Assembly: GCA_947446815.1 (NCBI GenBank)
Contig: CANFGT010000004.1
Span: 62,001 to 126,000 of the forward strand
DNA length: 64,000 bases
DNA from: Acidimicrobiaceae bacterium
Lineage (GTDB): Bacteria > Actinomycetota > Acidimicrobiia > Acidimicrobiales > Ilumatobacteraceae
Reading direction: 5' to 3'
Shown piece after piece: positions 1-64,000 of this stretch; positions within the stretch are counted from its first letter, which is position 1, and the number at the start of each line of letters is the position of its first letter. The position numbers and the translations under genes were made by a program. Under the pieces are notes generated by a model. That model was not told where the DNA came from and ran no database searches. It was given only the letters and a program-made list of their open reading frames with translations.

Positions 1-537
1 CGACTTGGCGAAAACTTCAAAGGTCGCACACTCACCGGAATCGGATTCGACCGTGACCTTTTGATCACCGCTGGTATCACAAGCGATTGCGCTGTTGTTG
101 CTGTCACTAATGGAGACAACTCCAACATTCTCGTTGCACGCGTGGCACGCGAGATGTTCGGCGTGGAGCGCGTTGTTGCTCGCATCAACGACCCGAAGCG
201 CGCAAAGATTTACGAGCGCCTAGGTGTATCCACCGTTGCTGCTGTTGCGTGGGCAAGTAACCGCACCATGCAGTACGTACTTCCCCGTCGTGGCACCACC
301 GAGTGGAGCGACCCAACAGCAACGTTCCATCTTGCAGAGCGTCGTGTTTCTGCAGAACTTGCGGGCACAAAAGTTGCTGATGCAGGCATTCAAATTGCGC
401 TCATCGTTCGCAATGGCTCTGCACAAGTTGCTGACGTTGCCACGTTGTTGCAAGAAAACGACCTCATTCACGTTCTCGGCACCGCCGATCAAATCGAGTC
501 ATTCGACAATGGCTCAACAGTCGCAGGAGCACACTGA
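1..537 (+). CDS. trkA: TrkA-family potassium uptake regulator, 5'-truncated by window edge
   Basis: Cytoplasmic NAD(H)-binding regulatory subunit of a Trk/Ktr-type potassium channel. The reading frame is open from base 1, so the N-terminus lies outside the window. The visible part holds the end of an RCK_N (Rossmann) domain with the motif VAVTNGDNSNILVARVA, followed by a RCK_C domain (roughly the last 80 residues). It ends in an ATGA overlap with the next TrkA gene, so the two are translationally coupled. Actinobacteria commonly carry such a tandem pair (CeoB/CeoC). The membrane channel TrkH/TrkG is not in the window. Confidence 0.85.
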   Translation, partial: RLGENFKGRTLTGIGFDRDLLITAGITSDCAVVAVTNGDNSNILVARVAREMFGVERVVARINDPKRAKIYERLGVSTVAAVAWASNRTMQYVLPRRGTTEWSDPTATFHLAERRVSAELAGTKVADAGIQIALIVRNGSAQVADVATLLQENDLIHVLGTADQIESFDNGSTVAGAH

Positions 538-1202
538 TGAAGATTGTTATCGCAGGAGCCGGAAGCGTCGGCCGTTACATGGCTAAGCAGCTCTCCGCTT
601 CCGGCCACACCATTGTCATCATCGACAACGACCCAAATGCCGTTTCACGTGTTGAAAACACTGATTCCATTACATCGATTCAGGGCGATGCTTGTGAAGT
701 CGACATTCTCACCGCAGCTGGTGTTTCCGATGCCGATGTTGTCGCAGCAGTCACCGGAGACGACGAAGACAACCTCGTGATCTCGCTTCTCTCGAAGCAG
801 GAATTTGGGGTTCCTCGCGTTGTGGCTCGTGTGAACTACCCGAACAACGAATGGATGTACAACGAAATGTGGGGCGTGGACGTCTCTGTTTCTACCCCGC
901 ACCTCCTCACCGGCCTCGTTGAAGAGGCCGTCACCGAGGGTTCATTGGTTCGTTTGATGGCGTTTGACCATGGCAAGTCCGGCCTCGCAGAGGTGACTTT
1001 GGCCGATGGATCACCCGCCATCAACCAAACAATTGGCTCACTACAACTTCCTCGCGAAGCAACAGTTGTTGCTGTGATCCGCGACGGCCACGTGGTGACA
1101 CCAGCACCCGACACCGTGCTTCATGCGCATGATGAAGTGATGGTTCTCGCCAGTGGCGATTGCGACGCAGATATTCGCGCCGCCCTCATCGGAACCAAAT
1201 AG
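537..1202 (+). CDS. trkA: TrkA-family potassium uptake protein, second copy
   Basis: Complete 221-residue TrkA/CeoC-like protein. It starts MKIVIAGAGSVGRYMAKQL, a clear Rossmann GxGxxG motif for NAD(H). An acidic residue (IIDND) sits at the end of beta-2, and an RCK_C domain occupies about residues 140-220. The start codon overlaps the stop of the upstream trkA (ATGA). The two RCK proteins presumably form a heteromeric gating ring on a Trk channel encoded elsewhere. The call is strong; which protein is CeoB and which CeoC is by position only. Confidence 0.9.
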   Translation: MKIVIAGAGSVGRYMAKQLSASGHTIVIIDNDPNAVSRVENTDSITSIQGDACEVDILTAAGVSDADVVAAVTGDDEDNLVISLLSKQEFGVPRVVARVNYPNNEWMYNEMWGVDVSVSTPHLLTGLVEEAVTEGSLVRLMAFDHGKSGLAEVTLADGSPAINQTIGSLQLPREATVVAVIRDGHVVTPAPDTVLHAHDEVMVLASGDCDADIRAALIGTK

Positions 1203-1210
1203 GTCGGAAA

Positions 1211-1528
1211 ATGGCGCTTTTTCGCCGTAAAAAGGCTGATTCAGCACCCGCAGAGCCTGTGATTGGCATGCCAATGGTGGATGTGCCATTGCGTACACCT
1301 GTCACTGTCTGTGGAAAAGTGACACGGATGCGCACCCGCCCTGCGCATGGTGTGCCCGCTTTGGTTGTCACTTTGCGCGATGAAACAGGCTTTGTTACTG
1401 CCATTTGGACGGGTCGACGCACCATCGGTGGCATTGCGTTGGGTCGCACCATCTGCCTTGAAGGGGTCTGCACGAAGGCAAGCGACGGCGCCACCTTCAT
1501 GAACCCTGCATTCACCCTCATCAAGTAG
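1211..1528 (+). CDS. OB-fold nucleic-acid-binding domain protein
   Basis: Small 105-residue protein. A basic N-terminus (MALFRRKK) precedes a single OB-fold: VTVCGKVTRMRTRP, ALVVTLRDETGFVTAIWTGRR and IALGRTICLEGV are the successive strands, like the tRNA_anti/RecG wedge type. The ATG at 1211 sits 8 bp after the trkA stop. An OB-fold protein next to the TrkA pair is a known actinobacterial neighbourhood (Rv2694c near ceoBC in Mycobacterium tuberculosis), so it is probably co-transcribed. Substrate and role are unknown; binding of DNA or RNA is inferred from the fold. Confidence 0.75.
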   Translation: MALFRRKKADSAPAEPVIGMPMVDVPLRTPVTVCGKVTRMRTRPAHGVPALVVTLRDETGFVTAIWTGRRTIGGIALGRTICLEGVCTKASDGATFMNPAFTLIK

Positions 1529-1611
1529 ACACATCCCCCGCTTTGGGTGTGACCAGAAACTAGTGCTGGAAATCCCCGTTTTCACTGGCTAGATGGAATA
1601 CGGTGAAGTCC

Positions 1612-2115
1612 ATGAAGAAGCGTGAACTCATTCAAGCAGTAGCACTCCACACTGAGGTCGATAATAAGACCGCAGCAAAATTGGTCGAGGGAACCATTGA
1701 TGTAATCCTCGCCAATGTTGCAAAGGGTGAAGTCGTAAACATTTCCGGTTTTGCAAAATTTGCAAAGATCAAGCGTCCAGCACGCACCGGTCGTAACCCG
1801 GCCACCGGAGAAACAATCCAGATCAAGGCAAAAACAGTTGCCAAGATCACAGCTCTTAAGGGCTTCAAGGACATTGCACTCGGTGTTGCACCAGCTCCAA
1901 AGCTGAACACCAAGAAGGCAGCTCCTGCACCAGCAGCAAAGAAGGCAGCCGCTCCTGCAAAGAAGAAGGCAGCACCAGCTAAGAAGAAGGCTGCTGCAAA
2001 GAAGCCTGTCGCTAAGAAGGTTGTGAAGAAGGCAGCACCTAAGAAGGTTGTCAAGAAGGCCGTTGCAAAGAAGGTTGTAAAGAAGGTTGTAAAGAAGGCA
2101 GCAAAGAAGCGCTAG
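1612..2115 (+). CDS. hup: HU-family nucleoid protein with lysine/alanine-rich tail
   Basis: Histone-like DNA-binding protein. Residues 1-90 are a complete HU/IHF fold: MKKRELIQAVA at the start, GFAKFAKIKRPARTGRNPAT in the DNA-binding arm. The last 65 or so residues are a low-complexity tail of AAKK, PAKKK and KKVVKK units. This two-part layout is typical of actinobacterial HU (HupB/HupS), where the tail binds DNA non-specifically and may be acetylated. ATG 1612 is chosen because it gives the canonical HU N-terminus; a GTG at 1603 would add three residues. A strong terminator follows, so the gene is probably monocistronic. Confidence 0.93.
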   Translation: MKKRELIQAVALHTEVDNKTAAKLVEGTIDVILANVAKGEVVNISGFAKFAKIKRPARTGRNPATGETIQIKAKTVAKITALKGFKDIALGVAPAPKLNTKKAAPAPAAKKAAAPAKKKAAPAKKKAAAKKPVAKKVVKKAAPKKVVKKAVAKKVVKKVVKKAAKKR

Positions 2116-2137
2116 TCGCTCCTTAACAAGCACTGGG

Positions 2138-2187
2138 AAACGCCCGGTGGCTTCAGTCGAAAGATTGCAAGCCACCGGGCGTTTTCA
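2138..2187 (+). terminator. Rho-independent terminator of the HU gene
   Basis: A 16-bp stem (AAACGCCCGGTGGCTT at 2138-2153 pairing with 2169-2184) and a 15-nt loop, followed by a T-rich stretch (GTTTTCATTT). It lies 22 bp after the HU stop and ends 10 bp before the next start codon, insulating the oxidoreductase gene. Confidence 0.85.
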
Positions 2188-2196
2188 TTTATCGTC

Positions 2197-3249
2197 ATGG
2201 GTGTGACGAACTCAGAAGTGTCCCCCGTTGTTGGCTTTATTGGTACGGGACATATTGCAACGTTTCACTCAAAGATGCTGAAGCGTTCCGGAGTCTCCAT
2301 GGTGCGTGGCGGTTGTTATGACATCGACATGGCACGTGCAGAAACTTTTGCGCAAGGTTCTGGTAGCACCGTGATGCATTCCGAAGAAGAAGTCATCAAC
2401 AGCAGCGATGTTGTGTACATCTGTACATGGACAAGCGAACATCAGCGACTGGTTGATATGTGTATTGCAGCAGGCAAACCATTCTTCTGCGAGAAGCCGT
2501 TGAGTACCGGCTTTGATAATGCGCGTGACATGTACAACGCAGCACTTACATCAGGACTCACACACCAGTGCGGTCTCATCTTGCGTCGCTCTCCTGCATA
2601 CATGTGGGCACGTGAGTTGATCTCAGACCCCGCCGCAGGTGCACCCATGGCTGTTGTCTTTCGCGATGATCAGTTCATCCCCGTGCAAGGACATTACAAA
2701 TCAACATGGCGTGGAGATGTTGAAAAAGCTGGTGCTGGCACACTGTTAGAGCACAGCATCCATGACGTAGACATGTTGCGCTTTCTCATCGGCGACGTCT
2801 CGTCGGTCAGCGCACGCGCCACATACCAACATGGCATCGAAGGAATCGAAGATTGCGTTGCAGCTTCAGTGCAGTTTGCCAACGGGGCCATCGGCACCTT
2901 GACCACCATCTGGCATGACAATCTTTCGCGACCCAGTTTGCGCAACGTTGAAGTGTTCTGCGAGAACCGCACCGTCATCATCGCGGGCGATGATTGGTTT
3001 GGCCCCGTGACATGGAGCAATGCGGACGGCACCACAGGGTCTCTGGAGGGCGAAGAGCTTCTTGCAAAGACCGCGCCGCTCGCGTTGAAAGACGCGAACC
3101 CCGACGCTGCATTTGTTCTTTCTGCAGTGGACAAGGAGCCTGGCTTCCCTGACTTCTCGATTGCATTAGAAGCACACCGCATTGTGGAAGCGATGTACCG
3201 CAGCGCACGCTCGCATGGCGATGCGGTTTCCGTCTCATCGGTGCAGTAA
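2197..3249 (+). CDS. Gfo/Idh/MocA-family NAD(P)-dependent oxidoreductase
   Basis: 350 residues, normal for the family. The N-terminal Rossmann domain shows VGFIGTGHIATFH (GxGxxA). The family motif is CEKPLS near residue 98, with the EKP lysine expected to act in catalysis. The C-terminal alpha/beta domain contains LLEHSIHDVDMLRFLIGD, with the typical H..D of sugar or inositol dehydrogenases. Substrate cannot be told; inositol or another polyol is possible. The next gene starts 3 bp after its stop, so the two are likely one unit. ATG 2197 is the first start after the HU terminator. Confidence 0.88.
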   Translation: MGVTNSEVSPVVGFIGTGHIATFHSKMLKRSGVSMVRGGCYDIDMARAETFAQGSGSTVMHSEEEVINSSDVVYICTWTSEHQRLVDMCIAAGKPFFCEKPLSTGFDNARDMYNAALTSGLTHQCGLILRRSPAYMWARELISDPAAGAPMAVVFRDDQFIPVQGHYKSTWRGDVEKAGAGTLLEHSIHDVDMLRFLIGDVSSVSARATYQHGIEGIEDCVAASVQFANGAIGTLTTIWHDNLSRPSLRNVEVFCENRTVIIAGDDWFGPVTWSNADGTTGSLEGEELLAKTAPLALKDANPDAAFVLSAVDKEPGFPDFSIALEAHRIVEAMYRSARSHGDAVSVSSVQ

Positions 3250-3252
3250 CTC

Positions 3253-3687
3253 ATGGTCGAGCGCCTCACGATTGAGCAGATCATGCCGCTGCGTGTACGT
3301 GTACTCCGCAAAGGAACGCCCATCACACATGCCCACTATGCAGAGGACACCTACGAAGATGTTGTGCACCTTGGCATCGTTCGAGATGGCGATGTGATTG
3401 CCACATCAACATGGTTCACAAAGGAATGTCCGGAACAGCCTGGGGTGACAGCAGTGCAGCTCAAAGGTATGGCCGTGGATGACACTTTGCAAACGAGTGG
3501 TCTTGGCAAACAACTCATTGATGCCGGCATCACACATGCACGAGCACATGAGGCGCAATTGGTGTGGGCACGTGCACGTGATACAGCGGTTGGCTTCTAT
3601 GAAAAGTGTGGCTTCTCTGTTGTGGGCGAAGGTTTTATTGATGAGCCCACAGGTATGCCACACCACATCGTGGTGCGAACGATTTAG
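3253..3687 (+). CDS. GNAT-family N-acetyltransferase
   Basis: 144-residue single-domain GNAT. The acetyl-CoA-binding motif A is VQLKGMAVDDTLQTSGLGKQ (core Q/R-x-x-G-x-G/A seen as QTSGLG). The C-terminal motif B region contains AVGFYEKCGFSVVGEGF, the usual FYxxxGF signature. It lies 3 bp after the oxidoreductase and its last bases overlap the convergent copper gene by 4 nt. The acceptor substrate is unknown. Confidence 0.88.
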   Translation: MVERLTIEQIMPLRVRVLRKGTPITHAHYAEDTYEDVVHLGIVRDGDVIATSTWFTKECPEQPGVTAVQLKGMAVDDTLQTSGLGKQLIDAGITHARAHEAQLVWARARDTAVGFYEKCGFSVVGEGFIDEPTGMPHHIVVRTI

Positions 3688-5285
3688 TTACCAACTTCAA
3701 ACGTTGCGGTGTAGAGCAGTGTTTCGTTCGGAGTGGGTGTCACGCGGGCTTCAAACGACCAATTCCCTGAGTACGGAATGTTCAAAACACCCGTCCAGTG
3801 ATTTGGTCCAATTTCGATCATCGACACCGGGATTGCTGGAATCTTTCGCGATGGCAATGACATCTGCACCAACACATTTGTCACGGGCTTCAATGCGCCA
3901 CCTGGAGGCGTGAGAATCACGTGCACTTCTACGGTGCCTACCTTGGTTGGGGCAACCGAAATATCTGCAACAACATTGGAGCGAATCTGGGTCGAGCTAA
4001 AAGTGTGAGGAATGGAAAGACCTTTGTCATTCGGCGAAGTTCCGACCAGCAAGGCAGTGACAGCAAGGACAACCACCATCAGTGCTGCTTCGAACCGAAT
4101 TGACTTGGCGAATTGTCTTCCGTCTGTATCTGTCAAGTGAGTGCGAGCCTTCGTACCCAATGCAATTACGACAAGTACCAGGGCAGTTTTGAGAATCAGT
4201 AACTTGCCGTAACTGGAACCGGTAATGCCCCCCAGACCACCGAGAAGATGCAGACCTTGCACGACACCCGTGACCACCGCGATGGGCATGGACCATGTTG
4301 CAATACGCGAGAAACGCGCTGCATCCACTGCGTGATCATGACGGAGAATCACAAGAGCGATGAGCCCACCCACCCATGCAGAGACGGCTCCAACATGCAT
4401 CGAGTCAACAAGCATGTAGAAAAACGTTGCGGACCCTGCACTCGGATGTCCACTCATCGCAAAGGTGGCGATGGTTCCAACCGCTGTGAGGAACGCAATG
4501 TTCTTCCACCAACCACTTGCAGCACGGACATCCGTGAGAGACAACATTGCCCACGCAACAACCAAGATGAGACGCAACAACACCGCAAGTCCGAGTCGTG
4601 TCGCCATGACATCTCCGATGAGCTGGGTATCAAAGATGGCGCCCCATCCCCTGCCTGACGCATACGGGCCTTGCAGTAGCAGGACAACAACCGAGCCAAG
4701 TGCGATGCCTAATGCAGATAGTCGCATTGTTTGGCGAGCCTTCACCGTATTCACAAGAGAAGAACCCCACGTGAATACAACGATGCCAATCAACATGACG
4801 AGAGACAAGAACGAAATGAATCGCCCAGCCGCCAGTGGATTACCTAACGGCGACTTCGTATTAATGCTGGTGAGGATTTTTGTCAGTAACTCTTCGCTCT
4901 TCCCTGATGATTGATCACCCACTTCAAATGGGAATGCCCCAGAGACTGGATGACCATCGGCACTGACAACACGCCACACCACGACATACACGCCAACTTT
5001 CAAACGTGGCATTGAGGCAGTCACAACAGATGAATCGCTCGGCGAGAGTCCTGCATGCCCAATGGAGAGTTCATCTTGACTTGCATCAAATAGACGAATA
5101 CTCAGCAGTGTTCCTTCAATCTGCTCATTGAAATCCAATGTGATCTCTGACGGTGACTGCGAGACAACTGCAGACGCGCTCGGATCTGATGAATCCAGAA
5201 TTGCATGTGCCGATGCAACCCCTGGAGTTGCAAATGTGACGAGTGCAAGCATTCCTGCAGCAACTGCGATGATGCGACGACGCAC
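3684..5285 (-). CDS. CopC-CopD fusion copper resistance/uptake membrane protein (YcnJ-like)
   Basis: 533 residues from GTG 5285. A signal peptide (VRRRIIAVAAGMLALVTF, cleavage near ASA) precedes a CopC domain. The mature N-terminus HAILDSSDP supplies the first copper-ligand histidine, and SADGHPVSGAFPFEV the second. After it comes a CopD domain of about eight membrane helices, then a roughly 100-residue extracytoplasmic tail. The start is set by a TAGTG overlap with the upstream gene; a longer frame to 5522 would run through that gene and is rejected. Expected role: periplasmic copper binding and transfer across the membrane. Confidence 0.88.
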   Translation of the reverse strand: MRRRIIAVAAGMLALVTFATPGVASAHAILDSSDPSASAVVSQSPSEITLDFNEQIEGTLLSIRLFDASQDELSIGHAGLSPSDSSVVTASMPRLKVGVYVVVWRVVSADGHPVSGAFPFEVGDQSSGKSEELLTKILTSINTKSPLGNPLAAGRFISFLSLVMLIGIVVFTWGSSLVNTVKARQTMRLSALGIALGSVVVLLLQGPYASGRGWGAIFDTQLIGDVMATRLGLAVLLRLILVVAWAMLSLTDVRAASGWWKNIAFLTAVGTIATFAMSGHPSAGSATFFYMLVDSMHVGAVSAWVGGLIALVILRHDHAVDAARFSRIATWSMPIAVVTGVVQGLHLLGGLGGITGSSYGKLLILKTALVLVVIALGTKARTHLTDTDGRQFAKSIRFEAALMVVVLAVTALLVGTSPNDKGLSIPHTFSSTQIRSNVVADISVAPTKVGTVEVHVILTPPGGALKPVTNVLVQMSLPSRKIPAIPVSMIEIGPNHWTGVLNIPYSGNWSFEARVTPTPNETLLYTATFEVGN

Positions 5286-5950
5286 TACAAACCCAGTCCT
5301 GGTGGTAGACCTTCGACTTCTGCACGTTGCAACAACCATGCAAGGCGGTGGTTCTCTTCTAACTTCATTGCGGCCTGCGGCAATTGCGTGAGCCCCATGG
5401 CATGACTGGCTGCCCATGCCATTTTCTGGCGATCCATTTCCAGACGTACATACTGCGAAGGCCACTGATCGAACTCCACACCAACGTCGAGGTCGGTGAG
5501 GTGCAGCACACATTCGCGCCACCGGAGGAAAGGGATTTCATGCATCGAAACAACAGACCTCGATGCAGCTGTTCCAGTTCCCTGCCATGTGTCATATGTG
5601 GAACCGGCCCATGCACCTTCAAGGCTGTAGACCGCCCTGCGCAGTTCACTCAAAGCCTTCTGAGGACTCCAGAGCGACGCTTCAGCGATGGCGGCCGCGC
5701 GCGCTGCGGGTCCGCCCACATATTGCTGCCCCGACTCCCCCCGAGCCGCACAAGCCAACAGATGGATGTGGCTTTGGGCATTGAGCGCCAGATGCCCCAC
5801 GATGGTTCCTCTAGACCAGCCAGGGAGCCGTGAGGGCTCCGCAAAGGCCTCTGGGGTCATTCCATCAACTACCGCTAAGAGCTTCTGGTGACTGGCCGCA
5901 CAACCCTCTACGCAGGAATCGAGCAATCGAGCATCGAGGGGGCGCGCCAT
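5285..5950 (-). CDS. Maleylpyruvate isomerase-type mycothiol-dependent (DinB-fold) protein
   Basis: 221 residues of the DinB/YfiT-like four-helix bundle that uses mycothiol in actinobacteria. Motifs are LPGWSRGTIVGHLALNAQ (first metal His, near residue 53) and RWRECVLHLTDLDVG (second His, near residue 150). These match the MDMPI_N family, with no clear C-terminal extension domain. The stop codon overlaps the GTG of the downstream copper gene (TAGTG), pointing to translational coupling. Reaction unknown; a thiol-transfer or isomerase role is inferred from family only. Confidence 0.8.
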   Translation of the reverse strand: MARPLDARLLDSCVEGCAASHQKLLAVVDGMTPEAFAEPSRLPGWSRGTIVGHLALNAQSHIHLLACAARGESGQQYVGGPAARAAAIAEASLWSPQKALSELRRAVYSLEGAWAGSTYDTWQGTGTAASRSVVSMHEIPFLRWRECVLHLTDLDVGVEFDQWPSQYVRLEMDRQKMAWAASHAMGLTQLPQAAMKLEENHRLAWLLQRAEVEGLPPGLGL

Positions 5951-6015
5951 ATCTCCACGGTACTCGCAGCCTCAAACGGCTCACGACTGTACGGGCCCTT
6001 TATTGATTGATATCC

Positions 6016-6486
6016 CTACGAGCCTTGAGGGATTCCACAACTCTCTTCGAGGTACTTGTCCACCGCTTTGTTGGCCGTTTCATATGCGGGGTCACTTGAG
6101 ATCTTCTCAAACTCTGCTGCAACCGATTTGTCCGTGGCCAGAAGGTCAAAGTTGTAATCAATCTTCTTGAGAAGGGCTACCAACTTGATCACACCATTTC
6201 CACTGATCTCAGCTTCCTTGCTGATTTCTGCAGGAGCATCTTTCAAAAGTTTTGTTGCTAGGTCAGAAGCTTTTTCCCAAAAATCTTTCGCTGCCAAAGT
6301 ATTTTTCTCTACTTCAGTTAATGCTTCCTGACCTGCTGTTTGCATCGCCAATGCGTTTTTACAAAAATTGGTGTTCGACTTTGGCCCTGATCCAGTTGCA
6401 ACAGTTGTGTCGCTAGTTGAAGAACTGCCGCAGGCACTTGCCATCACAAGAACAATGGCGACAGGAAGTACAAGGCGAAGTTTCAT
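6016..6486 (-). CDS. Predicted lipoprotein of unknown function
   Basis: 156 residues. A type II signal peptide begins MKLRLVLPVAIVLVMASAC; the lipobox ASAC puts the lipidated Cys near residue 19. A Ser/Thr-rich linker (GSSSTSDTTVATGSG) follows. The mature part is mostly helical and charged, with two more cysteines (NFCKNA and EESCGIPQ) that could pair. No family recognised. Similar small helical lipoproteins are common in Acidimicrobiia. It stands between the copper block and the B12 transporter; Lgt and Lnt in this window are the enzymes that would modify it. Confidence 0.75.
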   Translation of the reverse strand: MKLRLVLPVAIVLVMASACGSSSTSDTTVATGSGPKSNTNFCKNALAMQTAGQEALTEVEKNTLAAKDFWEKASDLATKLLKDAPAEISKEAEISGNGVIKLVALLKKIDYNFDLLATDKSVAAEFEKISSDPAYETANKAVDKYLEESCGIPQGS

Positions 6487-6508
6487 TACAACAACTTAGC
6501 CAGAATGA

Positions 6509-7291
6509 TTAGCGCAATGAGGTGCGATTGGGCACCACGATGATGGTGCCGTCGTCCTCTCGATGCACGCGCACCGACACGCCGTAGAACTCGCCGAGAG
6601 TCTCAGGACGCAACACATCTTCGGCTGGACCGTGCGCCACTCGGTGTCCGGCGTGCATGAGTGCAAGTCGATCTGAGTAAATTCCCGCCAGCGTGAGGTC
6701 GTGCATCGCAGACACCACAGTGAGTCCGTGTTCACGTCGCAACTTGTCAACAAGCTCCAACGCTTGTTGTTGGTGTCCAATGTCGAGCGCACTTGTGGGC
6801 TCGTCGAGCAACAAGATAGGTGCTTCTTGAGCGATGGCACGAGCAATCACTAAACGCTGTCGTTCGCCACCTGAGAGTGTGTCCACATCCCGCTTCGCAA
6901 GATCAGCAAGATCGAGACGTGCGATGACATCGTCCACCATGCTGTGGTCGTGCGCTGTTTCGTGACCGAAGTGAGTCACAAAAGGGTTACGTCCGAGCAA
7001 TACGTACTCTGCACCTGTCATGCCTGATGGCAACACTGGCGACTGCGGCACATACGCAATGAGCTGTGCACGTCGACGCGACGACCGTGCGGTTAACGGT
7101 GAGCCATCAACAAGGATTCGTCCACCGTGCGGTGCCACACCTGTGATCGCACGCAACAACGACGACTTACCTGCACCGTTGGGGCCAATAATGCACAACC
7201 ATTCACCGGGTTTGATGGTGTCGGTGAAGCCATGTACGGCTGTGCGACCGTCGTATTGAACACTGACGTTTTCAAATGCAAGAGATGTCAT
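6509..7291 (-). CDS. btuD: ABC transporter ATP-binding protein, vitamin B12-type
   Basis: 260-residue ATPase of the BtuD/FecE group. Walker A is GPNGAGKSS (about residue 37), the Q-loop YVPQSP, the signature LSGGERQR, Walker B ILLLDEPTSALD and the H-loop SAMHDLT. Its ATG overlaps the permease stop (ATGA), and the transcript begins at a cobalamin riboswitch, so B12 or a corrinoid is the probable substrate. It powers import through the BtuC-like permease upstream. Without the riboswitch the sequence alone could equally be a siderophore ATPase. Confidence 0.9.
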   Translation of the reverse strand: MTSLAFENVSVQYDGRTAVHGFTDTIKPGEWLCIIGPNGAGKSSLLRAITGVAPHGGRILVDGSPLTARSSRRRAQLIAYVPQSPVLPSGMTGAEYVLLGRNPFVTHFGHETAHDHSMVDDVIARLDLADLAKRDVDTLSGGERQRLVIARAIAQEAPILLLDEPTSALDIGHQQQALELVDKLRREHGLTVVSAMHDLTLAGIYSDRLALMHAGHRVAHGPAEDVLRPETLGEFYGVSVRVHREDDGTIIVVPNRTSLR

Positions 7292-8349
7292 CGCTGAGCC
7301 TGCCTTGTTCGAAGAATGAGAAGAAAGAACGGCGCTCCCAAAAACGCAGTGACAACACCAATAGGTGTTTCTGCAGGGTTATCGAGAATGCGTCCAGGAA
7401 TATCAGCGACAATGAGAAACACCGCTCCGAACAACAATGACATCGGCAGAACGATGCGATATGAGCTGCCCACCACCAAACGAATTGCATGCGGAACGAT
7501 AATGCCAACAAATCCGATGAGCCCGCTAACAGCAACAACTGCAGCGGTGCCCAACGTTGCCGCAACGACAACGATGAGGCGCACGCGCGACACATTCACG
7601 CCTAGTGCCGTTGCTTCTTCATCGCCCACGCGCAACACGTCTAACAAACGTCGATGCATTAACAATGCGACGGTTGAGACCAATACGTAGGGAATAACTA
7701 ATCGAACATCACCCCATGTGGCACTCGAGAGGCGACCAAGAATCCACGAATACACCTGACGCACAACATCAGAGTTGCGCTGTAACAAGAATGTTTGCAC
7801 TGCAGTGGCGAGTGACGTCACCGCAACACCGGCCAACACCAGGCTGATGGAGCTGCGATCATTTTTGACTGAAGCTCCGACGAGATACGTGGCCAACACT
7901 GCAAGAAGACCGCCAAGGAATGCAGCAAGAGGCAATGGGTCAATGATCCAACCACTACTTCCACTGCGATTCACAGTGATGACAATGGTGGCGCCAAGCC
8001 CCGAACCCGCAGCAACACCCAACAAATATGGATCCACCAATGGGTTGCGGAACACACCTTGATAACTCGCACCCGAGATGGACAATGTGGAACCCACTAA
8101 CGCAGCGAGAACAACTCGTGGTGCACGAATCTGCCAGATGATGGACCAATCTGTCGCCGTCATGCCGCTATGGATTGTGATGAACGGCAATCGGTTCAAC
8201 AATTCCAACGGCACACGCCACCAGGTGGGTCCCGCGGGTCCAATCATGACGCCGCCCAGCACAGCCAGAAGCAACGCCACGACCGAGACGGGGATTAACC
8301 ACCGACTCGCACCGTGAACAGTGCTGTGAGTTTCTGTGCTGGACGACAT
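7288..8349 (-). CDS. btuC: ABC transporter permease, BtuC/FecCD type
   Basis: 353 residues with about ten predicted membrane helices, normal for FecCD permeases. Recognisable family segments are IWQIRAPRVVLAALVGSTLS near residue 68, YQGVFRNPLVDPYLLGVAAG, and GLIGFVGIIVPHAIRLVVGS near residue 266, the region that contacts the ATPase. It overlaps btuD by 4 nt and starts 15 bp after btuF. It forms the membrane channel for corrinoid import. Confidence 0.9.
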   Translation of the reverse strand: MSSSTETHSTVHGASRWLIPVSVVALLLAVLGGVMIGPAGPTWWRVPLELLNRLPFITIHSGMTATDWSIIWQIRAPRVVLAALVGSTLSISGASYQGVFRNPLVDPYLLGVAAGSGLGATIVITVNRSGSSGWIIDPLPLAAFLGGLLAVLATYLVGASVKNDRSSISLVLAGVAVTSLATAVQTFLLQRNSDVVRQVYSWILGRLSSATWGDVRLVIPYVLVSTVALLMHRRLLDVLRVGDEEATALGVNVSRVRLIVVVAATLGTAAVVAVSGLIGFVGIIVPHAIRLVVGSSYRIVLPMSLLFGAVFLIVADIPGRILDNPAETPIGVVTAFLGAPFFLLILRTRQAQR

Positions 8350-8364
8350 CGTGAAAAGAAATCT

Positions 8365-9279
8365 CTACTTTGAAGCACTTGCCGGCATCAGCATCTTGTA
8401 CGCATCAGCGAACTTCTCAATGAGATCAACAACGCGTGGCCCCCAGCGAGATGCGATGTCGTCATCGAGTTCAACAACGTTGCCTTTCTTGACCGCATCA
8501 ATACCCGACCAACCAGCGCGAGCACTGACTGTCTTTGTCGATTGCTGACAGCATTTGGTGTCCGCTAAGAAAATGACCGATGGGTTCGCCTTCACAATTG
8601 CTTCGGCATTGAGCTGTGGGTAATCATTACCCTTCTCAGCACCATCAGCGATGCTCACAAGTTGGAACTTCTTCAGAAGAGAACCAACAAAAGTGTTTGA
8701 GGTGATGCTGTAGAACGTGTTGTCTAACTCGTAGTAGGCAGACATTTCCATGGACGGCTTCACACTTGTGACTGCTGTATCGATGCGAGTCTTCATCGAC
8801 TTCACAAGATCTGCGGCACCAGATACATGACCCGTCAGTGCACCGAGGTCGGTGATTTGCTTATAAACGTCCTCAAGAGATGTGGCAGCGGCGCCTGTCC
8901 ACACGGTGATTTTGTGACTGTTCACCGATTGCAATTGTTCGGTGATTTTGTTCATGTCATTCGAGATAAGAACGACATCAGGTTCGTACGCGAGAATTGC
9001 TTCTGCGCTTGGCTCGTACGCAGAAATCTTGGTCACCTTTGGTGCCACTTCAGCGGGGTACGTGCTGAGGCTGTCAACAGCAACAACTTGATCGCCTGCG
9101 CCAATGGCATAAAGCATTTCTGTTGCGGTTGGCGACAAACTGACAATCTTCAAAGACTGTTCGGGTGCTGTCGTGGTGTCTGCAGATTCACTGCCGCTAC
9201 TGCCACACGCACTGAGAATAAGAACGGACGTGGCAATCGCTGTGATGACCCGTTTCCTGATTGGGAATTTCATGTTCAT
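8365..9279 (-). CDS. btuF: Substrate-binding lipoprotein of B12 transporter, BtuF type
   Basis: 304 residues, periplasmic-binding-protein class III. The signal peptide ends in the lipobox LSAC (Cys near residue 25), followed by a Ser/Thr/Ala linker. The mature domain opens with LKIVSLSPTATEMLYAIGAG, typical for BtuF-like proteins, and has the long central helix of this class. A good Shine-Dalgarno (GGAGGA) precedes ATG 9279. It is first in a btuF-btuC-btuD operon directly behind a cobalamin riboswitch, which supports B12 rather than iron as ligand. Confidence 0.9.
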   Translation of the reverse strand: MNMKFPIRKRVITAIATSVLILSACGSSGSESADTTTAPEQSLKIVSLSPTATEMLYAIGAGDQVVAVDSLSTYPAEVAPKVTKISAYEPSAEAILAYEPDVVLISNDMNKITEQLQSVNSHKITVWTGAAATSLEDVYKQITDLGALTGHVSGAADLVKSMKTRIDTAVTSVKPSMEMSAYYELDNTFYSITSNTFVGSLLKKFQLVSIADGAEKGNDYPQLNAEAIVKANPSVIFLADTKCCQQSTKTVSARAGWSGIDAVKKGNVVELDDDIASRWGPRVVDLIEKFADAYKMLMPASASK

Positions 9280-9382
9280 TGGGATCTTCCTCCAAATAAG
9301 TCTGGAGAAAGAAGAGTTGGGTCACAGATTGCGGCAAATGCCGGTGCCTCCGCGGACCGCCCTTCCTTCGAGGACTGGTTTT

Positions 9383-9532
9383 TCGCACGTAAGCTCAGGC
9401 GACCGGACTTGTCAGTGCAGAGTTGCCTCTGTCTGAACCACCGTTGCGGGACAGTGCCGGAATCTCACCGGACTTCGCTGTTGCTTGCGCAACACCCCTA
9501 TTGGGGTGCGGACATGACCGTAGCACCCTTTC
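9383..9532 (-). promoter_or_regulatory. Cobalamin (AdoCbl) riboswitch
   Basis: On the minus strand the core AAGTCCGGTGAGATTCCGGC and then CTGTCCCGCAACGGT are close to the conserved L5/J6 region of B12 riboswitches. Further on, AAGTCCGGTCGCCTGAGC matches the 3' B12-box region. The element starts near GGTGCTACGG (about 9530) and ends about 105 nt before the btuF start, leaving room for an expression platform. No clear poly-U terminator is visible, so control could be translational. High B12 is expected to shut off transporter expression. Confidence 0.9.
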
Positions 9533-9555
9533 TTAGGGGCCAGAAAAGCGGGCTC

Positions 9556-9561
9556 TATATA
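9556..9561 (-). promoter_or_regulatory. Candidate -10 element for the btuFCD transcript
   Basis: A TATATA hexamer on the minus strand lies about 25 nt upstream of the first recognisable riboswitch base, where a promoter is needed. No convincing -35 hexamer was found. It sits in the 40-bp gap after the aminotransferase stop. Confidence 0.35.
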
Positions 9562-9573
9562 CGAAGAGACTGG

Positions 9574-10782
9574 TTACTTCACGAGGTCGATGATGCGCTG
9601 TACGCCATCAACCAAGTCTTCGTCGCTAAGCGCGAAGGAGAAGCGCATAAAGCCTGGGGTGCCAAAAGCTTCACCAGGGACAACAGCCACTTGCACTTCA
9701 TTCAAGATGAGGTCTGCGAGTTCCAAAGTGGTTGCGGCCTTCTTGCCACGAATGTCGCGGTTGAGAAGCGCAGTGAAGTTCGGATAGCAATAGAACGCAC
9801 CTTGTGGCTCCATGCATGTAACACCAGGGATTGACGTGAGCATCTTGTGCATCAACTTTCCGCGACGTTCAAATGCTTCACGCATCATGTGCACAGCCGA
9901 AAGATCTCCGCTGACGGCTGCGAGCGCTGCCATCTGCGCAACGTTTGACACGTTGGATGTTGCATGCGACTGGAAGTTGATGCTTGCCTTGATGATGTCC
10001 TTTGGACCAATCATCCAGCCGACACGCCAACCGGTCATTGCATAGGTTTTTGCAACACCATTGAGAATGATGCACTGCTCTGCAAGTTCCGGAACAACCG
10101 TTGGCATTGAAACAAACTTGTTGTCACCGTATGTCAGGTGTTCGTAGATCTCGTCGGTGATGACCCACACTTTGTTCTTCACAGCCCATTCGCCAATGGC
10201 GCGTACTTCTGCTTCGGGGTACACCGAACCGGATGGGTTATCCGGCGACACGAAGAGCAATGCCTTTGTCTTCGGGGTGAGTGCTGCATCAAGTTGCGCG
10301 ACAGTGACGCGGAAGCCATTTGCTTCTTCGGTGTCGATGACCTTTGCAACGCCACCGGCAAGCGAGATTGCTTCGGGGTATGTCGTCCAGAACGGGGCGG
10401 GACAAATGATTTCGTCACCTTCATCACACAATGCTGCGAATGCGGTGAACACCGCGTGCTTGCCGCCGTTGGTGACGAGCACTTGATCTGCGGTGCAAGC
10501 AAAGCCGCTGTCGCGCATCGTCTTGACAGCGATTGCTTCACGAAGTTCTGGCAAACCAGCAGCTGGTGTGTAGCGGTGGTTCTTCACTTCGGAGCATGCC
10601 TTGATGGCTGCTTCCACGATGTGGGCAGGGGTTGGGAAGTCGGGCTCTCCAGCGCCGAAACCGATGACGTTTTCGCCCTTCGCCTTCAGGGCCTTGGCCT
10701 TAGCGTCCACCGCAAGGGTGGCGGACTCGGCAATGGAGCCGAGGCGGGCGGAAATACGTCGCAATTCTGTTGGACCAGGCAT
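9574..10782 (-). CDS. aspC: Aspartate aminotransferase (class I PLP, I-gamma type)
   Basis: 402 residues from ATG 10782 ([14 protein letters not shown]). Transfers an amino group between aspartate and 2-oxoglutarate. Fold-type I features: [18 protein letters not shown] (substrate-binding Gly), [10 protein letters not shown] (PLP phosphate), [15 protein letters not shown], the PLP lysine in [16 protein letters not shown], and a C-terminal FRFSFALS arginine for the carboxylate. A longer frame to 11106 runs into serC on the other strand and is rejected. It diverges from serC with only 18 bp between start codons. Other amino-acid substrates (e.g. prephenate) cannot be excluded. Confidence 0.9.
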
Positions 10783-10800
10783 AGATGAAAGGATGACAGG

Positions 10801-11928
10801 GTGAGCGATAAGAACCAACTTGATTTCAAGATTCCAGCCAACCTTCTGCCACAAGATGGTCGATTTGGCTGTGGACCCTCCAAAGTTCGCCCCGATCAGT
10901 TGACCGCTGTGATGGACCGCATGACCTCTGTCATGGGCACCTCTCACCGCCAGGCGCCTGTGAAGAACATCGTGGGCTCTGTCCGCAGTGGCCTCACGAG
11001 CCTGTTCAACCTGCCTGAGGGCTGGGAGATCGTCATGGGCAACGGCGGCTCCACCGTGTTCTGGGATGTCGCCACGTTCGGTCTCATTCGCGAGCGCAGC
11101 CATCACTTGGTGTTCGGCGAGTTCTCTTCAAAGTTTGCAGAAGCATCCGCTGCCGCACCGCACTTGAAGGACCCTGTTGTTCTTTCATCCGACCCTGGTT
11201 CACACCCCACACCAGAAGACGATGCAACGTGCGACGTGTACGCATATCCACACAATGAAACCTCGACCGGTGTTGCCATGACACCAGTGCGTCCTGCAAA
11301 AGACGGACTCGTTGTTGTCGATGCAACTTCTGCTGCTGGCGGTTTGTTGTGGGACCCAGCAAATGTTGATGTGTACTACTTCGCTCCGCAGAAGTGCTTC
11401 GCATCTGACGGTGGCTTGTGGCTTGCAGCATGCTCACCTGCTGCAATTGAACGCATTCGTGAGATCAAGGCTTCAAAGCGTTGGATGCCTGCATCGCTTG
11501 ACCTTTCCATTGCACTTGATAACTCTGTTGCAAACCAGACATACAACACGCCTGCACTTGCAACCCTCATCATGTTGGACGAGCAAGTGAAGTGGATGAA
11601 CGCCAACGGCGGTCTTTTGTGGGCTGCGGGTCGTTCTGCACAGTCCGCACAAAACTTGTACTCATGGGCTGCTGCCAGAAATTACGCAACACCATTTGTT
11701 GCTAACCCTGCACATCGATCCGACGTGGTTGGCACTATCGACATTGAAGGCGTTGACGCCAACCAGGTCAGTGCCATCCTGCGAGCCAATGGCGTGGTGG
11801 ATACCGACAGCTACCGCAAATTGGGCCGCAACCAGTTGCGCGTGGGCATGTTCCCCGCCATTGACCCGTCCGATGTTGCCGCACTCACAAAGTGCATCGA
11901 TGTAGTGGTCGACCACTTACGTTCGTAG
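10801..11928 (+). CDS. serC: Phosphoserine transaminase
   Basis: 375 residues, the actinobacterial SerC type. Makes O-phosphoserine from 3-phosphohydroxypyruvate in serine synthesis. It opens with the diagnostic [33 protein letters not shown] and [16 protein letters not shown] hold the PLP aspartate and the Schiff-base lysine (FAPQK). GTG 10801 is supported by an AAAGGA Shine-Dalgarno 7 nt upstream. It lies back to back with the aminotransferase and is followed 11 bp later by the PAC2 gene. Confidence 0.95.
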
Positions 11929-11939
11929 ATTGAACTGCA

Positions 11940-12818
11940 ATGACTCTGTCGGTAGAAGAAGTTCTCGAAACGTATTGGGACGACATTCAGCCATTGCGTA
12001 ACCCCGTGATGCTTGTTGCATTACGCGGACTCTTCGATATCGGTGGCGTTGCAACTTCAGCACTCGACTGGATGTTGAAGGAACGTGACTTCACTGTTGT
12101 TGCCGACATTGACCCGGACCCTTTCTTCGACTTCACACAAGAACGCCCCGAGGTGTTCACCGATGAAGACGGAGATCGACAGATTCGTTGGCCCGAGAAC
12201 GAGTTCACTGTTATTCGCTACCCCGAAGGTGCGCGCGACATGGTGGTGCTGAATGGTGTTGAGCCACACGTTGGCTGGGGAACATTCACACAGTCCGTTG
12301 TGGAAGTTGCAAAGGGTCTTGGTTGCACGTTGGTGATCAGCCTGGGCGCCGCCGCAGAACAAGTACCGCACTCTCGTGTTCCATTTGTTGTGGGCAGCAC
12401 AACGAATGAGGAACTTGCGTCGCGACTTGGTCTCAGCCGCCCGCAGTATCAAGGCCCCACAGGTGTTGCCGGCGTTCTGCTTGATGCGCTCGACCGGGCA
12501 AATTTGGCAAACATCAGCTTGCGCGTTGGAGTGCCGCATTACTTAATGCATGCACAACACCCCAAGAGCGCAGCAGCGTTATTGCAACACTTGCAACATG
12601 TTCTCGGCATCCCGACGGATCATGCGAACTTGCAAAAAGAAATCAGTCGATGGCAAGAACTTCACGACGCAGCCGTTGAAGGCGATCCGCAAGCATCTGC
12701 ATACGTTGAGATGCTGGAGCATCGCCATGATCAACTTGTTGAAAAGAACATGCCATCGGGTGATGACTTAGCTGCTGAACTTGAAGAGTTCCTACGCGGC
12801 CAGTCCGACGACGAATAA
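11940..12818 (+). CDS. PAC2-family protein
   Basis: 292 residues related to archaeal/eukaryotic proteasome-assembling chaperone 2. Family features: NPVMLVALRGLFDIGGVATS at residues 21-40, the acidic FFDFTQERPEV segment, and LVISLGAAAEQVPHSRVP. Such proteins are conserved in actinobacteria (e.g. Rv2714) beside core genes, but their function there is not established; proteasome assembly has not been shown. It follows serC closely and may be co-transcribed. Confidence 0.85.
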   Translation: MTLSVEEVLETYWDDIQPLRNPVMLVALRGLFDIGGVATSALDWMLKERDFTVVADIDPDPFFDFTQERPEVFTDEDGDRQIRWPENEFTVIRYPEGARDMVVLNGVEPHVGWGTFTQSVVEVAKGLGCTLVISLGAAAEQVPHSRVPFVVGSTTNEELASRLGLSRPQYQGPTGVAGVLLDALDRANLANISLRVGVPHYLMHAQHPKSAAALLQHLQHVLGIPTDHANLQKEISRWQELHDAAVEGDPQASAYVEMLEHRHDQLVEKNMPSGDDLAAELEEFLRGQSDDE

Positions 12819-12834
12819 TCAAACACCACATTGA

Positions 12835-12886
12835 GTGTGCAGATGCACACATGTCGTTTGATGACTATTCAAATCAGTTCTATTCT
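12835..12886 (+). promoter_or_regulatory. hicBA promoter with upstream palindrome
   Basis: A -35 TTGATG (12858-12863), exactly 17 bp of spacer, and a -10 TATTCT (12881-12886). The predicted transcription start falls at or one base before the hicB ATG at 12894, so the mRNA would be leaderless. Just upstream lies the inverted repeat GTGTGC-AGAT-GCACAC (12835-12850), a possible operator. Confidence 0.55.
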
Positions 12887-12893
12887 TTCCCCT

Positions 12894-13109
12894 ATGCAAC
12901 TCACCGCCGTCATTTGGTCAGATCCATCCGGTGGTTATTGCTCGCTCAATCTTGAAACTGGCACCACTACGCAAGGTGATTCAGTTGAAGATGCATTAGC
13001 AAATCTTGAAGAAGCCACATCGCTCTATTTGGAGGAAAGCCCACTCGATGGCAAGCCTTCAATTTCAGGCGCGTTCGTGACCACCTTCAACATTCCGCAT
13101 CTTGGTTAA
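12894..13109 (+). CDS. hicB: HicB-family antitoxin (short form)
   Basis: 71-residue single-domain HicB. MQLTAVIWSDPSGGYCSLN and the motif GDSVEDALANLEEATSLYLEE are the partial RNase H-like fold that covers the toxin. No helix-turn-helix or ribbon-helix-helix C-terminus is present, so this short type probably does not bind DNA by itself. It precedes hicA and overlaps it by 8 nt. ATG 12894 is chosen over an upstream in-frame start because it coincides with a promoter-predicted transcript start. Confidence 0.8.
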   Translation: MQLTAVIWSDPSGGYCSLNLETGTTTQGDSVEDALANLEEATSLYLEESPLDGKPSISGAFVTTFNIPHLG

Positions 13110-13326
13110 GCCGCCCCGCATCTCGGGCGACGAACTAATCAAGATTCTTCAAGACTTTGGATTTCAGGTTCGTCGCCAGCGCGGAAGTCATATTGTCCTT
13201 CGTCGAGAAGGCACGGTCTGCGTGGTGCCATTTCACAAAGAATTGAAGTCGGGAACGTTAAAGGGCGTCTGCGAGCAGGCTGGAATTACCCAGCAGCAAC
13301 TCACAGACGCCCTCAAAAAGCGTTAG
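13102..13326 (+). CDS. hicA: HicA-family mRNA interferase toxin
   Basis: 74 residues, dsRBD-like HicA fold. KPPRISGDELIKILQDFGF and the catalytic-histidine motif RRQRGSHIVLRR (His near residue 30) are clear. The C-terminus SGTLKGVCEQAGITQQQL is also typical. The start is TTG 13102 inside the hicB end; no better start exists. HicA toxins cut mRNA. The toxin is second here, the reverse of the classical hicA-hicB order, a layout that occurs in related modules. Confidence 0.85.
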   Translation: MVKPPRISGDELIKILQDFGFQVRRQRGSHIVLRREGTVCVVPFHKELKSGTLKGVCEQAGITQQQLTDALKKR

Positions 13327-13329
13327 TGC

Positions 13330-14643
13330 TTAACGAATTGCGGCGAAGCCCAATTCCAAGTCAGCGATGATGTCTGCAACGGATTCAAGACCGACCGACA
13401 AACGCACGAGACCAGGTGCAACACCAGCAGAGCGCTGCTCTTCTTCGGTGAGCTGGCTGTGTGTTGTGGATGCTGGGTGAATCACCAAGCTGCGCACATC
13501 ACCAATGTTTGCAACGTGGCTGTGCAACTGCAATGCCTCGGTGAACTTCTGACCAGCCTCGCGGCCGCCCTTCAGTTCCACTGCGATAACGGAACCGTAA
13601 CCACGACCACCGAAGTACTTCTTTGCTCGTGCATGCCATGGGCTGCTTTCAAGACCTGCGTAGTTGATACCGATGACATCGCTCTGCTTCTGCAAGAACT
13701 CAACAACCTTTGCTGCGTTCTCCCAGTGACGATCCATGCGCAACGAAAGTGTTTCAACACCTTGCAAGATGCTCCATGCGTTGAATGGGCTTGCCGACAT
13801 ACCGAGGTCGCGCAACATCTGTACGCGTGCCTTGATGATGTACGAACCTGCACCAAGTGCTGGCCAATATGCAAGACCGTGGTAGCTGGGGTCTGGCTCG
13901 GTGAAGTTCGGGAAGCGACCGCTTGCTGCGAAGTCGAACTTTCCGCCGTCAACAATTGCGCCGGCGATTGCGGTGCCGTGACCACCAAGGAACTTGGTTG
14001 CGGAGTGAACAACAATGTCTGCACCCCACTCCAACGGACGAATGCCGTATGGAGTTGGCACGGTGTTGTCGAGCATCAATGGGATGCCGTTCTCATGAGC
14101 AACTTTTGAAACACCTTCGATGTCGAACACGTCGTTCTTTGGGTTCGCAAGAACTTCACCGAAGAACAACTTCGTGTTCGGACGAATCGCTGCCTTCCAC
14201 TGTGCGAGATCATCGGGGTCATCTACGAATGTGACTTCGATACCCATCTTCGGGAATGTGTAGTGCAACAAGTTGTACGTGCCGCCATAGAGCGAAGGCG
14301 ATGCAACGATGTGCGAACCGGCTTCGGCCAATGTGAGGATGGCGAGTGTTGCTGCGCTCTGACCAGAGGACACAACGAGTGCGCCAGGAAGTCCGACTGC
14401 AGTGGCGGTGCCACCTTCAAGGTCTGACAAGCGAGCCTCTAAAACACCCGTGGTGGGGTTCATGAGGCGTGTGTAGATGTTGCCGATCTCAGCAAGTGCG
14501 AAAAGATTCGCAGCGTGCTGGCTGTCGCGGAACTGGTACGAGGTGGTTTGGTAGATGGGAACAGCGCGAGCACCTGTGGTGGGGTCTGGCTGCTGTCCTG
14601 CGTGAATCTGACGGGTTTCAAAACCCCAGTTGGCGTTACTCAT
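13330..14643 (-). CDS. metY: O-acetylhomoserine aminocarboxypropyltransferase (sulfhydrylase)
   Basis: 437 residues from ATG 14643 (MSNANWGFETRQIHAGQQP). Cys/Met-metabolism PLP enzyme that makes homocysteine from O-acetylhomoserine and sulfide. Motifs: PIYQTTSYQF, IGNIYTRLMNPTTGVLE, the PLP-stacking region SPSLYGGTYNLL, and the PLP lysine in VVHSATKFLGGHG. Its length and the IGNIYTRLMNPT segment fit MetY rather than MetB/MetC. It ends 3 bp from the convergent hicA stop. The longer frame to 14679 adds a poor N-terminus. Confidence 0.92.
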   Translation of the reverse strand: MSNANWGFETRQIHAGQQPDPTTGARAVPIYQTTSYQFRDSQHAANLFALAEIGNIYTRLMNPTTGVLEARLSDLEGGTATAVGLPGALVVSSGQSAATLAILTLAEAGSHIVASPSLYGGTYNLLHYTFPKMGIEVTFVDDPDDLAQWKAAIRPNTKLFFGEVLANPKNDVFDIEGVSKVAHENGIPLMLDNTVPTPYGIRPLEWGADIVVHSATKFLGGHGTAIAGAIVDGGKFDFAASGRFPNFTEPDPSYHGLAYWPALGAGSYIIKARVQMLRDLGMSASPFNAWSILQGVETLSLRMDRHWENAAKVVEFLQKQSDVIGINYAGLESSPWHARAKKYFGGRGYGSVIAVELKGGREAGQKFTEALQLHSHVANIGDVRSLVIHPASTTHSQLTEEEQRSAGVAPGLVRLSVGLESVADIIADLELGFAAIR

Positions 14644-14722
14644 GGCGGGAACCCTATCTGCCAATTCCCGACCAAACAAGTCGGAATTAGCCCGCCGTCA
14701 CAAAATCCTCGCCCGAGAACGC

Positions 14723-14756
14723 AAAAGGAGCGCCACCCGAAAGTGACGCTCCTTTT
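14723..14756 (-). terminator. Rho-independent terminator of the ilvBNC operon
   Basis: Inverted repeat AAAAGGAGCGTCAC / GTGGCGCTCCTTTT read on the minus strand, with a 6-nt loop and terminal T run; the single mismatch is a G-U pair in the minus-strand RNA. It lies 32 bp after the ilvC stop and upstream of metY. Confidence 0.8.
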
Positions 14757-14788
14757 GAAAGTCTTCGTTGTGCGAAGAGGAAGCCGAA

Positions 14789-16370
<1,582 letters not shown>

Positions 16371-16374
<4 letters not shown>

Positions 16375-18128
16375 TTGAGGAACTCCCGACGGCTCTCTTG
16401 TGTTGGGTGAAGAAGAACTTGATCATTCGTTGCACCAGCAGGAACCATGGGGAAGACCTTTTCGAATTCTTCAACACGGAACTCAACGACAACACTGCGA
16501 TCGTTAATGCTGTTCGCACGCTCAATTGCTGCATCAATTTCTTCTGGTGACTCAACACGAATGCCAACGCATCCCATTGCTTCTGCCCACTTCACGAAGT
16601 CGGGGCAACCGGAAAGATCAACTTCTGAATAACGCTCGCCGTAGAACATCTCTTGCCACTGACGCACCATGCCGAGATACGTGTTGTTCAAGATGGCGAT
16701 CTTCACGTGAATGCCTTCAGTGGTTGCAGTCACCAGTTCTTGTGCAGTCATTTGGAAACAACCGTCACCGTCAATAGCCCACACGGTCTTTTCTGGTTGA
16801 CCGGCCTTTGCACCGATTGCTGCGGGAACAGAGAAGCCCATTGTTCCGAGACCACCAGAGTTCACCCATGTGTATGGTTCGGTGAAATTCCAGAACAAGC
16901 TTGTCCACATCTGGTGCTGACCAACGCCTGCACACACAATGGTTCCTTCTGGTGCTGCATCACGCAACTTCTCCAAGCAGAACTGTGGCTTCAAACGCTC
17001 ACCTGGCTCTGATGGTTCATACACAAGTGGGAACTGCTCGCGCCATCCGTTCACACGGCTGCGCCATGGAGTGATGTCGACTTGTGCAGTGCCTGCGGCC
17101 TGCAATTCCTTAATGGCCGTAATGATTTCTTCGACAACCAAACGACAGTCGCCAACGATGGGAACATCAGGCTTGCGCACTTTGCCCTGCTCTGCGGGGT
17201 CAATGTCGACGTGAATGATCTTTGCTTCCGGTGCGAAGCCGGCGACCTTGCCCGTGACGCGGTCATCGAAACGTGCGCCGAGTGCGCAGAGAAGATCTGC
17301 CTTCTGCATTGCTGTAATCGCGGTTGCAGTGCCGTGCATACCTGGCATGCCGTAACACAATGGATGGTTGTCGGGGAATGCACCACGCGCCATCAACGTT
17401 GTAACAACAGGTGCTTGCAACAACTCTGCGAGTTCCTTCACTGCTTCTGCTGCATGTGCCTTCAAGACACCGCCACCTAAGTAAAGGACAGGACGCTCGG
17501 AAGACAACAACAACTTTGCTGCAGCTTTGATCTGCTTTGGATCGCCATTGATGATTGGGCGGTAACCAGGAAGTGCTTCCAGCACTTGCTCATCTGTTGG
17601 CCAATGCCATTCCATTGTGTTGACAAGAATGTCTTTCGGAACATCCAACAGCACAGGACCAGGACGACCAGTTGTAGCGATGTGAAATGCCTGACGCACA
17701 GCCATCGGAATGTCTTCGGCGCGCATGATGATTTCGTTGTGCTTCGTCACGCTGCGAGTAATGCCGATGGTGTCGCACTCTTGGAATGCGTCGGTACCGA
17801 TTGCAGTGGTTGCGACCTGACCAGTGATGCACACCATGGGGATGCTGTCCATGAATGCGTCACACAAAGGCGTGACCATGTTTGTTGCGGCTGGACCGCT
17901 TGTCACCATGGCAACGCCAGGGCGGCCAGTGACTTGCGCATAACCCTGTGCCATGTGACCCGCACCTTGTTCGTGACGAACGAGGATGTGGCGAATGCTC
18001 GACTTCAACAAGGGGTCGTACGCAGGAAGGATGCAGCCACCAGGAAGACCAAACATGGTTTCCACGTTCTCCATTTCAAGAGAACGGATGAGCGCTTCAG
18101 CTCCAGTAAGTATCTCTTTGGCTGACAT
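16371..18128 (-). CDS. ilvB: Acetolactate synthase, large catalytic subunit
   Basis: 585 residues, ThDP enzyme forming acetolactate/acetohydroxybutyrate. The catalytic glutamate is in LVRHEQGAGHMAQGYAQ. FAD-region segments are YLGGGVLKAHAAEA and FDDRVTGK. The ThDP motif is AIDGDGCFQMTAQELVTATT ending in the NNTYLGMVRQWQ loop. ATG 18128 is preceded by an AGGAGA Shine-Dalgarno. First gene of ilvBNC. IlvD, the next enzyme, is encoded about 7.7 kb away on the same strand. Confidence 0.97.
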
Positions 18129-18282
18129 CGGGTGTCTCCTGCATCGACGGCGTCTCTCTATTGAATTGGCGTTTTAGGCAAAAAATGCCTCAAAAAACGA
18201 AAAAACGACCAATTTCTAGCGAAGTTGGACCCGAAATTGACGCCTAACGCCCGAGAACCTGCTCTTCTAAGCACAAATAGAC
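18129..18282 (-). promoter_or_regulatory. Upstream leader/promoter region of ilvBNC with inverted repeats
   Basis: This 154-bp gap precedes ilvB on the minus strand and the hypothetical gene on the plus strand. It is AT-rich and holds two inverted repeats: GGCA-TTTTTT-TGCC (18177-18192 area) and CAATTTC...GAAATTG about 40 bp further upstream. Actinobacterial ilvBNC operons can be attenuated, but no leader peptide rich in Leu/Ile/Val codons was found. A regulatory leader is possible, not shown. Confidence 0.3.
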
Positions 18283-19203
18283 ATGATGGATTTAGAGAAA
18301 AACGAAAAGGCTGCCCCCTGTGCTACCTTGCGCCAAATGCAGGACTTCTTAAACCAAATTCGTCAATTACTTCATCAATTCTTCGGAAAGAAGTGGGCAA
18401 GAGTGACTACTTATGTCCTCGCTGGAATCATTCTGTTTGGAAATATCAGCAGTTTTATATCCCCTACCGAAGGAAGCGCTCCCACCACACTCGGAGCTCT
18501 CATCGCTACCTGCATTCTCTGTCCCCTCATTGCAGGTCTTGCCTATTACTTCGGCCAGAACTCAGATACATCCGGCCCCCGAATAAAGCGCAAACTCACC
18601 GAAGAGGAAAAAACTCTCGTCAAAAATGTGAAAGATGCGAAGAAAGCACTTGCAGCCGCTTCACGAACTCAGAAGAAAGCTCTCTCCTCTGCCAAGAGAG
18701 AACTCTCAGAGCTGCAAGATCCAAAGGGACGCCGCGTTGCGGCAGGAGGCGGAGTTCAAGTCTTTCAACGCTGGATTGTCACCCCGCAGGGATCAGGGTC
18801 AATTATCGGTGTTACCGCAAGCGCCGAAGACAACACCAGCATTAATAAGCGAATCACCGCAACACGACTAGTAGGGCTCGGTGTTTTTGCACTCGCCGCA
18901 CCAAAGAAGAAGGGTGGCGGCAATGCTTATGTGGTCATCGAAGGCCCTCACATCAGCGGAGTTGCATCTTTTTCAGGTGACAAACAACAGTCGGTAGGAC
19001 CTCGTGCATTTTCACTTGCTGCAGCCATCAACAACACAGCCCGACAAGCTGCCGCAGATGAACCTCACAGACCTGCACGTATCAGTGCCGTGCAAACGAG
19101 AATCTCAGAAATTGAATCTGCACCAGAGATTGCCGCTGCAAGCCTCCTGGTGCTTCAAGCTGTTAACGCGCTACCCGACGACTTGCAAGATGGGTATCGC
19201 TGA
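18283..19203 (+). CDS. Membrane protein of unknown function with coiled-coil
   Basis: 306 residues, no family recognised. Two predicted membrane helices (about residues 44-59 and 68-90; VTTYVLAGIILFGNI and LIATCILCPLIAGLAYYF). A basic, strongly helical stretch (about 102-150, KLTEEEKTLVKNVKDAKKAL) follows and may be a coiled coil. The C-terminal cytoplasmic domain has a Gly-rich turn (KKKGGGNAYVVIEG), suggesting a beta-rich fold. Its 3' end overlaps the convergent DUF2752 gene by 41 nt. It could respond to envelope state, but no function can be assigned. Confidence 0.65.
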   Translation: MMDLEKNEKAAPCATLRQMQDFLNQIRQLLHQFFGKKWARVTTYVLAGIILFGNISSFISPTEGSAPTTLGALIATCILCPLIAGLAYYFGQNSDTSGPRIKRKLTEEEKTLVKNVKDAKKALAAASRTQKKALSSAKRELSELQDPKGRRVAAGGGVQVFQRWIVTPQGSGSIIGVTASAEDNTSINKRITATRLVGLGVFALAAPKKKGGGNAYVVIEGPHISGVASFSGDKQQSVGPRAFSLAAAINNTARQAAADEPHRPARISAVQTRISEIESAPEIAAASLLVLQAVNALPDDLQDGYR

Positions 19204-19504
19204 AATGCGCATTCGATTCAGCAAAGACATTCAGTTTTCCTGCCGCAAATAAGCCAGCCAGCGTGACGATCAACAACGTCACACCGGCGTTGGACTTCAG
19301 AGCCTGAATGGGGTCCGCGCCCCATAAATAAAATGCTGCACGAGTGCCGCCACAACTAGGGCAGGGCACCCCGGCAAATCGCTGTAGCGGGCACAAAGTG
19401 GGTTGATGCTCAAGATATTGAGCAAAACGAAGAGCAAGAGGGCTGGTGAGTACCAAGCCCGCCAGCCCCCACTCGATCTTCGAGAAAGATTCTTTTAGAA
19501 CCAC
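19163..19504 (-). CDS. DUF2752-family small membrane protein
   Basis: 113 residues with the diagnostic motif CPLQRFAGVPCPSCGGTRAA. The CPxCGGTRA core and the helix before and after it define DUF2752. Two to three membrane helices. Four cysteines near the motif may bind metal. It overlaps the upstream TM2 gene by 10 nt and the convergent hypothetical gene by 41 nt. DUF2752 genes are often next to TM2-domain genes, as here; their role is unknown. Confidence 0.85.
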   Translation of the reverse strand: MVLKESFSKIEWGLAGLVLTSPLALRFAQYLEHQPTLCPLQRFAGVPCPSCGGTRAAFYLWGADPIQALKSNAGVTLLIVTLAGLFAAGKLNVFAESNAHFSDTHLASRRVAR

Positions 19505-19806
19505 GCCTTATCGCCATCGCCATAGGTGGCCTGGAATTCATAATCGTCCTTCGTCAGATACAAAATTCCCTCAATGAAGGCGATGATTCCCATGACAATT
19601 GGACCAAGTCCAAATAAGCAAAAACCAACAATCGAGATCACCAACATGATGATTCCCGAAGTCTTTTGCTGCTTACCACCCAAATAGAACTTGTGGATTC
19701 CCAGACTGCCAAGGAAGATGGCGAGCAAGCCTGCAGCAACCTTTTCCTTCTTGTTGCTACCTCCGCCTGGCGGTGGAGGAACTGGCATTGAAAACGGATC
19801 AGACAT
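19495..19806 (-). CDS. TM2-domain membrane protein
   Basis: 103 residues. Short Pro/Gly-rich N-terminus (PVPPPPGGGSNKKEK), then the TM2 domain: AAGLLAIFLGSLGIHKFYLG with the conserved G-x-HKFYLG turn, followed by a second helix pair with FCLFGLGPIVMGIIAFIEG. A short acidic and aromatic tail ends the protein. Probably one operon with the DUF2752 gene. Confidence 0.9.
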   Translation of the reverse strand: MSDPFSMPVPPPPGGGSNKKEKVAAGLLAIFLGSLGIHKFYLGGKQQKTSGIIMLVISIVGFCLFGLGPIVMGIIAFIEGILYLTKDDYEFQATYGDGDKAWF

Positions 19807-19947
19807 AGGACTTCCTTATTTCGAAATAGTGATGGGACTTTATAACCAAATAGGTCCACACACCGAAGTCATCTGCCAAGAATGAACTGTGCTTACCGAG
19901 TTGCCTTATTGCACGGTCTACGGTGAGCCCTAACAAGGTAGGTAGCA

Positions 19948-20871
19948 ATGCAGTTCGTCCGCACACCCGATGACCGATTCGACAATCTTCCCGATTGGCC
20001 ATATAGCCCTATATACACAGACGTTTCTGCGGCAGACGGAAGTGGCGTCACGCTACGTGTGCATCACATCGACGAAGGTCCACGCGATGCAGCCAACACC
20101 ATTCTTCTCATGCATGGCGAACCAACGTGGGGCTACCTCTATCGCAAGATGATTCCTGGTCTTGTTGCCGCCGGTCATCGCGTCATTGTTCCCGACCTCA
20201 TTGGTTTTGGTCGCAGCGATAAGCCCACCAACATGGCCGACTACACATACGAACGTTTCGTTGTGTGGATGTCGGAATGGTTAGTGAAGAACGACTTCAC
20301 CAACATGACGTTCTTTGGTCAGGACTGGGGTGGCCTTGTTGGTTTACGTCTTGTCACCGCATTCCCTGATCGCTTCCGTCGCATCGTGGTTGCCAACACT
20401 GGTTTGCCCACGGGTGATCGTCCACCCACGGAAGCATTCTTGAATTGGCAGAAGTTCAGCCAGACATCTCCCGAGTGGCATATCGGTCGCATGGTGGAAG
20501 CAGCCTCGAACTCCAAGCCTCTGGGTGCTGAGATCGTTGCCGCCTACGACGCACCATTCCCCACCGATGAGTTCACCGCTGGCTCTCGCATCTTCCCGTC
20601 CCTTGTGCCCACCAGCCCCGACGACCCCTCAGCCCAGGCCAACCGCGAAGCCTGGAAAGTGCTGGAGGTCTGGACGAAGCCTCTTCTCACTGCCTTCAGT
20701 GATGGAGACCCGGTGACTGCTGGCGGCCACAGAATCTTCCAAAGAAGTGTTCCTGGGGCTCAAAATCAGCCCCATACGACGGTTCTCGGTGGTGGCCACT
20801 TCCTCCAAGAGGACAAAGGGCCTGAAATCTCAGCCATCATCAACGACTTCATCGCCTCCACCCCCTACTAG
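19948..20871 (+). CDS. Haloalkane dehalogenase (HLD-I, alpha/beta hydrolase)
   Basis: 307 residues. Hydrolyses carbon-halogen bonds to give alcohol and halide. The oxyanion motif is LMHGEPTWGYLYRKMIP. The nucleophile elbow is FFGQDWGGLVGLR, where Asp replaces the usual Ser and the adjacent Trp is the halide-binding residue expected for this enzyme. The base histidine is in LGGGHFLQEDKG. The cap domain is normal length. DhlA/DmmA-like family members also include enzymes of unknown natural substrate, so a role against environmental haloalkanes is inferred. Confidence 0.88.
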   Translation: MQFVRTPDDRFDNLPDWPYSPIYTDVSAADGSGVTLRVHHIDEGPRDAANTILLMHGEPTWGYLYRKMIPGLVAAGHRVIVPDLIGFGRSDKPTNMADYTYERFVVWMSEWLVKNDFTNMTFFGQDWGGLVGLRLVTAFPDRFRRIVVANTGLPTGDRPPTEAFLNWQKFSQTSPEWHIGRMVEAASNSKPLGAEIVAAYDAPFPTDEFTAGSRIFPSLVPTSPDDPSAQANREAWKVLEVWTKPLLTAFSDGDPVTAGGHRIFQRSVPGAQNQPHTTVLGGGHFLQEDKGPEISAIINDFIASTPY

Positions 20872-20890
20872 CCCGATTAGCGTGGGAGCC

Positions 20891-22216
20891 ATGTCTGAAA
20901 CCCGCACCATTGCCCCCGCCGAAGGAAAGCTCGGTGTTCTCACCGTCGGTCTCGGCGCTGTGGCATCCACCCTCATCGCCGGCGTCGAACTCGCCAAGCG
21001 TGGACAGGGACAACCCATTGGCTCCATGACCCAGATGGGCACCATCCGCTTGGGCAAGCGCACTGAAAAGCGCACCCCACTTGTGAAGGACTTCGTTCCC
21101 CTCACTCGCCTTGAAGACATTGTCTGGGGCGCATGGGACGTCTTCCCTGACGACGCGTACGTCGCTGCATCACGCGCAGGTGTGCTCGAGCAGGGCAAGC
21201 ACATCGAAGCAATCTCTGATGTTCTCCGCGAGATTCGCCCAATGAAGGCAGCGTTCGAGCGCAAGTACGCACGCAACCTTGATGGCGAACACATCATGGA
21301 AGCCTCTGGCAAGCGCGCAATGTTGAATGGCATCCGTGCCGACATCAATCGTTTCCGCGATGAGAAGAAGGTTGACCGTCTTGTCATGATCTGGTGTGCA
21401 AGCACCGAGATCTTCATCGAGCCAGGCGCAGAACACGAAACAGTCGAAGCATTCGAGAAGGCAATCGACGCGAACTCCGATGTTGTTGCACCATCAATGT
21501 TGTACGCATACGCCGCAATTCTTGAAGGCGTACCTTTCGCTAACGGCTCCCCCAACCTCGCAGTGGACATGCCATTCCTTCGCGACATGGCCACCGAAAA
21601 GGGTGTTGCAATCTCCGGCAAGGACTTCAAGACGGGCCAGACCCTGATGAAGACAGTTCTTGCACCAATGTTGAAGGCACGTCAGCTTGGCCTTGCTGGT
21701 TGGTACTCCACCAACATCTTGGGCAACCGTGACGGTGAAGTTCTTGACGCTCCTGAAAACTTCAAGACCAAGGAAGAGTCAAAGCTTGGAGTTCTCGAGG
21801 ACATCCTCGACCCAAGCAACAACCCAGACCTCTACGGCAACGTGTTCCACAAGGTGAGTATCAACTACTACCCACCACGTGGCGACAACAAAGAAGGTTG
21901 GGACAACATCGACATCTTCGGCTGGATGGGTTACCCCATGCAGATCAAGGTCGACTTCCTGTGCCGCGACAGCATCCTTGCTGCACCGCTTGCACTTGAC
22001 CTCATTCTTTACTCTGACCTTGCACAGCGTGCGGGCCTTGGCGGCATCCAGGAATGGTTGTCGTTCTATTACAAGAGCCCACAGGTTGCACCTGGCCTTC
22101 ATGCAGAACACGACTTGTTCGTTCAGCTTGAGAAGCTGCACAACACATTGCGTTGGATCATGAACGAAGACCAGATCACGCATCTTGGTCGCGAGTACTA
22201 CGACGACCCTTCCTGA
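20891..22216 (+). CDS. ino1: Myo-inositol-1-phosphate synthase
   Basis: 441 residues from ATG 20891. Converts glucose-6-phosphate to inositol-3-phosphate with NAD. NAD-binding VLTVGLGAVASTLIAGVEL starts the protein. Family blocks follow: FDAYVAASRAGV-type region (DAYVAASRAG), VAPSMLYAYAAILEGVPFANGSPN, the lysine-rich SGKDFKTGQTLMKT and LGWYSTNILGNRDG (here LAGWYSTNILGNRDG). In actinobacteria inositol feeds phosphatidylinositol and mycothiol, consistent with the mycothiol-type protein at 5.3 kb. It starts 19 bp after the dehalogenase stop. Confidence 0.95.
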   Translation: MSETRTIAPAEGKLGVLTVGLGAVASTLIAGVELAKRGQGQPIGSMTQMGTIRLGKRTEKRTPLVKDFVPLTRLEDIVWGAWDVFPDDAYVAASRAGVLEQGKHIEAISDVLREIRPMKAAFERKYARNLDGEHIMEASGKRAMLNGIRADINRFRDEKKVDRLVMIWCASTEIFIEPGAEHETVEAFEKAIDANSDVVAPSMLYAYAAILEGVPFANGSPNLAVDMPFLRDMATEKGVAISGKDFKTGQTLMKTVLAPMLKARQLGLAGWYSTNILGNRDGEVLDAPENFKTKEESKLGVLEDILDPSNNPDLYGNVFHKVSINYYPPRGDNKEGWDNIDIFGWMGYPMQIKVDFLCRDSILAAPLALDLILYSDLAQRAGLGGIQEWLSFYYKSPQVAPGLHAEHDLFVQLEKLHNTLRWIMNEDQITHLGREYYDDPS

Positions 22217-22223
22217 TTCAGCA

Positions 22224-22586
22224 ATGAATCGAGTTGCACTGCGCGCACTGGGGTTCGACCTCATCTGCGTGCTTGTCATGGCCATCATCGGCACCAACAA
22301 TCACCAAACAGATACTGGTCTTTCCGGCATCTTGTTTGTTGCTGCGCCCTTCCTCATTGCCGCCACACTTTCGCGAGTGTTGATGCGTGCAACGAAGAAG
22401 GACGAAACAACAGTTATCGATGGTGTCACCGTGGTGTTGTTCACCGTGGCCATCGGCATGATCTTGCGTCGCATCGCATTTGATCGCGGCACCGCGCCTG
22501 CGTTCGTGATTGTTGCAACCGTGTTCCTCGGAACAACGATGCTTGGTTGGCGTGCCCTGATGGCTCGCCGTTCAACAGCCAAGTAA
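22224..22586 (+). CDS. DUF3054-family membrane protein
   Basis: 120 residues, four predicted hydrophobic helices (LGFDLICVLVMAIIGTNNH, SGILFVAAPFLIAATLS, VTVVLFTVAIGMILRRIAF, VIVATVFLGTTMLGWRAL). The D in FDLICVLVMA and the TVAIGMILRR segment fit DUF3054. The ATG lies 7 bp after the ino1 stop. Function unknown. Confidence 0.7.
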   Translation: MNRVALRALGFDLICVLVMAIIGTNNHQTDTGLSGILFVAAPFLIAATLSRVLMRATKKDETTVIDGVTVVLFTVAIGMILRRIAFDRGTAPAFVIVATVFLGTTMLGWRALMARRSTAK

Positions 22587-22640
22587 TTCACTTCACTGCC
22601 GTCGGGCGACCATCGCCATCAGGTCACAGATTGTTTGTTG

Positions 22641-23846
22641 CTAGTCGGCGAACAATGGCAAGAACGTGTGAATGTCCTTGCACTTTGTGAGTGCCTTGGT
22701 AAACGTGTGCACGTGCACAGCCATGTTGGTGATTCCTTCTGCAGGGAACTCCACCACCAAACGCACTTCGTCGTCACGCATCGACACACGCGCCCCGACC
22801 AATGAATCATTCAGTTTGTTGATTTCTCCGTAGACACCCAATGTCTCTGGCACGTCGCTCGACAACACAGCAGTCAGACGGACCGTGACTGTCATGTCTT
22901 CCAGTTCATGCAATGACACGTAACAGGTGTCGGAATCGTTCAGAGTGAATGTCATAAATGAAGGAATCTGACGCGACTTCCAATTGTCGACTTCGATACC
23001 CACGTTCTTCAGCTCACGAACCACCTTGTGATTCCAACGTGCAAGATGCTCAGCATCTAACAACATGCGGATTCCCCAGTCCGGGCCAACGAAATACGCG
23101 TACTCGGCGTTCTCACCATCGATGAAAATCTTCGCGTCTTCATCACGATCTTTTGTCAAGATCGCTTGAGCGACGTGATACGGGTAGAACGTCGCAGTGA
23201 TAGAGCCAGTGGTAGCCGCGGGGACAGCCCCGGTCATACGAGCAGCCTTCTGGCGACGCCAGTCCATTGTCCACGCCAACATGTCGTTTTCAATAGCAAG
23301 CGCGACAAACGGCATCAAGTGATGTTCATTCCAATTGACGCCACTTGGATACTTCAGAACAAACTTAGCGAACTGCACCAGGTTGGACATCGACACCATG
23401 GCCACTGCTGGCGCACTGTGATCGCTCTGCGAATTTCCCAAGTATGGAAGGTCTTGTGTTTCGAACTTCACATTCTTCGGGTGATCGATTGCGATGTAGC
23501 TGCCGTTATCGGAGCGCGCCACGATGGTGTCATCCACTTCGTTGTAGAAAATGTCGACTCCGTTGCCGGCATCAACAAAATCAATCAGTTCCTCAACGAA
23601 CAGTTCAGGAATAGGAAGCGCAAAGGAAGGGTCTGTTGCTTCTCCGTCGGCGGTGACCCACGCGAGAATGGTGCGATCGCGGTAGATCCACAAACGCTTT
23701 CCGTTCTCCCCCTTGGTCAACCACACAATGTGCCCCGGGTTTACCTTCTGATTAATGGCGTTCACCGTGAGATGAACTTCAAGAAGTTCACGCACTGTGA
23801 CGCGCACGCACCAATCAGAGCTATGTGATTCGAAGTCGGGAGTCAT
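22641..23846 (-). CDS. Uncharacterised protein A: sliding-clamp-like domains plus YbjN-like C-terminus
   Basis: 401 residues, no known family recognised with certainty. Residues about 1-125 and 150-275 each read like a DNA-clamp-type alpha/beta unit. The first has ALPIPELFVEELIDFV and then short beta strands; the second has MSNLVQFAKFVL, ENDMLAWTMDW and FYPYHVAQAIL. The last 130 residues resemble YbjN/T3SS-chaperone-like domains. It shares the second and third parts with the protein at 24498-25691 (WGIRMLL/WGVRIEL). ATG overlaps the upstream stop (TAATG), so it is coupled to that gene. All domain reading is by eye. Confidence 0.7.
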   Translation of the reverse strand: MTPDFESHSSDWCVRVTVRELLEVHLTVNAINQKVNPGHIVWLTKGENGKRLWIYRDRTILAWVTADGEATDPSFALPIPELFVEELIDFVDAGNGVDIFYNEVDDTIVARSDNGSYIAIDHPKNVKFETQDLPYLGNSQSDHSAPAVAMVSMSNLVQFAKFVLKYPSGVNWNEHHLMPFVALAIENDMLAWTMDWRRQKAARMTGAVPAATTGSITATFYPYHVAQAILTKDRDEDAKIFIDGENAEYAYFVGPDWGIRMLLDAEHLARWNHKVVRELKNVGIEVDNWKSRQIPSFMTFTLNDSDTCYVSLHELEDMTVTVRLTAVLSSDVPETLGVYGEINKLNDSLVGARVSMRDDEVRLVVEFPAEGITNMAVHVHTFTKALTKCKDIHTFLPLFAD

Positions 23847-24250
23847 TACTTGCGCACCACACGAACATGTGTGGCTGGCACGAAACTCAAGGCTGCATCG
23901 CCCACAATTGCTGGACCGAGGTCCGGCTGGTACTGGCTCGACGAAGGAGCAGCAACATCGACCTCGTCAAGGACGCGGTAAATATCAAGGAAGCGGTTGG
24001 ACAACTTCATTCCGGACTTGAATGACAACTGCTCGAAACCGATAACGAAATCGCCGTCTTCCGTACGGGCGAGATACGCCCAGTTGCCGTTCTCTGTCTC
24101 GGGGCATGGACCCAAAACGTCAATCATGTGGCGATTGAGGTCGCGGATCTTTGGTTCCAAATCGAGAACGACCTTCTCGATTTCTTCAATCGATTGCGAA
24201 GGATTGAACGGCTCGAAGCCGTCACCAAAAGGGGAAGATGAATGGGACAT
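23846..24250 (-). CDS. Uncharacterised protein C of the clamp-like locus
   Basis: 134 residues, function unknown. N-terminal third (SQSIEEIEKVVLDLEPKI) is helical. The middle has ENGNWAYLARTEDGDFVIGF, a beta-rich stretch. The C-terminus is Ser/Pro/Gly-linked and basic (HVRVVRK). An AAGGAG Shine-Dalgarno precedes ATG 24250. The stop overlaps the start of the larger downstream gene (TAATG), tying the two products. It could be a partner of the clamp-like protein; no homology was recognised. Confidence 0.65.
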   Translation of the reverse strand: MSHSSSPFGDGFEPFNPSQSIEEIEKVVLDLEPKIRDLNRHMIDVLGPCPETENGNWAYLARTEDGDFVIGFEQLSFKSGMKLSNRFLDIYRVLDEVDVAAPSSSQYQPDLGPAIVGDAALSFVPATHVRVVRK

Positions 24251-24497
24251 GTAGATACTCCTTGTTGAGGGATTTCGGTTTGTAGGTAAAAGAAAGTCCG
24301 AAAACTGAATCTCGGATAAGTCAGGCCGAGGCTTAGTTCTTGGACATTCGTATAAGCCGAAATCTGAGCATCTACATTCCTTTCTCTATGGGGCTTCCGC
24401 GGGGGGATGAGTAGTCAATCATCTATTAAAGGTGGATGCAACCTTATTTGACGACTACGTGAACAAAATATCTGATAGTTCATTTCCTAGACGACTG
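24251..24497. other. 247-bp intergenic region inside the clamp-like locus
   Basis: No gene seen. It is more AT-rich than the flanks and must hold the promoter of the C-A gene pair and the 3' end of the B transcript. An inverted repeat CTCGG/CCGAG lies at 24311-24330. The short plus-strand frame here is a shadow of the gene ending at 24498. Confidence 0.5.
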
Positions 24498-25691
24498 CTA
24501 CAGAAAAACACCAACGACCTCTACAACTACTTTGGACTTTTCCACAAGATCAACAACAGCTGCCGGCATCAGTTCCATCTCTTCTGCAGTCACATCACGC
24601 AATGCAACAAGGTCGGTTTCATGACGCACCAACTTCACATTTGTCCACTGGTTATTCCAATCGTTGATCTCTGATGCAACCTCAAGGTTCCACGGAGCAT
24701 CCGGAAGAACAACTGTGGATAAACGGAAGTAATCCGCCTGTCCATCAATACCCTTCATGATTTCCACAGAGACATCAATGCCACTGAAATGACAGTTAAT
24801 GATGGGACTCCAACCAATGCGCTCGTCCTTATCGACATCAATCTCATTTTCCGACAACTTTTGGACCAACGCATTGCGGTACTGATGCACGGTTTCATTG
24901 CCTAATTCAATGCGAACGCCCCAATGAACACCGTCTAGAAAAGCGATATTGGGTGTCTCATCTGAAAAACAGAACTTCACGGACTCAGTCCCATACATAT
25001 CGGAATAAAAGAGTTCACGCGGCAAAGCAATGGGATACGACGAGAAATTTCGGGGCTCTGCACCTTCGGCCGTAATCGACACAGAAATTGTTGGACCGCC
25101 GAATGTGGACCAATCCCGCTTTGCAACCAGTGATTCATCTGCGTAGGAGAACTCAATAAATGGCAGCGGCTCCTCTAAAAGATCTGGATCGATTGTCACG
25201 GGGAACATCAAGTGTGCGTGACCCAATTGCTGGAGCTCGTCCACATCTACCGTGATGTAGGAATTTGCTGTAAAGGATAAATCAACAGGCTTGATGTCCT
25301 GCGATGGCAAATCAAAGTCGATATTCACCAAGCCATTAGCAAGTTCAATTTTCCCCTTCTTGAAATCAATTCCAACGATCGTGGGAAAAACATCGGGAAA
25401 CACGTGTGTTGCGAATTCCAATACGTTGATGGGAAGAGTGAGATAGCCCTCCTTCGGTCCACCATCTCGAGCGAATTCCTGAAACCCTGTGATGTTCTGC
25501 TCACGCATCACCCACCTGCGACTTGTTTCGCCAAACTGCAATTGAAACCCGAACCCCATGTATGGCTCAGGGGCATAACGGGTTGCTAACTGAAGAACTG
25601 TCGAAGCTTCTTCGTGAGAAAGATTGAACGTGAACTTCTCGGGAAGTCCGGCGGGATTGGTGGCACCTGTAATAGAGGAAGAATCAGACAT
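24498..25691 (-). CDS. Uncharacterised protein B: paralogue of protein A
   Basis: 397 residues. It aligns by eye with the protein at 22641-23846 in its second and third parts: DESLVAKRDWSTFGGP vs NDMLAWTMDWRRQKAA, SYPIALPREL vs FYPYHVAQAI, and GVHWGVRIEL vs GPDWGIRMLL. A C-terminal domain follows (SEINDWNNQWTNVKLVRHET) of the YbjN-like kind, with the asparagine-tryptophan core. The first part (LTLPINVLEFATHVFP) is also clamp-like. The two are therefore divergent relatives on the same strand, separated by a small gene and an intergenic stretch. Function unknown. Confidence 0.7.
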   Translation of the reverse strand: MSDSSSITGATNPAGLPEKFTFNLSHEEASTVLQLATRYAPEPYMGFGFQLQFGETSRRWVMREQNITGFQEFARDGGPKEGYLTLPINVLEFATHVFPDVFPTIVGIDFKKGKIELANGLVNIDFDLPSQDIKPVDLSFTANSYITVDVDELQQLGHAHLMFPVTIDPDLLEEPLPFIEFSYADESLVAKRDWSTFGGPTISVSITAEGAEPRNFSSYPIALPRELFYSDMYGTESVKFCFSDETPNIAFLDGVHWGVRIELGNETVHQYRNALVQKLSENEIDVDKDERIGWSPIINCHFSGIDVSVEIMKGIDGQADYFRLSTVVLPDAPWNLEVASEINDWNNQWTNVKLVRHETDLVALRDVTAEEMELMPAAVVDLVEKSKVVVEVVGVFL

Positions 25692-25786
25692 TGGATTCGT
25701 ATCCTGCCAAAGGGGTGCAACAAGGTTCCATTCCCTTGCGGGGAAAGGGTTTCCTCTATCTGAAGAACCGCCGAGCGGCCTTTGGA

Positions 25787-27499
25787 CTACGCGGTGGGGT
25801 TTGTGATGGCGCCGGTTTCAGCACCTTGCACAAGCTTTGCAAACTTCGCAAGAACACCTGTGGTGTAACGCGGTGGGTTTGGCTTCCAACCAACTTTGCG
25901 CTTTTCCATTTCAGCTGCATCGACAAGAACATCAAGTGCTTTCGTTGGAACATCGATACGAATGCGATCGCCTTCATTGACAAATGCAATCGGACCGCCA
26001 TCAACTGCTTCCGGTGCGACGTGACCGATGCAGAAACCCCATGTACCACCGGAGAAACGACCATCAGTAATGAGTGCAACAGTGGAACCCATGCCAGCAC
26101 CCTTTAATGCACCAGTAATTGCGAGCATTTCGCGCATTCCAGGGCCACCTTTCGGGCCTTCGTAACGGATCACAATGACGTCACCGTGATTGATCTTGCC
26201 CGTCATGATGGCATCCATCGCACCGTCTTCACCGTCGAACACGCGAGCAGGGCCTTCAAACTGCATCTGATCTTTTGTGAGACCAGCCACCTTTACAACA
26301 CTGCCCTTTGGCGCAAGTGAGCCCGTGAGAATGTTGATGCCACCTTCAGCGTGAATTGGATCGCTGAGTGGGTGCACTACATCACCATCTGGTTGTGGTG
26401 GATTGATGTCTGCCAAGTTCTCGGCCATTGTCTTACCGGTGCATGTCATCACATCGCCGTGCAACAAACCTGCATCAAGAAGATGCTTCAACACCACGGG
26501 AACACCACCGATGCGGTGCATGTCGGACATGTGGTACTTGCCGCCGGGCTTTGTGTCCGCAATATGTGGCACCTTGTCTGCGATGCGGTTGAAGTCTTCA
26601 AGCTTCAGATCAACGCCGGCTTCATTAGCGATTGCAAGAAGGTGCAACACAGCATTAGTGCTTCCGCCCAAGGCATTTGTGACAGCAATGGCATTTTCAA
26701 ATGCTTCCTTCGTCATGATGTCGCGCGGACGGAGACCAAGACGCAACATGTTGACAACTGCAGCGCCAGCGCGCTCGGCATCACCTTCACGTGATCGATC
26801 AATTGCAGGTGCTGATGCAGTGCCAGGAAGGCTCATGCCAAGCGCTTCGGCAATGGATGACATCGTGTTAGCGGTAAACATGCCGCCACACGCTCCTTCA
26901 CCAGGACAAGCAGACTTTTCAATCTCTGTGAGTTCTTCTTGCGACATTGTTCCCGCAGCAACAGCACCGATTGCTTCGAACACCGTGGTGATGTCAATGT
27001 TCTTGCCATCGTGATGTCCGGGCATGGTGGAGCCGTTGTAGACAAACACACTGGAGACATTGAGACGTGCAGCAGCCATGAGCATTGCAGGAATGCTCTT
27101 GTCGCAACCTGCGAGACCAACAAATCCATCGAAGCGCTCACCATGAATCACTGTTTCAACAGAGTCAGTGATGACTTCGCGTGACACAAGTGATGCACGC
27201 ATGCCTTCGTGGCCCATGCTGATGCCATCAGACACCGTGATGGTGCCGAACTCGAGTGCAACACCGCCCGCTTCACGAACACCCTTTTTTGCGTGTTCAG
27301 CAAGACGACGTAACGACATGTTGCATGGTGTTACTTCATTCCATGCAGACGCAATACCCACCTGCGGCTTTTGCCAGTCATCATCGGTGAGACCCACTGC
27401 GCGCAACATGGCGCGAGCCGCTGCCTTTTGGTTGCCGTCGGTGACGTCGCGGCTACGTGGTTTGATGTCGATGGGGGTGCCGTCTGCGCTTGGGGACAT
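25787..27499 (-). CDS. ilvD: Dihydroxy-acid dehydratase
   Basis: 570 residues from ATG 27499 ([20 protein letters not shown]). Iron-sulfur enzyme, third step of valine/isoleucine synthesis. Cys residues for the cluster lie in [25 protein letters not shown] and [16 protein letters not shown], the last a hallmark of the family. The C-terminal [23 protein letters not shown] holds the second signature. The frame open to 27655 would overlap the iron permease and is rejected. It is separated from ilvBNC by accessory genes. Confidence 0.96.
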
Positions 27500-27543
27500 G
27501 CTGACCACGCTACTGCCCCGCTCTAAACGACCGTGTGGTGGGC

Positions 27544-28362
27544 TTATGCCTTGGGTGCATCCGATGGCCTTGGTCCACGCAGGAACAGGTAGCTGACAGG
27601 CAACAGATAGGCGAAGTACGAGATGAGGCGGATGCGCTCTGGGTCTTTCACCCATCCAAAGAAACCTTTCATGAAGTCATAGAAAGTGCCTTCGGCGAAT
27701 GCGCCCGACTTGATATTCCAAGTGGAATCAAACAACCAACCCGATTCGAATCCAAAAAGTTCGCGATACTCGTGGAAGAACTTTCCGAAGAGCCCAGCTG
27801 CGAACAAGATGAGCAAAGCACCGGTCACGTTGAAGAAGGTGCTGAGTTTGATCTTGTTGCCACCGAGATACACGAGGCGACCAAGCACTGCTGCAATTGC
27901 GAGCCCAATGAGTCCACCAATTACTACTGAAGTGCCCGAAGCATTTGCAGTTTCAGCAGAAATCAGGAACAGCACCGTTTCGAGGCCTTCGCGAAACACA
28001 GCAACAAATGCAATGGTCACTAGCGCTTTGCGGGTCGTCGCCGCATCAACCTGAGCGCGAAGGTCGGCACCCATATTGCGTGCGTGATTACGCATCCAAA
28101 AGATCATCCACGTAAGAACGGATGCAGCGAGAATCGCAATAGTGCCCTCAATGAACTGTTCGGCCTTGCCCTCAAATTCACCAACAAAGATGTGAAATGC
28201 AATTCCGCCGATAATGCACATGCCGGCAGCTAATGCTGAACCTCGCCACACGTCGGCGATGTCGGAACGACGATCGCTCTTCACGAGATAGGAAATGAGA
28301 ATTGCCAGGACCAGAGAAATCTCGAGGCCTTCGCGAAGTGTGATGAGGAAGCTTGCGCCCAT
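27544..28362 (-). CDS. efeU: FTR1-family iron permease
   Basis: 272 residues, seven predicted membrane helices. Both family iron motifs are present: [18 protein letters not shown] near the start and [16 protein letters not shown] near residue 125. The REGLE pairs carry the glutamates that ferry iron. The efeO and efeB partners of the E. coli EfeUOB system are not adjacent. Two IdeR/DtxR-like boxes sit directly upstream, suggesting iron-repressed expression. Confidence 0.93.
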
Positions 28363-28382
28363 GTCAGTAATCCTTAGGGGTG

Positions 28383-28421
28383 TTAGGAGTGCCTAATACA
28401 ACCATGTTAGGCAGACCTACC
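28383..28421 (-). promoter_or_regulatory. Two candidate IdeR/DtxR iron boxes upstream of the FTR1 gene
   Basis: TTAGGAGTGCCTAATA at 28383-28398 and TTAGGCAGACCTACC at 28407-28421 (plus strand) resemble the palindromic DtxR/IdeR consensus (TTAGG...CCTAA half sites). The first is 21 bp from the permease start codon. The second shows one clear half site (TTAGG) and one weaker (CCTAC). The match is by eye. Confidence 0.5.
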
Positions 28422-28461
28422 ACGGTCTGGCAACCCACTGCCAGGAAAAATCTTTCTGGGC

Positions 28462-29718
28462 TTATCGACGGTCCGGTGTCGACCCGAAACCAAAGAGGTT
28501 GCTGGCCACCTTACGCATCTGAATCTCCTCAGAGCCTTCAGTGATGCGGTAGCGCCGGTGGTGTCGGTAGATGTGCTCAAAGGGCATATGCCGGCTGTAT
28601 CCGACTCCCCCACACGTCTGCATCGCACGGTCCGCCGCATCGCATGCCAGTCGATTTGCCCGATAGTTGCACATTGCCACGAGGTGCGTGACCTCCATGT
28701 GGTGTTTGTGGTCCAACATCCATGCTGTGTAGCGAATCATCTGTCGCAACATCGCTGCTTCAGTATGAAGTTCCACCAGCGGGAATTGGATGCCTTGGTT
28801 AGTGCTGAGCTTCTTGCCCCAGGTGATGCGTTCATTCGAATACTTCACTGCTTCATTAATGCAGTACTGAGCAGCACCTAATGAACTTGCAGCTTGTCGA
28901 ATGCGGTTCTCGTGAACGAAGTGTTGAGCAAGCGCAAGACCTTCTTCAAGTGGACCAAATACTGCATCAGCACCAACACGCACATCAGTGAGGCTTACTT
29001 CTGCGTGATCAGTGGGCATGTTGAACGTCCACCAGAAGAATTCGACTTTGAAACCAGGCGCATCTGTGGGCACAAGGAACGCGGTGATTCCCTTAGCGTC
29101 GCCCTTGTTTCCGCTGGTGCGAGCAAAGATGATGTCGTGTGTGGCGTGGTGCAGACCACTGTTCCAACGCTTCATTCCGTTAATCACCCATTCGTCGCCG
29201 TCGCGATATGCGGTGGTTTCGAGATACGTCGCATCACTACCGTGTTCAGGCTCCGTCAGTCCGAATGCAAGACGCTTTGTTCCTTCAAGGAATCCCGGCA
29301 TCCAGTTCTTCTTCTGCTCTTCCGTGCCGAAGTCACGCATCATCAACACTGTGGGAAAGTTGCCAACGATGCTGCTTTCATTCTGCAAGTCGTTATGAAG
29401 ACCAAGACCCTTTGCCGCGAGATGTTCACGGATAACAGCCATCGTGAGGTTGCTTGCGCTCTTGCCACCAAATTCTTCGGGCAATGCGAGTCGCAACCAT
29501 CCGGCTTTGTCTGCACGTGAACGCATCTCGCGCAACAAGGCTTCCCAATCAGCTGTGGGCACACCATCATTTTCAAAGTCTGTACGAGACCATTCACGTC
29601 GATGGTCAAAGAAGCGTTCGTTGTCATCCTGAGCTTGCAACGGCTTGATCTGTGCCTCAATGAAGGCATCGATTTCATCGAGCGTGGTCAGAGTCTCTTG
29701 CGGTACGGCGAAGTCCAT
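28462..29718 (-). CDS. Acyl-CoA dehydrogenase
   Basis: 418 residues of the FAD acyl-CoA dehydrogenase fold, helical N-domain, central beta-domain, helical C-domain. FAD/substrate motifs are LAFGLTEPEHGSDAT and MKRWNSGLHHATHDI (Trp in the flavin site). The C-terminal domain has DAADRAMQTCGGVGYSRH and the YRITEGSEEIQMRKVA end. The usual catalytic Glu of mitochondrial-type enzymes (GGYGYTRE context) is here GYSRHMP, so chain-length or branched substrate is not clear. It follows GatB after 44 bp. Confidence 0.9.
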   Translation of the reverse strand: MDFAVPQETLTTLDEIDAFIEAQIKPLQAQDDNERFFDHRREWSRTDFENDGVPTADWEALLREMRSRADKAGWLRLALPEEFGGKSASNLTMAVIREHLAAKGLGLHNDLQNESSIVGNFPTVLMMRDFGTEEQKKNWMPGFLEGTKRLAFGLTEPEHGSDATYLETTAYRDGDEWVINGMKRWNSGLHHATHDIIFARTSGNKGDAKGITAFLVPTDAPGFKVEFFWWTFNMPTDHAEVSLTDVRVGADAVFGPLEEGLALAQHFVHENRIRQAASSLGAAQYCINEAVKYSNERITWGKKLSTNQGIQFPLVELHTEAAMLRQMIRYTAWMLDHKHHMEVTHLVAMCNYRANRLACDAADRAMQTCGGVGYSRHMPFEHIYRHHRRYRITEGSEEIQMRKVASNLFGFGSTPDRR

Positions 29719-29762
29719 AGGCGAACAGTACGCCCCACGTACGAGGCCTTAGTTATTGAGAG

Positions 29763-31235
29763 TTACGCGCCGCGGCGAGATTGCATGATGGCAGAGACAA
29801 CCTTGCCGTCCGCCTTGCCTTTACTGGCTTTCATGATGCGTCCGACAATGGCGCCGGCCGCTTTTTCTTCACCAGCGCAGTACTTTGCCCACGCATCAGG
29901 ATCGGCCGCGATTGCTTCGTCCACCATGGCTTCGACGGCAGAAGTATCCATCGCTTCAAAGCCCTTGGCCGCTGCAATTGCTGCAGCATCGCCGCCACCA
30001 TTTGCAACAATCTCTGCGAGAACAGTCTTTGCTTGCGTTGCTGACAACTTGTTGTCACGCTCCAAAATCGTGAGCGCTGCAATGTCGGCTGCAGGAACTG
30101 CCGGCGATGCACCAGCTTCAGCAAATGCCTGTGTCACATAGATGAGTGCCTTCACTGGATCGCCACCGGCATCCGCGATTGCCTTCACATATTCATGTTG
30201 ACCGCGCTCGACGGCAACGATGATTGCTTCGCTCTGTGGGTCGTATCCGGTGAGTTCTTGCAACATGGCGCGACGTGCAGCGGGAAGTGGTGGCAATGCG
30301 GCACGCACTGCTTCAATCCATTCCTGCGACGGATCAACCGTGACGAGGTCTGGCTCGGGGAAGTATCTGTAATCGTCAGCGTCTTCTTTGGTGCGCAAAG
30401 TGTGTGTGCGTCCTTCGGCATCATCCCAGTGACGTGTTTCTTGGCGAATCACTCCACCTGAATCGATGATGTCAATCTGGCGCCGTGCTTCGTAATCAAT
30501 TGCTCGACCAATAGCGCGAATGGAGTTGACGTTTTTGATTTCACAACGGGTGCCGAATGGAGTGCCCGGTTTGTGAACCGACACGTTTGCATCGCAACGC
30601 ATCGAGCCCTCTTCCATCTTTGCGTCTGATGCACCAATGACTTCGAGAATTGCACGAAGTTCAGACACATACTCACGTGCTTGTTCGCTGGTGCGAATGT
30701 CTGGGCGCGACACAATCTCGACAAGCGGCACACCTGCACGGTTGAAGTCCATGAGTGAATAATCACTGCCATGGATACGGCCCGTTGCACCACCAATGTG
30801 CGTACTCTTCCCCGTGTCTTCTTCCATGTGAGCACGCTCAACTCCGATGACAGCACCGCTCGGCAAGGCGAGGAAACCATCAGCATTAAGTGGCAAGTCG
30901 TACTGGCTGATTTGATACGCCTTTGGCTGGTCTGGATAGAAGTAGTTCTTGCGGTGGAAGATGCAGCGCTGAATACGACAGTTGAGCGCCAGACCAATGC
31001 GCATTGCAAGCTCGACTGCATGCTTATTCAACACAGGCAGCGCACCCGGAAGACCCAACGTGACAGGGTCAATGTTGATGTTTGGCTCATCACCAAAACG
31101 GTTAGGAGATCCGCTGAATAACTTTGTTGCCGTAGCAAGTTCTACGTGCACCTCAAGACCAACGATCATTTCCCAACCACCGGGCAACAACTGCTCCTCG
31201 GTGGCAACGATCAAACTAAGTGGACTGTCGCTCAT
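29763..31235 (-). CDS. gatB: Asp-tRNA(Asn)/Glu-tRNA(Gln) amidotransferase subunit B
   Basis: 490 residues from ATG 31235. Binds tRNA and phosphorylates the mischarged Glu/Asp for amidation. Motifs: [51 protein letters not shown] (here [15 protein letters not shown]), and the tail domain with [10 protein letters not shown] upstream. The C-terminal GatB_Yqey helical region covers about the last 150 residues. ATG overlaps the gatA stop (ATGA). Last of gatC-gatA-gatB. The longer frame to 31409 adds no homologous sequence. Confidence 0.97.
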
Positions 31236-32671
31236 TGTGCGCCTCCTGCTGCTAATTCGAGTGCTCCGCCAACGCGGAACATTGCTGCTTCGCCAAGCGC
31301 CGGCGCCAACACCTGAATGCCTACGGGTAATCCATGTGCACCAGTGCCGAAGGGAACACTCATTGCTGGGTGACCCGCAAGGTTGGTCGGGATTGTGTAG
31401 ATGTCGCACAAGTACATCGACATTGGGTCATCAGCCTTTTCGCCAAATTTGAATGCAACCAACGGCGATGTGGGCATCAAGATGGTGTCCACTGATTCAT
31501 ATGCCTTATCGAAATCCTGCGCGATGAGACGGCGAACCTTGAGTGCCTTGCCGTAATACGCGTCGTAATAACCCGCGGACAATGCATACGTACCCAACAT
31601 GATGCGGCGCTTCACTTCATCACCAAAACCTGCAGCACGAGTTGCGCCATACATTGCATTTGTGTCTGCAGCGTTGACGCGCAAGCCATAACGCACACCA
31701 TCGAAACGAGCAAGGTTGCTGCTCGCTTCTGCAGGGGCAATCAGGTAGTACGCGGTGAGGGCATAACCGAGACTTGGCAACGTGATGTCAACAATCGTTG
31801 CGCCCGCTGCTGCAAGTGCTTCAAAAGCTGCGTCGAGACGTGCCGACACTTCTGGCTCTGCGCCGCCGGGAAGATCAACAACACGACCAATACGCATGCC
31901 GGCGACACCTTGCGATGCAGCATCAACAAGAGATGGTGCCGGCTGTGGAATCGAAGTGGAGTCCATGACATCGTGACCAGAAATCACTTCTGTCATCAAC
32001 GCCGCATCAGCAACTGTCGTTGCAAACGGGCCGATCTGGTCGAGAGAACTTGCATAAGCAACGAGGCCGTAGCGGCTGACGCGGCCATACGTTGGCTTCA
32101 CACCCACAACGCCGCAGAGTGCTGCAGGCTGGCGAATACTTCCGCCTGTGTCGGAACCAAGGCTGACGGGCGAAAAACCTGCAGCCACTGCGGCAGCGCT
32201 TCCGCCGCTAGAGCCGCCAGGAACACGCGAGGTATCAAGCGGGTTACGCGTTGCACCGAATGCCGAGTTCTCTGTACTCGAACCCATAGCGAATTCATCA
32301 AGGTTTGTCTTGCCCACCATGACCGCACCTGCTGCACGCAGACGCGTCACAACAGTTGCGTCGTAGGGCGGCTTCCAGCCTTCAAGAATCTTCGACGAGC
32401 ATGTCGTCTCGATTCCATGCGTGCACATGTTGTCTTTCAGTGCGATAGGGACACCGGCAAGTGGACCAACAGGACGACCTGCAGCGATATCTGCATCGAT
32501 GGCATCGGCTTGCGCGCGTGCGACATCTGCCGTCACCAAGTTGAACGCGTGAATCTCTGATTCGCGCTCATCGATACGTGCAAGGTGTGCTTCAAGAACT
32601 TCACGCGCAGTGATTGAACCGGATGCAACGGCAGCAGCAATCTGTGATGCAGTGGTGGGAATCGTTGCCAT
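31232..32671 (-). CDS. gatA: Asp-tRNA(Asn)/Glu-tRNA(Gln) amidotransferase subunit A
   Basis: 479 residues, amidase-signature enzyme releasing ammonia from glutamine. Catalytic triad: Lys in [14 protein letters not shown], the cis-Ser in [13 protein letters not shown] and the nucleophilic Ser in [16 protein letters not shown]. It overlaps gatB by 4 nt and follows gatC after 2 bp. The complex lets cells without AsnRS or GlnRS make Asn/Gln-tRNA, usual in actinobacteria. Confidence 0.97.
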
Positions 32672-32673
32672 GT

Positions 32674-32985
32674 TCAGCCTTCCGTTCCGACGATGGGAGG
32701 AACACGGAAACGACGTTCTTCAGCTGCAGGTGCTGATGCCAACACTTCATCCGTATCGAGAGTGGGCTGTTCCACGTCTTCGCGCATGACATTCACCAAG
32801 GGGTACGGCTGAGTCATCGGCTCGACACCCGAGAGGTCAAGGGCGTCGATGTCACCGAAATGGACCATCACCTTGGCAAGTTGCTCGGTGAAGTGCTCTA
32901 CCTGGGCGTCATCGATATCGAGGCGCGCGAGGTGAGCCACTTTGGCCACGTCGGCTGCGGAAATGGGGCTACCTGACTGGGTCAC
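32674..32985 (-). CDS. gatC: Asp-tRNA(Asn)/Glu-tRNA(Gln) amidotransferase subunit C
   Basis: 103 residues. Typical N-terminus with the hydrophobic [20 protein letters not shown], then [20 protein letters not shown] and the PxxREDxV-type C-terminal stretch ([10 protein letters not shown]). A GTG start at 32985 is preceded by a TAGGCT/TTAGACA region that may be a -10, implying a very short leader. First gene of gatCAB. Confidence 0.93.
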
Positions 32986-33004
32986 AATGTCTAAGCCTAC
33001 GAGC

Positions 33005-33028
33005 CGAGCGGGACGACACCCCCGCTCG
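33005..33028 (-). terminator. GC-rich hairpin after the enoyl-CoA hydratase gene
   Basis: Perfect 8-bp stem CGAGCGGG / CCCGCTCG with an 8-nt loop, 14 bp past the hydratase stop on the minus strand. No T run follows, so it may be an inefficient or Rho-assisted terminator, or a stem before the gatC promoter. Confidence 0.4.
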
Positions 33029-33041
33029 ATTGGCCGGTTGC

Positions 33042-33845
33042 CTAGGCCGAGGGGTCAACAGGAGGGAATTCAGCCTGTCGCTTCTGCAGATAGCTGACAA
33101 CGCCCTCTTTGAAATCGGGTCGAGTAAACGACTGACCCATCAGCGTCAGGGCATCAAGACTGGCCGTTGCAACGTCCTTGTCGTAGTCGCCGTACACCTG
33201 GCGCTTCATCACCGACATGGATGATGGAGAAACGTTCATTGCGAGATCCGTTGCATACGCCATCACAACATCCATCAATTGATCAGCGGGAACAACCTTG
33301 TTCACCATTCCGAGTTGTTGTGCCTCACCAGCCATCACCACACGACTGGACATCAAGAGGTCAAGCGCATTTGCCTGACCAACAAGCCGCGGCAACACCC
33401 ACGAAATGCCATATTCAGCGATAAGCCCACGCTTCGAGAAAGCGCAAGTGAACTTCGCCGTGTCAGCGGCAAAACGCATGTCGCACATCAATGCCTGTAC
33501 AAGGCCAAGACCTGCAGCAGCACCATTCACAGCTGCGATCACTGGTTTCGAGATGCGAGTGATCTCATCTTGCATGCGACCTTCAAGAATGTTGCTGTCG
33601 TCTTTGCCGCCTGAAGTTTTCTCGGTGGGGATACCTTGCAGTGTTCCCATATCTGCACCTGCGCAATAACCCTTGCCCGCACCTGTCACGACAATGACGC
33701 GCACCTTTGCATCTGCAACAGCAGAGTCGATGGCATTGAAATATTCAACTCCCATGCGGCCCGTCCACGCATTCAAACGGTCAGGGCGATTCAACGTGAT
33801 GAGCGCGATACCGGGCTCAATGACTTCGTACAGAACTTCACTCAT
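33042..33845 (-). CDS. Enoyl-CoA hydratase/isomerase family protein
   Basis: 267 residues, crotonase fold. ALITLNRPDRLNAW at residues 13-26, the oxyanion-hole segment GKGYCAGADMGTLQG and PVIAAVNGAAAGLGLVQAL are typical. One acid residue, the first catalytic Glu of the hydratase, is not clearly at the usual place (NGAAAGLGLVQALMCD instead of NGYALGGGCELA), so true hydratase activity is uncertain. ATG 33845 overlaps the lgt stop by 8 nt. Candidates: hydratase, isomerase or hydrolase of the crotonase superfamily. Confidence 0.85.
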   Translation of the reverse strand: MSEVLYEVIEPGIALITLNRPDRLNAWTGRMGVEYFNAIDSAVADAKVRVIVVTGAGKGYCAGADMGTLQGIPTEKTSGGKDDSNILEGRMQDEITRISKPVIAAVNGAAAGLGLVQALMCDMRFAADTAKFTCAFSKRGLIAEYGISWVLPRLVGQANALDLLMSSRVVMAGEAQQLGMVNKVVPADQLMDVVMAYATDLAMNVSPSSMSVMKRQVYGDYDKDVATASLDALTLMGQSFTRPDFKEGVVSYLQKRQAEFPPVDPSA

Positions 33846-34683
33846 GTTCAGTGACCGTAGACGCTGGCGAAGGCTCGTGAGAACGCCGAGCATCAACAAT
33901 CAGAAAAACAACGGATCCAGCAAAGACTGCGATGGAAACCCATTGGTTGAGGCGCAATCCGCCTGCATGATGAGCCGGGTCAATGCGAAGACCTTCGATG
34001 AAGAAGCGCATCAGGGTGTAGCCGGCTGCGTACCACGCCAGCAATCGTCCAGGTGCGGGTTGCAGACGTCGCTCAACGAGTACCAGCAGTCCCGCTAACG
34101 CAATGCATCCCAAAGACTCGTACAAGAAAGTGGGGTGAAAGGTGGTGCCTGCAGCCTCACCTGCTTTCACAGCTACCGAATCGGAAACGCGCAGTGCCCA
34201 CGGAAGCGTTGTGGGGCGGCCAAACAATTCTTGGTTCCACCAGTTGCCCCAACGACCAATCGCTTGGGCAACTGCGATACCTGGAGCCGCACACGATGCA
34301 ATAGCGAGAACATCAAGACCTTTTACACGTGCGCGCCACAGACCGACTGCAACGCCAAATGCGACACCGCCCCAAATACCTAAGCCGCCGTGCCAAATCA
34401 TGAACGCTTCAGACCAGTTCCCACGAAAACGTTCAATGTCTGTGATCACGTGATACAGCCGACCACCAATTACTCCGGCCGGAACTGCCCACATTGCAAT
34501 GGAACTGAAATCATCCACTGTTCCCACACCGCGCGCCTCGGCACGTCGCCCTGCAATGCGCACGGCCACAACAACGCCGAGAGCAATCATGAGGCCATAC
34601 GCATTGAGCCGTAATGGCCCCAAATGCAATGAACCGCTAGAGGGGCTTGGAATCGACGCAATCAACGTCGATCGAATGGTCAT
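33838..34683 (-). CDS. lgt: Prolipoprotein diacylglyceryl transferase
   Basis: 281 residues, about seven membrane helices. Attaches diacylglycerol to the lipobox cysteine of prelipoproteins. The signature GRWGNWWNQELFGRPT (near residue 141) is the canonical Lgt block, with the conserved RLYHVITD and IWHGGLGIWGGV regions. It overlaps the esterase gene by 4 nt and the crotonase gene by 8 nt. It would act on the lipobox proteins in this window. Confidence 0.95.
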   Translation of the reverse strand: MTIRSTLIASIPSPSSGSLHLGPLRLNAYGLMIALGVVVAVRIAGRRAEARGVGTVDDFSSIAMWAVPAGVIGGRLYHVITDIERFRGNWSEAFMIWHGGLGIWGGVAFGVAVGLWRARVKGLDVLAIASCAAPGIAVAQAIGRWGNWWNQELFGRPTTLPWALRVSDSVAVKAGEAAGTTFHPTFLYESLGCIALAGLLVLVERRLQPAPGRLLAWYAAGYTLMRFFIEGLRIDPAHHAGGLRLNQWVSIAVFAGSVVFLIVDARRSHEPSPASTVTEHE

Positions 34684-35438
34684 GCGGTGACGCGTTGCGC
34701 GAAGGCAACTGCACCTTCAAAGATGATGCCTTTATCGAAGTCTTGCGTGGCGACGTGATAACTGCGCTCCAATATGACGCGCTCAGTGGGGCCGCCATAT
34801 TCAGCCATTAGTGCATCGCCGTCGCTGGGGTTCACGACATGATCTTGAACCGACGAGAACAACAGCAATGGAATCTTGATTGACCCAAAACGCTTTGACA
34901 ATGGTGTGAGGCCATCGACTTGGAATGAATACAACGCTGCAAGTGGTGTTCCAGAGTATGCAGTTTCAACAACACCAGGTTCAGCGATATCGGAACCAAT
35001 TCCATCCATCACTTCAGCGCCACCATCGATCATGCCCTTCAACATTTCCATCACTTCTGATGACTGAGGTTGTGTTGCTGGGTTCACACAGACGAGACCC
35101 TTCACTTCTGGATGTTCTGCACCCACCCACAGCGTGAGCGAGCCACCCATCGAGAGACCCATGACCACAACTTTGGATACGCGCTTTGCCAATGTTTGGT
35201 ATGCCGCATTGGCATCACGACTCCAATCAGCCCACCGTGTCGGAATCATGTCCTCCATTGCGGTGCCATGTCCAGCCAACTGAGGCATCTCTACATGGAA
35301 GCCCGCAGCAACACATGCTTCGGCCAGGCCTCGCATCGAACCTGGATTTCCAGTGAATCCATGAAGGACGAGAACGCCAGCATCTCGTGAACCCACAAAC
35401 GAAAGTGGTTCTGCGCCAGGGATAGTTGGTGCGGTCAT
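34680..35438 (-). CDS. Alpha/beta hydrolase, monoacylglycerol-lipase/carboxylesterase-like
   Basis: 252 residues. The oxyanion loop is VLVLHGFTGNPGSMRGLAE, the nucleophile elbow GLSMGGSLTL, and the acid/base pair is likely Asp of FSSVQDHVVNP and His of ERSYHVATQDFD. This layout matches the small carboxylesterase/monoglyceride lipase group. A GAGGAG Shine-Dalgarno precedes ATG 35438. It heads a coupled lipid-related unit with lgt and the crotonase. Confidence 0.85.
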   Translation of the reverse strand: MTAPTIPGAEPLSFVGSRDAGVLVLHGFTGNPGSMRGLAEACVAAGFHVEMPQLAGHGTAMEDMIPTRWADWSRDANAAYQTLAKRVSKVVVMGLSMGGSLTLWVGAEHPEVKGLVCVNPATQPQSSEVMEMLKGMIDGGAEVMDGIGSDIAEPGVVETAYSGTPLAALYSFQVDGLTPLSKRFGSIKIPLLLFSSVQDHVVNPSDGDALMAEYGGPTERVILERSYHVATQDFDKGIIFEGAVAFAQRVTA

Positions 35439-35567
35439 AGTTGAACTCCTCGAAGTACATCAATCAAACGGTGAGCCGAGTGTATGTGAGCAAGTTCCGC
35501 CGAGCGGAGACGGGCCTGCACGTTGTATTTGACCCATCACCTCTTTACTGGTGGACTAGGGAGGCTT

Positions 35568-36482
35568 ATGCCGTCTTCTTCCCGCTCTCCTCGACAGCGA
35601 AAAGTGGACGGGTATGCAATTGCAGCCATTGCCCCCGTCGCGGCTCTCTTCCCTGCTTGGCTCGTTGCCATTGCTGCGTTCTGGTGGGTTTTACAGCTCA
35701 TTGTTCCGATTGGGTTTTGGTTATTTGCACTTGTGGCCTTCTGTACCGGCGCATTGCTCTTTGTCCGACCAGTCCAACGAATTGTCCTACAACGGCTCCT
35801 CGGTGCGCGCGTGCCCAATCGTGCAGAACACGAAGCGCTGCATCGCGCGTGGCACGTCGTTGCACAACGCAATCACATCTCTCCAAGCGATTTTGTTTTG
35901 TCTGTCGCAGACTCTGATGGTCTCAACGCCTTTGCATCTGGCGGTCATCTTGTTGTTGTTTCGAGTTGGGCAATTGCCAATCTCAGTCACGAGAAACTCT
36001 GCGGAGTTCTTGCACACGAGTTAAGTCATCACTTGGGAATGCACACCATCGCCTTGACCGTCGGACAATGGCTCACCATCCCCATCATTCTTCTTGCACG
36101 AATCGGTTTCTACTTGCAGAACATCGCACACGCTGCCACGGATACGTTTGCCACTCGCGAGAACAGCGCTACTTTCATCGGACGCACCATCGCAGGAGTT
36201 CTCACCACTATTTCGTGGCTCTTCCTTACGATGATCACAATTTCCCAACTCATCGGAAATGCAGTGGGCAAAGGCGCAGAATTCAAAGCTGATGAAACCG
36301 TTGTCACAATGGGATTCGGCGCGGAGTTGAGAGATGCCTTACGCATCGTCGTGGATTCGGGCAATGGCGAACGCGAAACGCACTGGCGTGACCGTTTAGT
36401 GACCGCTCACCCCCCTGCACGCACTCGTATCGCACGAATCGATGCGCAACTTCGTAAGACCCCAAAGGGCCGACCCCGATAG
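35568..36482 (+). CDS. M48-family membrane-bound zinc metallopeptidase
   Basis: 304 residues from ATG 35568, with GGGAGG just upstream. Two or more membrane helices near residues 19-60. The zinc motif is GVLAHELSHHLGMH (HExxH), with the third ligand likely the Glu of KGAEFKADETVVTMGF. Family: HtpX/M48, membrane-quality-control proteases. The frame continues upstream to a TTG at 35523, but no Shine-Dalgarno supports it. It precedes hemE by 13 bp. Confidence 0.88.
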   Translation: MPSSSRSPRQRKVDGYAIAAIAPVAALFPAWLVAIAAFWWVLQLIVPIGFWLFALVAFCTGALLFVRPVQRIVLQRLLGARVPNRAEHEALHRAWHVVAQRNHISPSDFVLSVADSDGLNAFASGGHLVVVSSWAIANLSHEKLCGVLAHELSHHLGMHTIALTVGQWLTIPIILLARIGFYLQNIAHAATDTFATRENSATFIGRTIAGVLTTISWLFLTMITISQLIGNAVGKGAEFKADETVVTMGFGAELRDALRIVVDSGNGERETHWRDRLVTAHPPARTRIARIDAQLRKTPKGRPR

Positions 36483-36495
36483 CGTTTGACGGGTT

Positions 36496-37533
36496 ATGAC
36501 AAGTCTCCCCGACGATCCTTTCCTTGCAGCTGCTCGCGGAGAGCACGCATCCCACACTCCCGTGTGGTTTATGCGCCAAGCAGGTCGCAGCCTTCCCGAA
36601 TATCGCAAGATTCGTGGCGAAGGAAGCATCCTCGAAGCCATCAAGAAGCCTGAACTTGCAGCGGAGTTCACCTTGCAACCAGTTCGACGTCATGGTGTTG
36701 ATGCTGCAGTTTTGTATTCCGACATTGTCGTGCCACCACATGCAGTCGGATTCGGCATCGATGTTGCGCCTGGTACTGGACCAGTTGCATCGCAGCCACT
36801 TCGTACGCGTGAAGACTTCGCGCGTTTGCGCCCGTTGGAAGTATCCGATATTTCCTATGTCGTCGACACAGTGAAGATTCTCGCCAACGAATTAACGGTT
36901 CCGCTTCTCGCATTTGCCGGCGCACCGTTCACCGTTGCTAGCTATATCATTGAAGGTCGCCCCAGCCGCACGTATCAGAACACTAAGTACCTCATGCGTG
37001 CTGACACCCAATTATGGAACGATGTGATGGAGCGCCTCGTACAACATTCTGTTGAGTTCATTTCTGCTCAACTCACTGCGGGTGCAGAAGCATTCCAAGT
37101 GTTTGACTCGTGGGCTGGCTCCCTCTCTCGTTCCGATTACGACGTCTACGTCAAGCCGCACACCACTGCAGTGTTCACACAACTCGCGCAACGTCATCCT
37201 GGAGTCAAGGGCATCCATTTCGGAATTGGCTGTGATCATCTTCTGGAATCAATGAACTCTGTGGGTAATGCAGTGATGGGGCTCGACTGGCGCACTCGCA
37301 TTACAGATGCACGTACTCGCCTCGGTGCAAACACAGTCGTGCAAGGAAATCTTGACCCTGCATTAGTTCTCGCAGGAACCGATATCGCGTTGCAAGGCGC
37401 GGCAGAAGTGTTGAAAGACAACGGTGGGCATTCTGGCCATATTTTCAATCTCGGTCATGGCGTTCAGCCTGACACCAACCCAGAAGTCCTCAGCGCAGTT
37501 GTTGATTTCGTTCACACGGAGACTCGCACATGA
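36496..37533 (+). CDS. hemE: Uroporphyrinogen decarboxylase
   Basis: 345 residues. Decarboxylates uroporphyrinogen III to coproporphyrinogen III. Signature 1 is PVWFMRQAGRSLPEYRKIR, with the conserved Arg and Asp (YSDIVVPPHAVGF); signature 2 is GAPFTVASYIIEG. The C-terminal GNLDPALVLAG and NLGHGVQPDTNPE blocks complete the fold. The hemH start overlaps its stop (ATGA). Confidence 0.96.
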   Translation: MTSLPDDPFLAAARGEHASHTPVWFMRQAGRSLPEYRKIRGEGSILEAIKKPELAAEFTLQPVRRHGVDAAVLYSDIVVPPHAVGFGIDVAPGTGPVASQPLRTREDFARLRPLEVSDISYVVDTVKILANELTVPLLAFAGAPFTVASYIIEGRPSRTYQNTKYLMRADTQLWNDVMERLVQHSVEFISAQLTAGAEAFQVFDSWAGSLSRSDYDVYVKPHTTAVFTQLAQRHPGVKGIHFGIGCDHLLESMNSVGNAVMGLDWRTRITDARTRLGANTVVQGNLDPALVLAGTDIALQGAAEVLKDNGGHSGHIFNLGHGVQPDTNPEVLSAVVDFVHTETRT

Positions 37534-38459
37534 GCAATGAAAACCGCACCGCTGTTGTCCTGATGGCATACGGAACCCCACGAACCAAGGAAGAAATTCT
37601 TCCGTATTACACCGACATCCGTCGCGGGCGTCCACCAACAGAAGAAGCACTGCAAGACCTCATTAATCGTTACGAAGCGATTGGCGGATTGTCTCCATTG
37701 AAAGAACTCACCGAGGCCCAGCGTGACGCACTGCAACGAGAACTCGATGCACTCTCTCCAGGCACTTATCAAGTGTTTCTCGGACTCAAGCATGCAACGC
37801 CGTTCGTCGAAGAAGCAGTCGCTGAGGTAGCTGCACAGGGATTCAAGAAAATTGTTGGCCTCGTTCTCGCTCCACACTTTTCCTCTTATTCCATTGGTCA
37901 GTACATCGGTCGCGTTCGTGAAGCTGCTGCACCGCACAACATCGAAGTCGTCGGAATTGATTCTTGGGCACATGAAGTGGCATTCATTGACTTCCTTGCA
38001 GAAGACATGAAGAAGAAGTTGGCCACAATGCCTGAGCGAACGAAAGTTCTCTTCACCGCGCATTCGCTGCCACAGCGAATCATTGATGGTGGAGATCCGT
38101 ATCCCGACGAACTTCGTGCGACTGCGGAACTCGTAGCAGAGAAAGTCGGTCTCACTCGCTGGTCGCAGTGGTCCATTGCATGGCAGTCCGCTGGACGCAC
38201 ACCAGAACCTTGGATTGGGCCAGACATTCTTGAAGTGATCGATCAAGTTGCATCGACTCGTTCGACAGACGAACCGATTGATGGCGTTCTTGTTTGTGCT
38301 TGTGGCTTCGTGGCCGACCACCTCGAAGTTTTATACGACCTCGACATCGAAGCTGCGCATCGCGCCGCTCCGTTAGGTCTGGCGTTTGCCCGCATCGAAT
38401 GTGTGAACGACAACGCACAAGTGATGAAGGCCCTGGCACAAAGGGTGATGGCGTCATGA
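37530..38459 (+). CDS. hemH: Ferrochelatase, probably coproporphyrin type
   Basis: 309 residues. Inserts Fe2+ into a porphyrin. Catalytic features: LAPHFSSYSIGQYIGRV, FTAHSLPQRI, and the conserved acidic segment GFVADHLEVLYDLDIEA. In actinobacteria the enzyme usually acts on coproporphyrin III (CpfC). The pair CACGFVAD shows two Cys where [2Fe-2S] ligands occur in some ferrochelatases, but the full cluster motif is not shown. It overlaps hemE and hemY by 4 nt each, forming a tightly coupled haem operon. Confidence 0.93.
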   Translation: MSNENRTAVVLMAYGTPRTKEEILPYYTDIRRGRPPTEEALQDLINRYEAIGGLSPLKELTEAQRDALQRELDALSPGTYQVFLGLKHATPFVEEAVAEVAAQGFKKIVGLVLAPHFSSYSIGQYIGRVREAAAPHNIEVVGIDSWAHEVAFIDFLAEDMKKKLATMPERTKVLFTAHSLPQRIIDGGDPYPDELRATAELVAEKVGLTRWSQWSIAWQSAGRTPEPWIGPDILEVIDQVASTRSTDEPIDGVLVCACGFVADHLEVLYDLDIEAAHRAAPLGLAFARIECVNDNAQVMKALAQRVMAS

Positions 38460-39850
38460 GTCATGGACATCGCGTTGTAGTTATTGGCGGCGGAGTCGCC
38501 GGACTTACAGCAGCGATGTCCATTATCGCGGACTCTCCAAGCCCCGTCCAGGTAACAGTTCTTGAAGCAAAAGATCATGTGGGTGGAAACATTCGCACGT
38601 CACCATTTGCTGGATTGCCCGCAGTCGACGAAGCAGCCGATGCATTTCTGGTGCGCGTTCCGCATGCGCAACAACTTGCAACCGAGCTAGGCCTAGGCGC
38701 TGCACTCACTGCGCCCACAGGTGCACACGCATCTGTCTGGCACAACGGCCTCTGCGACATTCCCGGAGATCTGTTGCTAGGGGTTCCCGCAAAAGCACGT
38801 GCATTTGCAACATCGTCGTTGATTTCGCCGCTTGGAAAAATTCGTGCGGCAATAGAGCCATTGCTCCCAAGAACTGTCGACAACGATTCGATTGGTCATT
38901 ACGTACGAAAGCGTTTTGGTCATCAGATTCACGACCGACTTGTTGATCCACTCGTTGGCAGTATTTATGCCGCCGACACAGACAACTTCTCCATGGCGGC
39001 AGTGCCGCAGCTCGCAGCATTAACCGCTGAGCGCAGCATGTTGTTAGCCGCGGGCCGTGCGCGTTCGGCAGCAACAAAGAATGCCCAACCAGGTGCCCCG
39101 ATCTTTGGTGCCCCGATACGTGGCATGGGAGCACTCATTGAAACTCTTGCGCAGCGAGCAACGTCGCTCGGTGCAAGCATCGTTCTTAATTCCCGAGTGA
39201 ACAGCATTACCAAATCAGGGCATCACTACCAAGTGCACACAAATGACAAGCAATACGACTGCGACGCCATCATTGTTGCATCGCCAGCGCGCCACAGCGC
39301 TCCCTTCATCCAGGATCTCGACAAGCGCGCAAGTGAGCTTCTTGGCGAATGGAATCACGCATCTGTTGTGCTCATTACTCTCGCCATCCCCGCAAAGGAT
39401 TGGCCAGCCAGGCTCACAGGCAGCGGCTATTTGGTGCCGAAGCCCGATCAGCGATGGGTGACTGCTGCATCATTCGGATCCAACAAGTGGGCACACTGGC
39501 GCCCGGCCGATGGCTCAATGATTGTGCGCGTCTCTCTCGGACGAGATGGCCTCGACGTTATGCATTTCGACGACGAAAAGCTTCTGAATCTCGCTCTTGC
39601 AGACATGAAGCTTCATCTGGGATTTGACATTGAACCCACAGAGGTTCGCCTGTCGCGCTGGGCGGAATCCTTCCCGCAGTACCGGCCACATCACTTTGCA
39701 CGCCTCGCAGAAATGGAACATTCACTGAGCGCTACAGCACCAGGCATCGTCTTTGCGGGCGCTAGCTACCGAGGCATCGGGATTCCCGCCTGCGTGCAAC
39801 AGGCACGCGCTGCTGGAGAGGCAATTCTTTCCCACATCTCCACGCTGTAA
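38456..39850 (+). CDS. hemY: Protoporphyrinogen/coproporphyrinogen oxidase (HemY type)
   Basis: 464 residues from ATG 38456. FAD-dependent oxidation of the porphyrinogen. The dinucleotide motif is VVVIGGGVAGLTAAMSI, followed by LEAKDHVGGNIRT; the C-terminal FAD contact is FAGASYRGIGIPACVQQAR. In Gram-positive and actinobacterial pathways the same enzyme family (CgoX) oxidises coproporphyrinogen III, which suits hemE-hemH-hemY here. Its ATG overlaps the hemH stop. A frame open to 38294 is antisense-overlap only with hemH and rejected. Confidence 0.93.
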   Translation: MSHGHRVVVIGGGVAGLTAAMSIIADSPSPVQVTVLEAKDHVGGNIRTSPFAGLPAVDEAADAFLVRVPHAQQLATELGLGAALTAPTGAHASVWHNGLCDIPGDLLLGVPAKARAFATSSLISPLGKIRAAIEPLLPRTVDNDSIGHYVRKRFGHQIHDRLVDPLVGSIYAADTDNFSMAAVPQLAALTAERSMLLAAGRARSAATKNAQPGAPIFGAPIRGMGALIETLAQRATSLGASIVLNSRVNSITKSGHHYQVHTNDKQYDCDAIIVASPARHSAPFIQDLDKRASELLGEWNHASVVLITLAIPAKDWPARLTGSGYLVPKPDQRWVTAASFGSNKWAHWRPADGSMIVRVSLGRDGLDVMHFDDEKLLNLALADMKLHLGFDIEPTEVRLSRWAESFPQYRPHHFARLAEMEHSLSATAPGIVFAGASYRGIGIPACVQQARAAGEAILSHISTL

Positions 39851-39860
39851 AGATGTAGAG

Positions 39861-40355
39861 ATGCGTCGCATCGCCATCTTTCTCACAGCCATGGCATGCA
39901 TCATTCCCACTTCTGTTGCCCATGCACGCACCCAGACTCAACGCACTCCCACCATTGCTTCGGATGATGCGTCCATCGGAACCCTCTCAATTCCCCGCAT
40001 CAAAGTGACCGCCTCGATTTTCGTGGGAATCACCGACGTTCAATTCGATGAAGGTGTAGGTGAATGGCCTGGCAGTCCACTCCCCGGAGCTCGAGGAAAC
40101 ATCGTCATTGGGGGCCATCGAACTTCTGGTCATCGCCCGTTCGCCAACATCAACAAATTAAAAAATGGTGATGCCATCTATCTCAGTCGTGGCGCGCGGA
40201 CATACAAATACGTCGTTTCCAAATCAATGGTTGTTGCAAAGACGACGATCTGGATCACCAAACCAACTCCCACGGCAACTTTGACTTTGTTCTCGTGCCA
40301 CCCCCCCGGAAAGACGAGCCACCGTTTCGTGATTCGTGCGACATACGTTCCTTGA
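39861..40355 (+). CDS. Sortase, class E-like
   Basis: 164 residues. Signal sequence MRRIAIFLTAMACIIPTSVA, then a sortase beta-barrel: LSIPRIKVTASIFVGIT near the start, catalytic His in IVIGGHRTSGH, Cys in TLTLFSCHPPGKTSH with Arg in SHRFVIRATY. The TLxxC-type active site matches actinobacterial class E sortases. Likely anchors or processes surface proteins outside the cytoplasm. No LPxTG-like substrate was recognised in the window. It overlaps the lnt start by 1 nt (TGATG). Confidence 0.88.
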   Translation: MRRIAIFLTAMACIIPTSVAHARTQTQRTPTIASDDASIGTLSIPRIKVTASIFVGITDVQFDEGVGEWPGSPLPGARGNIVIGGHRTSGHRPFANINKLKNGDAIYLSRGARTYKYVVSKSMVVAKTTIWITKPTPTATLTLFSCHPPGKTSHRFVIRATYVP

Positions 40356-41794
40356 TGAAAAGAGCAGTTGCGCCATTCGCAGCAGGACTTTTAGTTGCGA
40401 TCTCAATGCCTCCATGGGGTTGGTGGCCCCTTGCACTTGTCGGTATTGCTTGGTACGGACGAATCGCTGAAGAGCGGCGTGACGAACAGGCATTCATCAC
40501 TGCTTTCATTTTTGCGCTCGGTTGGTTTCTTCCGCCGCTTGCGTGGATGTGGTTTCTTACTATCCCTGGCTATTTCCTCGCCGTGGCACTCTTCGCATCT
40601 CTCCATGGAATTGCAGCAGTAATTGCACACAAGCTTGGAAATACACAACGTTCACATATTTCCGCACTGATTATTTGTCATGCATTAGTTGAAACGCTTC
40701 GTTTGTCATGGCCATTCGGCGGCGTACCTCTTGCGACTCTTTCAATTTCGCAAGCATCAAGTCCCATCGCTGCATTGTCTCCCTATGTCGGAGCTATTGG
40801 CATCTCTGTTGTTGTTTTATGGATATCGCTCACGCCGCGAAAAATCCGTGTGATTGCAATTGTTCTTGTATTCATTGGTCTTGCAAATGGATGGGACGGA
40901 ACATCCGACACAACACAAAAGGTGCAGCTCGCTTTTGTGCAAGGTGGCGGTCAACAAGGCACACACGCCATCAACACCGACCCGAAGATTGTCTTCAATC
41001 GTCATCTCGCAGCGACACGACTATTACACCCATCCACAAAACGCACTGCTGTGATCTGGCCCGAAGATGTCATCGACATCAACGACAACAAGAAGTTCAT
41101 TCATAGTCCAGAATTTGATTCGGTTCTTGCGGAATCACAACGACTGAATGTTCCCATCGTTGTGGGCATTACAGAAGACGTCGTACCCAACACGTTTACT
41201 AACGCCGTTGTCGTTGTTAACCCCGATGGTCGTGTCTCAAGTCGTTACGACAAAGTGCGTCGAGTTCCTTTTGGTGAATACATGCCCGGAAGAGATCTTT
41301 TCGCTGCCCTCGGAATCACCACTCGTCTCTTGCCAAGAGACGCAGTTGCAGGCGACACTCGTGCATCCATCGAGATTGCTGGAACAATCGTTGCGGTCCC
41401 TATCTCGTGGGAGGTCTTCTTCGGAGGACGCACAAATGAAGGTGTCGCCGATGGCGCGGGATACATCATTAACCCAACGAACGGCGCCAGTTACACCGGA
41501 ACCCTTCTGCAAACCGAGCAGATTGCTGCGTCGCGTCTTCGTGCCCGCGAACAGGGTCGCTGGGTCGTGCAGGTATCTCCCACTGGTTTCAGTGCCTTCA
41601 TCGGACCAGATGGTCATGTCTATGACCGAACAGCAGTGTCAGAGCGATCAGTAGTCGAGCGCACCTTCGCTGTACGAACAGGACGCACGCCCTACTCGCG
41701 TTTAGGGAATGGGGTCTACATTGCCCTGCTCATCGCAGGATTCTTTCTCCTGGCCAGGCGTCGCGCCCGAGCCATTCGGCGGGGTGCCAGTTAG
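40355..41794 (+). CDS. lnt: Apolipoprotein N-acyltransferase with Cys-to-Ser active-site change
   Basis: 479 residues. Eight or so membrane helices, then a nitrilase-like domain. The catalytic triad of Lnt is Glu, Lys, Cys. Here Glu237 (VIWPEDVI) and Lys300 (YDKVRRVPFGEYMPGRD) are seen, but the nucleophile position reads Ser351 (VPISWEVFFGG) instead of Cys. The DNA is clear, so either a sequencing-neutral lineage change or an altered mechanism. Its neighbours are the sortase (1 nt overlap) and a glycosyltransferase 12 bp downstream. Confidence 0.88.
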   Translation: MKRAVAPFAAGLLVAISMPPWGWWPLALVGIAWYGRIAEERRDEQAFITAFIFALGWFLPPLAWMWFLTIPGYFLAVALFASLHGIAAVIAHKLGNTQRSHISALIICHALVETLRLSWPFGGVPLATLSISQASSPIAALSPYVGAIGISVVVLWISLTPRKIRVIAIVLVFIGLANGWDGTSDTTQKVQLAFVQGGGQQGTHAINTDPKIVFNRHLAATRLLHPSTKRTAVIWPEDVIDINDNKKFIHSPEFDSVLAESQRLNVPIVVGITEDVVPNTFTNAVVVVNPDGRVSSRYDKVRRVPFGEYMPGRDLFAALGITTRLLPRDAVAGDTRASIEIAGTIVAVPISWEVFFGGRTNEGVADGAGYIINPTNGASYTGTLLQTEQIAASRLRAREQGRWVVQVSPTGFSAFIGPDGHVYDRTAVSERSVVERTFAVRTGRTPYSRLGNGVYIALLIAGFFLLARRRARAIRRGAS

Positions 41795-41806
41795 CCTCAA
41801 TCGCCT

Positions 41807-43093
41807 ATGTCAGGCGCGTACGACCCCAACGGCCCTTTGCGCATTGCGTATCTCACCTATCGAGGGAAACCGCACGTGGGTGGCCAGGGTGTGTACACCC
41901 GTCACCTCACCAAGGCGCTCGTCGACCTGGGCCATTCAGTCGAAGTATTCGGTGGCCAGCCCTACCCCGTGCTTGACGACCGCATTGAGATGCACAAGTT
42001 GCCAAGCCTCGATCTCTTTAACGACCAGTACCCCGGTCGTATCCCTGGCTATTGGGAAATTAAAAGTTGGCCCGACTTCGTTGAAATGGTCCGTTTGTTT
42101 CGTGGGCAATTTGCCGAGCCGCTCACATTCAGCAAGCGCGTGTACGGTGAACTAAAAACTCGCGTCAATGATTTTGATCTCGTGCATGACAATCAGTGCC
42201 TCGGCTATGACATCTTGAAGATCGAAAAGATCATCCCCACCATCGTGACTTTGCATCATCCCATTACGCGGGACCGCGAGTTGGAGATGACGCATGCCGC
42301 AACGCCGAAGCGTCGTCGATCTTTAAAGCGTTGGTATTCCTTTGTTGAAATGCAAGGACAAGTTGCCAGCAAGATGCCCCGCATTGTTGTGGTGAGCGAG
42401 AACAGCATTAACGACATCAACAAAGACATGGGTGTTGAGCGCGACCGCATGCGTCTTGTTCCTGTCGGCGTCGATCCTGATCTGTTCAAGCCTCTCAACA
42501 ATGTTGCTCGTAAGCCAGGCCAACTCATCACCACTGCATCTGCCGACGTTGCACTCAAGGGTCTTTCTTTCTTGTTGGAAGCAATGGCACAGTTACGCAA
42601 AGAGCGTGACGTACGCCTAACCATCATTGGCAAGCCACGTCCTGGCCACAGCATGGACCTCATTGAGTCATTGGGCCTCAAACCACACATCGACTTCGTG
42701 TCCGGTGTCAGCGATGAGCGCATTGTTGAGTTATATGCAGAAGCAGAACTCGCAGTCGTCCCCAGCCTGTATGAAGGATTCAGCCTTCCGGCCATTGAGG
42801 CGATGAGCACAGGCATCTGCCTTGTTGCAACTGACGGTGGAGCGCTTCCCGAAGTCACAGGTACTGACGGTGAAACTGTTCTGCAGTGCCCCGCCGGAAA
42901 TGCAGAAGCGCTCGCTGCTGCCATTCGCCGCGGTCTTGACAGTGCAGAACTTCGAGCGCGTGTCGGCGAAGCCGGACGTCAGCGTGTTGTGTCACGTTGG
43001 AGTTGGAGGCACTGCGCTGCACTCACAGTCGATCAGTACCGCGAAGTCCTCGAGATGCCACACAATCAAGCCAAGCTGCAGAAGCGGGGATAA
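41807..43093 (+). CDS. Group 4 glycosyltransferase (GT-B)
   Basis: 428 residues, GT4 fold. N-terminal Rossmann half: RIAYLTYRGKPHVGGQGVYT (GGQG acceptor loop). C-terminal nucleotide-sugar half: VPVGVDPDLFKPL, LTIIGKPRPG, and the E-x7-E signature in PSLYEGFSLPAIEAMSTG. Retaining transfer of a sugar from an NDP-sugar is expected; sugar and acceptor are unknown. It overlaps nothing but lies 12 bp after lnt, and the next gene follows 4 bp later, so it heads a glycan-type unit. Confidence 0.9.
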   Translation: MSGAYDPNGPLRIAYLTYRGKPHVGGQGVYTRHLTKALVDLGHSVEVFGGQPYPVLDDRIEMHKLPSLDLFNDQYPGRIPGYWEIKSWPDFVEMVRLFRGQFAEPLTFSKRVYGELKTRVNDFDLVHDNQCLGYDILKIEKIIPTIVTLHHPITRDRELEMTHAATPKRRRSLKRWYSFVEMQGQVASKMPRIVVVSENSINDINKDMGVERDRMRLVPVGVDPDLFKPLNNVARKPGQLITTASADVALKGLSFLLEAMAQLRKERDVRLTIIGKPRPGHSMDLIESLGLKPHIDFVSGVSDERIVELYAEAELAVVPSLYEGFSLPAIEAMSTGICLVATDGGALPEVTGTDGETVLQCPAGNAEALAAAIRRGLDSAELRARVGEAGRQRVVSRWSWRHCAALTVDQYREVLEMPHNQAKLQKRG

Positions 43094-43097
43094 CTCC

Positions 43098-43835
43098 ATG
43101 CTCACTATTCGATTCAATACTCTCGGTCTTCGCCCCGGCGACAAATTCCTTGACGCTGGTGCAGGCTTCGGTCGTCATGCCTTCGAAGCAGCGCGTCAAG
43201 GCGCCACTGTCTATGCACTTGACTGGGCACAAGAAGAAGTGGTCGGCACACGCGCGGTTTTTGGCGGCATGGTGCATGAACATGAAATCCCTCGTGCCAA
43301 CTTCGGAGGAGTCCTTCGCGGTGATGCAACTCGTTTGCCATTCCCCGATAACACCTTTGATTGCGTCGTCACATCTGAAGTTCTCGAACACATTCAAGAT
43401 GACGTCACCGCAATCTCCGAATTACACCGCGTACTCAAGCCAGGCGGATCATTGGGCGTCACCGTTCCCACATGGTGGCCAGAAAAAATCAACTGGATGT
43501 TATCTGATGAATATCACGCACCAAAGAGCGTTGGCGGCCACGTGCGCATTTACTCTGCAACAGAGTTGAAAGCAAAGCTTCGTTCTGCAGGTCTTGATGT
43601 TCGCGCATCACATCACGCACATGCATTGCATTCCCCGTACTGGTGGTTGAAATGCGCCGTTGGTCCCCGCAATGACGATCATCCGATGGTCGCGAAGTAT
43701 CGCAAACTTTTGGAATGGGACATCATTGAAGGTCCAAAGTCCATGCGCATCGCTGAGCGAGTTCTCAGCCCCGTCATGGGTAAGAGCTTCATCGTGTATT
43801 CCACAAAGCCAGTAACTGCGGGTGTGCACTCATGA
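43098..43835 (+). CDS. Class I SAM-dependent methyltransferase
   Basis: 245 residues from ATG 43098. SAM motif I is FLDAGAGFGRHAFEAA, motif II acidic ALDWAQ, then DATRLPFPDNTFDCVVTSEVLEHI and the LHRVLKPGGSLGVTVP post-motif. The protein overlaps the next gene by 4 nt (ATGA). A frame extending back to 42822 merely overlaps the glycosyltransferase and is rejected. Acceptor unknown; a sugar or lipid methyl group is plausible from context. Confidence 0.88.
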   Translation: MLTIRFNTLGLRPGDKFLDAGAGFGRHAFEAARQGATVYALDWAQEEVVGTRAVFGGMVHEHEIPRANFGGVLRGDATRLPFPDNTFDCVVTSEVLEHIQDDVTAISELHRVLKPGGSLGVTVPTWWPEKINWMLSDEYHAPKSVGGHVRIYSATELKAKLRSAGLDVRASHHAHALHSPYWWLKCAVGPRNDDHPMVAKYRKLLEWDIIEGPKSMRIAERVLSPVMGKSFIVYSTKPVTAGVHS

Positions 43836-44905
43836 CCATGCGCATGCCGCACTTGCCCGGCATCCTCACAACGGCTGACCTTGCGAAAACAGCTGATTCC
43901 ATTGAGGCTTTACAGCTCTCTAACGGAATGATTCCGTGGTATCCGAATGGTCATTGTGACCCGTGGAACCACGTAGAGACTGCGATCGCTCTCGACATCA
44001 TGGGTCGTCATGATGCTGCGTTCGCCGCATACACCTGGCTTGCAAATAATCAAGATGCAACGGGTTGGTGGTTCAACTACTACATGCCCGATGGTTCCAT
44101 TGAAGATCGCAAACTCGATACCAACGTCACTGCATACATCGCAGTTGGCGTCTGGGCACACTGGATGTGTACACGTGACACCAAAGCTGTCGCAGCACTA
44201 TGGCCCACCGTGCGCAAGGCGCTCAATTGGGTGATGGACATGCAACGCCACGACGGAACTATTACTTGGGCTCGTGAGGTTGACGAAAAACCGTGGGACT
44301 ATTCACTGCTCACTGGTTGTTCTTCAATTCGACATGCATTGCATTGCGGTGCAGCTTTAGGAGATCTGTTGAATGACCCGCAGCCGCAATGGACATCTGC
44401 AGCTGACGCCATTGATCGCATCATCAACACAGATCTCACTGCATTTGAATCAAAAGACCGTTGGGCCATGGACTGGTACTACCCCGTCCTCACCGGCGCG
44501 ATGACGGGCGTGCGTGCAAAAGCTCGACTCGCAGAGAGTTGGGACAAGTTCGTTCTCGATGATCGTGGCGTGCGTTGTGTGTTTGACGAACAATGGGTAA
44601 CAGCAGCCGAGACAAGTGAATGTTCGATTGCTCATTGTGCGGCAGGTGACCGCGAAACAGCACGTGAGTTGTTGCTGTGGACCATGCCTCACCGTCGCGA
44701 AGACGGTGCGTATTGGACGGGCATTGTGTATCCGTCGGATCCCGATAAGACAATGGTGCACTTCCCCGCCGACGAGTACAGCGCGTACACAGCAGCAGCC
44801 ATCATCATGGCGGCAGATGCAATTAGCGGTGGTTCGCCTGCGTCGTCATTGTTCACGAAACCCATGGCGCGCAAGAACGCACACCTTCAAATCTCTGCGC
44901 TCTAA
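43832..44905 (+). CDS. Alpha/alpha-toroid protein (six-hairpin glycosidase- or prenyltransferase-like)
   Basis: 357 residues, helical repeats rich in Trp and aromatic motifs: SNGMIPWYPNGHCDPWNHVE, TNVTAYIAVGVWAHW, WVMDMQRHDGTITWARE, and a later Asp/His cluster (SECSIAHCAAGD). Such alpha/alpha toroids occur in terpene cyclases, prenyltransferase-like proteins and GH15-type glycosidases; the acidic pair needed by GH15 enzymes is not assignable by eye. Coupled to the upstream methyltransferase (ATGA). Function unknown; glycan or isoprenoid processing is inferred. Confidence 0.7.
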   Translation: MTMRMPHLPGILTTADLAKTADSIEALQLSNGMIPWYPNGHCDPWNHVETAIALDIMGRHDAAFAAYTWLANNQDATGWWFNYYMPDGSIEDRKLDTNVTAYIAVGVWAHWMCTRDTKAVAALWPTVRKALNWVMDMQRHDGTITWAREVDEKPWDYSLLTGCSSIRHALHCGAALGDLLNDPQPQWTSAADAIDRIINTDLTAFESKDRWAMDWYYPVLTGAMTGVRAKARLAESWDKFVLDDRGVRCVFDEQWVTAAETSECSIAHCAAGDRETARELLLWTMPHRREDGAYWTGIVYPSDPDKTMVHFPADEYSAYTAAAIIMAADAISGGSPASSLFTKPMARKNAHLQISAL

Positions 44906-45541
44906 TTAGATGCGGCGCAGAATGCGCAACGAGCCTTCAACACCCGTCTCTTCAAACAATCCACTTGCAATCGCTGGCAAGTAGATGTTCTCATAGGGAG
45001 GACGGCCACCATCCGCTGGGTCAGGGAACACATCATGAATCGCAAGTGTTCCACCACGCGCTACACGCGGTGTCCATAACTCGTAATCAAGAGTTGCAGG
45101 CTCGACACCATGTCCACCATCAATAAATAAGAACGCCAATTCTGTTGTCCAATTGCGAGCCACTTTCGGCGAATCACCAACGACAGCAATCACGACATCT
45201 GTAAGGCCTGCATCAACAATCGTGGCGCGAAAACGCGGCAACGTATCCATTCGGCCTGTGCGTTCGTCCACAAGATCTGGCTCATGCCATTCCCACCCTG
45301 GCTGATTCTCTTCGCTGCCCATGTGATGATCAACGGCATACAGCGCGCGCCCAGAGTCACGTGCAGCGCCACCTAACCACACCGTGGAACGACCGCAATA
45401 GGAACCCACTTCAAGAAATGGTCCTGCGGCATTTGATGCAGCTATAACGGCAGCGTCGTATAGCGCGTCACCTTCGTTCTCTGGCATGAATCCGCGTGCC
45501 GCTAACGCATGTTCACGCAATGTTGAATTCAGACTCACCAT
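44906..45541 (-). CDS. Class I SAM-dependent methyltransferase (Methyltransf_24-like)
   Basis: 211 residues from ATG 45541 (a TTG at 45550 could add three). SAM motif GPFLEVGSYCGRSTVWLG, then LFIDGGHGVEPATLDYELW and GGTLAIHDVFPDP, the aspartate-histidine segments of Methyltransf_24/CmcI-type enzymes. Convergent with the toroid gene, stops abutting with no gap. It overlaps the nitroreductase stop by 7 nt, so the two minus-strand genes are coupled. Substrate unknown. Confidence 0.83.
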   Translation of the reverse strand: MVSLNSTLREHALAARGFMPENEGDALYDAAVIAASNAAGPFLEVGSYCGRSTVWLGGAARDSGRALYAVDHHMGSEENQPGWEWHEPDLVDERTGRMDTLPRFRATIVDAGLTDVVIAVVGDSPKVARNWTTELAFLFIDGGHGVEPATLDYELWTPRVARGGTLAIHDVFPDPADGGRPPYENIYLPAIASGLFEETGVEGSLRILRRI

Positions 45542-46194
45542 GTATCCCAATGAATAATGCTGTCGGCATCTGGACGAGCAGCAGATTTAAAATCAGTGCC
45601 CTTGGTGTACGCAAGTGGCGACAAACACGCTTGCTGCACAGTGTCAAAGGGAATACCAACGATGTCAGCGACTTGCTGTTCCATCATGAGATGAACAGTG
45701 GTCCATGCAGTGCCTAAACCACGTGCGCGTGCAGCCAACATGAAACTCCACATGGCGGGCAATACATTGCCCATCATTGATGCAGCCATCATTGCGGGGG
45801 CGCCTTCAACGCGTGAGCCCACGTTGCAGGCAAGTACTAATGCAGGCGCATCACCCATGTGCTCACCAAGAAAGTCAGCCGATGATGCTGATCGCGACTG
45901 TTGAGCATTCTCCGCATCATTGCTCTTCTCGATAGAACCGATGTAGATGCCATCGAGTGATCGGTAGATCTCGTAGCACTGGCGATACACCTCACCGATT
46001 GCCTTGCGTTTTGCTTCATCACGCACCACAACAAACTGCATCGTCATGTTGTTGGAACCTGATGGTGACTGCATTGCAATCTCCACACATTCTCGGATGA
46101 CGGAATCCTCCACGGGGCGATCAAAGTCCAAACGCTTTCGTACTGCACGAGTTGTTGTGAGTAATTGGTCAGCATCCAACGGTAAAAGAGCCAT
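45535..46194 (-). CDS. Nitroreductase-family FMN oxidoreductase
   Basis: 219 residues. FMN-binding N-terminus TTRAVRKRLDFDRPVEDSVI with AMQSPSGSNNMTMQFVVV; C-terminal LAARARGLGTAWTTVHLMME. Family members reduce nitro, quinone or flavin substrates with NAD(P)H. The start diverges from tesB with 22 bp between start codons. Substrate cannot be told. Confidence 0.88.
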   Translation of the reverse strand: MALLPLDADQLLTTTRAVRKRLDFDRPVEDSVIRECVEIAMQSPSGSNNMTMQFVVVRDEAKRKAIGEVYRQCYEIYRSLDGIYIGSIEKSNDAENAQQSRSASSADFLGEHMGDAPALVLACNVGSRVEGAPAMMAASMMGNVLPAMWSFMLAARARGLGTAWTTVHLMMEQQVADIVGIPFDTVQQACLSPLAYTKGTDFKSAARPDADSIIHWDTW

Positions 46195-46204
46195 GAAACG
46201 ACCC

Positions 46205-46210
46205 TACTAT
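46205..46210 (+). promoter_or_regulatory. -10 element of a probably leaderless tesB transcript
   Basis: TACTAT fits the actinobacterial TANNNT -10 and lies six bases before the ATG at 46217, placing the transcription start at or near the A of the start codon. No strong -35. The only upstream space is 22 bp from the divergent nitroreductase start, so a leaderless mRNA is the simplest reading. Confidence 0.5.
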
Positions 46211-46216
46211 GGGGTG

Positions 46217-47077
46217 ATGGCCAGCCCTCTTGACGCACTTGTATCCCTGCTTGACCTAGAAGTCATTGAAGTCAACATCTTTCGAGGGAATTCCCCTGAA
46301 GAAAATGCGGTGCGAGTCTTTGGTGGACAAGTCGCTGGACAATCACTTGTTGCTGCCTCACGCACGGTGGACGAACCATCTCGACATGTCCATTCATTGC
46401 ACGCCTACTTTTTGCGACCTGGAGACCCGGGTGCACCCATTCTGTACGAAGTTGATCGTCTACGTGATGGCCGCAGTTTCACAACACGTCGCGTTGTCGC
46501 CATTCAACACGGCGAAGTCATCTTCAACCTGCAGGCAAGTTTCCATGCGTCAGAGCCCGGCCTTGATTGGCAAATTTCCGCGCCATTGAATCTTCCGAAC
46601 CCAGAGACTCTCCCCGACTTCAAGACCCGAATGGAACCATTCAAGGAGCAGATGGGCGAATGGTACGACAAGCCTCGCCCTATTGACCTTCGTTACATCA
46701 ACGGCTCGCCATTTGAACGCCAAGGCGTTGAAAGCAATGGTCAACAAGTGTGGTTGCGAGCCGATGGTGCATTGCCAGAGGATCCCGTTCTCCATGCGTG
46801 TATTGCCACCTATGCCAGCGACATGACTCTTCTCGACACCACGTTGTTGCCTCACGGCTTGGGCTGGAATGAGGGCGGCGTACAGATGGCCAGCCTCGAC
46901 CATGCGATGTGGTTTCATCGACCATTCCGTGCAGACGACTGGCATCTGTACGATCAGCGCGCGATTTCCACGTCGAATGCTCGGGGTCTCGCTGGTGGAT
47001 CTATTTACACAAAGGATGGCCACCTTGCCGTCACTGTTGTGCAAGAGGGTCTTATTCGCGTGAAGCCTGCCGAATAA
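46217..47077 (+). CDS. tesB: Acyl-CoA thioesterase II
   Basis: 286 residues, double hot-dog fold. N-terminal VFGGQVAGQSLVAASRTV and C-terminal DHAMWFHRPFRADDWHLYDQ are the two TesB signatures, with the catalytic Asp in the second hot-dog. Releases free acid from acyl-CoA. The upstream frame (to 46004) overlaps the divergent nitroreductase and lacks homology, so ATG 46217 is chosen. Its stop overlaps the next start by 1 nt (TAATG). Confidence 0.93.
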   Translation: MASPLDALVSLLDLEVIEVNIFRGNSPEENAVRVFGGQVAGQSLVAASRTVDEPSRHVHSLHAYFLRPGDPGAPILYEVDRLRDGRSFTTRRVVAIQHGEVIFNLQASFHASEPGLDWQISAPLNLPNPETLPDFKTRMEPFKEQMGEWYDKPRPIDLRYINGSPFERQGVESNGQQVWLRADGALPEDPVLHACIATYASDMTLLDTTLLPHGLGWNEGGVQMASLDHAMWFHRPFRADDWHLYDQRAISTSNARGLAGGSIYTKDGHLAVTVVQEGLIRVKPAE

Positions 47078-48267
47078 TGCGTCGTTGGGCGCCAGTCCTC
47101 TGCGCGCTCGCGTTGACGGCATGTTCACAAAACACCAACGCACCATCTTCCAGCGACGTCACCACCACAACTCCGAATATTGCTGTTTCATATTCCTCCC
47201 ATCTGATTGGCAAACTCGACGGCGTCGTCGATCTTGTTGAACGTTCGGCCGCAGACAATTGGTTTTATGTCGTCTCTCAGAAGGGAACCATCGAACGTTG
47301 GACTCGAGATGGACAGCGAATCGACACTGTCCTTGATATCTCTGCGATGACTCATCCTGAGGGTGAGCAAGGACTTCTCGGATTTGCCGTGCGTCATCTC
47401 TCTTCAAAAACTGATGCATTCATCAACTACACGAATACCGAAGGTGACACCGTTATCGCATGGATAGCCGTGAATGATGATGGAACTCTCGACAACTCCA
47501 GCAGTATCGCAGGAACAGAATTTCTCACTATCAAGCAGCCATATGCCAATCACAATGGCGGCGGCTTGGCAATCGGCCCCGACAACTTTCTCTACATCGG
47601 CACTGGTGATGGCGGAAGTGCAAATGACCCAGAGCACCGTGCACTTGATACTTCATCTCTCTTGGGCAAGATTCTTCGCATTGACCCCAACAACATCGAC
47701 GGTGTCGGCAATGAGGGCTACACCATCCCTTCCGATAATCCCTACATCGATGTAGCCGGAGCACGGCCGGAGATCTGGTCAATTGGTGTCCGCAATCCGT
47801 GGCGTTTCACCTTTGATTCATTCGGAAATCTATGGATAGCCGACGTGGGGCAGAACTCATGGGAAGAAATCAATGTTGCCCGAGGAACCAGGCATGAAGG
47901 CGGCGGTAAAGGCCTCAGTTTTGGGTGGAGCGCCTACGAAGGGAACCACCGATTCAATTCCGATGTTCTTGCGCCAAACTCCGTCAAGCCCGTCTTTGAG
48001 TACCCCCACGAAAATGGCGCTTGTTCTATTTCTGGCGGCGCCATCGGGACTAACACTTCCACTATGGGCCGGGCTGGCTGGTTTTACTTCGGTGATTACT
48101 GCACCGGAACTGTGTCTGCCATCCTCACCGACGGAACCGTGACGGTCGCAAATGAAGAAGTTCTGACGGGTTTAGGAAACATCACGGCCATTCGCTCAAC
48201 GCGCGATGCGTTATATGTGTTGTCGCAATCAGGTGAAGTGCGTCAACTAATTGTGACGCGAAAGTAA
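47077..48267 (+). CDS. PQQ-dependent aldose sugar dehydrogenase-like lipoprotein
   Basis: 396 residues. A lipobox signal peptide (MRRWAPVLCALALTAC, Cys near 16), then a beta-propeller of the soluble glucose/aldose dehydrogenase (GSDH/YliI) type. Motifs: EGEQGLLGFAV, NHNGGGLAIGPDNFLYIGTG with the catalytic His of that region, IGVRNPWRFTFD, IADVGQNSWEEINV. PQQ binding is inferred from family. It overlaps tesB by 1 nt and abuts the convergent mreB with no gap. Confidence 0.87.
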   Translation: MRRWAPVLCALALTACSQNTNAPSSSDVTTTTPNIAVSYSSHLIGKLDGVVDLVERSAADNWFYVVSQKGTIERWTRDGQRIDTVLDISAMTHPEGEQGLLGFAVRHLSSKTDAFINYTNTEGDTVIAWIAVNDDGTLDNSSSIAGTEFLTIKQPYANHNGGGLAIGPDNFLYIGTGDGGSANDPEHRALDTSSLLGKILRIDPNNIDGVGNEGYTIPSDNPYIDVAGARPEIWSIGVRNPWRFTFDSFGNLWIADVGQNSWEEINVARGTRHEGGGKGLSFGWSAYEGNHRFNSDVLAPNSVKPVFEYPHENGACSISGGAIGTNTSTMGRAGWFYFGDYCTGTVSAILTDGTVTVANEEVLTGLGNITAIRSTRDALYVLSQSGEVRQLIVTRK

Positions 48268-49272
48268 CTAGCGACGCGCACCCATGAACATGCCACGCAG
48301 AGCTTGGTAGTTCTCAATACAGTGACCCGCTCCAAGCACAACTGCTTCCAGTGGTTGTGGCGACATTTTCACCGGCACTTGGGTTTCGCGTTGAATGCGT
48401 TGTGCAAGACCTCGCAACATTCCGCCACCTCCAACGAGATACATGCCGCGTGCCAAGAAATCTTGTGCAAGCTCGGGCGGTGCCTTCGCCAAGCAACGCT
48501 TCACCGACAACACCATTGCCGCCACTGGTTCGTCAATTGCAAAACGAACTTCTTCTGCAGTGAGGCGAACCGTCTTAGGCAAACCGGTCACTAAGTCTCG
48601 ACCACGAATATCTGCGCTGCGATCGTCAGGGCCGGGTTCAGCCGAACCAATTTGAATTTTGATTTCTTCTGCCGTGCGCTCACCAATTGCAACGCCATGT
48701 TCACGACGCACGTAGTTCTGGATCGCTGCGTCAATATCAAAACTTCCGACGCGAATCGCTTCAAGTGCAACAACACCACCGAGGCTGATGACTGCTGTCT
48801 CTGTAGTGCCACCACCGATGTCAATCACCATGTTTCCGACGGGCTCGTCGATCGGAAGGTTCGCACCAATCGCAGCGGCCATCGGCTGTTCAATAAGTTG
48901 TGCATCGGAAGCACCAGCGCGGCGAGTTGCGTCGGTGACAGCACGACGCTCGACTTCAGTAATGGCCGACGGCACACAAATAACGACCTTGGGACGGGTG
49001 AACCGCGAGACGCCAACACGCTGTAAAAGCAGGCGAATCATGCGTTCTGTGATGTCAAAGTCTGTGATTGCGCCACCACGCAATGGGCGCACCGCCACGA
49101 TGTAGCTCGGCGTACGACCAATCATGTCCCAGGCCTCATGACCCGTTGCCAACACTTCGCCGGACTGACGATTCACTGCAATAACGGATGGTTCGTTGAG
49201 AACGATGCCACGACCTTTCATGTACACCAGCGTGTTCGCTGTGCCGAGGTCGATTGCAAGGTCACGTGCCAT
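48268..49272 (-). CDS. mreB: Rod-shape determining actin-like protein MreB
   Basis: 334 residues from ATG 49272. Actin-fold: LAIDLGTANTLVYMKGRGIV (phosphate 1), NMVIDIGGGTTETAVISLGG (phosphate 2) and YLVGGGGMLRGL near the adenosine site. Organises cell-wall synthesis. MreC and MreD are not next to it. The ATG overlaps the small upstream gene stop (TAATG). Normal for the family length. Confidence 0.95.
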   Translation of the reverse strand: MARDLAIDLGTANTLVYMKGRGIVLNEPSVIAVNRQSGEVLATGHEAWDMIGRTPSYIVAVRPLRGGAITDFDITERMIRLLLQRVGVSRFTRPKVVICVPSAITEVERRAVTDATRRAGASDAQLIEQPMAAAIGANLPIDEPVGNMVIDIGGGTTETAVISLGGVVALEAIRVGSFDIDAAIQNYVRREHGVAIGERTAEEIKIQIGSAEPGPDDRSADIRGRDLVTGLPKTVRLTAEEVRFAIDEPVAAMVLSVKRCLAKAPPELAQDFLARGMYLVGGGGMLRGLAQRIQRETQVPVKMSPQPLEAVVLGAGHCIENYQALRGMFMGARR

Positions 49273-49481
49273 TAGCGGCTCCACCGATCATCTGAATTGT
49301 TGTGGTGAACAGAATTACGACGCGCTTCGGGCGAGAGCGCATCAATGTGTCGACGGAACTGCGCGATGCCATCGTCGATCCGGCTCTTGCGATTATCGAG
49401 ATACACAAGAACTAATAAAGTTCCACCCGACACCACTGCCATGAACGTAAAGAAACTTGTGATGAATGACATTGCAATCAT
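49272..49481 (-). CDS. Small single-helix membrane protein upstream of MreB
   Basis: 69 residues, one membrane helix near the N-terminus (FITSFFTFMAVVSGGTLLVL) and a charged, His/Asn-rich C-terminus. No family recognised. It overlaps moaE by 4 nt at the start and mreB by 1 nt at the end, so it is translationally coupled to both. It is kept as a gene because of this double coupling; an MreB partner role is speculation. Confidence 0.6.
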   Translation of the reverse strand: MIAMSFITSFFTFMAVVSGGTLLVLVYLDNRKSRIDDGIAQFRRHIDALSPEARRNSVHHNNSDDRWSR

Positions 49482-49954
49482 TTGGTGCCTCCGACCCCGT
49501 GTGGCTGCACAATGTCGTGCGCACCTGTTCCCCAGTCAGACCCACCTGACCAGTTCTCCTTCTTCCAGATAGGAGCACTCTCTTTCAAAGCATCAATTGC
49601 AAATCGAGCCGCATCAAATGCAATCGGACGATGCGCCGACGAGACAGCAACGACGACAGAAGATTCACCGAGTTCAAGTGATCCGGTGCGATGAAGTATT
49701 GCAATTCTTCGTGCATCAGGAAAACGAATTCTTGTCTCCGATGCAATCTTTTCGAAGGAAGGTATGACTACGTCTTCATATGCTTCGTATTCCAGCGAAG
49801 TGACGTCACTACGTCCATCAGCGTGATCACGAACTGTTCCCGAAAACAAGACAACCGCCCCACAATCGGGACGAATGGCCCATTGGTAAATATCTGCCAC
49901 AGGGAGTTCATCAGCGGTCAAAGAAAACCACTCATCTCCAACTTCAGGCACCAT
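49478..49954 (-). CDS. moaE: Molybdopterin synthase catalytic subunit
   Basis: 158 residues. Transfers sulfur from MoaD to precursor Z. Conserved blocks: AVVLFSGTVRDHADG (Arg of the active site), LEYEAYEDV, HRTGSLELGESSVVVAV and AHRPIAFDAARFAIDALK, ending with the lysines of PIWKKENWSGG that hold the cofactor. ATG 49954 used; a GTG three bases upstream or one three bases downstream are possible. No MoaD or other moa genes are near, so the pathway is completed elsewhere. Confidence 0.93.
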   Translation of the reverse strand: MVPEVGDEWFSLTADELPVADIYQWAIRPDCGAVVLFSGTVRDHADGRSDVTSLEYEAYEDVVIPSFEKIASETRIRFPDARRIAILHRTGSLELGESSVVVAVSSAHRPIAFDAARFAIDALKESAPIWKKENWSGGSDWGTGAHDIVQPHGVGGTK

Positions 49955-50042
49955 CACTCCTTCATCGTACCCCTACATGACTAGGCGGAACCTGTGATGC
50001 CGCCATCGCTCACGACTCATTTGCGATTACTCTCATCTCTTC

Positions 50043-50831
50043 GTGACGGCTGACGAATTCGATCAAGAACGATTGACACCTGTCTCCCCCGATGAGCGGC
50101 ACTGGCGTCACCCAGCTGAGCACGCAGACGCAGAGCGCAATAAACACTTCACGCACAACCCACCGCTCGGGCGTCGCCTGACTGCACTCACCGCCACAGT
50201 CAGCCTTGTTGCGTCCATCGCCATACTTTTGGTCGCCATTCCAAAGGGAATCAGCGAATACGTTGACGCCGAGATTTCTTCCACGACCCATTCGATACCT
50301 CGCGTTATGGGCTCACTCTTGCCCCTCATCGCAACTGCCACCGGTGCGAATGGGGCAACGACAGCTGCCTCGTTGGGCAATGGCTGCTGGGTCGTTTCAG
50401 CAGAGGCCGTCGACATATCTGAGCCCATCTGGCTGACGGATGAAACCGGTGCCGATGCCAAAGTGCGTTTTATCACCGTCAATGCAGACCGATCGCTTCT
50501 CCTTCTTCGCACCAGCCAGAACGCATACGCCACGCCATCAACCAATTGGGGTGCGTACCTCACGCCAACGACACAGACAGATCTTGAAGGGTCCCAGGTC
50601 ATAGATCGGCATGGCCCACACCGCATCACTGATGAACTGGTGATCAAGCTGCGGGCAAATTCAGGTGACATTCCTGTGATGACTGATACACCCGTTGATG
50701 GAATCGCTGCAATTGTTCACAACCCGTCAACTCTCGTCGGAGTGACCCTTTCCTTGCACCAGAGCACATGGTTCGTTACCAAAGACATGCTCGTCACGCT
50801 CATCAACCAAGTGCCACACGCCGCCCCATAA
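50043..50831 (+). CDS. Membrane-anchored protein with trypsin-like fold, probably inactive
   Basis: 262 residues. N-terminal cytoplasmic region with ERHWRHPAE, one membrane helix (about residues 49-66), then an outer domain. The outer domain shows ASLGNGCWVVSAEAVD where active HtrA/trypsin-like proteases have a GSG...TNAHV type sequence, and DRSLLLLRT matches the D-L-A-L-L strand with Asp. The catalytic His position is AEAV, and no GxSGG nucleophile is evident, so catalysis is doubtful. The ERHWRHP tag is seen in other Acidimicrobiia secreted proteins (from memory). A regulatory or binding role is possible. Confidence 0.55.
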   Translation: MTADEFDQERLTPVSPDERHWRHPAEHADAERNKHFTHNPPLGRRLTALTATVSLVASIAILLVAIPKGISEYVDAEISSTTHSIPRVMGSLLPLIATATGANGATTAASLGNGCWVVSAEAVDISEPIWLTDETGADAKVRFITVNADRSLLLLRTSQNAYATPSTNWGAYLTPTTQTDLEGSQVIDRHGPHRITDELVIKLRANSGDIPVMTDTPVDGIAAIVHNPSTLVGVTLSLHQSTWFVTKDMLVTLINQVPHAAP

Positions 50832-50860
50832 GCACCCCATGCGCCACCTAACCTGAACCC

Positions 50861-52039
50861 ATGGCGGACGACGAACCAACACCGTTTAACCCTTTTGGAG
50901 GCATGCCGTTCTTCAACGACATGATGCGGGCGATGTCACAGCAAGGCCCCTTGAACTGGGACTTAGCGCAGCAATTTGCTCAATTGGGTTCGGTCGGAGA
51001 CACCGCCGACCCTGAACCTGATGCATCAACTCGCATCGCATTCAATGCACTTGCAGACATCGCCGACATGCATGTACGCGAAATCACCACGTTGTCCACC
51101 GGCCCGAAGGATCGCCACGTCGAGATTCTCACCACTACTCGAGCCAAATGGGCTCACCGAACCCTTACTGACCTTCGGCCTCTCTTCACAAACCTTGCAA
51201 CTGCACTCAATCGTCGTGATGACAATGGCGAAACGCCCAATGACCCCATGGCCGCCATGATGGCCAACCTTTCAACGATGATGGCACCCGCAATGATGGG
51301 TATGTCCATCGGCTCCATGGTTGGTGCCTTGGCCGCGCAAGCACTTGGACAATACGAACTTCCATTGGCGCGACCACATGCATCAGAAATTCTGGTTGTG
51401 TCATCCTCTGTTGACTCATTCGCATCCGAATGGAGCATCCCGACCGATGACATGCGCATGTGGGTGCTCATTCATGAACTCGCGTCGCATGCCATCTTGG
51501 CTTCGGCAGCAATCGACGATGGCCTCACAGCACTTGTACAACGCCATGTTTCTGCATTTAGGCCAGACCCTGAAGCATTGATGGAGAGCATTGGGGAACT
51601 TGACCCATCGGATCCCGATGCAATGGCACGCATTCAAGGCGTGTTTTCTGATCCGATGGTTTTGATGGGTGCAGTACGTTCTCGCGAACAAGAAGCAATG
51701 GCCCCACTTCTAGATGCCCACATCGCAGCAGTGTCGGGTTACATCGATTTTGTTGTCGACTCGGTGAGCACGCGCCTTCTTGGAACAGCATCGCCGATTG
51801 CCGAAGCTGTCCGTCGTCGTCGTGTTGAACACAGCAAAGATGGCCAACTCATTGAACGACTTCTTGGCGTCTCACTTACTCGCGAACAACAACACCGGGG
51901 CAGAACATTCATCGAGGGCGTCATCGAACGAAATGGTCCGAGCGCACTGATACCAATGTTGGAAAAGTCCGAGAACTTGCCTACTCCGAACGAAGTGGAT
52001 GCTCCGGGTCTGTGGCTCGCTCGCCTCGAGATTTCTTAA
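50861..52039 (+). CDS. Zinc-dependent metallopeptidase-like protein (zincin_2 family)
   Basis: 392 residues of the actinobacterial putative-hydrolase/zincin family found beside F420-type genes. N-terminal Met/Gly/Pro-rich part, a long Met-rich stretch (residues 130-160), then the zinc motif. Here the motif reads H205-E206-L-A-S-H210 (IHELASHAIL), HExxxH instead of the usual HExxH. Further family-like blocks follow (MESIGELDPSDPDAM). Whether it still binds zinc is open. Its 3' end overlaps the convergent MFS gene by 59 nt. Confidence 0.75.
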   Translation: MADDEPTPFNPFGGMPFFNDMMRAMSQQGPLNWDLAQQFAQLGSVGDTADPEPDASTRIAFNALADIADMHVREITTLSTGPKDRHVEILTTTRAKWAHRTLTDLRPLFTNLATALNRRDDNGETPNDPMAAMMANLSTMMAPAMMGMSIGSMVGALAAQALGQYELPLARPHASEILVVSSSVDSFASEWSIPTDDMRMWVLIHELASHAILASAAIDDGLTALVQRHVSAFRPDPEALMESIGELDPSDPDAMARIQGVFSDPMVLMGAVRSREQEAMAPLLDAHIAAVSGYIDFVVDSVSTRLLGTASPIAEAVRRRRVEHSKDGQLIERLLGVSLTREQQHRGRTFIEGVIERNGPSALIPMLEKSENLPTPNEVDAPGLWLARLEIS

Positions 52040-53240
52040 CGACACCTCCGGCACGGAAGTACACAGCTGCGCCCACCATTCCAACGAGTGCAACGGCAGC
52101 AAAACCCACCTCACCACTAGGGCGAAGTATCACGGGAATCACGCCACCAATCACCCAGGCAAGTTGATTCTGAGTTTCAAAATGCGCAAAGGCACGACCT
52201 CGGTTTGCATCAGGAGCATCACTTTGAACAGTTGACTCAAATGCAAGTTTGCCAATCGTCGCTGCTGCATTCACCACTGCCGCAAGCAACACTGCACCAA
52301 CTACTCGGTCATACCAAGCGGCAACAATGCCGGCAATTGCAACTGCAAGAAGTGCAGCCAACAACATCTTCGATTCGCGCATGTGCCGCTTGACAAACGA
52401 CCCAAAAGTATTTGCAAGAAGAACTGCCAGGCCTGTCATGGCAATTGCTAAACCGAACCAGGCAGTTCCTGCCACTTCTCCACGTAACCAAAATGCAAGA
52501 TGGAAGAACATAAATCCAACGCAACCGCGCAGAATTCGCATTGCGTTTCCAGCAGTAACAATTGATGATGACTTCAATTCAGTCTTCTCTAATTGCGCTG
52601 CATCCTTTGCCGCTGTCACAACTTTGGGCAACCGATACGCGTTCAGGCCAGCAAAAAGGAAAGCAACTGCACCGAAACACAACGTCGCTTTCGGGCTTAT
52701 CACTTGAAGTATTCCTGCAGGAACCGCGGCAGCGAATCCGGTGATTCCGGCAATCTGGCCCAATTTGCTGTTAGCGCCTACTAAATCTTCTTCAGCTTTC
52801 ACTGTGCTCGGTACAAGAGCAGATTTTGCAATGGCGTATGTCTTGCCAAGAATCATCGAACAGAAGATGAGTGTGAGAAACAATCCGACACGCACAATGG
52901 ATTTACCTTGGACAACTTGTGCGATACCTATGAGAACGGCCGCGCGCAAGATGCTCACAGCAATAACAACCATGCGGTGCCCGCCGCGCATCTTGTCAAT
53001 GTTTGGCCCGATGTAGGGACTCACCACAACAAAGGGGGCCATGCTGATGAGCAAGAAAAGGATGACCTGACCGCGTGCAGCATCGGGGCTGACAGACAAA
53101 AACATCGAACCGGCAAGCGCGATGGCCATTGCTGTCTCACCCACGGTCATAAGCGAATGAGTGCGCTTCATCCGCTCAAACGCCGGCAGAGGGGGCAGAC
53201 CGTGCTCTTCTAGATGCGCAGATTGGGAGCGGCGGTTCAC
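51981..53240 (-). CDS. Major facilitator superfamily transporter
   Basis: 419 residues, about 11-12 membrane helices. Typical segment MAPFVVVSPYIGPNIDKMRGG after helix 2, with the D-x-x-R-G/R-like loop, and a second half GVIPVILRPSGEVGFAAVAL. Substrate unknown; several actinobacterial members are drug/efflux-type. It overlaps the convergent zincin gene by 59 nt and follows regX3 after 9 bp, so it may be read from the regX3 transcript. Confidence 0.8.
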   Translation of the reverse strand: MNRRSQSAHLEEHGLPPLPAFERMKRTHSLMTVGETAMAIALAGSMFLSVSPDAARGQVILFLLISMAPFVVVSPYIGPNIDKMRGGHRMVVIAVSILRAAVLIGIAQVVQGKSIVRVGLFLTLIFCSMILGKTYAIAKSALVPSTVKAEEDLVGANSKLGQIAGITGFAAAVPAGILQVISPKATLCFGAVAFLFAGLNAYRLPKVVTAAKDAAQLEKTELKSSSIVTAGNAMRILRGCVGFMFFHLAFWLRGEVAGTAWFGLAIAMTGLAVLLANTFGSFVKRHMRESKMLLAALLAVAIAGIVAAWYDRVVGAVLLAAVVNAAATIGKLAFESTVQSDAPDANRGRAFAHFETQNQLAWVIGGVIPVILRPSGEVGFAAVALVGMVGAAVYFRAGGVVKKSRGERATDPEHPLRSE

Positions 53241-53249
53241 CCCACGATG

Positions 53250-53972
53250 TTATGCGGTACGAGACTTCTCGTATTTGTATCCAAGACCACGAATCGTGAT
53301 GATTCGCGTTGGTATCGCTGGATCATCTTCAATCTTGGAACGAAGACGCTTGATGTGCACATCGAGAGTCTTGGTATCGCCCACATAATCAATACCCCAT
53401 ACCCGATCAATGAGGGTTTCACGAGGCAACACACGACCGGCATTCGCCAACAGAAGGTGCAGCAACTCGAATTCCTTCAATGGCAACTTGTGTGATTCAC
53501 CACGAATAATCACATCGTGCTCTTCGGGGTCGATGGCGACATCGCCTACTTCGATTGATGAACTCGAAAGTTCAGCACCTTGGGTATTGGGAACTCGACG
53601 CATAACGGCACGCATGCGGGCAGTCAATTCACGAAGGCGATATGGCTTTGTCACGTAGTCATCGGCGCCCACTTCGAGGCCTACGACTGTGTCAATTTCT
53701 GCACCTTTTGCAGTCACCATAATGATGGGCGTCGTTGTCTTCTTTCGAAGCTGACGACAAACATCAATGCCTGACATCTTCGGAAGCATCACATCGAGCA
53801 ACACCACATCTGGCTTCACAATGTCAAACATGTCGAGCGCCTGCTGACCATCGCGAGCAACTTCTACTCGAAAGCCCTCTCGCTTTAAGCCAACCTTCAG
53901 AGCTTCAACGAAAGACTCTTCATCCTCTACAACGAGGACAGTCGGCATGCCTTGGGATTGTGGTGCGTTCAT
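53250..53972 (-). CDS. regX3: Response regulator, RegX3/PhoB type
   Basis: 240 residues. Receiver domain with phospho-acceptor Asp in VVLLDVMLPKMSG (about residue 61), Thr in MVTAKG and Lys in TKPYRLRELTARM. C-terminal winged helix of the OmpR class with GRVLPRETLIDRVWG and TLDVHIKRLRSKIEDD. Regulates phosphate genes with SenX3 (encoded 18 bp upstream). In Mycobacterium it controls phosphate-starvation genes. Confidence 0.93.
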   Translation of the reverse strand: MNAPQSQGMPTVLVVEDEESFVEALKVGLKREGFRVEVARDGQQALDMFDIVKPDVVLLDVMLPKMSGIDVCRQLRKKTTTPIIMVTAKGAEIDTVVGLEVGADDYVTKPYRLRELTARMRAVMRRVPNTQGAELSSSSIEVGDVAIDPEEHDVIIRGESHKLPLKEFELLHLLLANAGRVLPRETLIDRVWGIDYVGDTKTLDVHIKRLRSKIEDDPAIPTRIITIRGLGYKYEKSRTA

Positions 53973-53990
53973 ACGTAGTTACATCGTGCC

Positions 53991-55103
53991 TTATCTGGCG
54001 TTCACATTGCTCGGGAAACGGAGAATAAAGGTAGAACCTTCACCCTCTCGTGACCGTACGTTCACTTCGCCGCCATGATTGGTGACGACATGGCGAACAA
54101 TCGAGAGTCCTAGGCCAGTTCCACCCGTACCACGACTACGTGCCCGATCGACACGATAAAAGCGCTCAAAGATTCGCTCCAGGCTTGCCATAGGAATGCC
54201 AATCCCAGAGTCAGCGACACTTACTTCGACAAATCCATCGGTGACATGTGCTTCAACCTGTACTGCCCCATTTTCATTGCTGTATTTCACCGCATTATCG
54301 ACGAGGTTGCTGACTGCCGAAACCAATTGATAATGATCTCCGTTGATCGTGCAAGGTGAACTTGAGCGTTCAAAGTCAATAGAAACGCCCTGGCGAGTAG
54401 CAATGGGTTGTGCCCGATCAATCGCTTCTGCAATCACATCATTGAGATCAACTGACGCGGTCAACATCTCGCCCCCCATCTCAATACGGGAGAGTTCCAA
54501 TAAGTCGTCGATTGTGCGAGCCATGCGCTGAGATTCAATAATCATTCGCTTGACCAAACGAAGAACTAACTCATCATCAGTTTCGCCTTCAATCGTCTCA
54601 GCAAGAACAGAAATAGCTCCGACCGGAGTCTTCAGCTCATGACTCACGTTCGCCACAAAATCCGTACGGACTTGATCCAGGCGCCACCGTTCCGTGATGT
54701 CATCAATCGTTGCGATAGAACCGCCTTCGGTCAATGGCGTCACACGAACATCGAGTACTCGCTGCGGCGGACCAGCTAATTCAATTTGCTCAGACTTTGC
54801 ACGTCCACGAGATGCCGACCGAATTAATCGCTCCATCACCTCATCAACTAAAACATCCGCATGCCGCATACCTGTGACTTCGCTCGCGGCTTTATTACGA
54901 AATAGTTCGATGCCATCGGCACCAACAACAACGACACCCAATGGCAATGCATTGAGAACGTCCAAGGTGTCATCGTTTTCCGATGAAGGCTCTTCGACCA
55001 CTTCAACAGGAGGGCTGCTGGGGATCTCCTGATGCGATTGACGCCGCAGATAGAGGGCCGTTGCCCACCCCGCAACAGACAACACAATAAAGAACGACGT
55101 CAT
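53991..55103 (-). CDS. senX3: Sensor histidine kinase, SenX3 type
   Basis: 370 residues. A single N-terminal membrane helix (FFIVLSVAGWATALYL), PAS-like region (LPLGVVVVGADGIELFRN), HisKA with FVANVSHELKTPVGAISVLAET (phospho-His near residue 155) and HATPase with N-box NLVDNAVKYSNENG, DSGIGIP and GTGGTGLGLSIVRH. Partner of RegX3, downstream of phoU by 14 bp. Like mycobacterial SenX3 it has just one helix and a PAS domain. Confidence 0.93.
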   Translation of the reverse strand: MTSFFIVLSVAGWATALYLRRQSHQEIPSSPPVEVVEEPSSENDDTLDVLNALPLGVVVVGADGIELFRNKAASEVTGMRHADVLVDEVMERLIRSASRGRAKSEQIELAGPPQRVLDVRVTPLTEGGSIATIDDITERWRLDQVRTDFVANVSHELKTPVGAISVLAETIEGETDDELVLRLVKRMIIESQRMARTIDDLLELSRIEMGGEMLTASVDLNDVIAEAIDRAQPIATRQGVSIDFERSSSPCTINGDHYQLVSAVSNLVDNAVKYSNENGAVQVEAHVTDGFVEVSVADSGIGIPMASLERIFERFYRVDRARSRGTGGTGLGLSIVRHVVTNHGGEVNVRSREGEGSTFILRFPSNVNAR

Positions 55104-55117
55104 ACAGGCGGGTTTAG

Positions 55118-55855
55118 TTAGTCACCGACAATGACAGGAATGCTGCCAGTGTCATCGTTTGGACGAGGGATGCCCGCTTTGTAACGAGCAGCGCCTTTGT
55201 GTTCTGGCAACCAACCGGTCACCACATATTGCACTCGTTCACCGATATTGACAGCGTGGTCACCGATACGTTCATAAAACCGAGCGACCATTGCCATTTG
55301 GATTGCAACTTGAAGATCGATGCGATCGTCGGAGTTGCTCTCAAAAATCGTGCGCATGAGTTCACGCTGCAGCCCATCGAGGTACGAGTCCATGTCATCA
55401 ATCGCAGCAGCCTTTGCTGCATCGTTTTCTTCAAAGGACTCAAGAGCGGCGGCGAACAGTTGCTGAGCCTGCTCACTCATTCGACTAATCAAACCGCGAA
55501 GTCGAGGGTCAAGTTCATGACCATAGACACGACGAGCAGCCTTGCAAATATTCACAGTGAGATCCGCGGATCGCTCTATGTCGCCCACCATCTTCACGAT
55601 GGCCACGAGTTGACGAAGGTCTCCGGCTACTGGTGCCTGCAATGCAAGAAGTTGGTAGCAACGTTCTTCTAGTTCCACAGACATTGCATCGATGCGGTCG
55701 TCATCACTGATCAGAGCATTTGCACCGTCAAGATCTCCGTCCAACAAGATTGTTGTGGCACGAGGAATTGCCTCAATGACGGCTGCGGCAAGACGCACGA
55801 GGTCCTTACGCGCGCTTTCAAGTTGGTAGTGAAATCCTTTGCGCAGTTCATCCAT
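55118..55855 (-). CDS. phoU: Phosphate transport regulator PhoU
   Basis: 245 residues from ATG 55855, behind a GAGGTG Shine-Dalgarno. Two PhoU three-helix bundles, each with a metal-ion helix: DLRQLVAIVKMVGDIERSAD in the first and MAMVARFYERIGDHAVNIGE in the second (E-x-x-D-x-x-x-N type). Represses the phosphate response through SenX3 and the Pst transporter, which is not in the window. Upstream GTG would add three residues. Confidence 0.93.
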   Translation of the reverse strand: MDELRKGFHYQLESARKDLVRLAAAVIEAIPRATTILLDGDLDGANALISDDDRIDAMSVELEERCYQLLALQAPVAGDLRQLVAIVKMVGDIERSADLTVNICKAARRVYGHELDPRLRGLISRMSEQAQQLFAAALESFEENDAAKAAAIDDMDSYLDGLQRELMRTIFESNSDDRIDLQVAIQMAMVARFYERIGDHAVNIGERVQYVVTGWLPEHKGAARYKAGIPRPNDDTGSIPVIVGD

Positions 55856-55948
55856 TTGATTCACCTCACTCTTCTGGTTGCGTCCGGGCCCAATAAGTAC
55901 CGAACGATAAGACAGCCATCAGGTTAGTTCGGGACAAATACGATTACT

Positions 55949-57508
55949 TCAACTACCAATGACGATATTGCAGCCCAAGAACTCCTGCAGCATGTCGACC
56001 CGACCCTGCGCAGTAAAGGTATTGAGCGCAAGAGACTCAGCGGTTCCAGAACTTGGCCTCGGGATAATCGTCAGAATCTCGTTCTTGTAACTAGAGGACA
56101 GGTCCGAGATGCTCTGGTCGTGGGACCGGTCGAGGCCCGTTGCAATTCGAACAATTCCTGCCAACAGCTCCACATCGTGTCGGCGATTTTCTGGCAATTT
56201 TGCAAAGTCGGAGTGACTTAGCTTTGGTGCGCCTTTTCGGTGATAGCGCGCCGCTAGTGCGATCACTTCGATCTCTTCATCGGTGAATCCCATGAGGTCT
56301 GCATTGCGGATGATGTAATACGAATGCAGGTGGTGCTTTGAATACGACACTGCGTTGCCTGTGTTCGCCAAGAGCGCCGCAGCCTCGAGTAGCCGACCCA
56401 ATGACATATCAATATCGAATCGGCGAGACACTAACGAGAGAATCTTTCGAGATAACAAAGCGACATGACTGCTATGAAGAATGTCAACTGAGCAGCGTTC
56501 TGCAAGTCGCATCACACTGCCCAAACCGGCATCGACAGCATCCTCCTCGATGAGGCCTCGCAATCGAGCCGCGTTCACCAACACGCCTTCACGTAATGCA
56601 TATTCACTGAACTCAAAGGATTCAATGCCCAACGCCCTCATAATCTCATGCAAAATGGCGCCACCAGCTACAATGATGTCGCTACGTTTCGCGTCCATCC
56701 CCTGCAGTTCTTGGCGTTCACGCGCGGTAGAGCACGAATAAATCTTCTTTAGAACGCTCGTTAATTCTTCAGCAGTAAACACAAAACCATTCATTGACTG
56801 CGGAAGTCGATTGTCTCGTTCATAGGCAATAAGCCGCGCGAGGGTCTCGCAAGTGCCCGAAGAAACCACCACACGAGAAAACCCTGATTGTCGGATTTCA
56901 AAAGCCAGTGGAGCAATGACCGAGGACACTTGGGCGCGCAATTGACGTACTGCACCTTCGTCAGTGTCGTCCGAAGACAAGAAGGCATCTGTCAGTCGTA
57001 CAGCTCCGACCTTCAGACTCTGAGCAATCTTCAATCGCCCCCGAGTTGAGACACAAAATTCAGTTGATCCACCACCGATATCAATTGACAGGATTGTCTC
57101 AGCGCCGAATGCAATTGATTGCTGTACCCCGAGATGAATCAGGCGTGCCTCTTCGTTCCCGGAAATTATTTCGACGTCAATTCCCACTTCTTTTTTGGCA
57201 CGCGCAATAAACACAGCAGAATTTGTTGCTTCACGAACAGCACTTGTTGCAACCGCACAAATCTCAGCCGAATGCGCATCAGCAATTCTTTTCATGTGAC
57301 GCAGCGCTACAACTGCTCGTTCTATTGCCGCATCAGACAGAACATCAGCACCTGCCACGCCGGAACCCAAACGAACAGTCTCTTTCTCCGTGGAAAGCAC
57401 ATGAAAGCCGTGCTCGCCCACGCGAGCGACGACCATATGGACGCTGTTGGTGCCGACATCAATAGCAGCGATGACTGAATTGAGGTTTTTCATGGTCGAA
57501 GTAGCCAT
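55949..57508 (-). CDS. ppx: Exopolyphosphatase/pppGpp phosphohydrolase (Ppx/GppA)
   Basis: 519 residues. Actin-like ASKHA fold: VIAAIDVGTNSVHMVVARV (phosphate 1), NEEARLIHLGV, ILSIDIGGGSTEFCV (phosphate 2), then SSGTCETLARLIAYERD; a C-terminal HD-like helical domain covers about 320-519. ATG 57508 follows a GGAGGGG Shine-Dalgarno. Degrades polyphosphate or pppGpp. It precedes phoU and diverges from ppk, so polyphosphate making and breaking share one regulatory region. Confidence 0.9.
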   Translation of the reverse strand: MATSTMKNLNSVIAAIDVGTNSVHMVVARVGEHGFHVLSTEKETVRLGSGVAGADVLSDAAIERAVVALRHMKRIADAHSAEICAVATSAVREATNSAVFIARAKKEVGIDVEIISGNEEARLIHLGVQQSIAFGAETILSIDIGGGSTEFCVSTRGRLKIAQSLKVGAVRLTDAFLSSDDTDEGAVRQLRAQVSSVIAPLAFEIRQSGFSRVVVSSGTCETLARLIAYERDNRLPQSMNGFVFTAEELTSVLKKIYSCSTARERQELQGMDAKRSDIIVAGGAILHEIMRALGIESFEFSEYALREGVLVNAARLRGLIEEDAVDAGLGSVMRLAERCSVDILHSSHVALLSRKILSLVSRRFDIDMSLGRLLEAAALLANTGNAVSYSKHHLHSYYIIRNADLMGFTDEEIEVIALAARYHRKGAPKLSHSDFAKLPENRRHDVELLAGIVRIATGLDRSHDQSISDLSSSYKNEILTIIPRPSSGTAESLALNTFTAQGRVDMLQEFLGCNIVIGS

Positions 57509-57519
57509 TTCAGACCCCT

Positions 57520-57552
57520 CCAAGATGAACCGAAACTAAATGTTGAGTGAAC
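57520..57552 (-). promoter_or_regulatory. Candidate PHO boxes between ppx and ppk
   Basis: Minus strand: GTTCACTCAAC and GTTCATCTTGG lie about 22 nt apart, start to start (two 11-nt turns). They resemble the GTTCA-type direct-repeat units bound by PhoP/RegX3 in actinobacteria. Both are just upstream of ppx, next to its Shine-Dalgarno, and in the shared region with ppk. Unit quality is moderate and a middle unit is weak. Confidence 0.4.
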
Positions 57553-57613
57553 AAGCACATTTGTACCTGATTCAAATAGTTGATGGTTGCGATTCATTTG
57601 TACGGTTTCTGGT

Positions 57614-59776
57614 GTGGTGTCACGTTTTGTCAACAGAGAACTTAGTTGGCTGGAATTCAATCGGCGAGTTCTGACGCTCGCAAGTGAACCTGCGACCCCA
57701 CTTCTTGAGCGTTTGAAGTTTGTTGCCATTTTCAGTTCCAATCTGGACGAGTTCTTTCAAGTACGAGTGGGAGCACTTCACGACCAAGAAGAGGCACGGG
57801 TCGCAGTGCGCAGTATCGATGGCCTGACTGCAACTGAACAACTCGGTTTCATTCGTACTCAAGTTGTTCAATTAAGCACCGAGAGAGATGCCGTTCTTCG
57901 CCAGTTGTTTGATTCCCTGCGTGAGGTCGGAATCAAAATGTGCCGACATGAAGAGCTCACCTCCTCAGAACAGGAATACCTCGACGACTATTTCAATCGT
58001 CGCATTCTTCCGATGCTCACGCCATTGGCCGTTGACCCAGGTCATCCTTTCCCATATATCTCCAACCTTGCGCTCAGTATTGGCGTCATTGTCACCGACC
58101 CCGACACGTTGGAAGAACGATTTGCGCGAGTCAAAGTTCCCACCACGCTTGATCGATTTGTTGACATTGGCAACCAGCGCTTTGTCACTCTGGAAACAAT
58201 CATTGTTCATCGTTTGCACAGTTTGTTTCCGGGCATGAAAGTTTCAACAGGACAAGTGTTCCGCGTCACTCGTAACACCGACCTCAGTATCGATGCAGAA
58301 GAGGCAGAAGATCTGTTGATGGCGGTGGAGCTTGAATTAAGAACTCGTCGCTTTGGTAATCCAGTCCGGCTTGAGGCAGAACGTGGCATCGATCCGCGCA
58401 TCCTCGAATTGGTTCTTGATGAACTCGAGCTTGACCCAATTGACGTCTATTTCACTGATTTATTGATTGACACTGAAAATCTCTGGCAACTTCACAAGAT
58501 TCAGAATCCATCTCTCCATGACGCGCCTTGGGTATCCGTGACAGCAGGCCGACTAGCTGTTGCAGAAGAAACCGGACAATCCATTTTCAGTGTGATTCGG
58601 CATCGTGAACTCATGGTGCATCATCCATATGAGTCTTTTGCGTCTTCGACCGAAGAGTTCATTCGCCAAGCGGCAGCAGACCCCACAGTTCGTGCCATCA
58701 AGGCGACTTTGTATCGAACTTCAGCAAATAGCGCAATCGCACGCAACCTCATTGTGGCCGCAGAGCGCGGGGTGCAGGTCGTTGCCCTTGTGGAACTCAC
58801 TGCACGATTCGACGAACAAACAAACCTGAACTGGGCAAAAGAACTTGAACGTGCCGGAGCACATGTGGTGTACGGAATGGTGGGCTTGAAAACCCATGCA
58901 AAGTGTCTTCTTGTTGTGCGCGAAGAATCTGATGGACTTCGTCGTTATGCCCATATCGGTACGGGTAACTACAACTCAAGCACTGCCCGAACGTATGAAG
59001 ACATCGGACTCTTTACGTGCGATGAATCCATCACTGCCGACGTTGCCAATCTTTTTAACTACCTCACCGGATTCAGCCACTCACCCGACTTCCAAAATCT
59101 CCTCACCGCCCCTCGCGATATTCGTCCTCGCTTTCTCGAGCTGATTCAAAAAGAAGCTTCCTTCGGTGCTGAGGGCCGGATCCAAATGAAGATGAATTCA
59201 TTGGTTGACCCGCGAATCATCACCGCATTAGAAGATGCAGCATCAAAGGGCGTCTCAGTTGACCTTTTGATCCGGGGAATTTGCTCGCTCGATCTCTCAC
59301 AATGCGATAACGGCAACATCCGCGTCCGTTCCGTGCTTGGCCGTTTCCTTGAGCACTCGCGTATCTATGTTTTCGGCCACGGTGCAGAAAACGACTCCCC
59401 GAGCTATTACATCGGATCAGCCGACATCATGCCCCGCAACCTCGACTTACGTATCGAAGTACTCGCGCCGATTCGTCATCCAAAACACCAGTCATGGTTG
59501 GCAAAAGTGCTTGACATCATGTGGGGCAAGAATGTCGTTGCTTTCGAACTTGACCACCTGGGTAAATGGCAGCGCGTTGGACCCGCTGATTTCACCTTTG
59601 AACATGACGCCCAAGGTCAACTGATGAAGTGGGCAACAGACTTACAGCTCAGTCAAGGAACGCCATCGGATTTCGACCTTGATGAATCGCCTCACCGCAT
59701 GGCGACAACGCCTCGATATGCGGGCATGAAGGAATGGTTCCGCGACCGCTTTTCCTCAGACAGTGATCTCACCTAA
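57614..59776 (+). CDS. ppk: Polyphosphate kinase 1
   Basis: 720 residues from GTG 57614 (GTG 57617 or an upstream TTG are alternatives). PPK1: N-domain SWLEFNRRVLTLASEPATPLLERLKFVAIFSSNLDEFF, head domain, then two catalytic C-domains of phospholipase-D type. The phosphohistidine lies in the LKTHAKCLLVVR motif, with conserved IGTGNYNSSTARTYEDIGLF and a second HxK-like region YIGSADIMPRNLD. Makes polyphosphate from ATP. Divergent from ppx. Confidence 0.95.
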   Translation: MVSRFVNRELSWLEFNRRVLTLASEPATPLLERLKFVAIFSSNLDEFFQVRVGALHDQEEARVAVRSIDGLTATEQLGFIRTQVVQLSTERDAVLRQLFDSLREVGIKMCRHEELTSSEQEYLDDYFNRRILPMLTPLAVDPGHPFPYISNLALSIGVIVTDPDTLEERFARVKVPTTLDRFVDIGNQRFVTLETIIVHRLHSLFPGMKVSTGQVFRVTRNTDLSIDAEEAEDLLMAVELELRTRRFGNPVRLEAERGIDPRILELVLDELELDPIDVYFTDLLIDTENLWQLHKIQNPSLHDAPWVSVTAGRLAVAEETGQSIFSVIRHRELMVHHPYESFASSTEEFIRQAAADPTVRAIKATLYRTSANSAIARNLIVAAERGVQVVALVELTARFDEQTNLNWAKELERAGAHVVYGMVGLKTHAKCLLVVREESDGLRRYAHIGTGNYNSSTARTYEDIGLFTCDESITADVANLFNYLTGFSHSPDFQNLLTAPRDIRPRFLELIQKEASFGAEGRIQMKMNSLVDPRIITALEDAASKGVSVDLLIRGICSLDLSQCDNGNIRVRSVLGRFLEHSRIYVFGHGAENDSPSYYIGSADIMPRNLDLRIEVLAPIRHPKHQSWLAKVLDIMWGKNVVAFELDHLGKWQRVGPADFTFEHDAQGQLMKWATDLQLSQGTPSDFDLDESPHRMATTPRYAGMKEWFRDRFSSDSDLT

Positions 59777-59792
59777 CTAAATCCGAAGACAG

Positions 59793-59822
59793 AAAAAGCC
59801 ACCCCCGAAGGAGTGGCTTTTT
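59793..59822 (+). terminator. Bidirectional terminator after ppk
   Basis: AAAAAGCCAC / GTGGCTTTTT stem of 10 bp with a 10-nt loop and T runs on both sides. It lies 16 bp past the ppk stop and 18 bp before the stop of the convergent small gene, so it can serve both. Confidence 0.85.
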
Positions 59823-59840
59823 CGAGAAGGACTATCGAAC

Positions 59841-60107
59841 TCAGTATTCGTAGTTCGGGTCACCCATGTCCCACTCAAGGGAGATGAGTTCGCGCTCTGC
59901 ATCACGCACAATGCGTGCCATGTTGCGGCGGAATTGTGGATCGTCACGAGGCAAGAGAACCAAGCGAGCCAACACGCGTGCACGGAATTCATCGAGCACT
60001 ATCTGGTCGCCATAGTCGCCGTAGACCTCCCAATGAGGGGAAACGGCGCCGAGATACACGATGCGAGCGTGAGCTGTAGGTGCTTGCGGGATCTGTGTGT
60101 CTGACAT
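59841..60107 (-). CDS. Small conserved hypothetical protein
   Basis: 88 residues from ATG 60107, behind a GGAGG Shine-Dalgarno. Motif-like features: ARIVYLGAVSPHWEVYGDYGD, then VLARLVLLPRDDPQFRRNMARI and an acidic C-terminus (WDMGDPNYEY). No family recognised; likely cytoplasmic and compact. It stands alone between the ppk terminator and a whiB gene. Confidence 0.65.
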   Translation of the reverse strand: MSDTQIPQAPTAHARIVYLGAVSPHWEVYGDYGDQIVLDEFRARVLARLVLLPRDDPQFRRNMARIVRDAERELISLEWDMGDPNYEY

Positions 60108-60397
60108 GGTGCCTCCGGAAACAGTGACGTGGAGCACATGCATACCGACATGTGCTTATCCACAAGCCTAGCGCCATCAGGACTTCTCCACTTATGTGCA
60201 GTTTTTGCCCGATTTCATTGATGATTTCAATACTTGCCTGTGGATAAGCCAAATCTTTAACGAACCTTTACCAAGTCGGTACTCCTGTTTCTCAGAATCG
60301 TGCTTGACTGAAATTGCGGGAACTTCCCGCCATGTCTCGGCGTCACACAGACACCGACCGAGAGTGTTCTCAACGGGAGAACGCAGCGAGGAGAGCC
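60108..60397. other. 290-bp non-coding region upstream of whiB
   Basis: No gene seen. It holds the promoter of the small minus-strand gene and of whiB. The sequence is fairly AT-rich around 60190-60290. No clear hairpin or conserved regulator site was recognised. Confidence 0.4.
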
Positions 60398-60688
60398 ATG
60401 AATCTCAAACTTCAAGTCACCAACGTTCCAGAGAAGCCTCTGCCGTTTGACGACTCACCGACAGCGTGGATGGCGCAGGGTAATTGTCGCAATTATCCGC
60501 CGGCCACGTTCTTTCCCTCCGATGGAGTGGGCGTTGATCGCGCTCGCGTCATCTGCAAGGGATGCCCCGTTGGAGATACGTGCCTTGAGTACGCACTTGA
60601 GCAGCGCATCGAACACGGTGTGTGGGGTGGTTGTTCAGAACGCGAACGCCGTCGCATTCTGAAGCGTCGCCGCGGCTTAAACATCTAG
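60398..60688 (+). CDS. WhiB-family iron-sulfur transcription regulator
   Basis: 96 residues from ATG 60398 with a GAGGAG Shine-Dalgarno. Four [4Fe-4S] cysteines: Cys in QGNCRNYPP, then Cys-x2-Cys-x5-Cys in CKGCPVGDTCLEY. The G[VI]WGG turn (HGVWGGCSERERRR) and a basic C-terminal AT-hook-like tail follow. An extra Cys next to the GG turn is unusual. Redox or NO sensing regulator; which whi class is not clear. Confidence 0.93.
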   Translation: MNLKLQVTNVPEKPLPFDDSPTAWMAQGNCRNYPPATFFPSDGVGVDRARVICKGCPVGDTCLEYALEQRIEHGVWGGCSERERRRILKRRRGLNI

Positions 60689-60716
60689 AAAATCGGTCGT
60701 CATGACCGACAAGCGA

Positions 60717-60878
60717 TTACTTGGACTCTGACGAGTCGTTGTCGCTCTTGCCCTCTTCCATGGCCTTCTTCAGCTCGCGCTGAGCCGAACCAAGGTTCTT
60801 CGCAAGCTTTGGCAATTGGGCGCCTCCGAATAAGACGAGTACGACGATTGCGACCATGATCAGTTCAGGTGTTCCCAT
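60717..60878 (-). CDS. tatA: Twin-arginine translocase subunit TatA
   Basis: 53 residues from ATG 60878. Short membrane helix (ELIMVAIVVLVLFGGAQLP) followed by the amphipathic helix KLAKNLGSAQRELKKAMEEG and an acidic tail. The FGxxxLP hinge is typical of TatA/TatE. TatB and TatC are not in the window. Convergent with whiB. Confidence 0.9.
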   Translation of the reverse strand: MGTPELIMVAIVVLVLFGGAQLPKLAKNLGSAQRELKKAMEEGKSDNDSSESK

Positions 60879-60937
60879 GAAACGAACCTTACCAGCAGCA
60901 ATGGCGAGACGACCTTCGGGCTTGCTAAGCAATAGAG

Positions 60938-61720
60938 GTGCTGGAGTGCGTTGTCAATGTCAGCGAGGGTCGAGACCAAAGCGTTCTTGATCAACTTGCT
61001 TCGTCAGTCAAAGGGGACGTCCTTGATGTTCACACCGACCCCGACCACAATCGTTCCGTTTTCACGCTGATTGGCGAAGACGCTCCTCGGCGTCTCACCG
61101 CAGCAGCTGTTCGCCTGATGGATATCTCTGATCATTCAGGCGTCCATCCACGAATCGGCGTGGTTGATGTTGTGCCGTTTGTGCCACTTTCTGGGTCCAC
61201 ATTTGATGACACAGTCCGTGCGCGCAATGCGTTCGCCACGTGGGCATCACAGGAGTTGCAGGTGCCGTGCTTTCTCTACGGGGACGAGCGCACACTGCCC
61301 GACATCCGTCGTGGAGCGTGGAGCCAGTTATTCCCCGAGACTGACCTGAGAGAGCCTCACAGCACCGCTGGTGGCATCTGTGTTGGTGCGCGCATGCCTC
61401 TGATTGCGTACAACATCTGGCTTGAGGGAGTTGACCTGGCACATGCAAAGAAGATTGCAGCAGATGTGCGTAGCAACAGCATTCGCACGCTGGGACTTCA
61501 GGTGGGTGAATTCACACAAGTGAGCATGAATCTGGTCAGCCCGGAAATTTCGCACCCGGCCGATGCGTTTGATGCCGTGCAACAGTACGCAGACATTCAC
61601 CATTGCGAATTGGTGGGATTGCTTCCGAGAGACGTTCTGTTTTCGATTCCGGAAGGTCGCTGGGAGAGCTTGGACCTTGCAGAGGAAAAAACTATTGAGT
61701 GGCGGTTAGACAACCGCTAA
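60938..61720 (+). CDS. ftcD: Glutamate formimidoyltransferase
   Basis: 260 residues from GTG 60938. N-terminal formiminotransferase domain: ECVVNVSEGRDQSVLDQL, the catalytic-site histidine region DVHTDPDHNRSVFTLIG, SGVHPRIGVVDVVPFVPL and GEFTQVSMNLVSPE. The cyclodeaminase half seen in the mammalian enzyme is missing, which is normal in bacteria. Moves formimino from formiminoglutamate to tetrahydrofolate. It is convergent with a whiB gene. Confidence 0.92.
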   Translation: MLECVVNVSEGRDQSVLDQLASSVKGDVLDVHTDPDHNRSVFTLIGEDAPRRLTAAAVRLMDISDHSGVHPRIGVVDVVPFVPLSGSTFDDTVRARNAFATWASQELQVPCFLYGDERTLPDIRRGAWSQLFPETDLREPHSTAGGICVGARMPLIAYNIWLEGVDLAHAKKIAADVRSNSIRTLGLQVGEFTQVSMNLVSPEISHPADAFDAVQQYADIHHCELVGLLPRDVLFSIPEGRWESLDLAEEKTIEWRLDNR

Positions 61721-61736
61721 CGGCATTTAGCCGTTA
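61718..61736. terminator. Short hairpin at the convergent ftcD and whiB ends
   Basis: TAACGGC-ATTTA-GCCGTTA palindrome contains the ftcD stop (TAA) and lies across the whiB stop. It is a 7-bp stem with a 5-nt loop and could act in both directions, but no T run is clear. Confidence 0.4.
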
Positions 61737-62002
61737 ATAACGCGTCGCGTGTCTTGCGCACGCTGGCGGCGAAGACGACGGCGCTCACGCTCGGACAGGC
61801 CGCCCCAGATGCCGAACTTTTCGCCATTGGCCAATGCGTATTCAAGGCACTCGCCACGAACAACACAGCCCTTGCAGACTTCTTTTGCCTCACGGGTGCT
61901 GGCACCGCGCTCTGGGAAGAACAAGTCAGGATCAACGCCAAGGCAGTTAGCGGCGTCTTGCCAGCCACGTTCTTGACTAAAGGTTTGAGTTTCTTCGAGC
62001 AT
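61727..62002 (-). CDS. WhiB-family regulator
   Basis: 91 residues from ATG 62002 with a GGGAGG Shine-Dalgarno. Cys in DAANCLGVDPDLFFPERG and the Cys-x2-Cys-x5-Cys set CKGCVVRGECLEYA for the iron-sulfur cluster, then FGIWGGLSERERRRLRRQR. The ERERRRLRRQR tail and the size fit WhiB1/WhiB2-like essential regulators, but class is by appearance only. Two whiB genes within 1.6 kb is notable. The convergent neighbour is the formiminotransferase. Confidence 0.93.
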   Translation of the reverse strand: MLEETQTFSQERGWQDAANCLGVDPDLFFPERGASTREAKEVCKGCVVRGECLEYALANGEKFGIWGGLSERERRRLRRQRAQDTRRVING

Positions 62003-62123
62003 GTGTGCCTCCCAGCGTGGGGCCGAAGCGACTCCCCGGGGGGACATCGACTTGCGACCCTGTAATTACAGCGTTGTCATTGTGACAAATTTGGAGGGAA
62101 AATGCAATTCCGTGAGATGAGAA

Positions 62124-64000
62124 TCAGCGAGAACGGGCGGTTCTACGCCGATTCTCTAAAAAGTCGACCAGAACGAAGTCGCCCAAAGTGTCAGCAGAAG
62201 TGAAAAAAGCCCTGCCTTTATTGATTTCTGCCATCTGTTCGATGATTTGGCGCAGCGATCCGTTCGCATCAAGGACAAATGAGTTGAGTGTGATTCCGTC
62301 TTTTGTGAGGCGCATCACTTCACGCATTGCAAGCTCCACCGATTCCTGGATGTAGGGGTACGTGAAGATGGGATAGCCCTCGGGGGTGATGTGCGACGTG
62401 GGTTCACCATCGGTGATCATGATGATTTGCTTGCTGCCGGCCTTGCCTGCCAATTGCTTGCGAGCAAGTGCGAAAGCGTGATGCATGTTGGTGCCGTACT
62501 CGCGGTCCCAACTCACCTCGGGTAGTTCTTCGGGGCGCAATGGATACGCGATGCTGCTGAATCCGATGATGGACAAGAAGTCACGAGGGAACTGCGAGCT
62601 GATGAGCGAATGCATCGCAATCGCAACTTTCTTTGCGGGAACGAATCGATCGGCCTGCACCATCGAGTACGACAAGTCGAGCAACAAAACTGTTGATGCT
62701 TGGGTCGTGTGCTCGGTGCGCTCGATTTCAAAATCTTCGGGCGAGAGTCGTACTGGTGTGCCGGTGCCATTACGCGAAATTGCATTGCGAATCGTGCGCT
62801 GTAAGTCGAGTCGGAATGGATCGCCGAATTCATAGGGCTTTGAGTCATACGTGCGCTCGTGGCCACTGCCCTCACGCGGGATGCGATGTTGTCCGATCTT
62901 GTCCTTCGACAATTTGTTAAACATCTCGCGCAGTGCATTGTTGCCAATTGCACGAAGACCACGTGGCGTGACTTCGAGACGACCTTCTTTGTTGTTGATG
63001 AGACCCGCTTCTTCCAACACCTTGGTCATTTCAGCCAACTTTTGCAGGGATTTTGCGGCGCTATCGCCTAACAAATCTCGTACTTTGTCGATATCAACTT
63101 CGGACAACTGTGCAGGGCTCGCAGCCTGACGCATCATTGCTTCCATGTCGTTCAGTTGGCCCATTTCGGCCATGGCCTGCATCGCTTGCTGCATGTCCAT
63201 GGGTTGTTCGCCGCGGAAGTTGTAACCCTCTTGACCATTGCCTGGTTGCGGGAACATCTGCGAAAGCTTCTGACCCAACTGTTGCATCTGCCAATTGAGA
63301 TCCATGTCTTCCATCAGCTGATCTGACAACTGCTGCAACTGCGACCGCTGTTCTGGCGTGAGCGAATTCATGAAATCTTGCATCGCTTGCATGCGCTGCG
63401 CCATGTTCTCCAACAACTCGTCGAGTGTCTCCGGATTCTCCGGGAAGAAGTCGCCGAACTGCTCCATGAAGTTTTGAAAACCGGGGTCTTCACCCTGCTC
63501 GCGCTTCTCAATCATTTCGTTGAGAGCAGCCATCATGTCTTTCATGCGTGACATGTCTTCCGGTGACATGTTCTGCATGCCGTCTGACATCTGATCAACA
63601 ACTTGTTGCATCATCTGTTGACGCAATTTGTCGAGCATCTCTTCAAAGCGTTCTTTTGCCTCTTGAGATTCGAAGTCGTAGCTCTGCAACTCGCGCACGA
63701 GACCAGCAAGGTCTTCGGGCATCATGTCGAGACGGAAGTTGCGCTCCATCGCTGCGTCTTTTGCAGTTTGCGCACGACGTTCATCACCGGATGCTTCGGC
63801 TTCGCGCACAGCGTTCTCCACTGCATGGCGTTCCTCGTCGATGATGTCTTTGAGACCCTCTGCGATTTCGGAGTACACACCTCCCAAGTCACCGCTTTCT
63901 TCAAGTTCTTTCTTGCGCTGACGGATGCGATCCATCATCTCGCGAAGACCCTCTATTCGGTTTCCGTCTTGATCGGTCATTCCTTCACGCATCAAACGAC
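62124..64000 (-). CDS. Von Willebrand factor A domain protein, 5' end beyond the window
   Basis: At least 623 residues. The frame stays open past the last base (codon before the TTG/ATG is CGT), so the N-terminus is outside the window. Visible: a charged helical stretch with GNRIEGLREMMDRIRQRKKE, a very Met/Gln-rich coiled-coil region (about residues 110-280), then a C-terminal VWA domain with MIDAS LLLDLSYSMVQADRF and MITDGEPTS. Related actinobacterial proteins (Rv0959 type) sit next to a MoxR-like AAA ATPase and may form a chaperone-like complex; that partner would be outside. Function is inferred. Confidence 0.85.
   Translation of the reverse strand, partial: RLMREGMTDQDGNRIEGLREMMDRIRQRKKELEESGDLGGVYSEIAEGLKDIIDEERHAVENAVREAEASGDERRAQTAKDAAMERNFRLDMMPEDLAGLVRELQSYDFESQEAKERFEEMLDKLRQQMMQQVVDQMSDGMQNMSPEDMSRMKDMMAALNEMIEKREQGEDPGFQNFMEQFGDFFPENPETLDELLENMAQRMQAMQDFMNSLTPEQRSQLQQLSDQLMEDMDLNWQMQQLGQKLSQMFPQPGNGQEGYNFRGEQPMDMQQAMQAMAEMGQLNDMEAMMRQAASPAQLSEVDIDKVRDLLGDSAAKSLQKLAEMTKVLEEAGLINNKEGRLEVTPRGLRAIGNNALREMFNKLSKDKIGQHRIPREGSGHERTYDSKPYEFGDPFRLDLQRTIRNAISRNGTGTPVRLSPEDFEIERTEHTTQASTVLLLDLSYSMVQADRFVPAKKVAIAMHSLISSQFPRDFLSIIGFSSIAYPLRPEELPEVSWDREYGTNMHHAFALARKQLAGKAGSKQIIMITDGEPTSHITPEGYPIFTYPYIQESVELAMREVMRLTKDGITLNSFVLDANGSLRQIIEQMAEINKGRAFFTSADTLGDFVLVDFLENRRRTARSR

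Follow-up and report, generated by a model that had tools for sequence, protein, structure and literature searches.

The closest described counterparts of the locus reported here are the ARG-centric systems predicted in section 3.8 of PMC9503650. According to that section, they combine TY-Chap1 with an ADP-ribosylglycohydrolase (ARG), a DSP/rhodanese-type phosphatase, an NrtR-like Nudix regulator, and HD, vWA and ARPP components. The literature search found this prediction of ARG-centric systems and no experiment. At the level of single domains, the nearest known families are the DnaN beta sliding clamp (PF00712/PF02767/PF02768) and TY-Chap1/YbjN (PF22551, PF10722). A YbjN-like protein of Deinococcus, dr1245, is described in PMC3575483 as a partner of the SSB-like protein DdrB.

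The window, the whole stretch of 64,000 nucleotides that was analysed, contains a locus of three genes whose open reading frames all lie on the minus strand. The source of the P0001 and P0003 genes is a lake bacterium. The genes and the domains of their products are as follows:

22641–23846, minus strand: P0001, clamp-clamp-TY-chaperone protein of 401 aa (ORF and family alignment)
23403–23822, minus strand: P0001 clamp-like domain 1, residues ~9–148 (DnaN D1 match and profile bridge; limits approximate)
23043–23402, minus strand: P0001 clamp-like domain 2, residues ~149–268 (DnaN D3 match; limits approximate)
22662–23039, minus strand: P0001 TY-Chap1/YbjN-like domain, residues ~270–395 (PF22551 and family D3)
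23846–24250, minus strand: P0002, small partner of 134 aa (ORF; relatives in the same position)
24498–25691, minus strand: P0003, second clamp-clamp-TY paralogue of 397 aa (ORF, paralogy and tree)
25269–25646, minus strand: P0003 clamp-like domain 1, residues ~16–141 (alignment to P0001; approximate)
24888–25268, minus strand: P0003 clamp-like domain 2, residues ~142–268 (alignment to P0001; approximate)
24513–24884, minus strand: P0003 TY-Chap1/YbjN-like domain, residues ~270–393 (alignment to the family)

An earlier note, made from the letters alone, had described a three-gene locus with two divergent paralogues and a small gene coupled to the first, and the analysis agrees with it on these points. 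The stop codon of P0002 and the start codon of P0001 overlap by one base within TAATG. P0003 is separated from P0002 by 247 bases and may for that reason form a separate transcription unit. In the closest relatives all three frames are intact, with identities of 73–74%, 87–89% and 80–81%, so the three ORFs look like real genes. P0001 and P0003 are paralogues: they align over 349 columns with 20% identity (E=1e-10, single comparison), and the P0003 type forms its own clade in the tree with a support of 100/100. Of the matched segments that the note had listed, the pairs AWTMDW/VAKRDW, YPYHVAQ/YPIALPR and WGIRMLL/WGVRIEL occupy matching columns of the 22-member alignment. The Trp-Asn-rich C-terminus needs a correction: the motif common to both paralogues is EIN-x2-N (N343 and N346 in P0001), and C-terminal tryptophans are prominent in the P0003 type only.

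The last domain had been read as YbjN-like, a reading that is now refined to TY-Chap1-like. P0001 matches PF22551 with E=9.3e-6 and 25.8 bits, the Pfam cut-off being 27 bits. P0003 alone gives weak matches to YbjN (E=0.044) and TY-Chap1 (E=0.057). With an E limit of 1, PF22551 is matched by 17 of the 22 members, the best value being 3.7e-6; Pfam's cut-off for PF22551/PF10722 is missed by P0001 and P0003 and by six out of nine additional clamp-TY members. The family profile of this domain (D3) scored 110.7 in hhalign against TY-Chap1, and 78.8 when the ten divergent rows were removed, with shuffles reaching up to 40.6. The TY-Chap1 set was restricted here to six independent sequences; with three family members included the score was 141.8. 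By these profile comparisons, the C-terminal ~125 residues are TY-Chap1/YbjN-like. The third domain scored 19.0 or less against any DnaN domain. TY-Chap2 and TY-Chap3 have no match in the window's own genome.

The two domains in front of it had been likened to DnaN, and profile comparison bears this out, although for the window's own genus solely via divergent relatives. The 46-member family profile scored 55.2 and 54.2 against DnaN, with controls at 22.5 or below. Divided into domains, the same 46 members gave 31.2 over 109 columns for DnaN D1 against family D1, 33.5 for DnaN D3 against family D2, and 36.4 for family D1 against D2. Eight of the nine PDB matches of this profile are sliding clamps (best E=8.9e-9). 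A 27-member profile matched three PDB entries, all of them clamps, among them 2z0l, which we take to be the Epstein-Barr clamp. A 36-member profile from which the ten divergent rows had been removed returned no PDB match at E up to 10. Pfam clamp families were matched neither by the three window proteins (E up to 10) nor among the 22 members (E up to 1). With sequences of the own genus, D1–D2 scored 30.3 against DnaN, the best unrelated family reaching 27.7 and shuffles up to 19.2. The own-genus D1–D2 scored 100.7 against the ten divergent relatives, and these relatives scored 60.0 against DnaN (controls up to 20.7). The clamp link of the own genus is, at the level of profiles, a two-step bridge through these ten relatives. 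The genome's own DnaN gene lies on contig C2.

An arrangement of residues 1–268 as duplicated TY domains was also considered and rejected: D1, D2 and D1–D2 scored 14.6 or less against TY-Chap1 and TY-Chap2, below the 36.4 of D1 against D2 and the 31.2 and 33.5 against their best DnaN partners, the comparison with TY-Chap2 being weak because its five-ORF set is crude (two are probably in wrong frames, judged by eye).

P0001 and P0003 thus seem to consist of two consecutive sliding-clamp-fold domains, shared with DnaN, and a TY-chaperone domain that takes the place of DnaN's third clamp domain. Compared with TY-Chap1/YbjN, the TY domain of these clamp-TY proteins is fused behind two clamp-like domains. 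The earlier statement that no enzymatic motif is present is consistent with the Pfam and NCBIfam searches, in which enzyme families gave chance-level matches and no confident one. At the level of sequence profiles, neither of the two outcomes that the note had named as refuting its reading was obtained.

The gene content of the locus was compared across the genus. The small partner is coupled to the clamp-TY gene in all 14 genus loci examined, and the usual unit consists of the small gene and a single clamp-TY gene. P0003 is an additional paralogue present in part of the genus. In the window's genome the locus lies on contig C4, with ilvD on one flank and a DUF3054 gene followed by an inositol-phosphate synthase gene on the other. 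Both ilvD and the inositol-phosphate synthase gene flank 12 of the 14 genus loci; of the other two, one lies at a contig end and one has the inositol gene on a single side. This constancy of the flanks would suit a chaperone for the products of the adjacent ilvD and inositol-phosphate synthase genes, unrelated to ADP-ribose. Such a function is, however, decidedly unlikely, since the flanking enzymes are conserved and the module is not. IlvD and inositol-phosphate synthase are 82–98% identical among the relatives at this site, whereas the identity to P0001 across eleven ilvD-site loci is 74% in two, 43–44% in two and 19–26% in seven (a comparison that left out the membrane-protein column, its query being in a wrong frame, and the IlvD value of L034, the stretch of which has no ilvD). 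The clamp-TY gene thus shows strong divergence at a fixed site. Furthermore, the ilvD/inositol site was found in none of the loci examined outside the genus with these seeds, many of which carry ARG-system genes.

A variable locus with a coupled small gene also recalls a polymorphic toxin-immunity or toxin-antitoxin cassette, and one of the 15 small proteins weakly matches Imm32 (E=0.0056). We nevertheless regard this explanation as very improbable. No confident toxin or nuclease match was obtained among the 22 and nine further clamp-TY members, where what did match, TAL_effector (E=0.048) included, was at chance level, and PADLOC matched none of the three window proteins. P0001 has no close relatives in plasmid and phage records, and viral contigs yielded no relatives, in searches that reach mainly close relatives; PHROG gave matches at E=0.23 or worse only. 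A literature search found no experimental result on any clamp-TY family member.

Genes for ARG, NrtR-type Nudix, phosphatase, vWA or HD proteins adjoin the relatives in 31 of 65 loci and 12 of 18 genera, as against none of 20 control regions. ARG itself stands beside the relatives in 6 of the 65 loci, and Pfam names of example neighbours are ADP_ribosyl_GH, NUDIX+NrtR_WHD, DSPc, HD_4, VWA and ARPP-1. Loci of the G329 type link clamp-TY and the small gene with ARG, NrtR and HD genes. None of the five component types is present in 34 of the 65 loci, and in the genus in 11 of 14. Some of the seeds were taken from L032 and L040, two of the loci counted; if these are dropped, the count is 29 of 63. 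L028, L276, TY-only loci and the genomes with fragmentary matches (G300, G348, G360, G400, G467, G469 and G474) were left out, and loci at contig ends were retained. In the window's genome, ARG is encoded at G000:C12:7686–8519 (E=3.9e-57) and is adjoined by NrtR-type Nudix and vWA genes, the vWA match being weak (E=0.00031). Unlike in the linked relatives, these genes lie on a different contig from the window and are not adjacent to P0001–P0003. A search for an operator common to the NrtR/ARG region and the two upstream regions in the window yielded one shared 9-mer and no common palindrome. Across 22 genomes of the genus, ARG is present in 13 of the 16 with clamp-TY (12 of 15 after dropping one fragmentary match) and in none of the six without. 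Among 200 genomes of the family, no ARG was detected in 34 of the 63 with a family match, many of these genomes being incomplete and some matches fragmentary. Three TY-only genomes (G309, G312 and G339) were removed ahead of the co-occurrence count.

The components that adjoin the relatives are those of the ARG-centric systems. The main text of PMC9503650 has no mention of clamp, DnaN, PCNA or DUF3293, and the coupled small partner is absent from its section 31. The suggestion of an undescribed system is to be narrowed: the last domain is TY-Chap1-like, and many relatives lie in ARG-centric neighbourhoods of the kind predicted there. In one genus (L217, L224), a vWA gene, an AAA_5 ATPase gene and a gene for a 463-aa protein lie directly upstream of clamp-TY. 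This arrangement resembles the MoxR-vWA ternary conflict systems of PMC7159879, but the third component here is clamp-TY, and the word clamp is absent from the text of that paper.

The AAA+ ATPases that adjoin some of the relatives and also ARG genes, together with the clamp homology and the dr1245–DdrB partnership, might also speak for a clamp that encircles DNA. Such a PCNA-like trimer of six clamp domains would use the TY domain and the small partner to recruit ARG to ADP-ribosylated DNA (DarT-type adducts). We consider it unlikely. By Pfam, the neighbouring ATPases are AAA with AAA_lid_6, or AAA_5; we take them to resemble CbbX and MoxR rather than clamp loaders. The mean net charge of D1–D2 is -17. 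The four predicted inner helices have a mean net charge of -1.08 in 27 family sequences, three being acidic and one at +0.52, against -0.05 (range -2.40 to +0.80) for the six of DnaN in 21–25 sequences, all helix limits being approximate. The clamp-TY inner helices are more acidic than those of DnaN, and within these approximate limits the family does not have the non-acidic DNA-facing inner helices of DnaN.

We propose, with moderate confidence and on the basis of profiles and gene neighbourhoods, that P0001 and P0003 are fast-evolving clamp-fold chaperones or scaffolds which provide the client-binding subunit of an anti-ADP-ribosylation ARG-centric system. Such a system would free macromolecules of ADP-ribose, perhaps following an attack by phages or rival ADP-ribosyltransferases. 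The clamp domains would serve as an oligomerisation or protein-docking platform, and a protein ring is possible. The TY domain would grip exposed peptide segments of modified clients, and the complex would pass these to ARG and the phosphatase. Clients may be remodelled by the vWA proteins and AAA+ ATPases, and an adaptor role may fall to P0002. The ARG-system enzymes of the window's genome, encoded on another contig, would work in trans.

With few exceptions, the known role of sliding clamps is that of a DNA processivity factor. The clamp-TY architecture and its ADP-ribose-removal neighbours suggest that the clamp fold familiar from DNA replication may have been recruited into a system for repair or against viruses. 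The combination of a clamp fold, a peptide-chaperone domain and linkage to de-ADP-ribosylation would leave two options: either the clamp fold was co-opted as a scaffold for proteins, or clamps are used in ADP-ribose repair. It is doubtful that clamp-TY is a second sliding-clamp line. In that case a two-domain clamp, with chaperone arms and probably six domains to the ring, would be loaded or remodelled by AAA+ ATPases, would scan DNA or nascent complexes for adducts of ADP-ribose and would recruit ARG and the phosphatase; if true, bacteria would have a machine built on a clamp that watches for ADP-ribosylation and repairs it. As a client-binding scaffold, clamp-TY is a concrete candidate subunit for the predicted ARG-centric systems.

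The three-gene locus lies in a small genome of 1.96 Mb (19 contigs, completeness 90.85%), between ilvD and a DUF3054 gene that is followed by a myo-inositol-1-phosphate synthase gene (Pfam):

22641-23846, minus strand: P0001, large protein (401 aa), coupled to P0002 by TAATG
23846-24250, minus strand: P0002, small partner (134 aa), coupled to P0001 by TAATG
24498-25691, minus strand: P0003, large protein (397 aa), nearest of the three genes to ilvD
25787-27577: ilvD, right flank of the locus

P0001 and P0003 are paralogues (E=1e-10), as the earlier note had proposed, and the segments it named share columns in a 22-member alignment. A 53-row tree unites the P0003 type in a single clade (support 100/100) inside the genus clade (100/99). 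Judged by this topology, it is an old duplicate that survives in part of the genus. The content of the ilvD-DUF3054 interval varies within the genus: three genes, two genes, or two together with NrtR or with ADP-ribosylglycohydrolase (ARG), NrtR and HD genes.

Pfam recognised only the C-terminal end of P0001 (TY-Chap1, E=9.3e-6, below the gathering score), and family alignments were therefore built. The third domain scored 110.7 against six independent TY-Chap1 sequences (78.8 without ten divergent rows), with shuffles at 40.6 or less, which bears out the YbjN-like end suggested from the sequence; no DnaN domain scored above 19.0 against it.

The first two domains were compared with the PDB through family profiles of increasing size. 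With 22 members no significant match was found, although DnaN accounted for three of the five matches within E=10, at E values of 0.58 to 0.9. The 27-member profile gave three matches (E=0.00099 to 0.011), two to DnaN and one to 2z0l (Early antigen protein D), which we take to be the Epstein-Barr clamp BMRF1. Eight of the nine matches of the 46-member profile were DnaN clamps (E=8.9e-9, 6.8e-7, 1.9e-4, 0.0091 and four more at 0.12 to 0.6); the ninth, Tll0839 (2plg, E=0.0039), lay at the TY part. In profile-profile comparison with 25 actinobacterial DnaN sequences, domains 1-2 scored 55.2 against DnaN D1-D2 and 54.2 against D2-D3. Among the controls, the reversed one scored 17.6, the highest of 50 block shuffles 22.5 and the highest of 27 unrelated gene families 18.4 (leaving aside two clusters of family or TY-Chap1 proteins themselves). 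Domain 1 scored 36.4 against domain 2; for comparison, the scores between the domains of DnaN itself are 88.3, 25.1 and 18.6.

The PDB matches are carried by the ten divergent rows, which include the clade containing the DUF3293 fusions; the 36-member profile without them matched nothing in the PDB at E up to 10. Domains 1-2 were then cut out alone, removing any contribution of the TY domain. Against DnaN, the ten rows scored 60.0 (controls at most 20.7), the 22 other non-genus rows 39.2 (at most 21.4) and the 14 genus rows just 30.3, where one unrelated family reaches 27.7. The genus rows scored 100.7 over 231 columns against the ten and 182.9 against the 22, which scored 164.8 with the ten. 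By these profile scores the window's proteins are clamp-like through a strong two-step bridge, not a direct match; for the window's own genus, the DnaN-type domains of the earlier note are supported by way of the divergent relatives.

The four would-be ring-lining helices have a mean net charge of -1.08 (-1.56, -0.96, +0.52, -2.33), and six DnaN segments in the same comparison average -0.05 (-2.40 to +0.80), with approximate limits in both cases. The genome also encodes its own DnaN (contig C2). Because of the acidic helices and the separate DnaN, a protein scaffold appears more likely than a clamp encircling DNA.

In each of the 14 loci examined within the genus, a P0002-type gene immediately precedes a clamp-TY gene, meaning a gene for two clamp-like domains and a TY domain; ten loci from other genera show the same order by profile. 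All 15 aligned small proteins are acidic (-3 to -13). The P0002-type profile found no match at P0003-type copies, DUF3293 fusions or loci where a 463-aa protein is encoded upstream. In many additional loci a short ORF runs up to the clamp-TY start; these are candidate partners at most, and some are chance ORFs.

With P0001 as sole query, 3/298 genomes of the order gave a match. Profiles found at least 22/395 genomes of the class (A1; several TY-only) and at least 66/200 of the family (A7; three TY-only, some fragmentary). Across the phylum, A7 found at least 6/236, full-length in the own genome and in G905, which lies outside the class. These are lower bounds from the best 4, 9 and 8 candidates per genome for class, family and phylum, respectively. 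Most relatives in named records are genomes from metagenomes, carrying the labels Ilumatobacteraceae, Acidimicrobiaceae or Actinomycetota; one is acIV.

Related architectures were also observed. Three clamp-TY proteins (L116:8808-10499, L117:8262-9815 and L118:8814-10622) carry DUF3293 (PF11697) at the C-terminus, and two of them adjoin a vWA gene. At L217:4025-8355 and L224:5054-9400 the order is vWA, AAA_5 ATPase, a 463-aa protein that Pfam does not recognise, and clamp-TY, possibly a MoxR-vWA ternary variant; L223 and L225 show the vWA and clamp-TY genes. AAA+ ATPases (Pfam AAA and AAA_lid_6) whose N-terminal part is YbjN/TY-like by eye (L234:8994-10481, L237:8864-10219, L114:5280-6683) adjoin ARG genes or Nudix-clamp-TY loci and are present in 10/32 genus genomes, the window's own being without one. 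A 215-aa family without Pfam match (L114:6684-7331, L195, L196, L198, L213) recurs beside the Nudix regulator and AAA+ gene.

Measured against the window's copies, the flanking enzymes at the fixed site are 82-98% identical, for IlvD across ten loci and for inositol-phosphate synthase across eleven. P0001 identity at the same eleven loci falls into three groups: 74% (two loci), 43-44% (two) and 19-26% (seven). PMC9503650 counts rapid evolution among the hallmarks of conflict systems.

That paper defined TY-Chap1 and predicted ARG-centric systems, whose components include the gene types linked to clamp-TY relatives; its main text does not mention clamp, DnaN or PCNA. At least one of five types (ARG, NrtR-type Nudix, phosphatase, vWA, HD) was found by phmmer (E<1e-10) in 31/65 loci from 12/18 genera (29/63 without the two seed-supplying loci) and in 0/20 control regions from 20 of the same genomes (mean size 11.3 kb vs 11.0 kb). 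ARG, NrtR-type Nudix and HD genes occupy the module's site together with it in G329 and G458; a genome from another family, G128, has the module alongside ARG-vWA, DSP phosphatase, NrtR and HD genes. In the own genome an ARG-phosphatase fusion sits together with NrtR-type regulator and vWA genes on contig C12. Across 22 genus genomes, including the own, ARG is present in 13/16 with clamp-TY (one of the 16 having only a fragment) vs 0/6 without (p=0.001, relatedness ignored). The 200 family genomes divide into 29 with both, 34 with the family match only, 17 with ARG only and 120 with neither. Against a strict link, none of the five types occurs at 34/65 loci, including 11/14 genus loci, and three genus genomes carry the module with ARG not detected. 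An ARPP-1 gene (PF20208, E=6.2e-63) was also observed at L215:1553-2461, in a locus that combines clamp-TY with genes for a phosphatase, vWA and NrtR.

Computation shows the architecture (its clamp part via the bridge), the linkage and the divergence. We propose that the clamp pair would serve as a platform for oligomerisation or docking. The TY domain may bind peptide segments exposed on clients that are ADP-ribosylated or misfolded, a client-binding idea that originates in PMC9503650, and the clients would then be passed to ARG and phosphatase. Remodelling could be performed by vWA together with AAA+ partners, or by those AAA+ proteins that adjoin ARG in relatives. No paper linking sliding clamps with TY/YbjN chaperones was among the matches listed in open-licence PMC, mostly outside which are subscription papers and preprints. 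A system of this kind has so far only been predicted, and the clamp part of the proposed mechanism is new in the present analysis.
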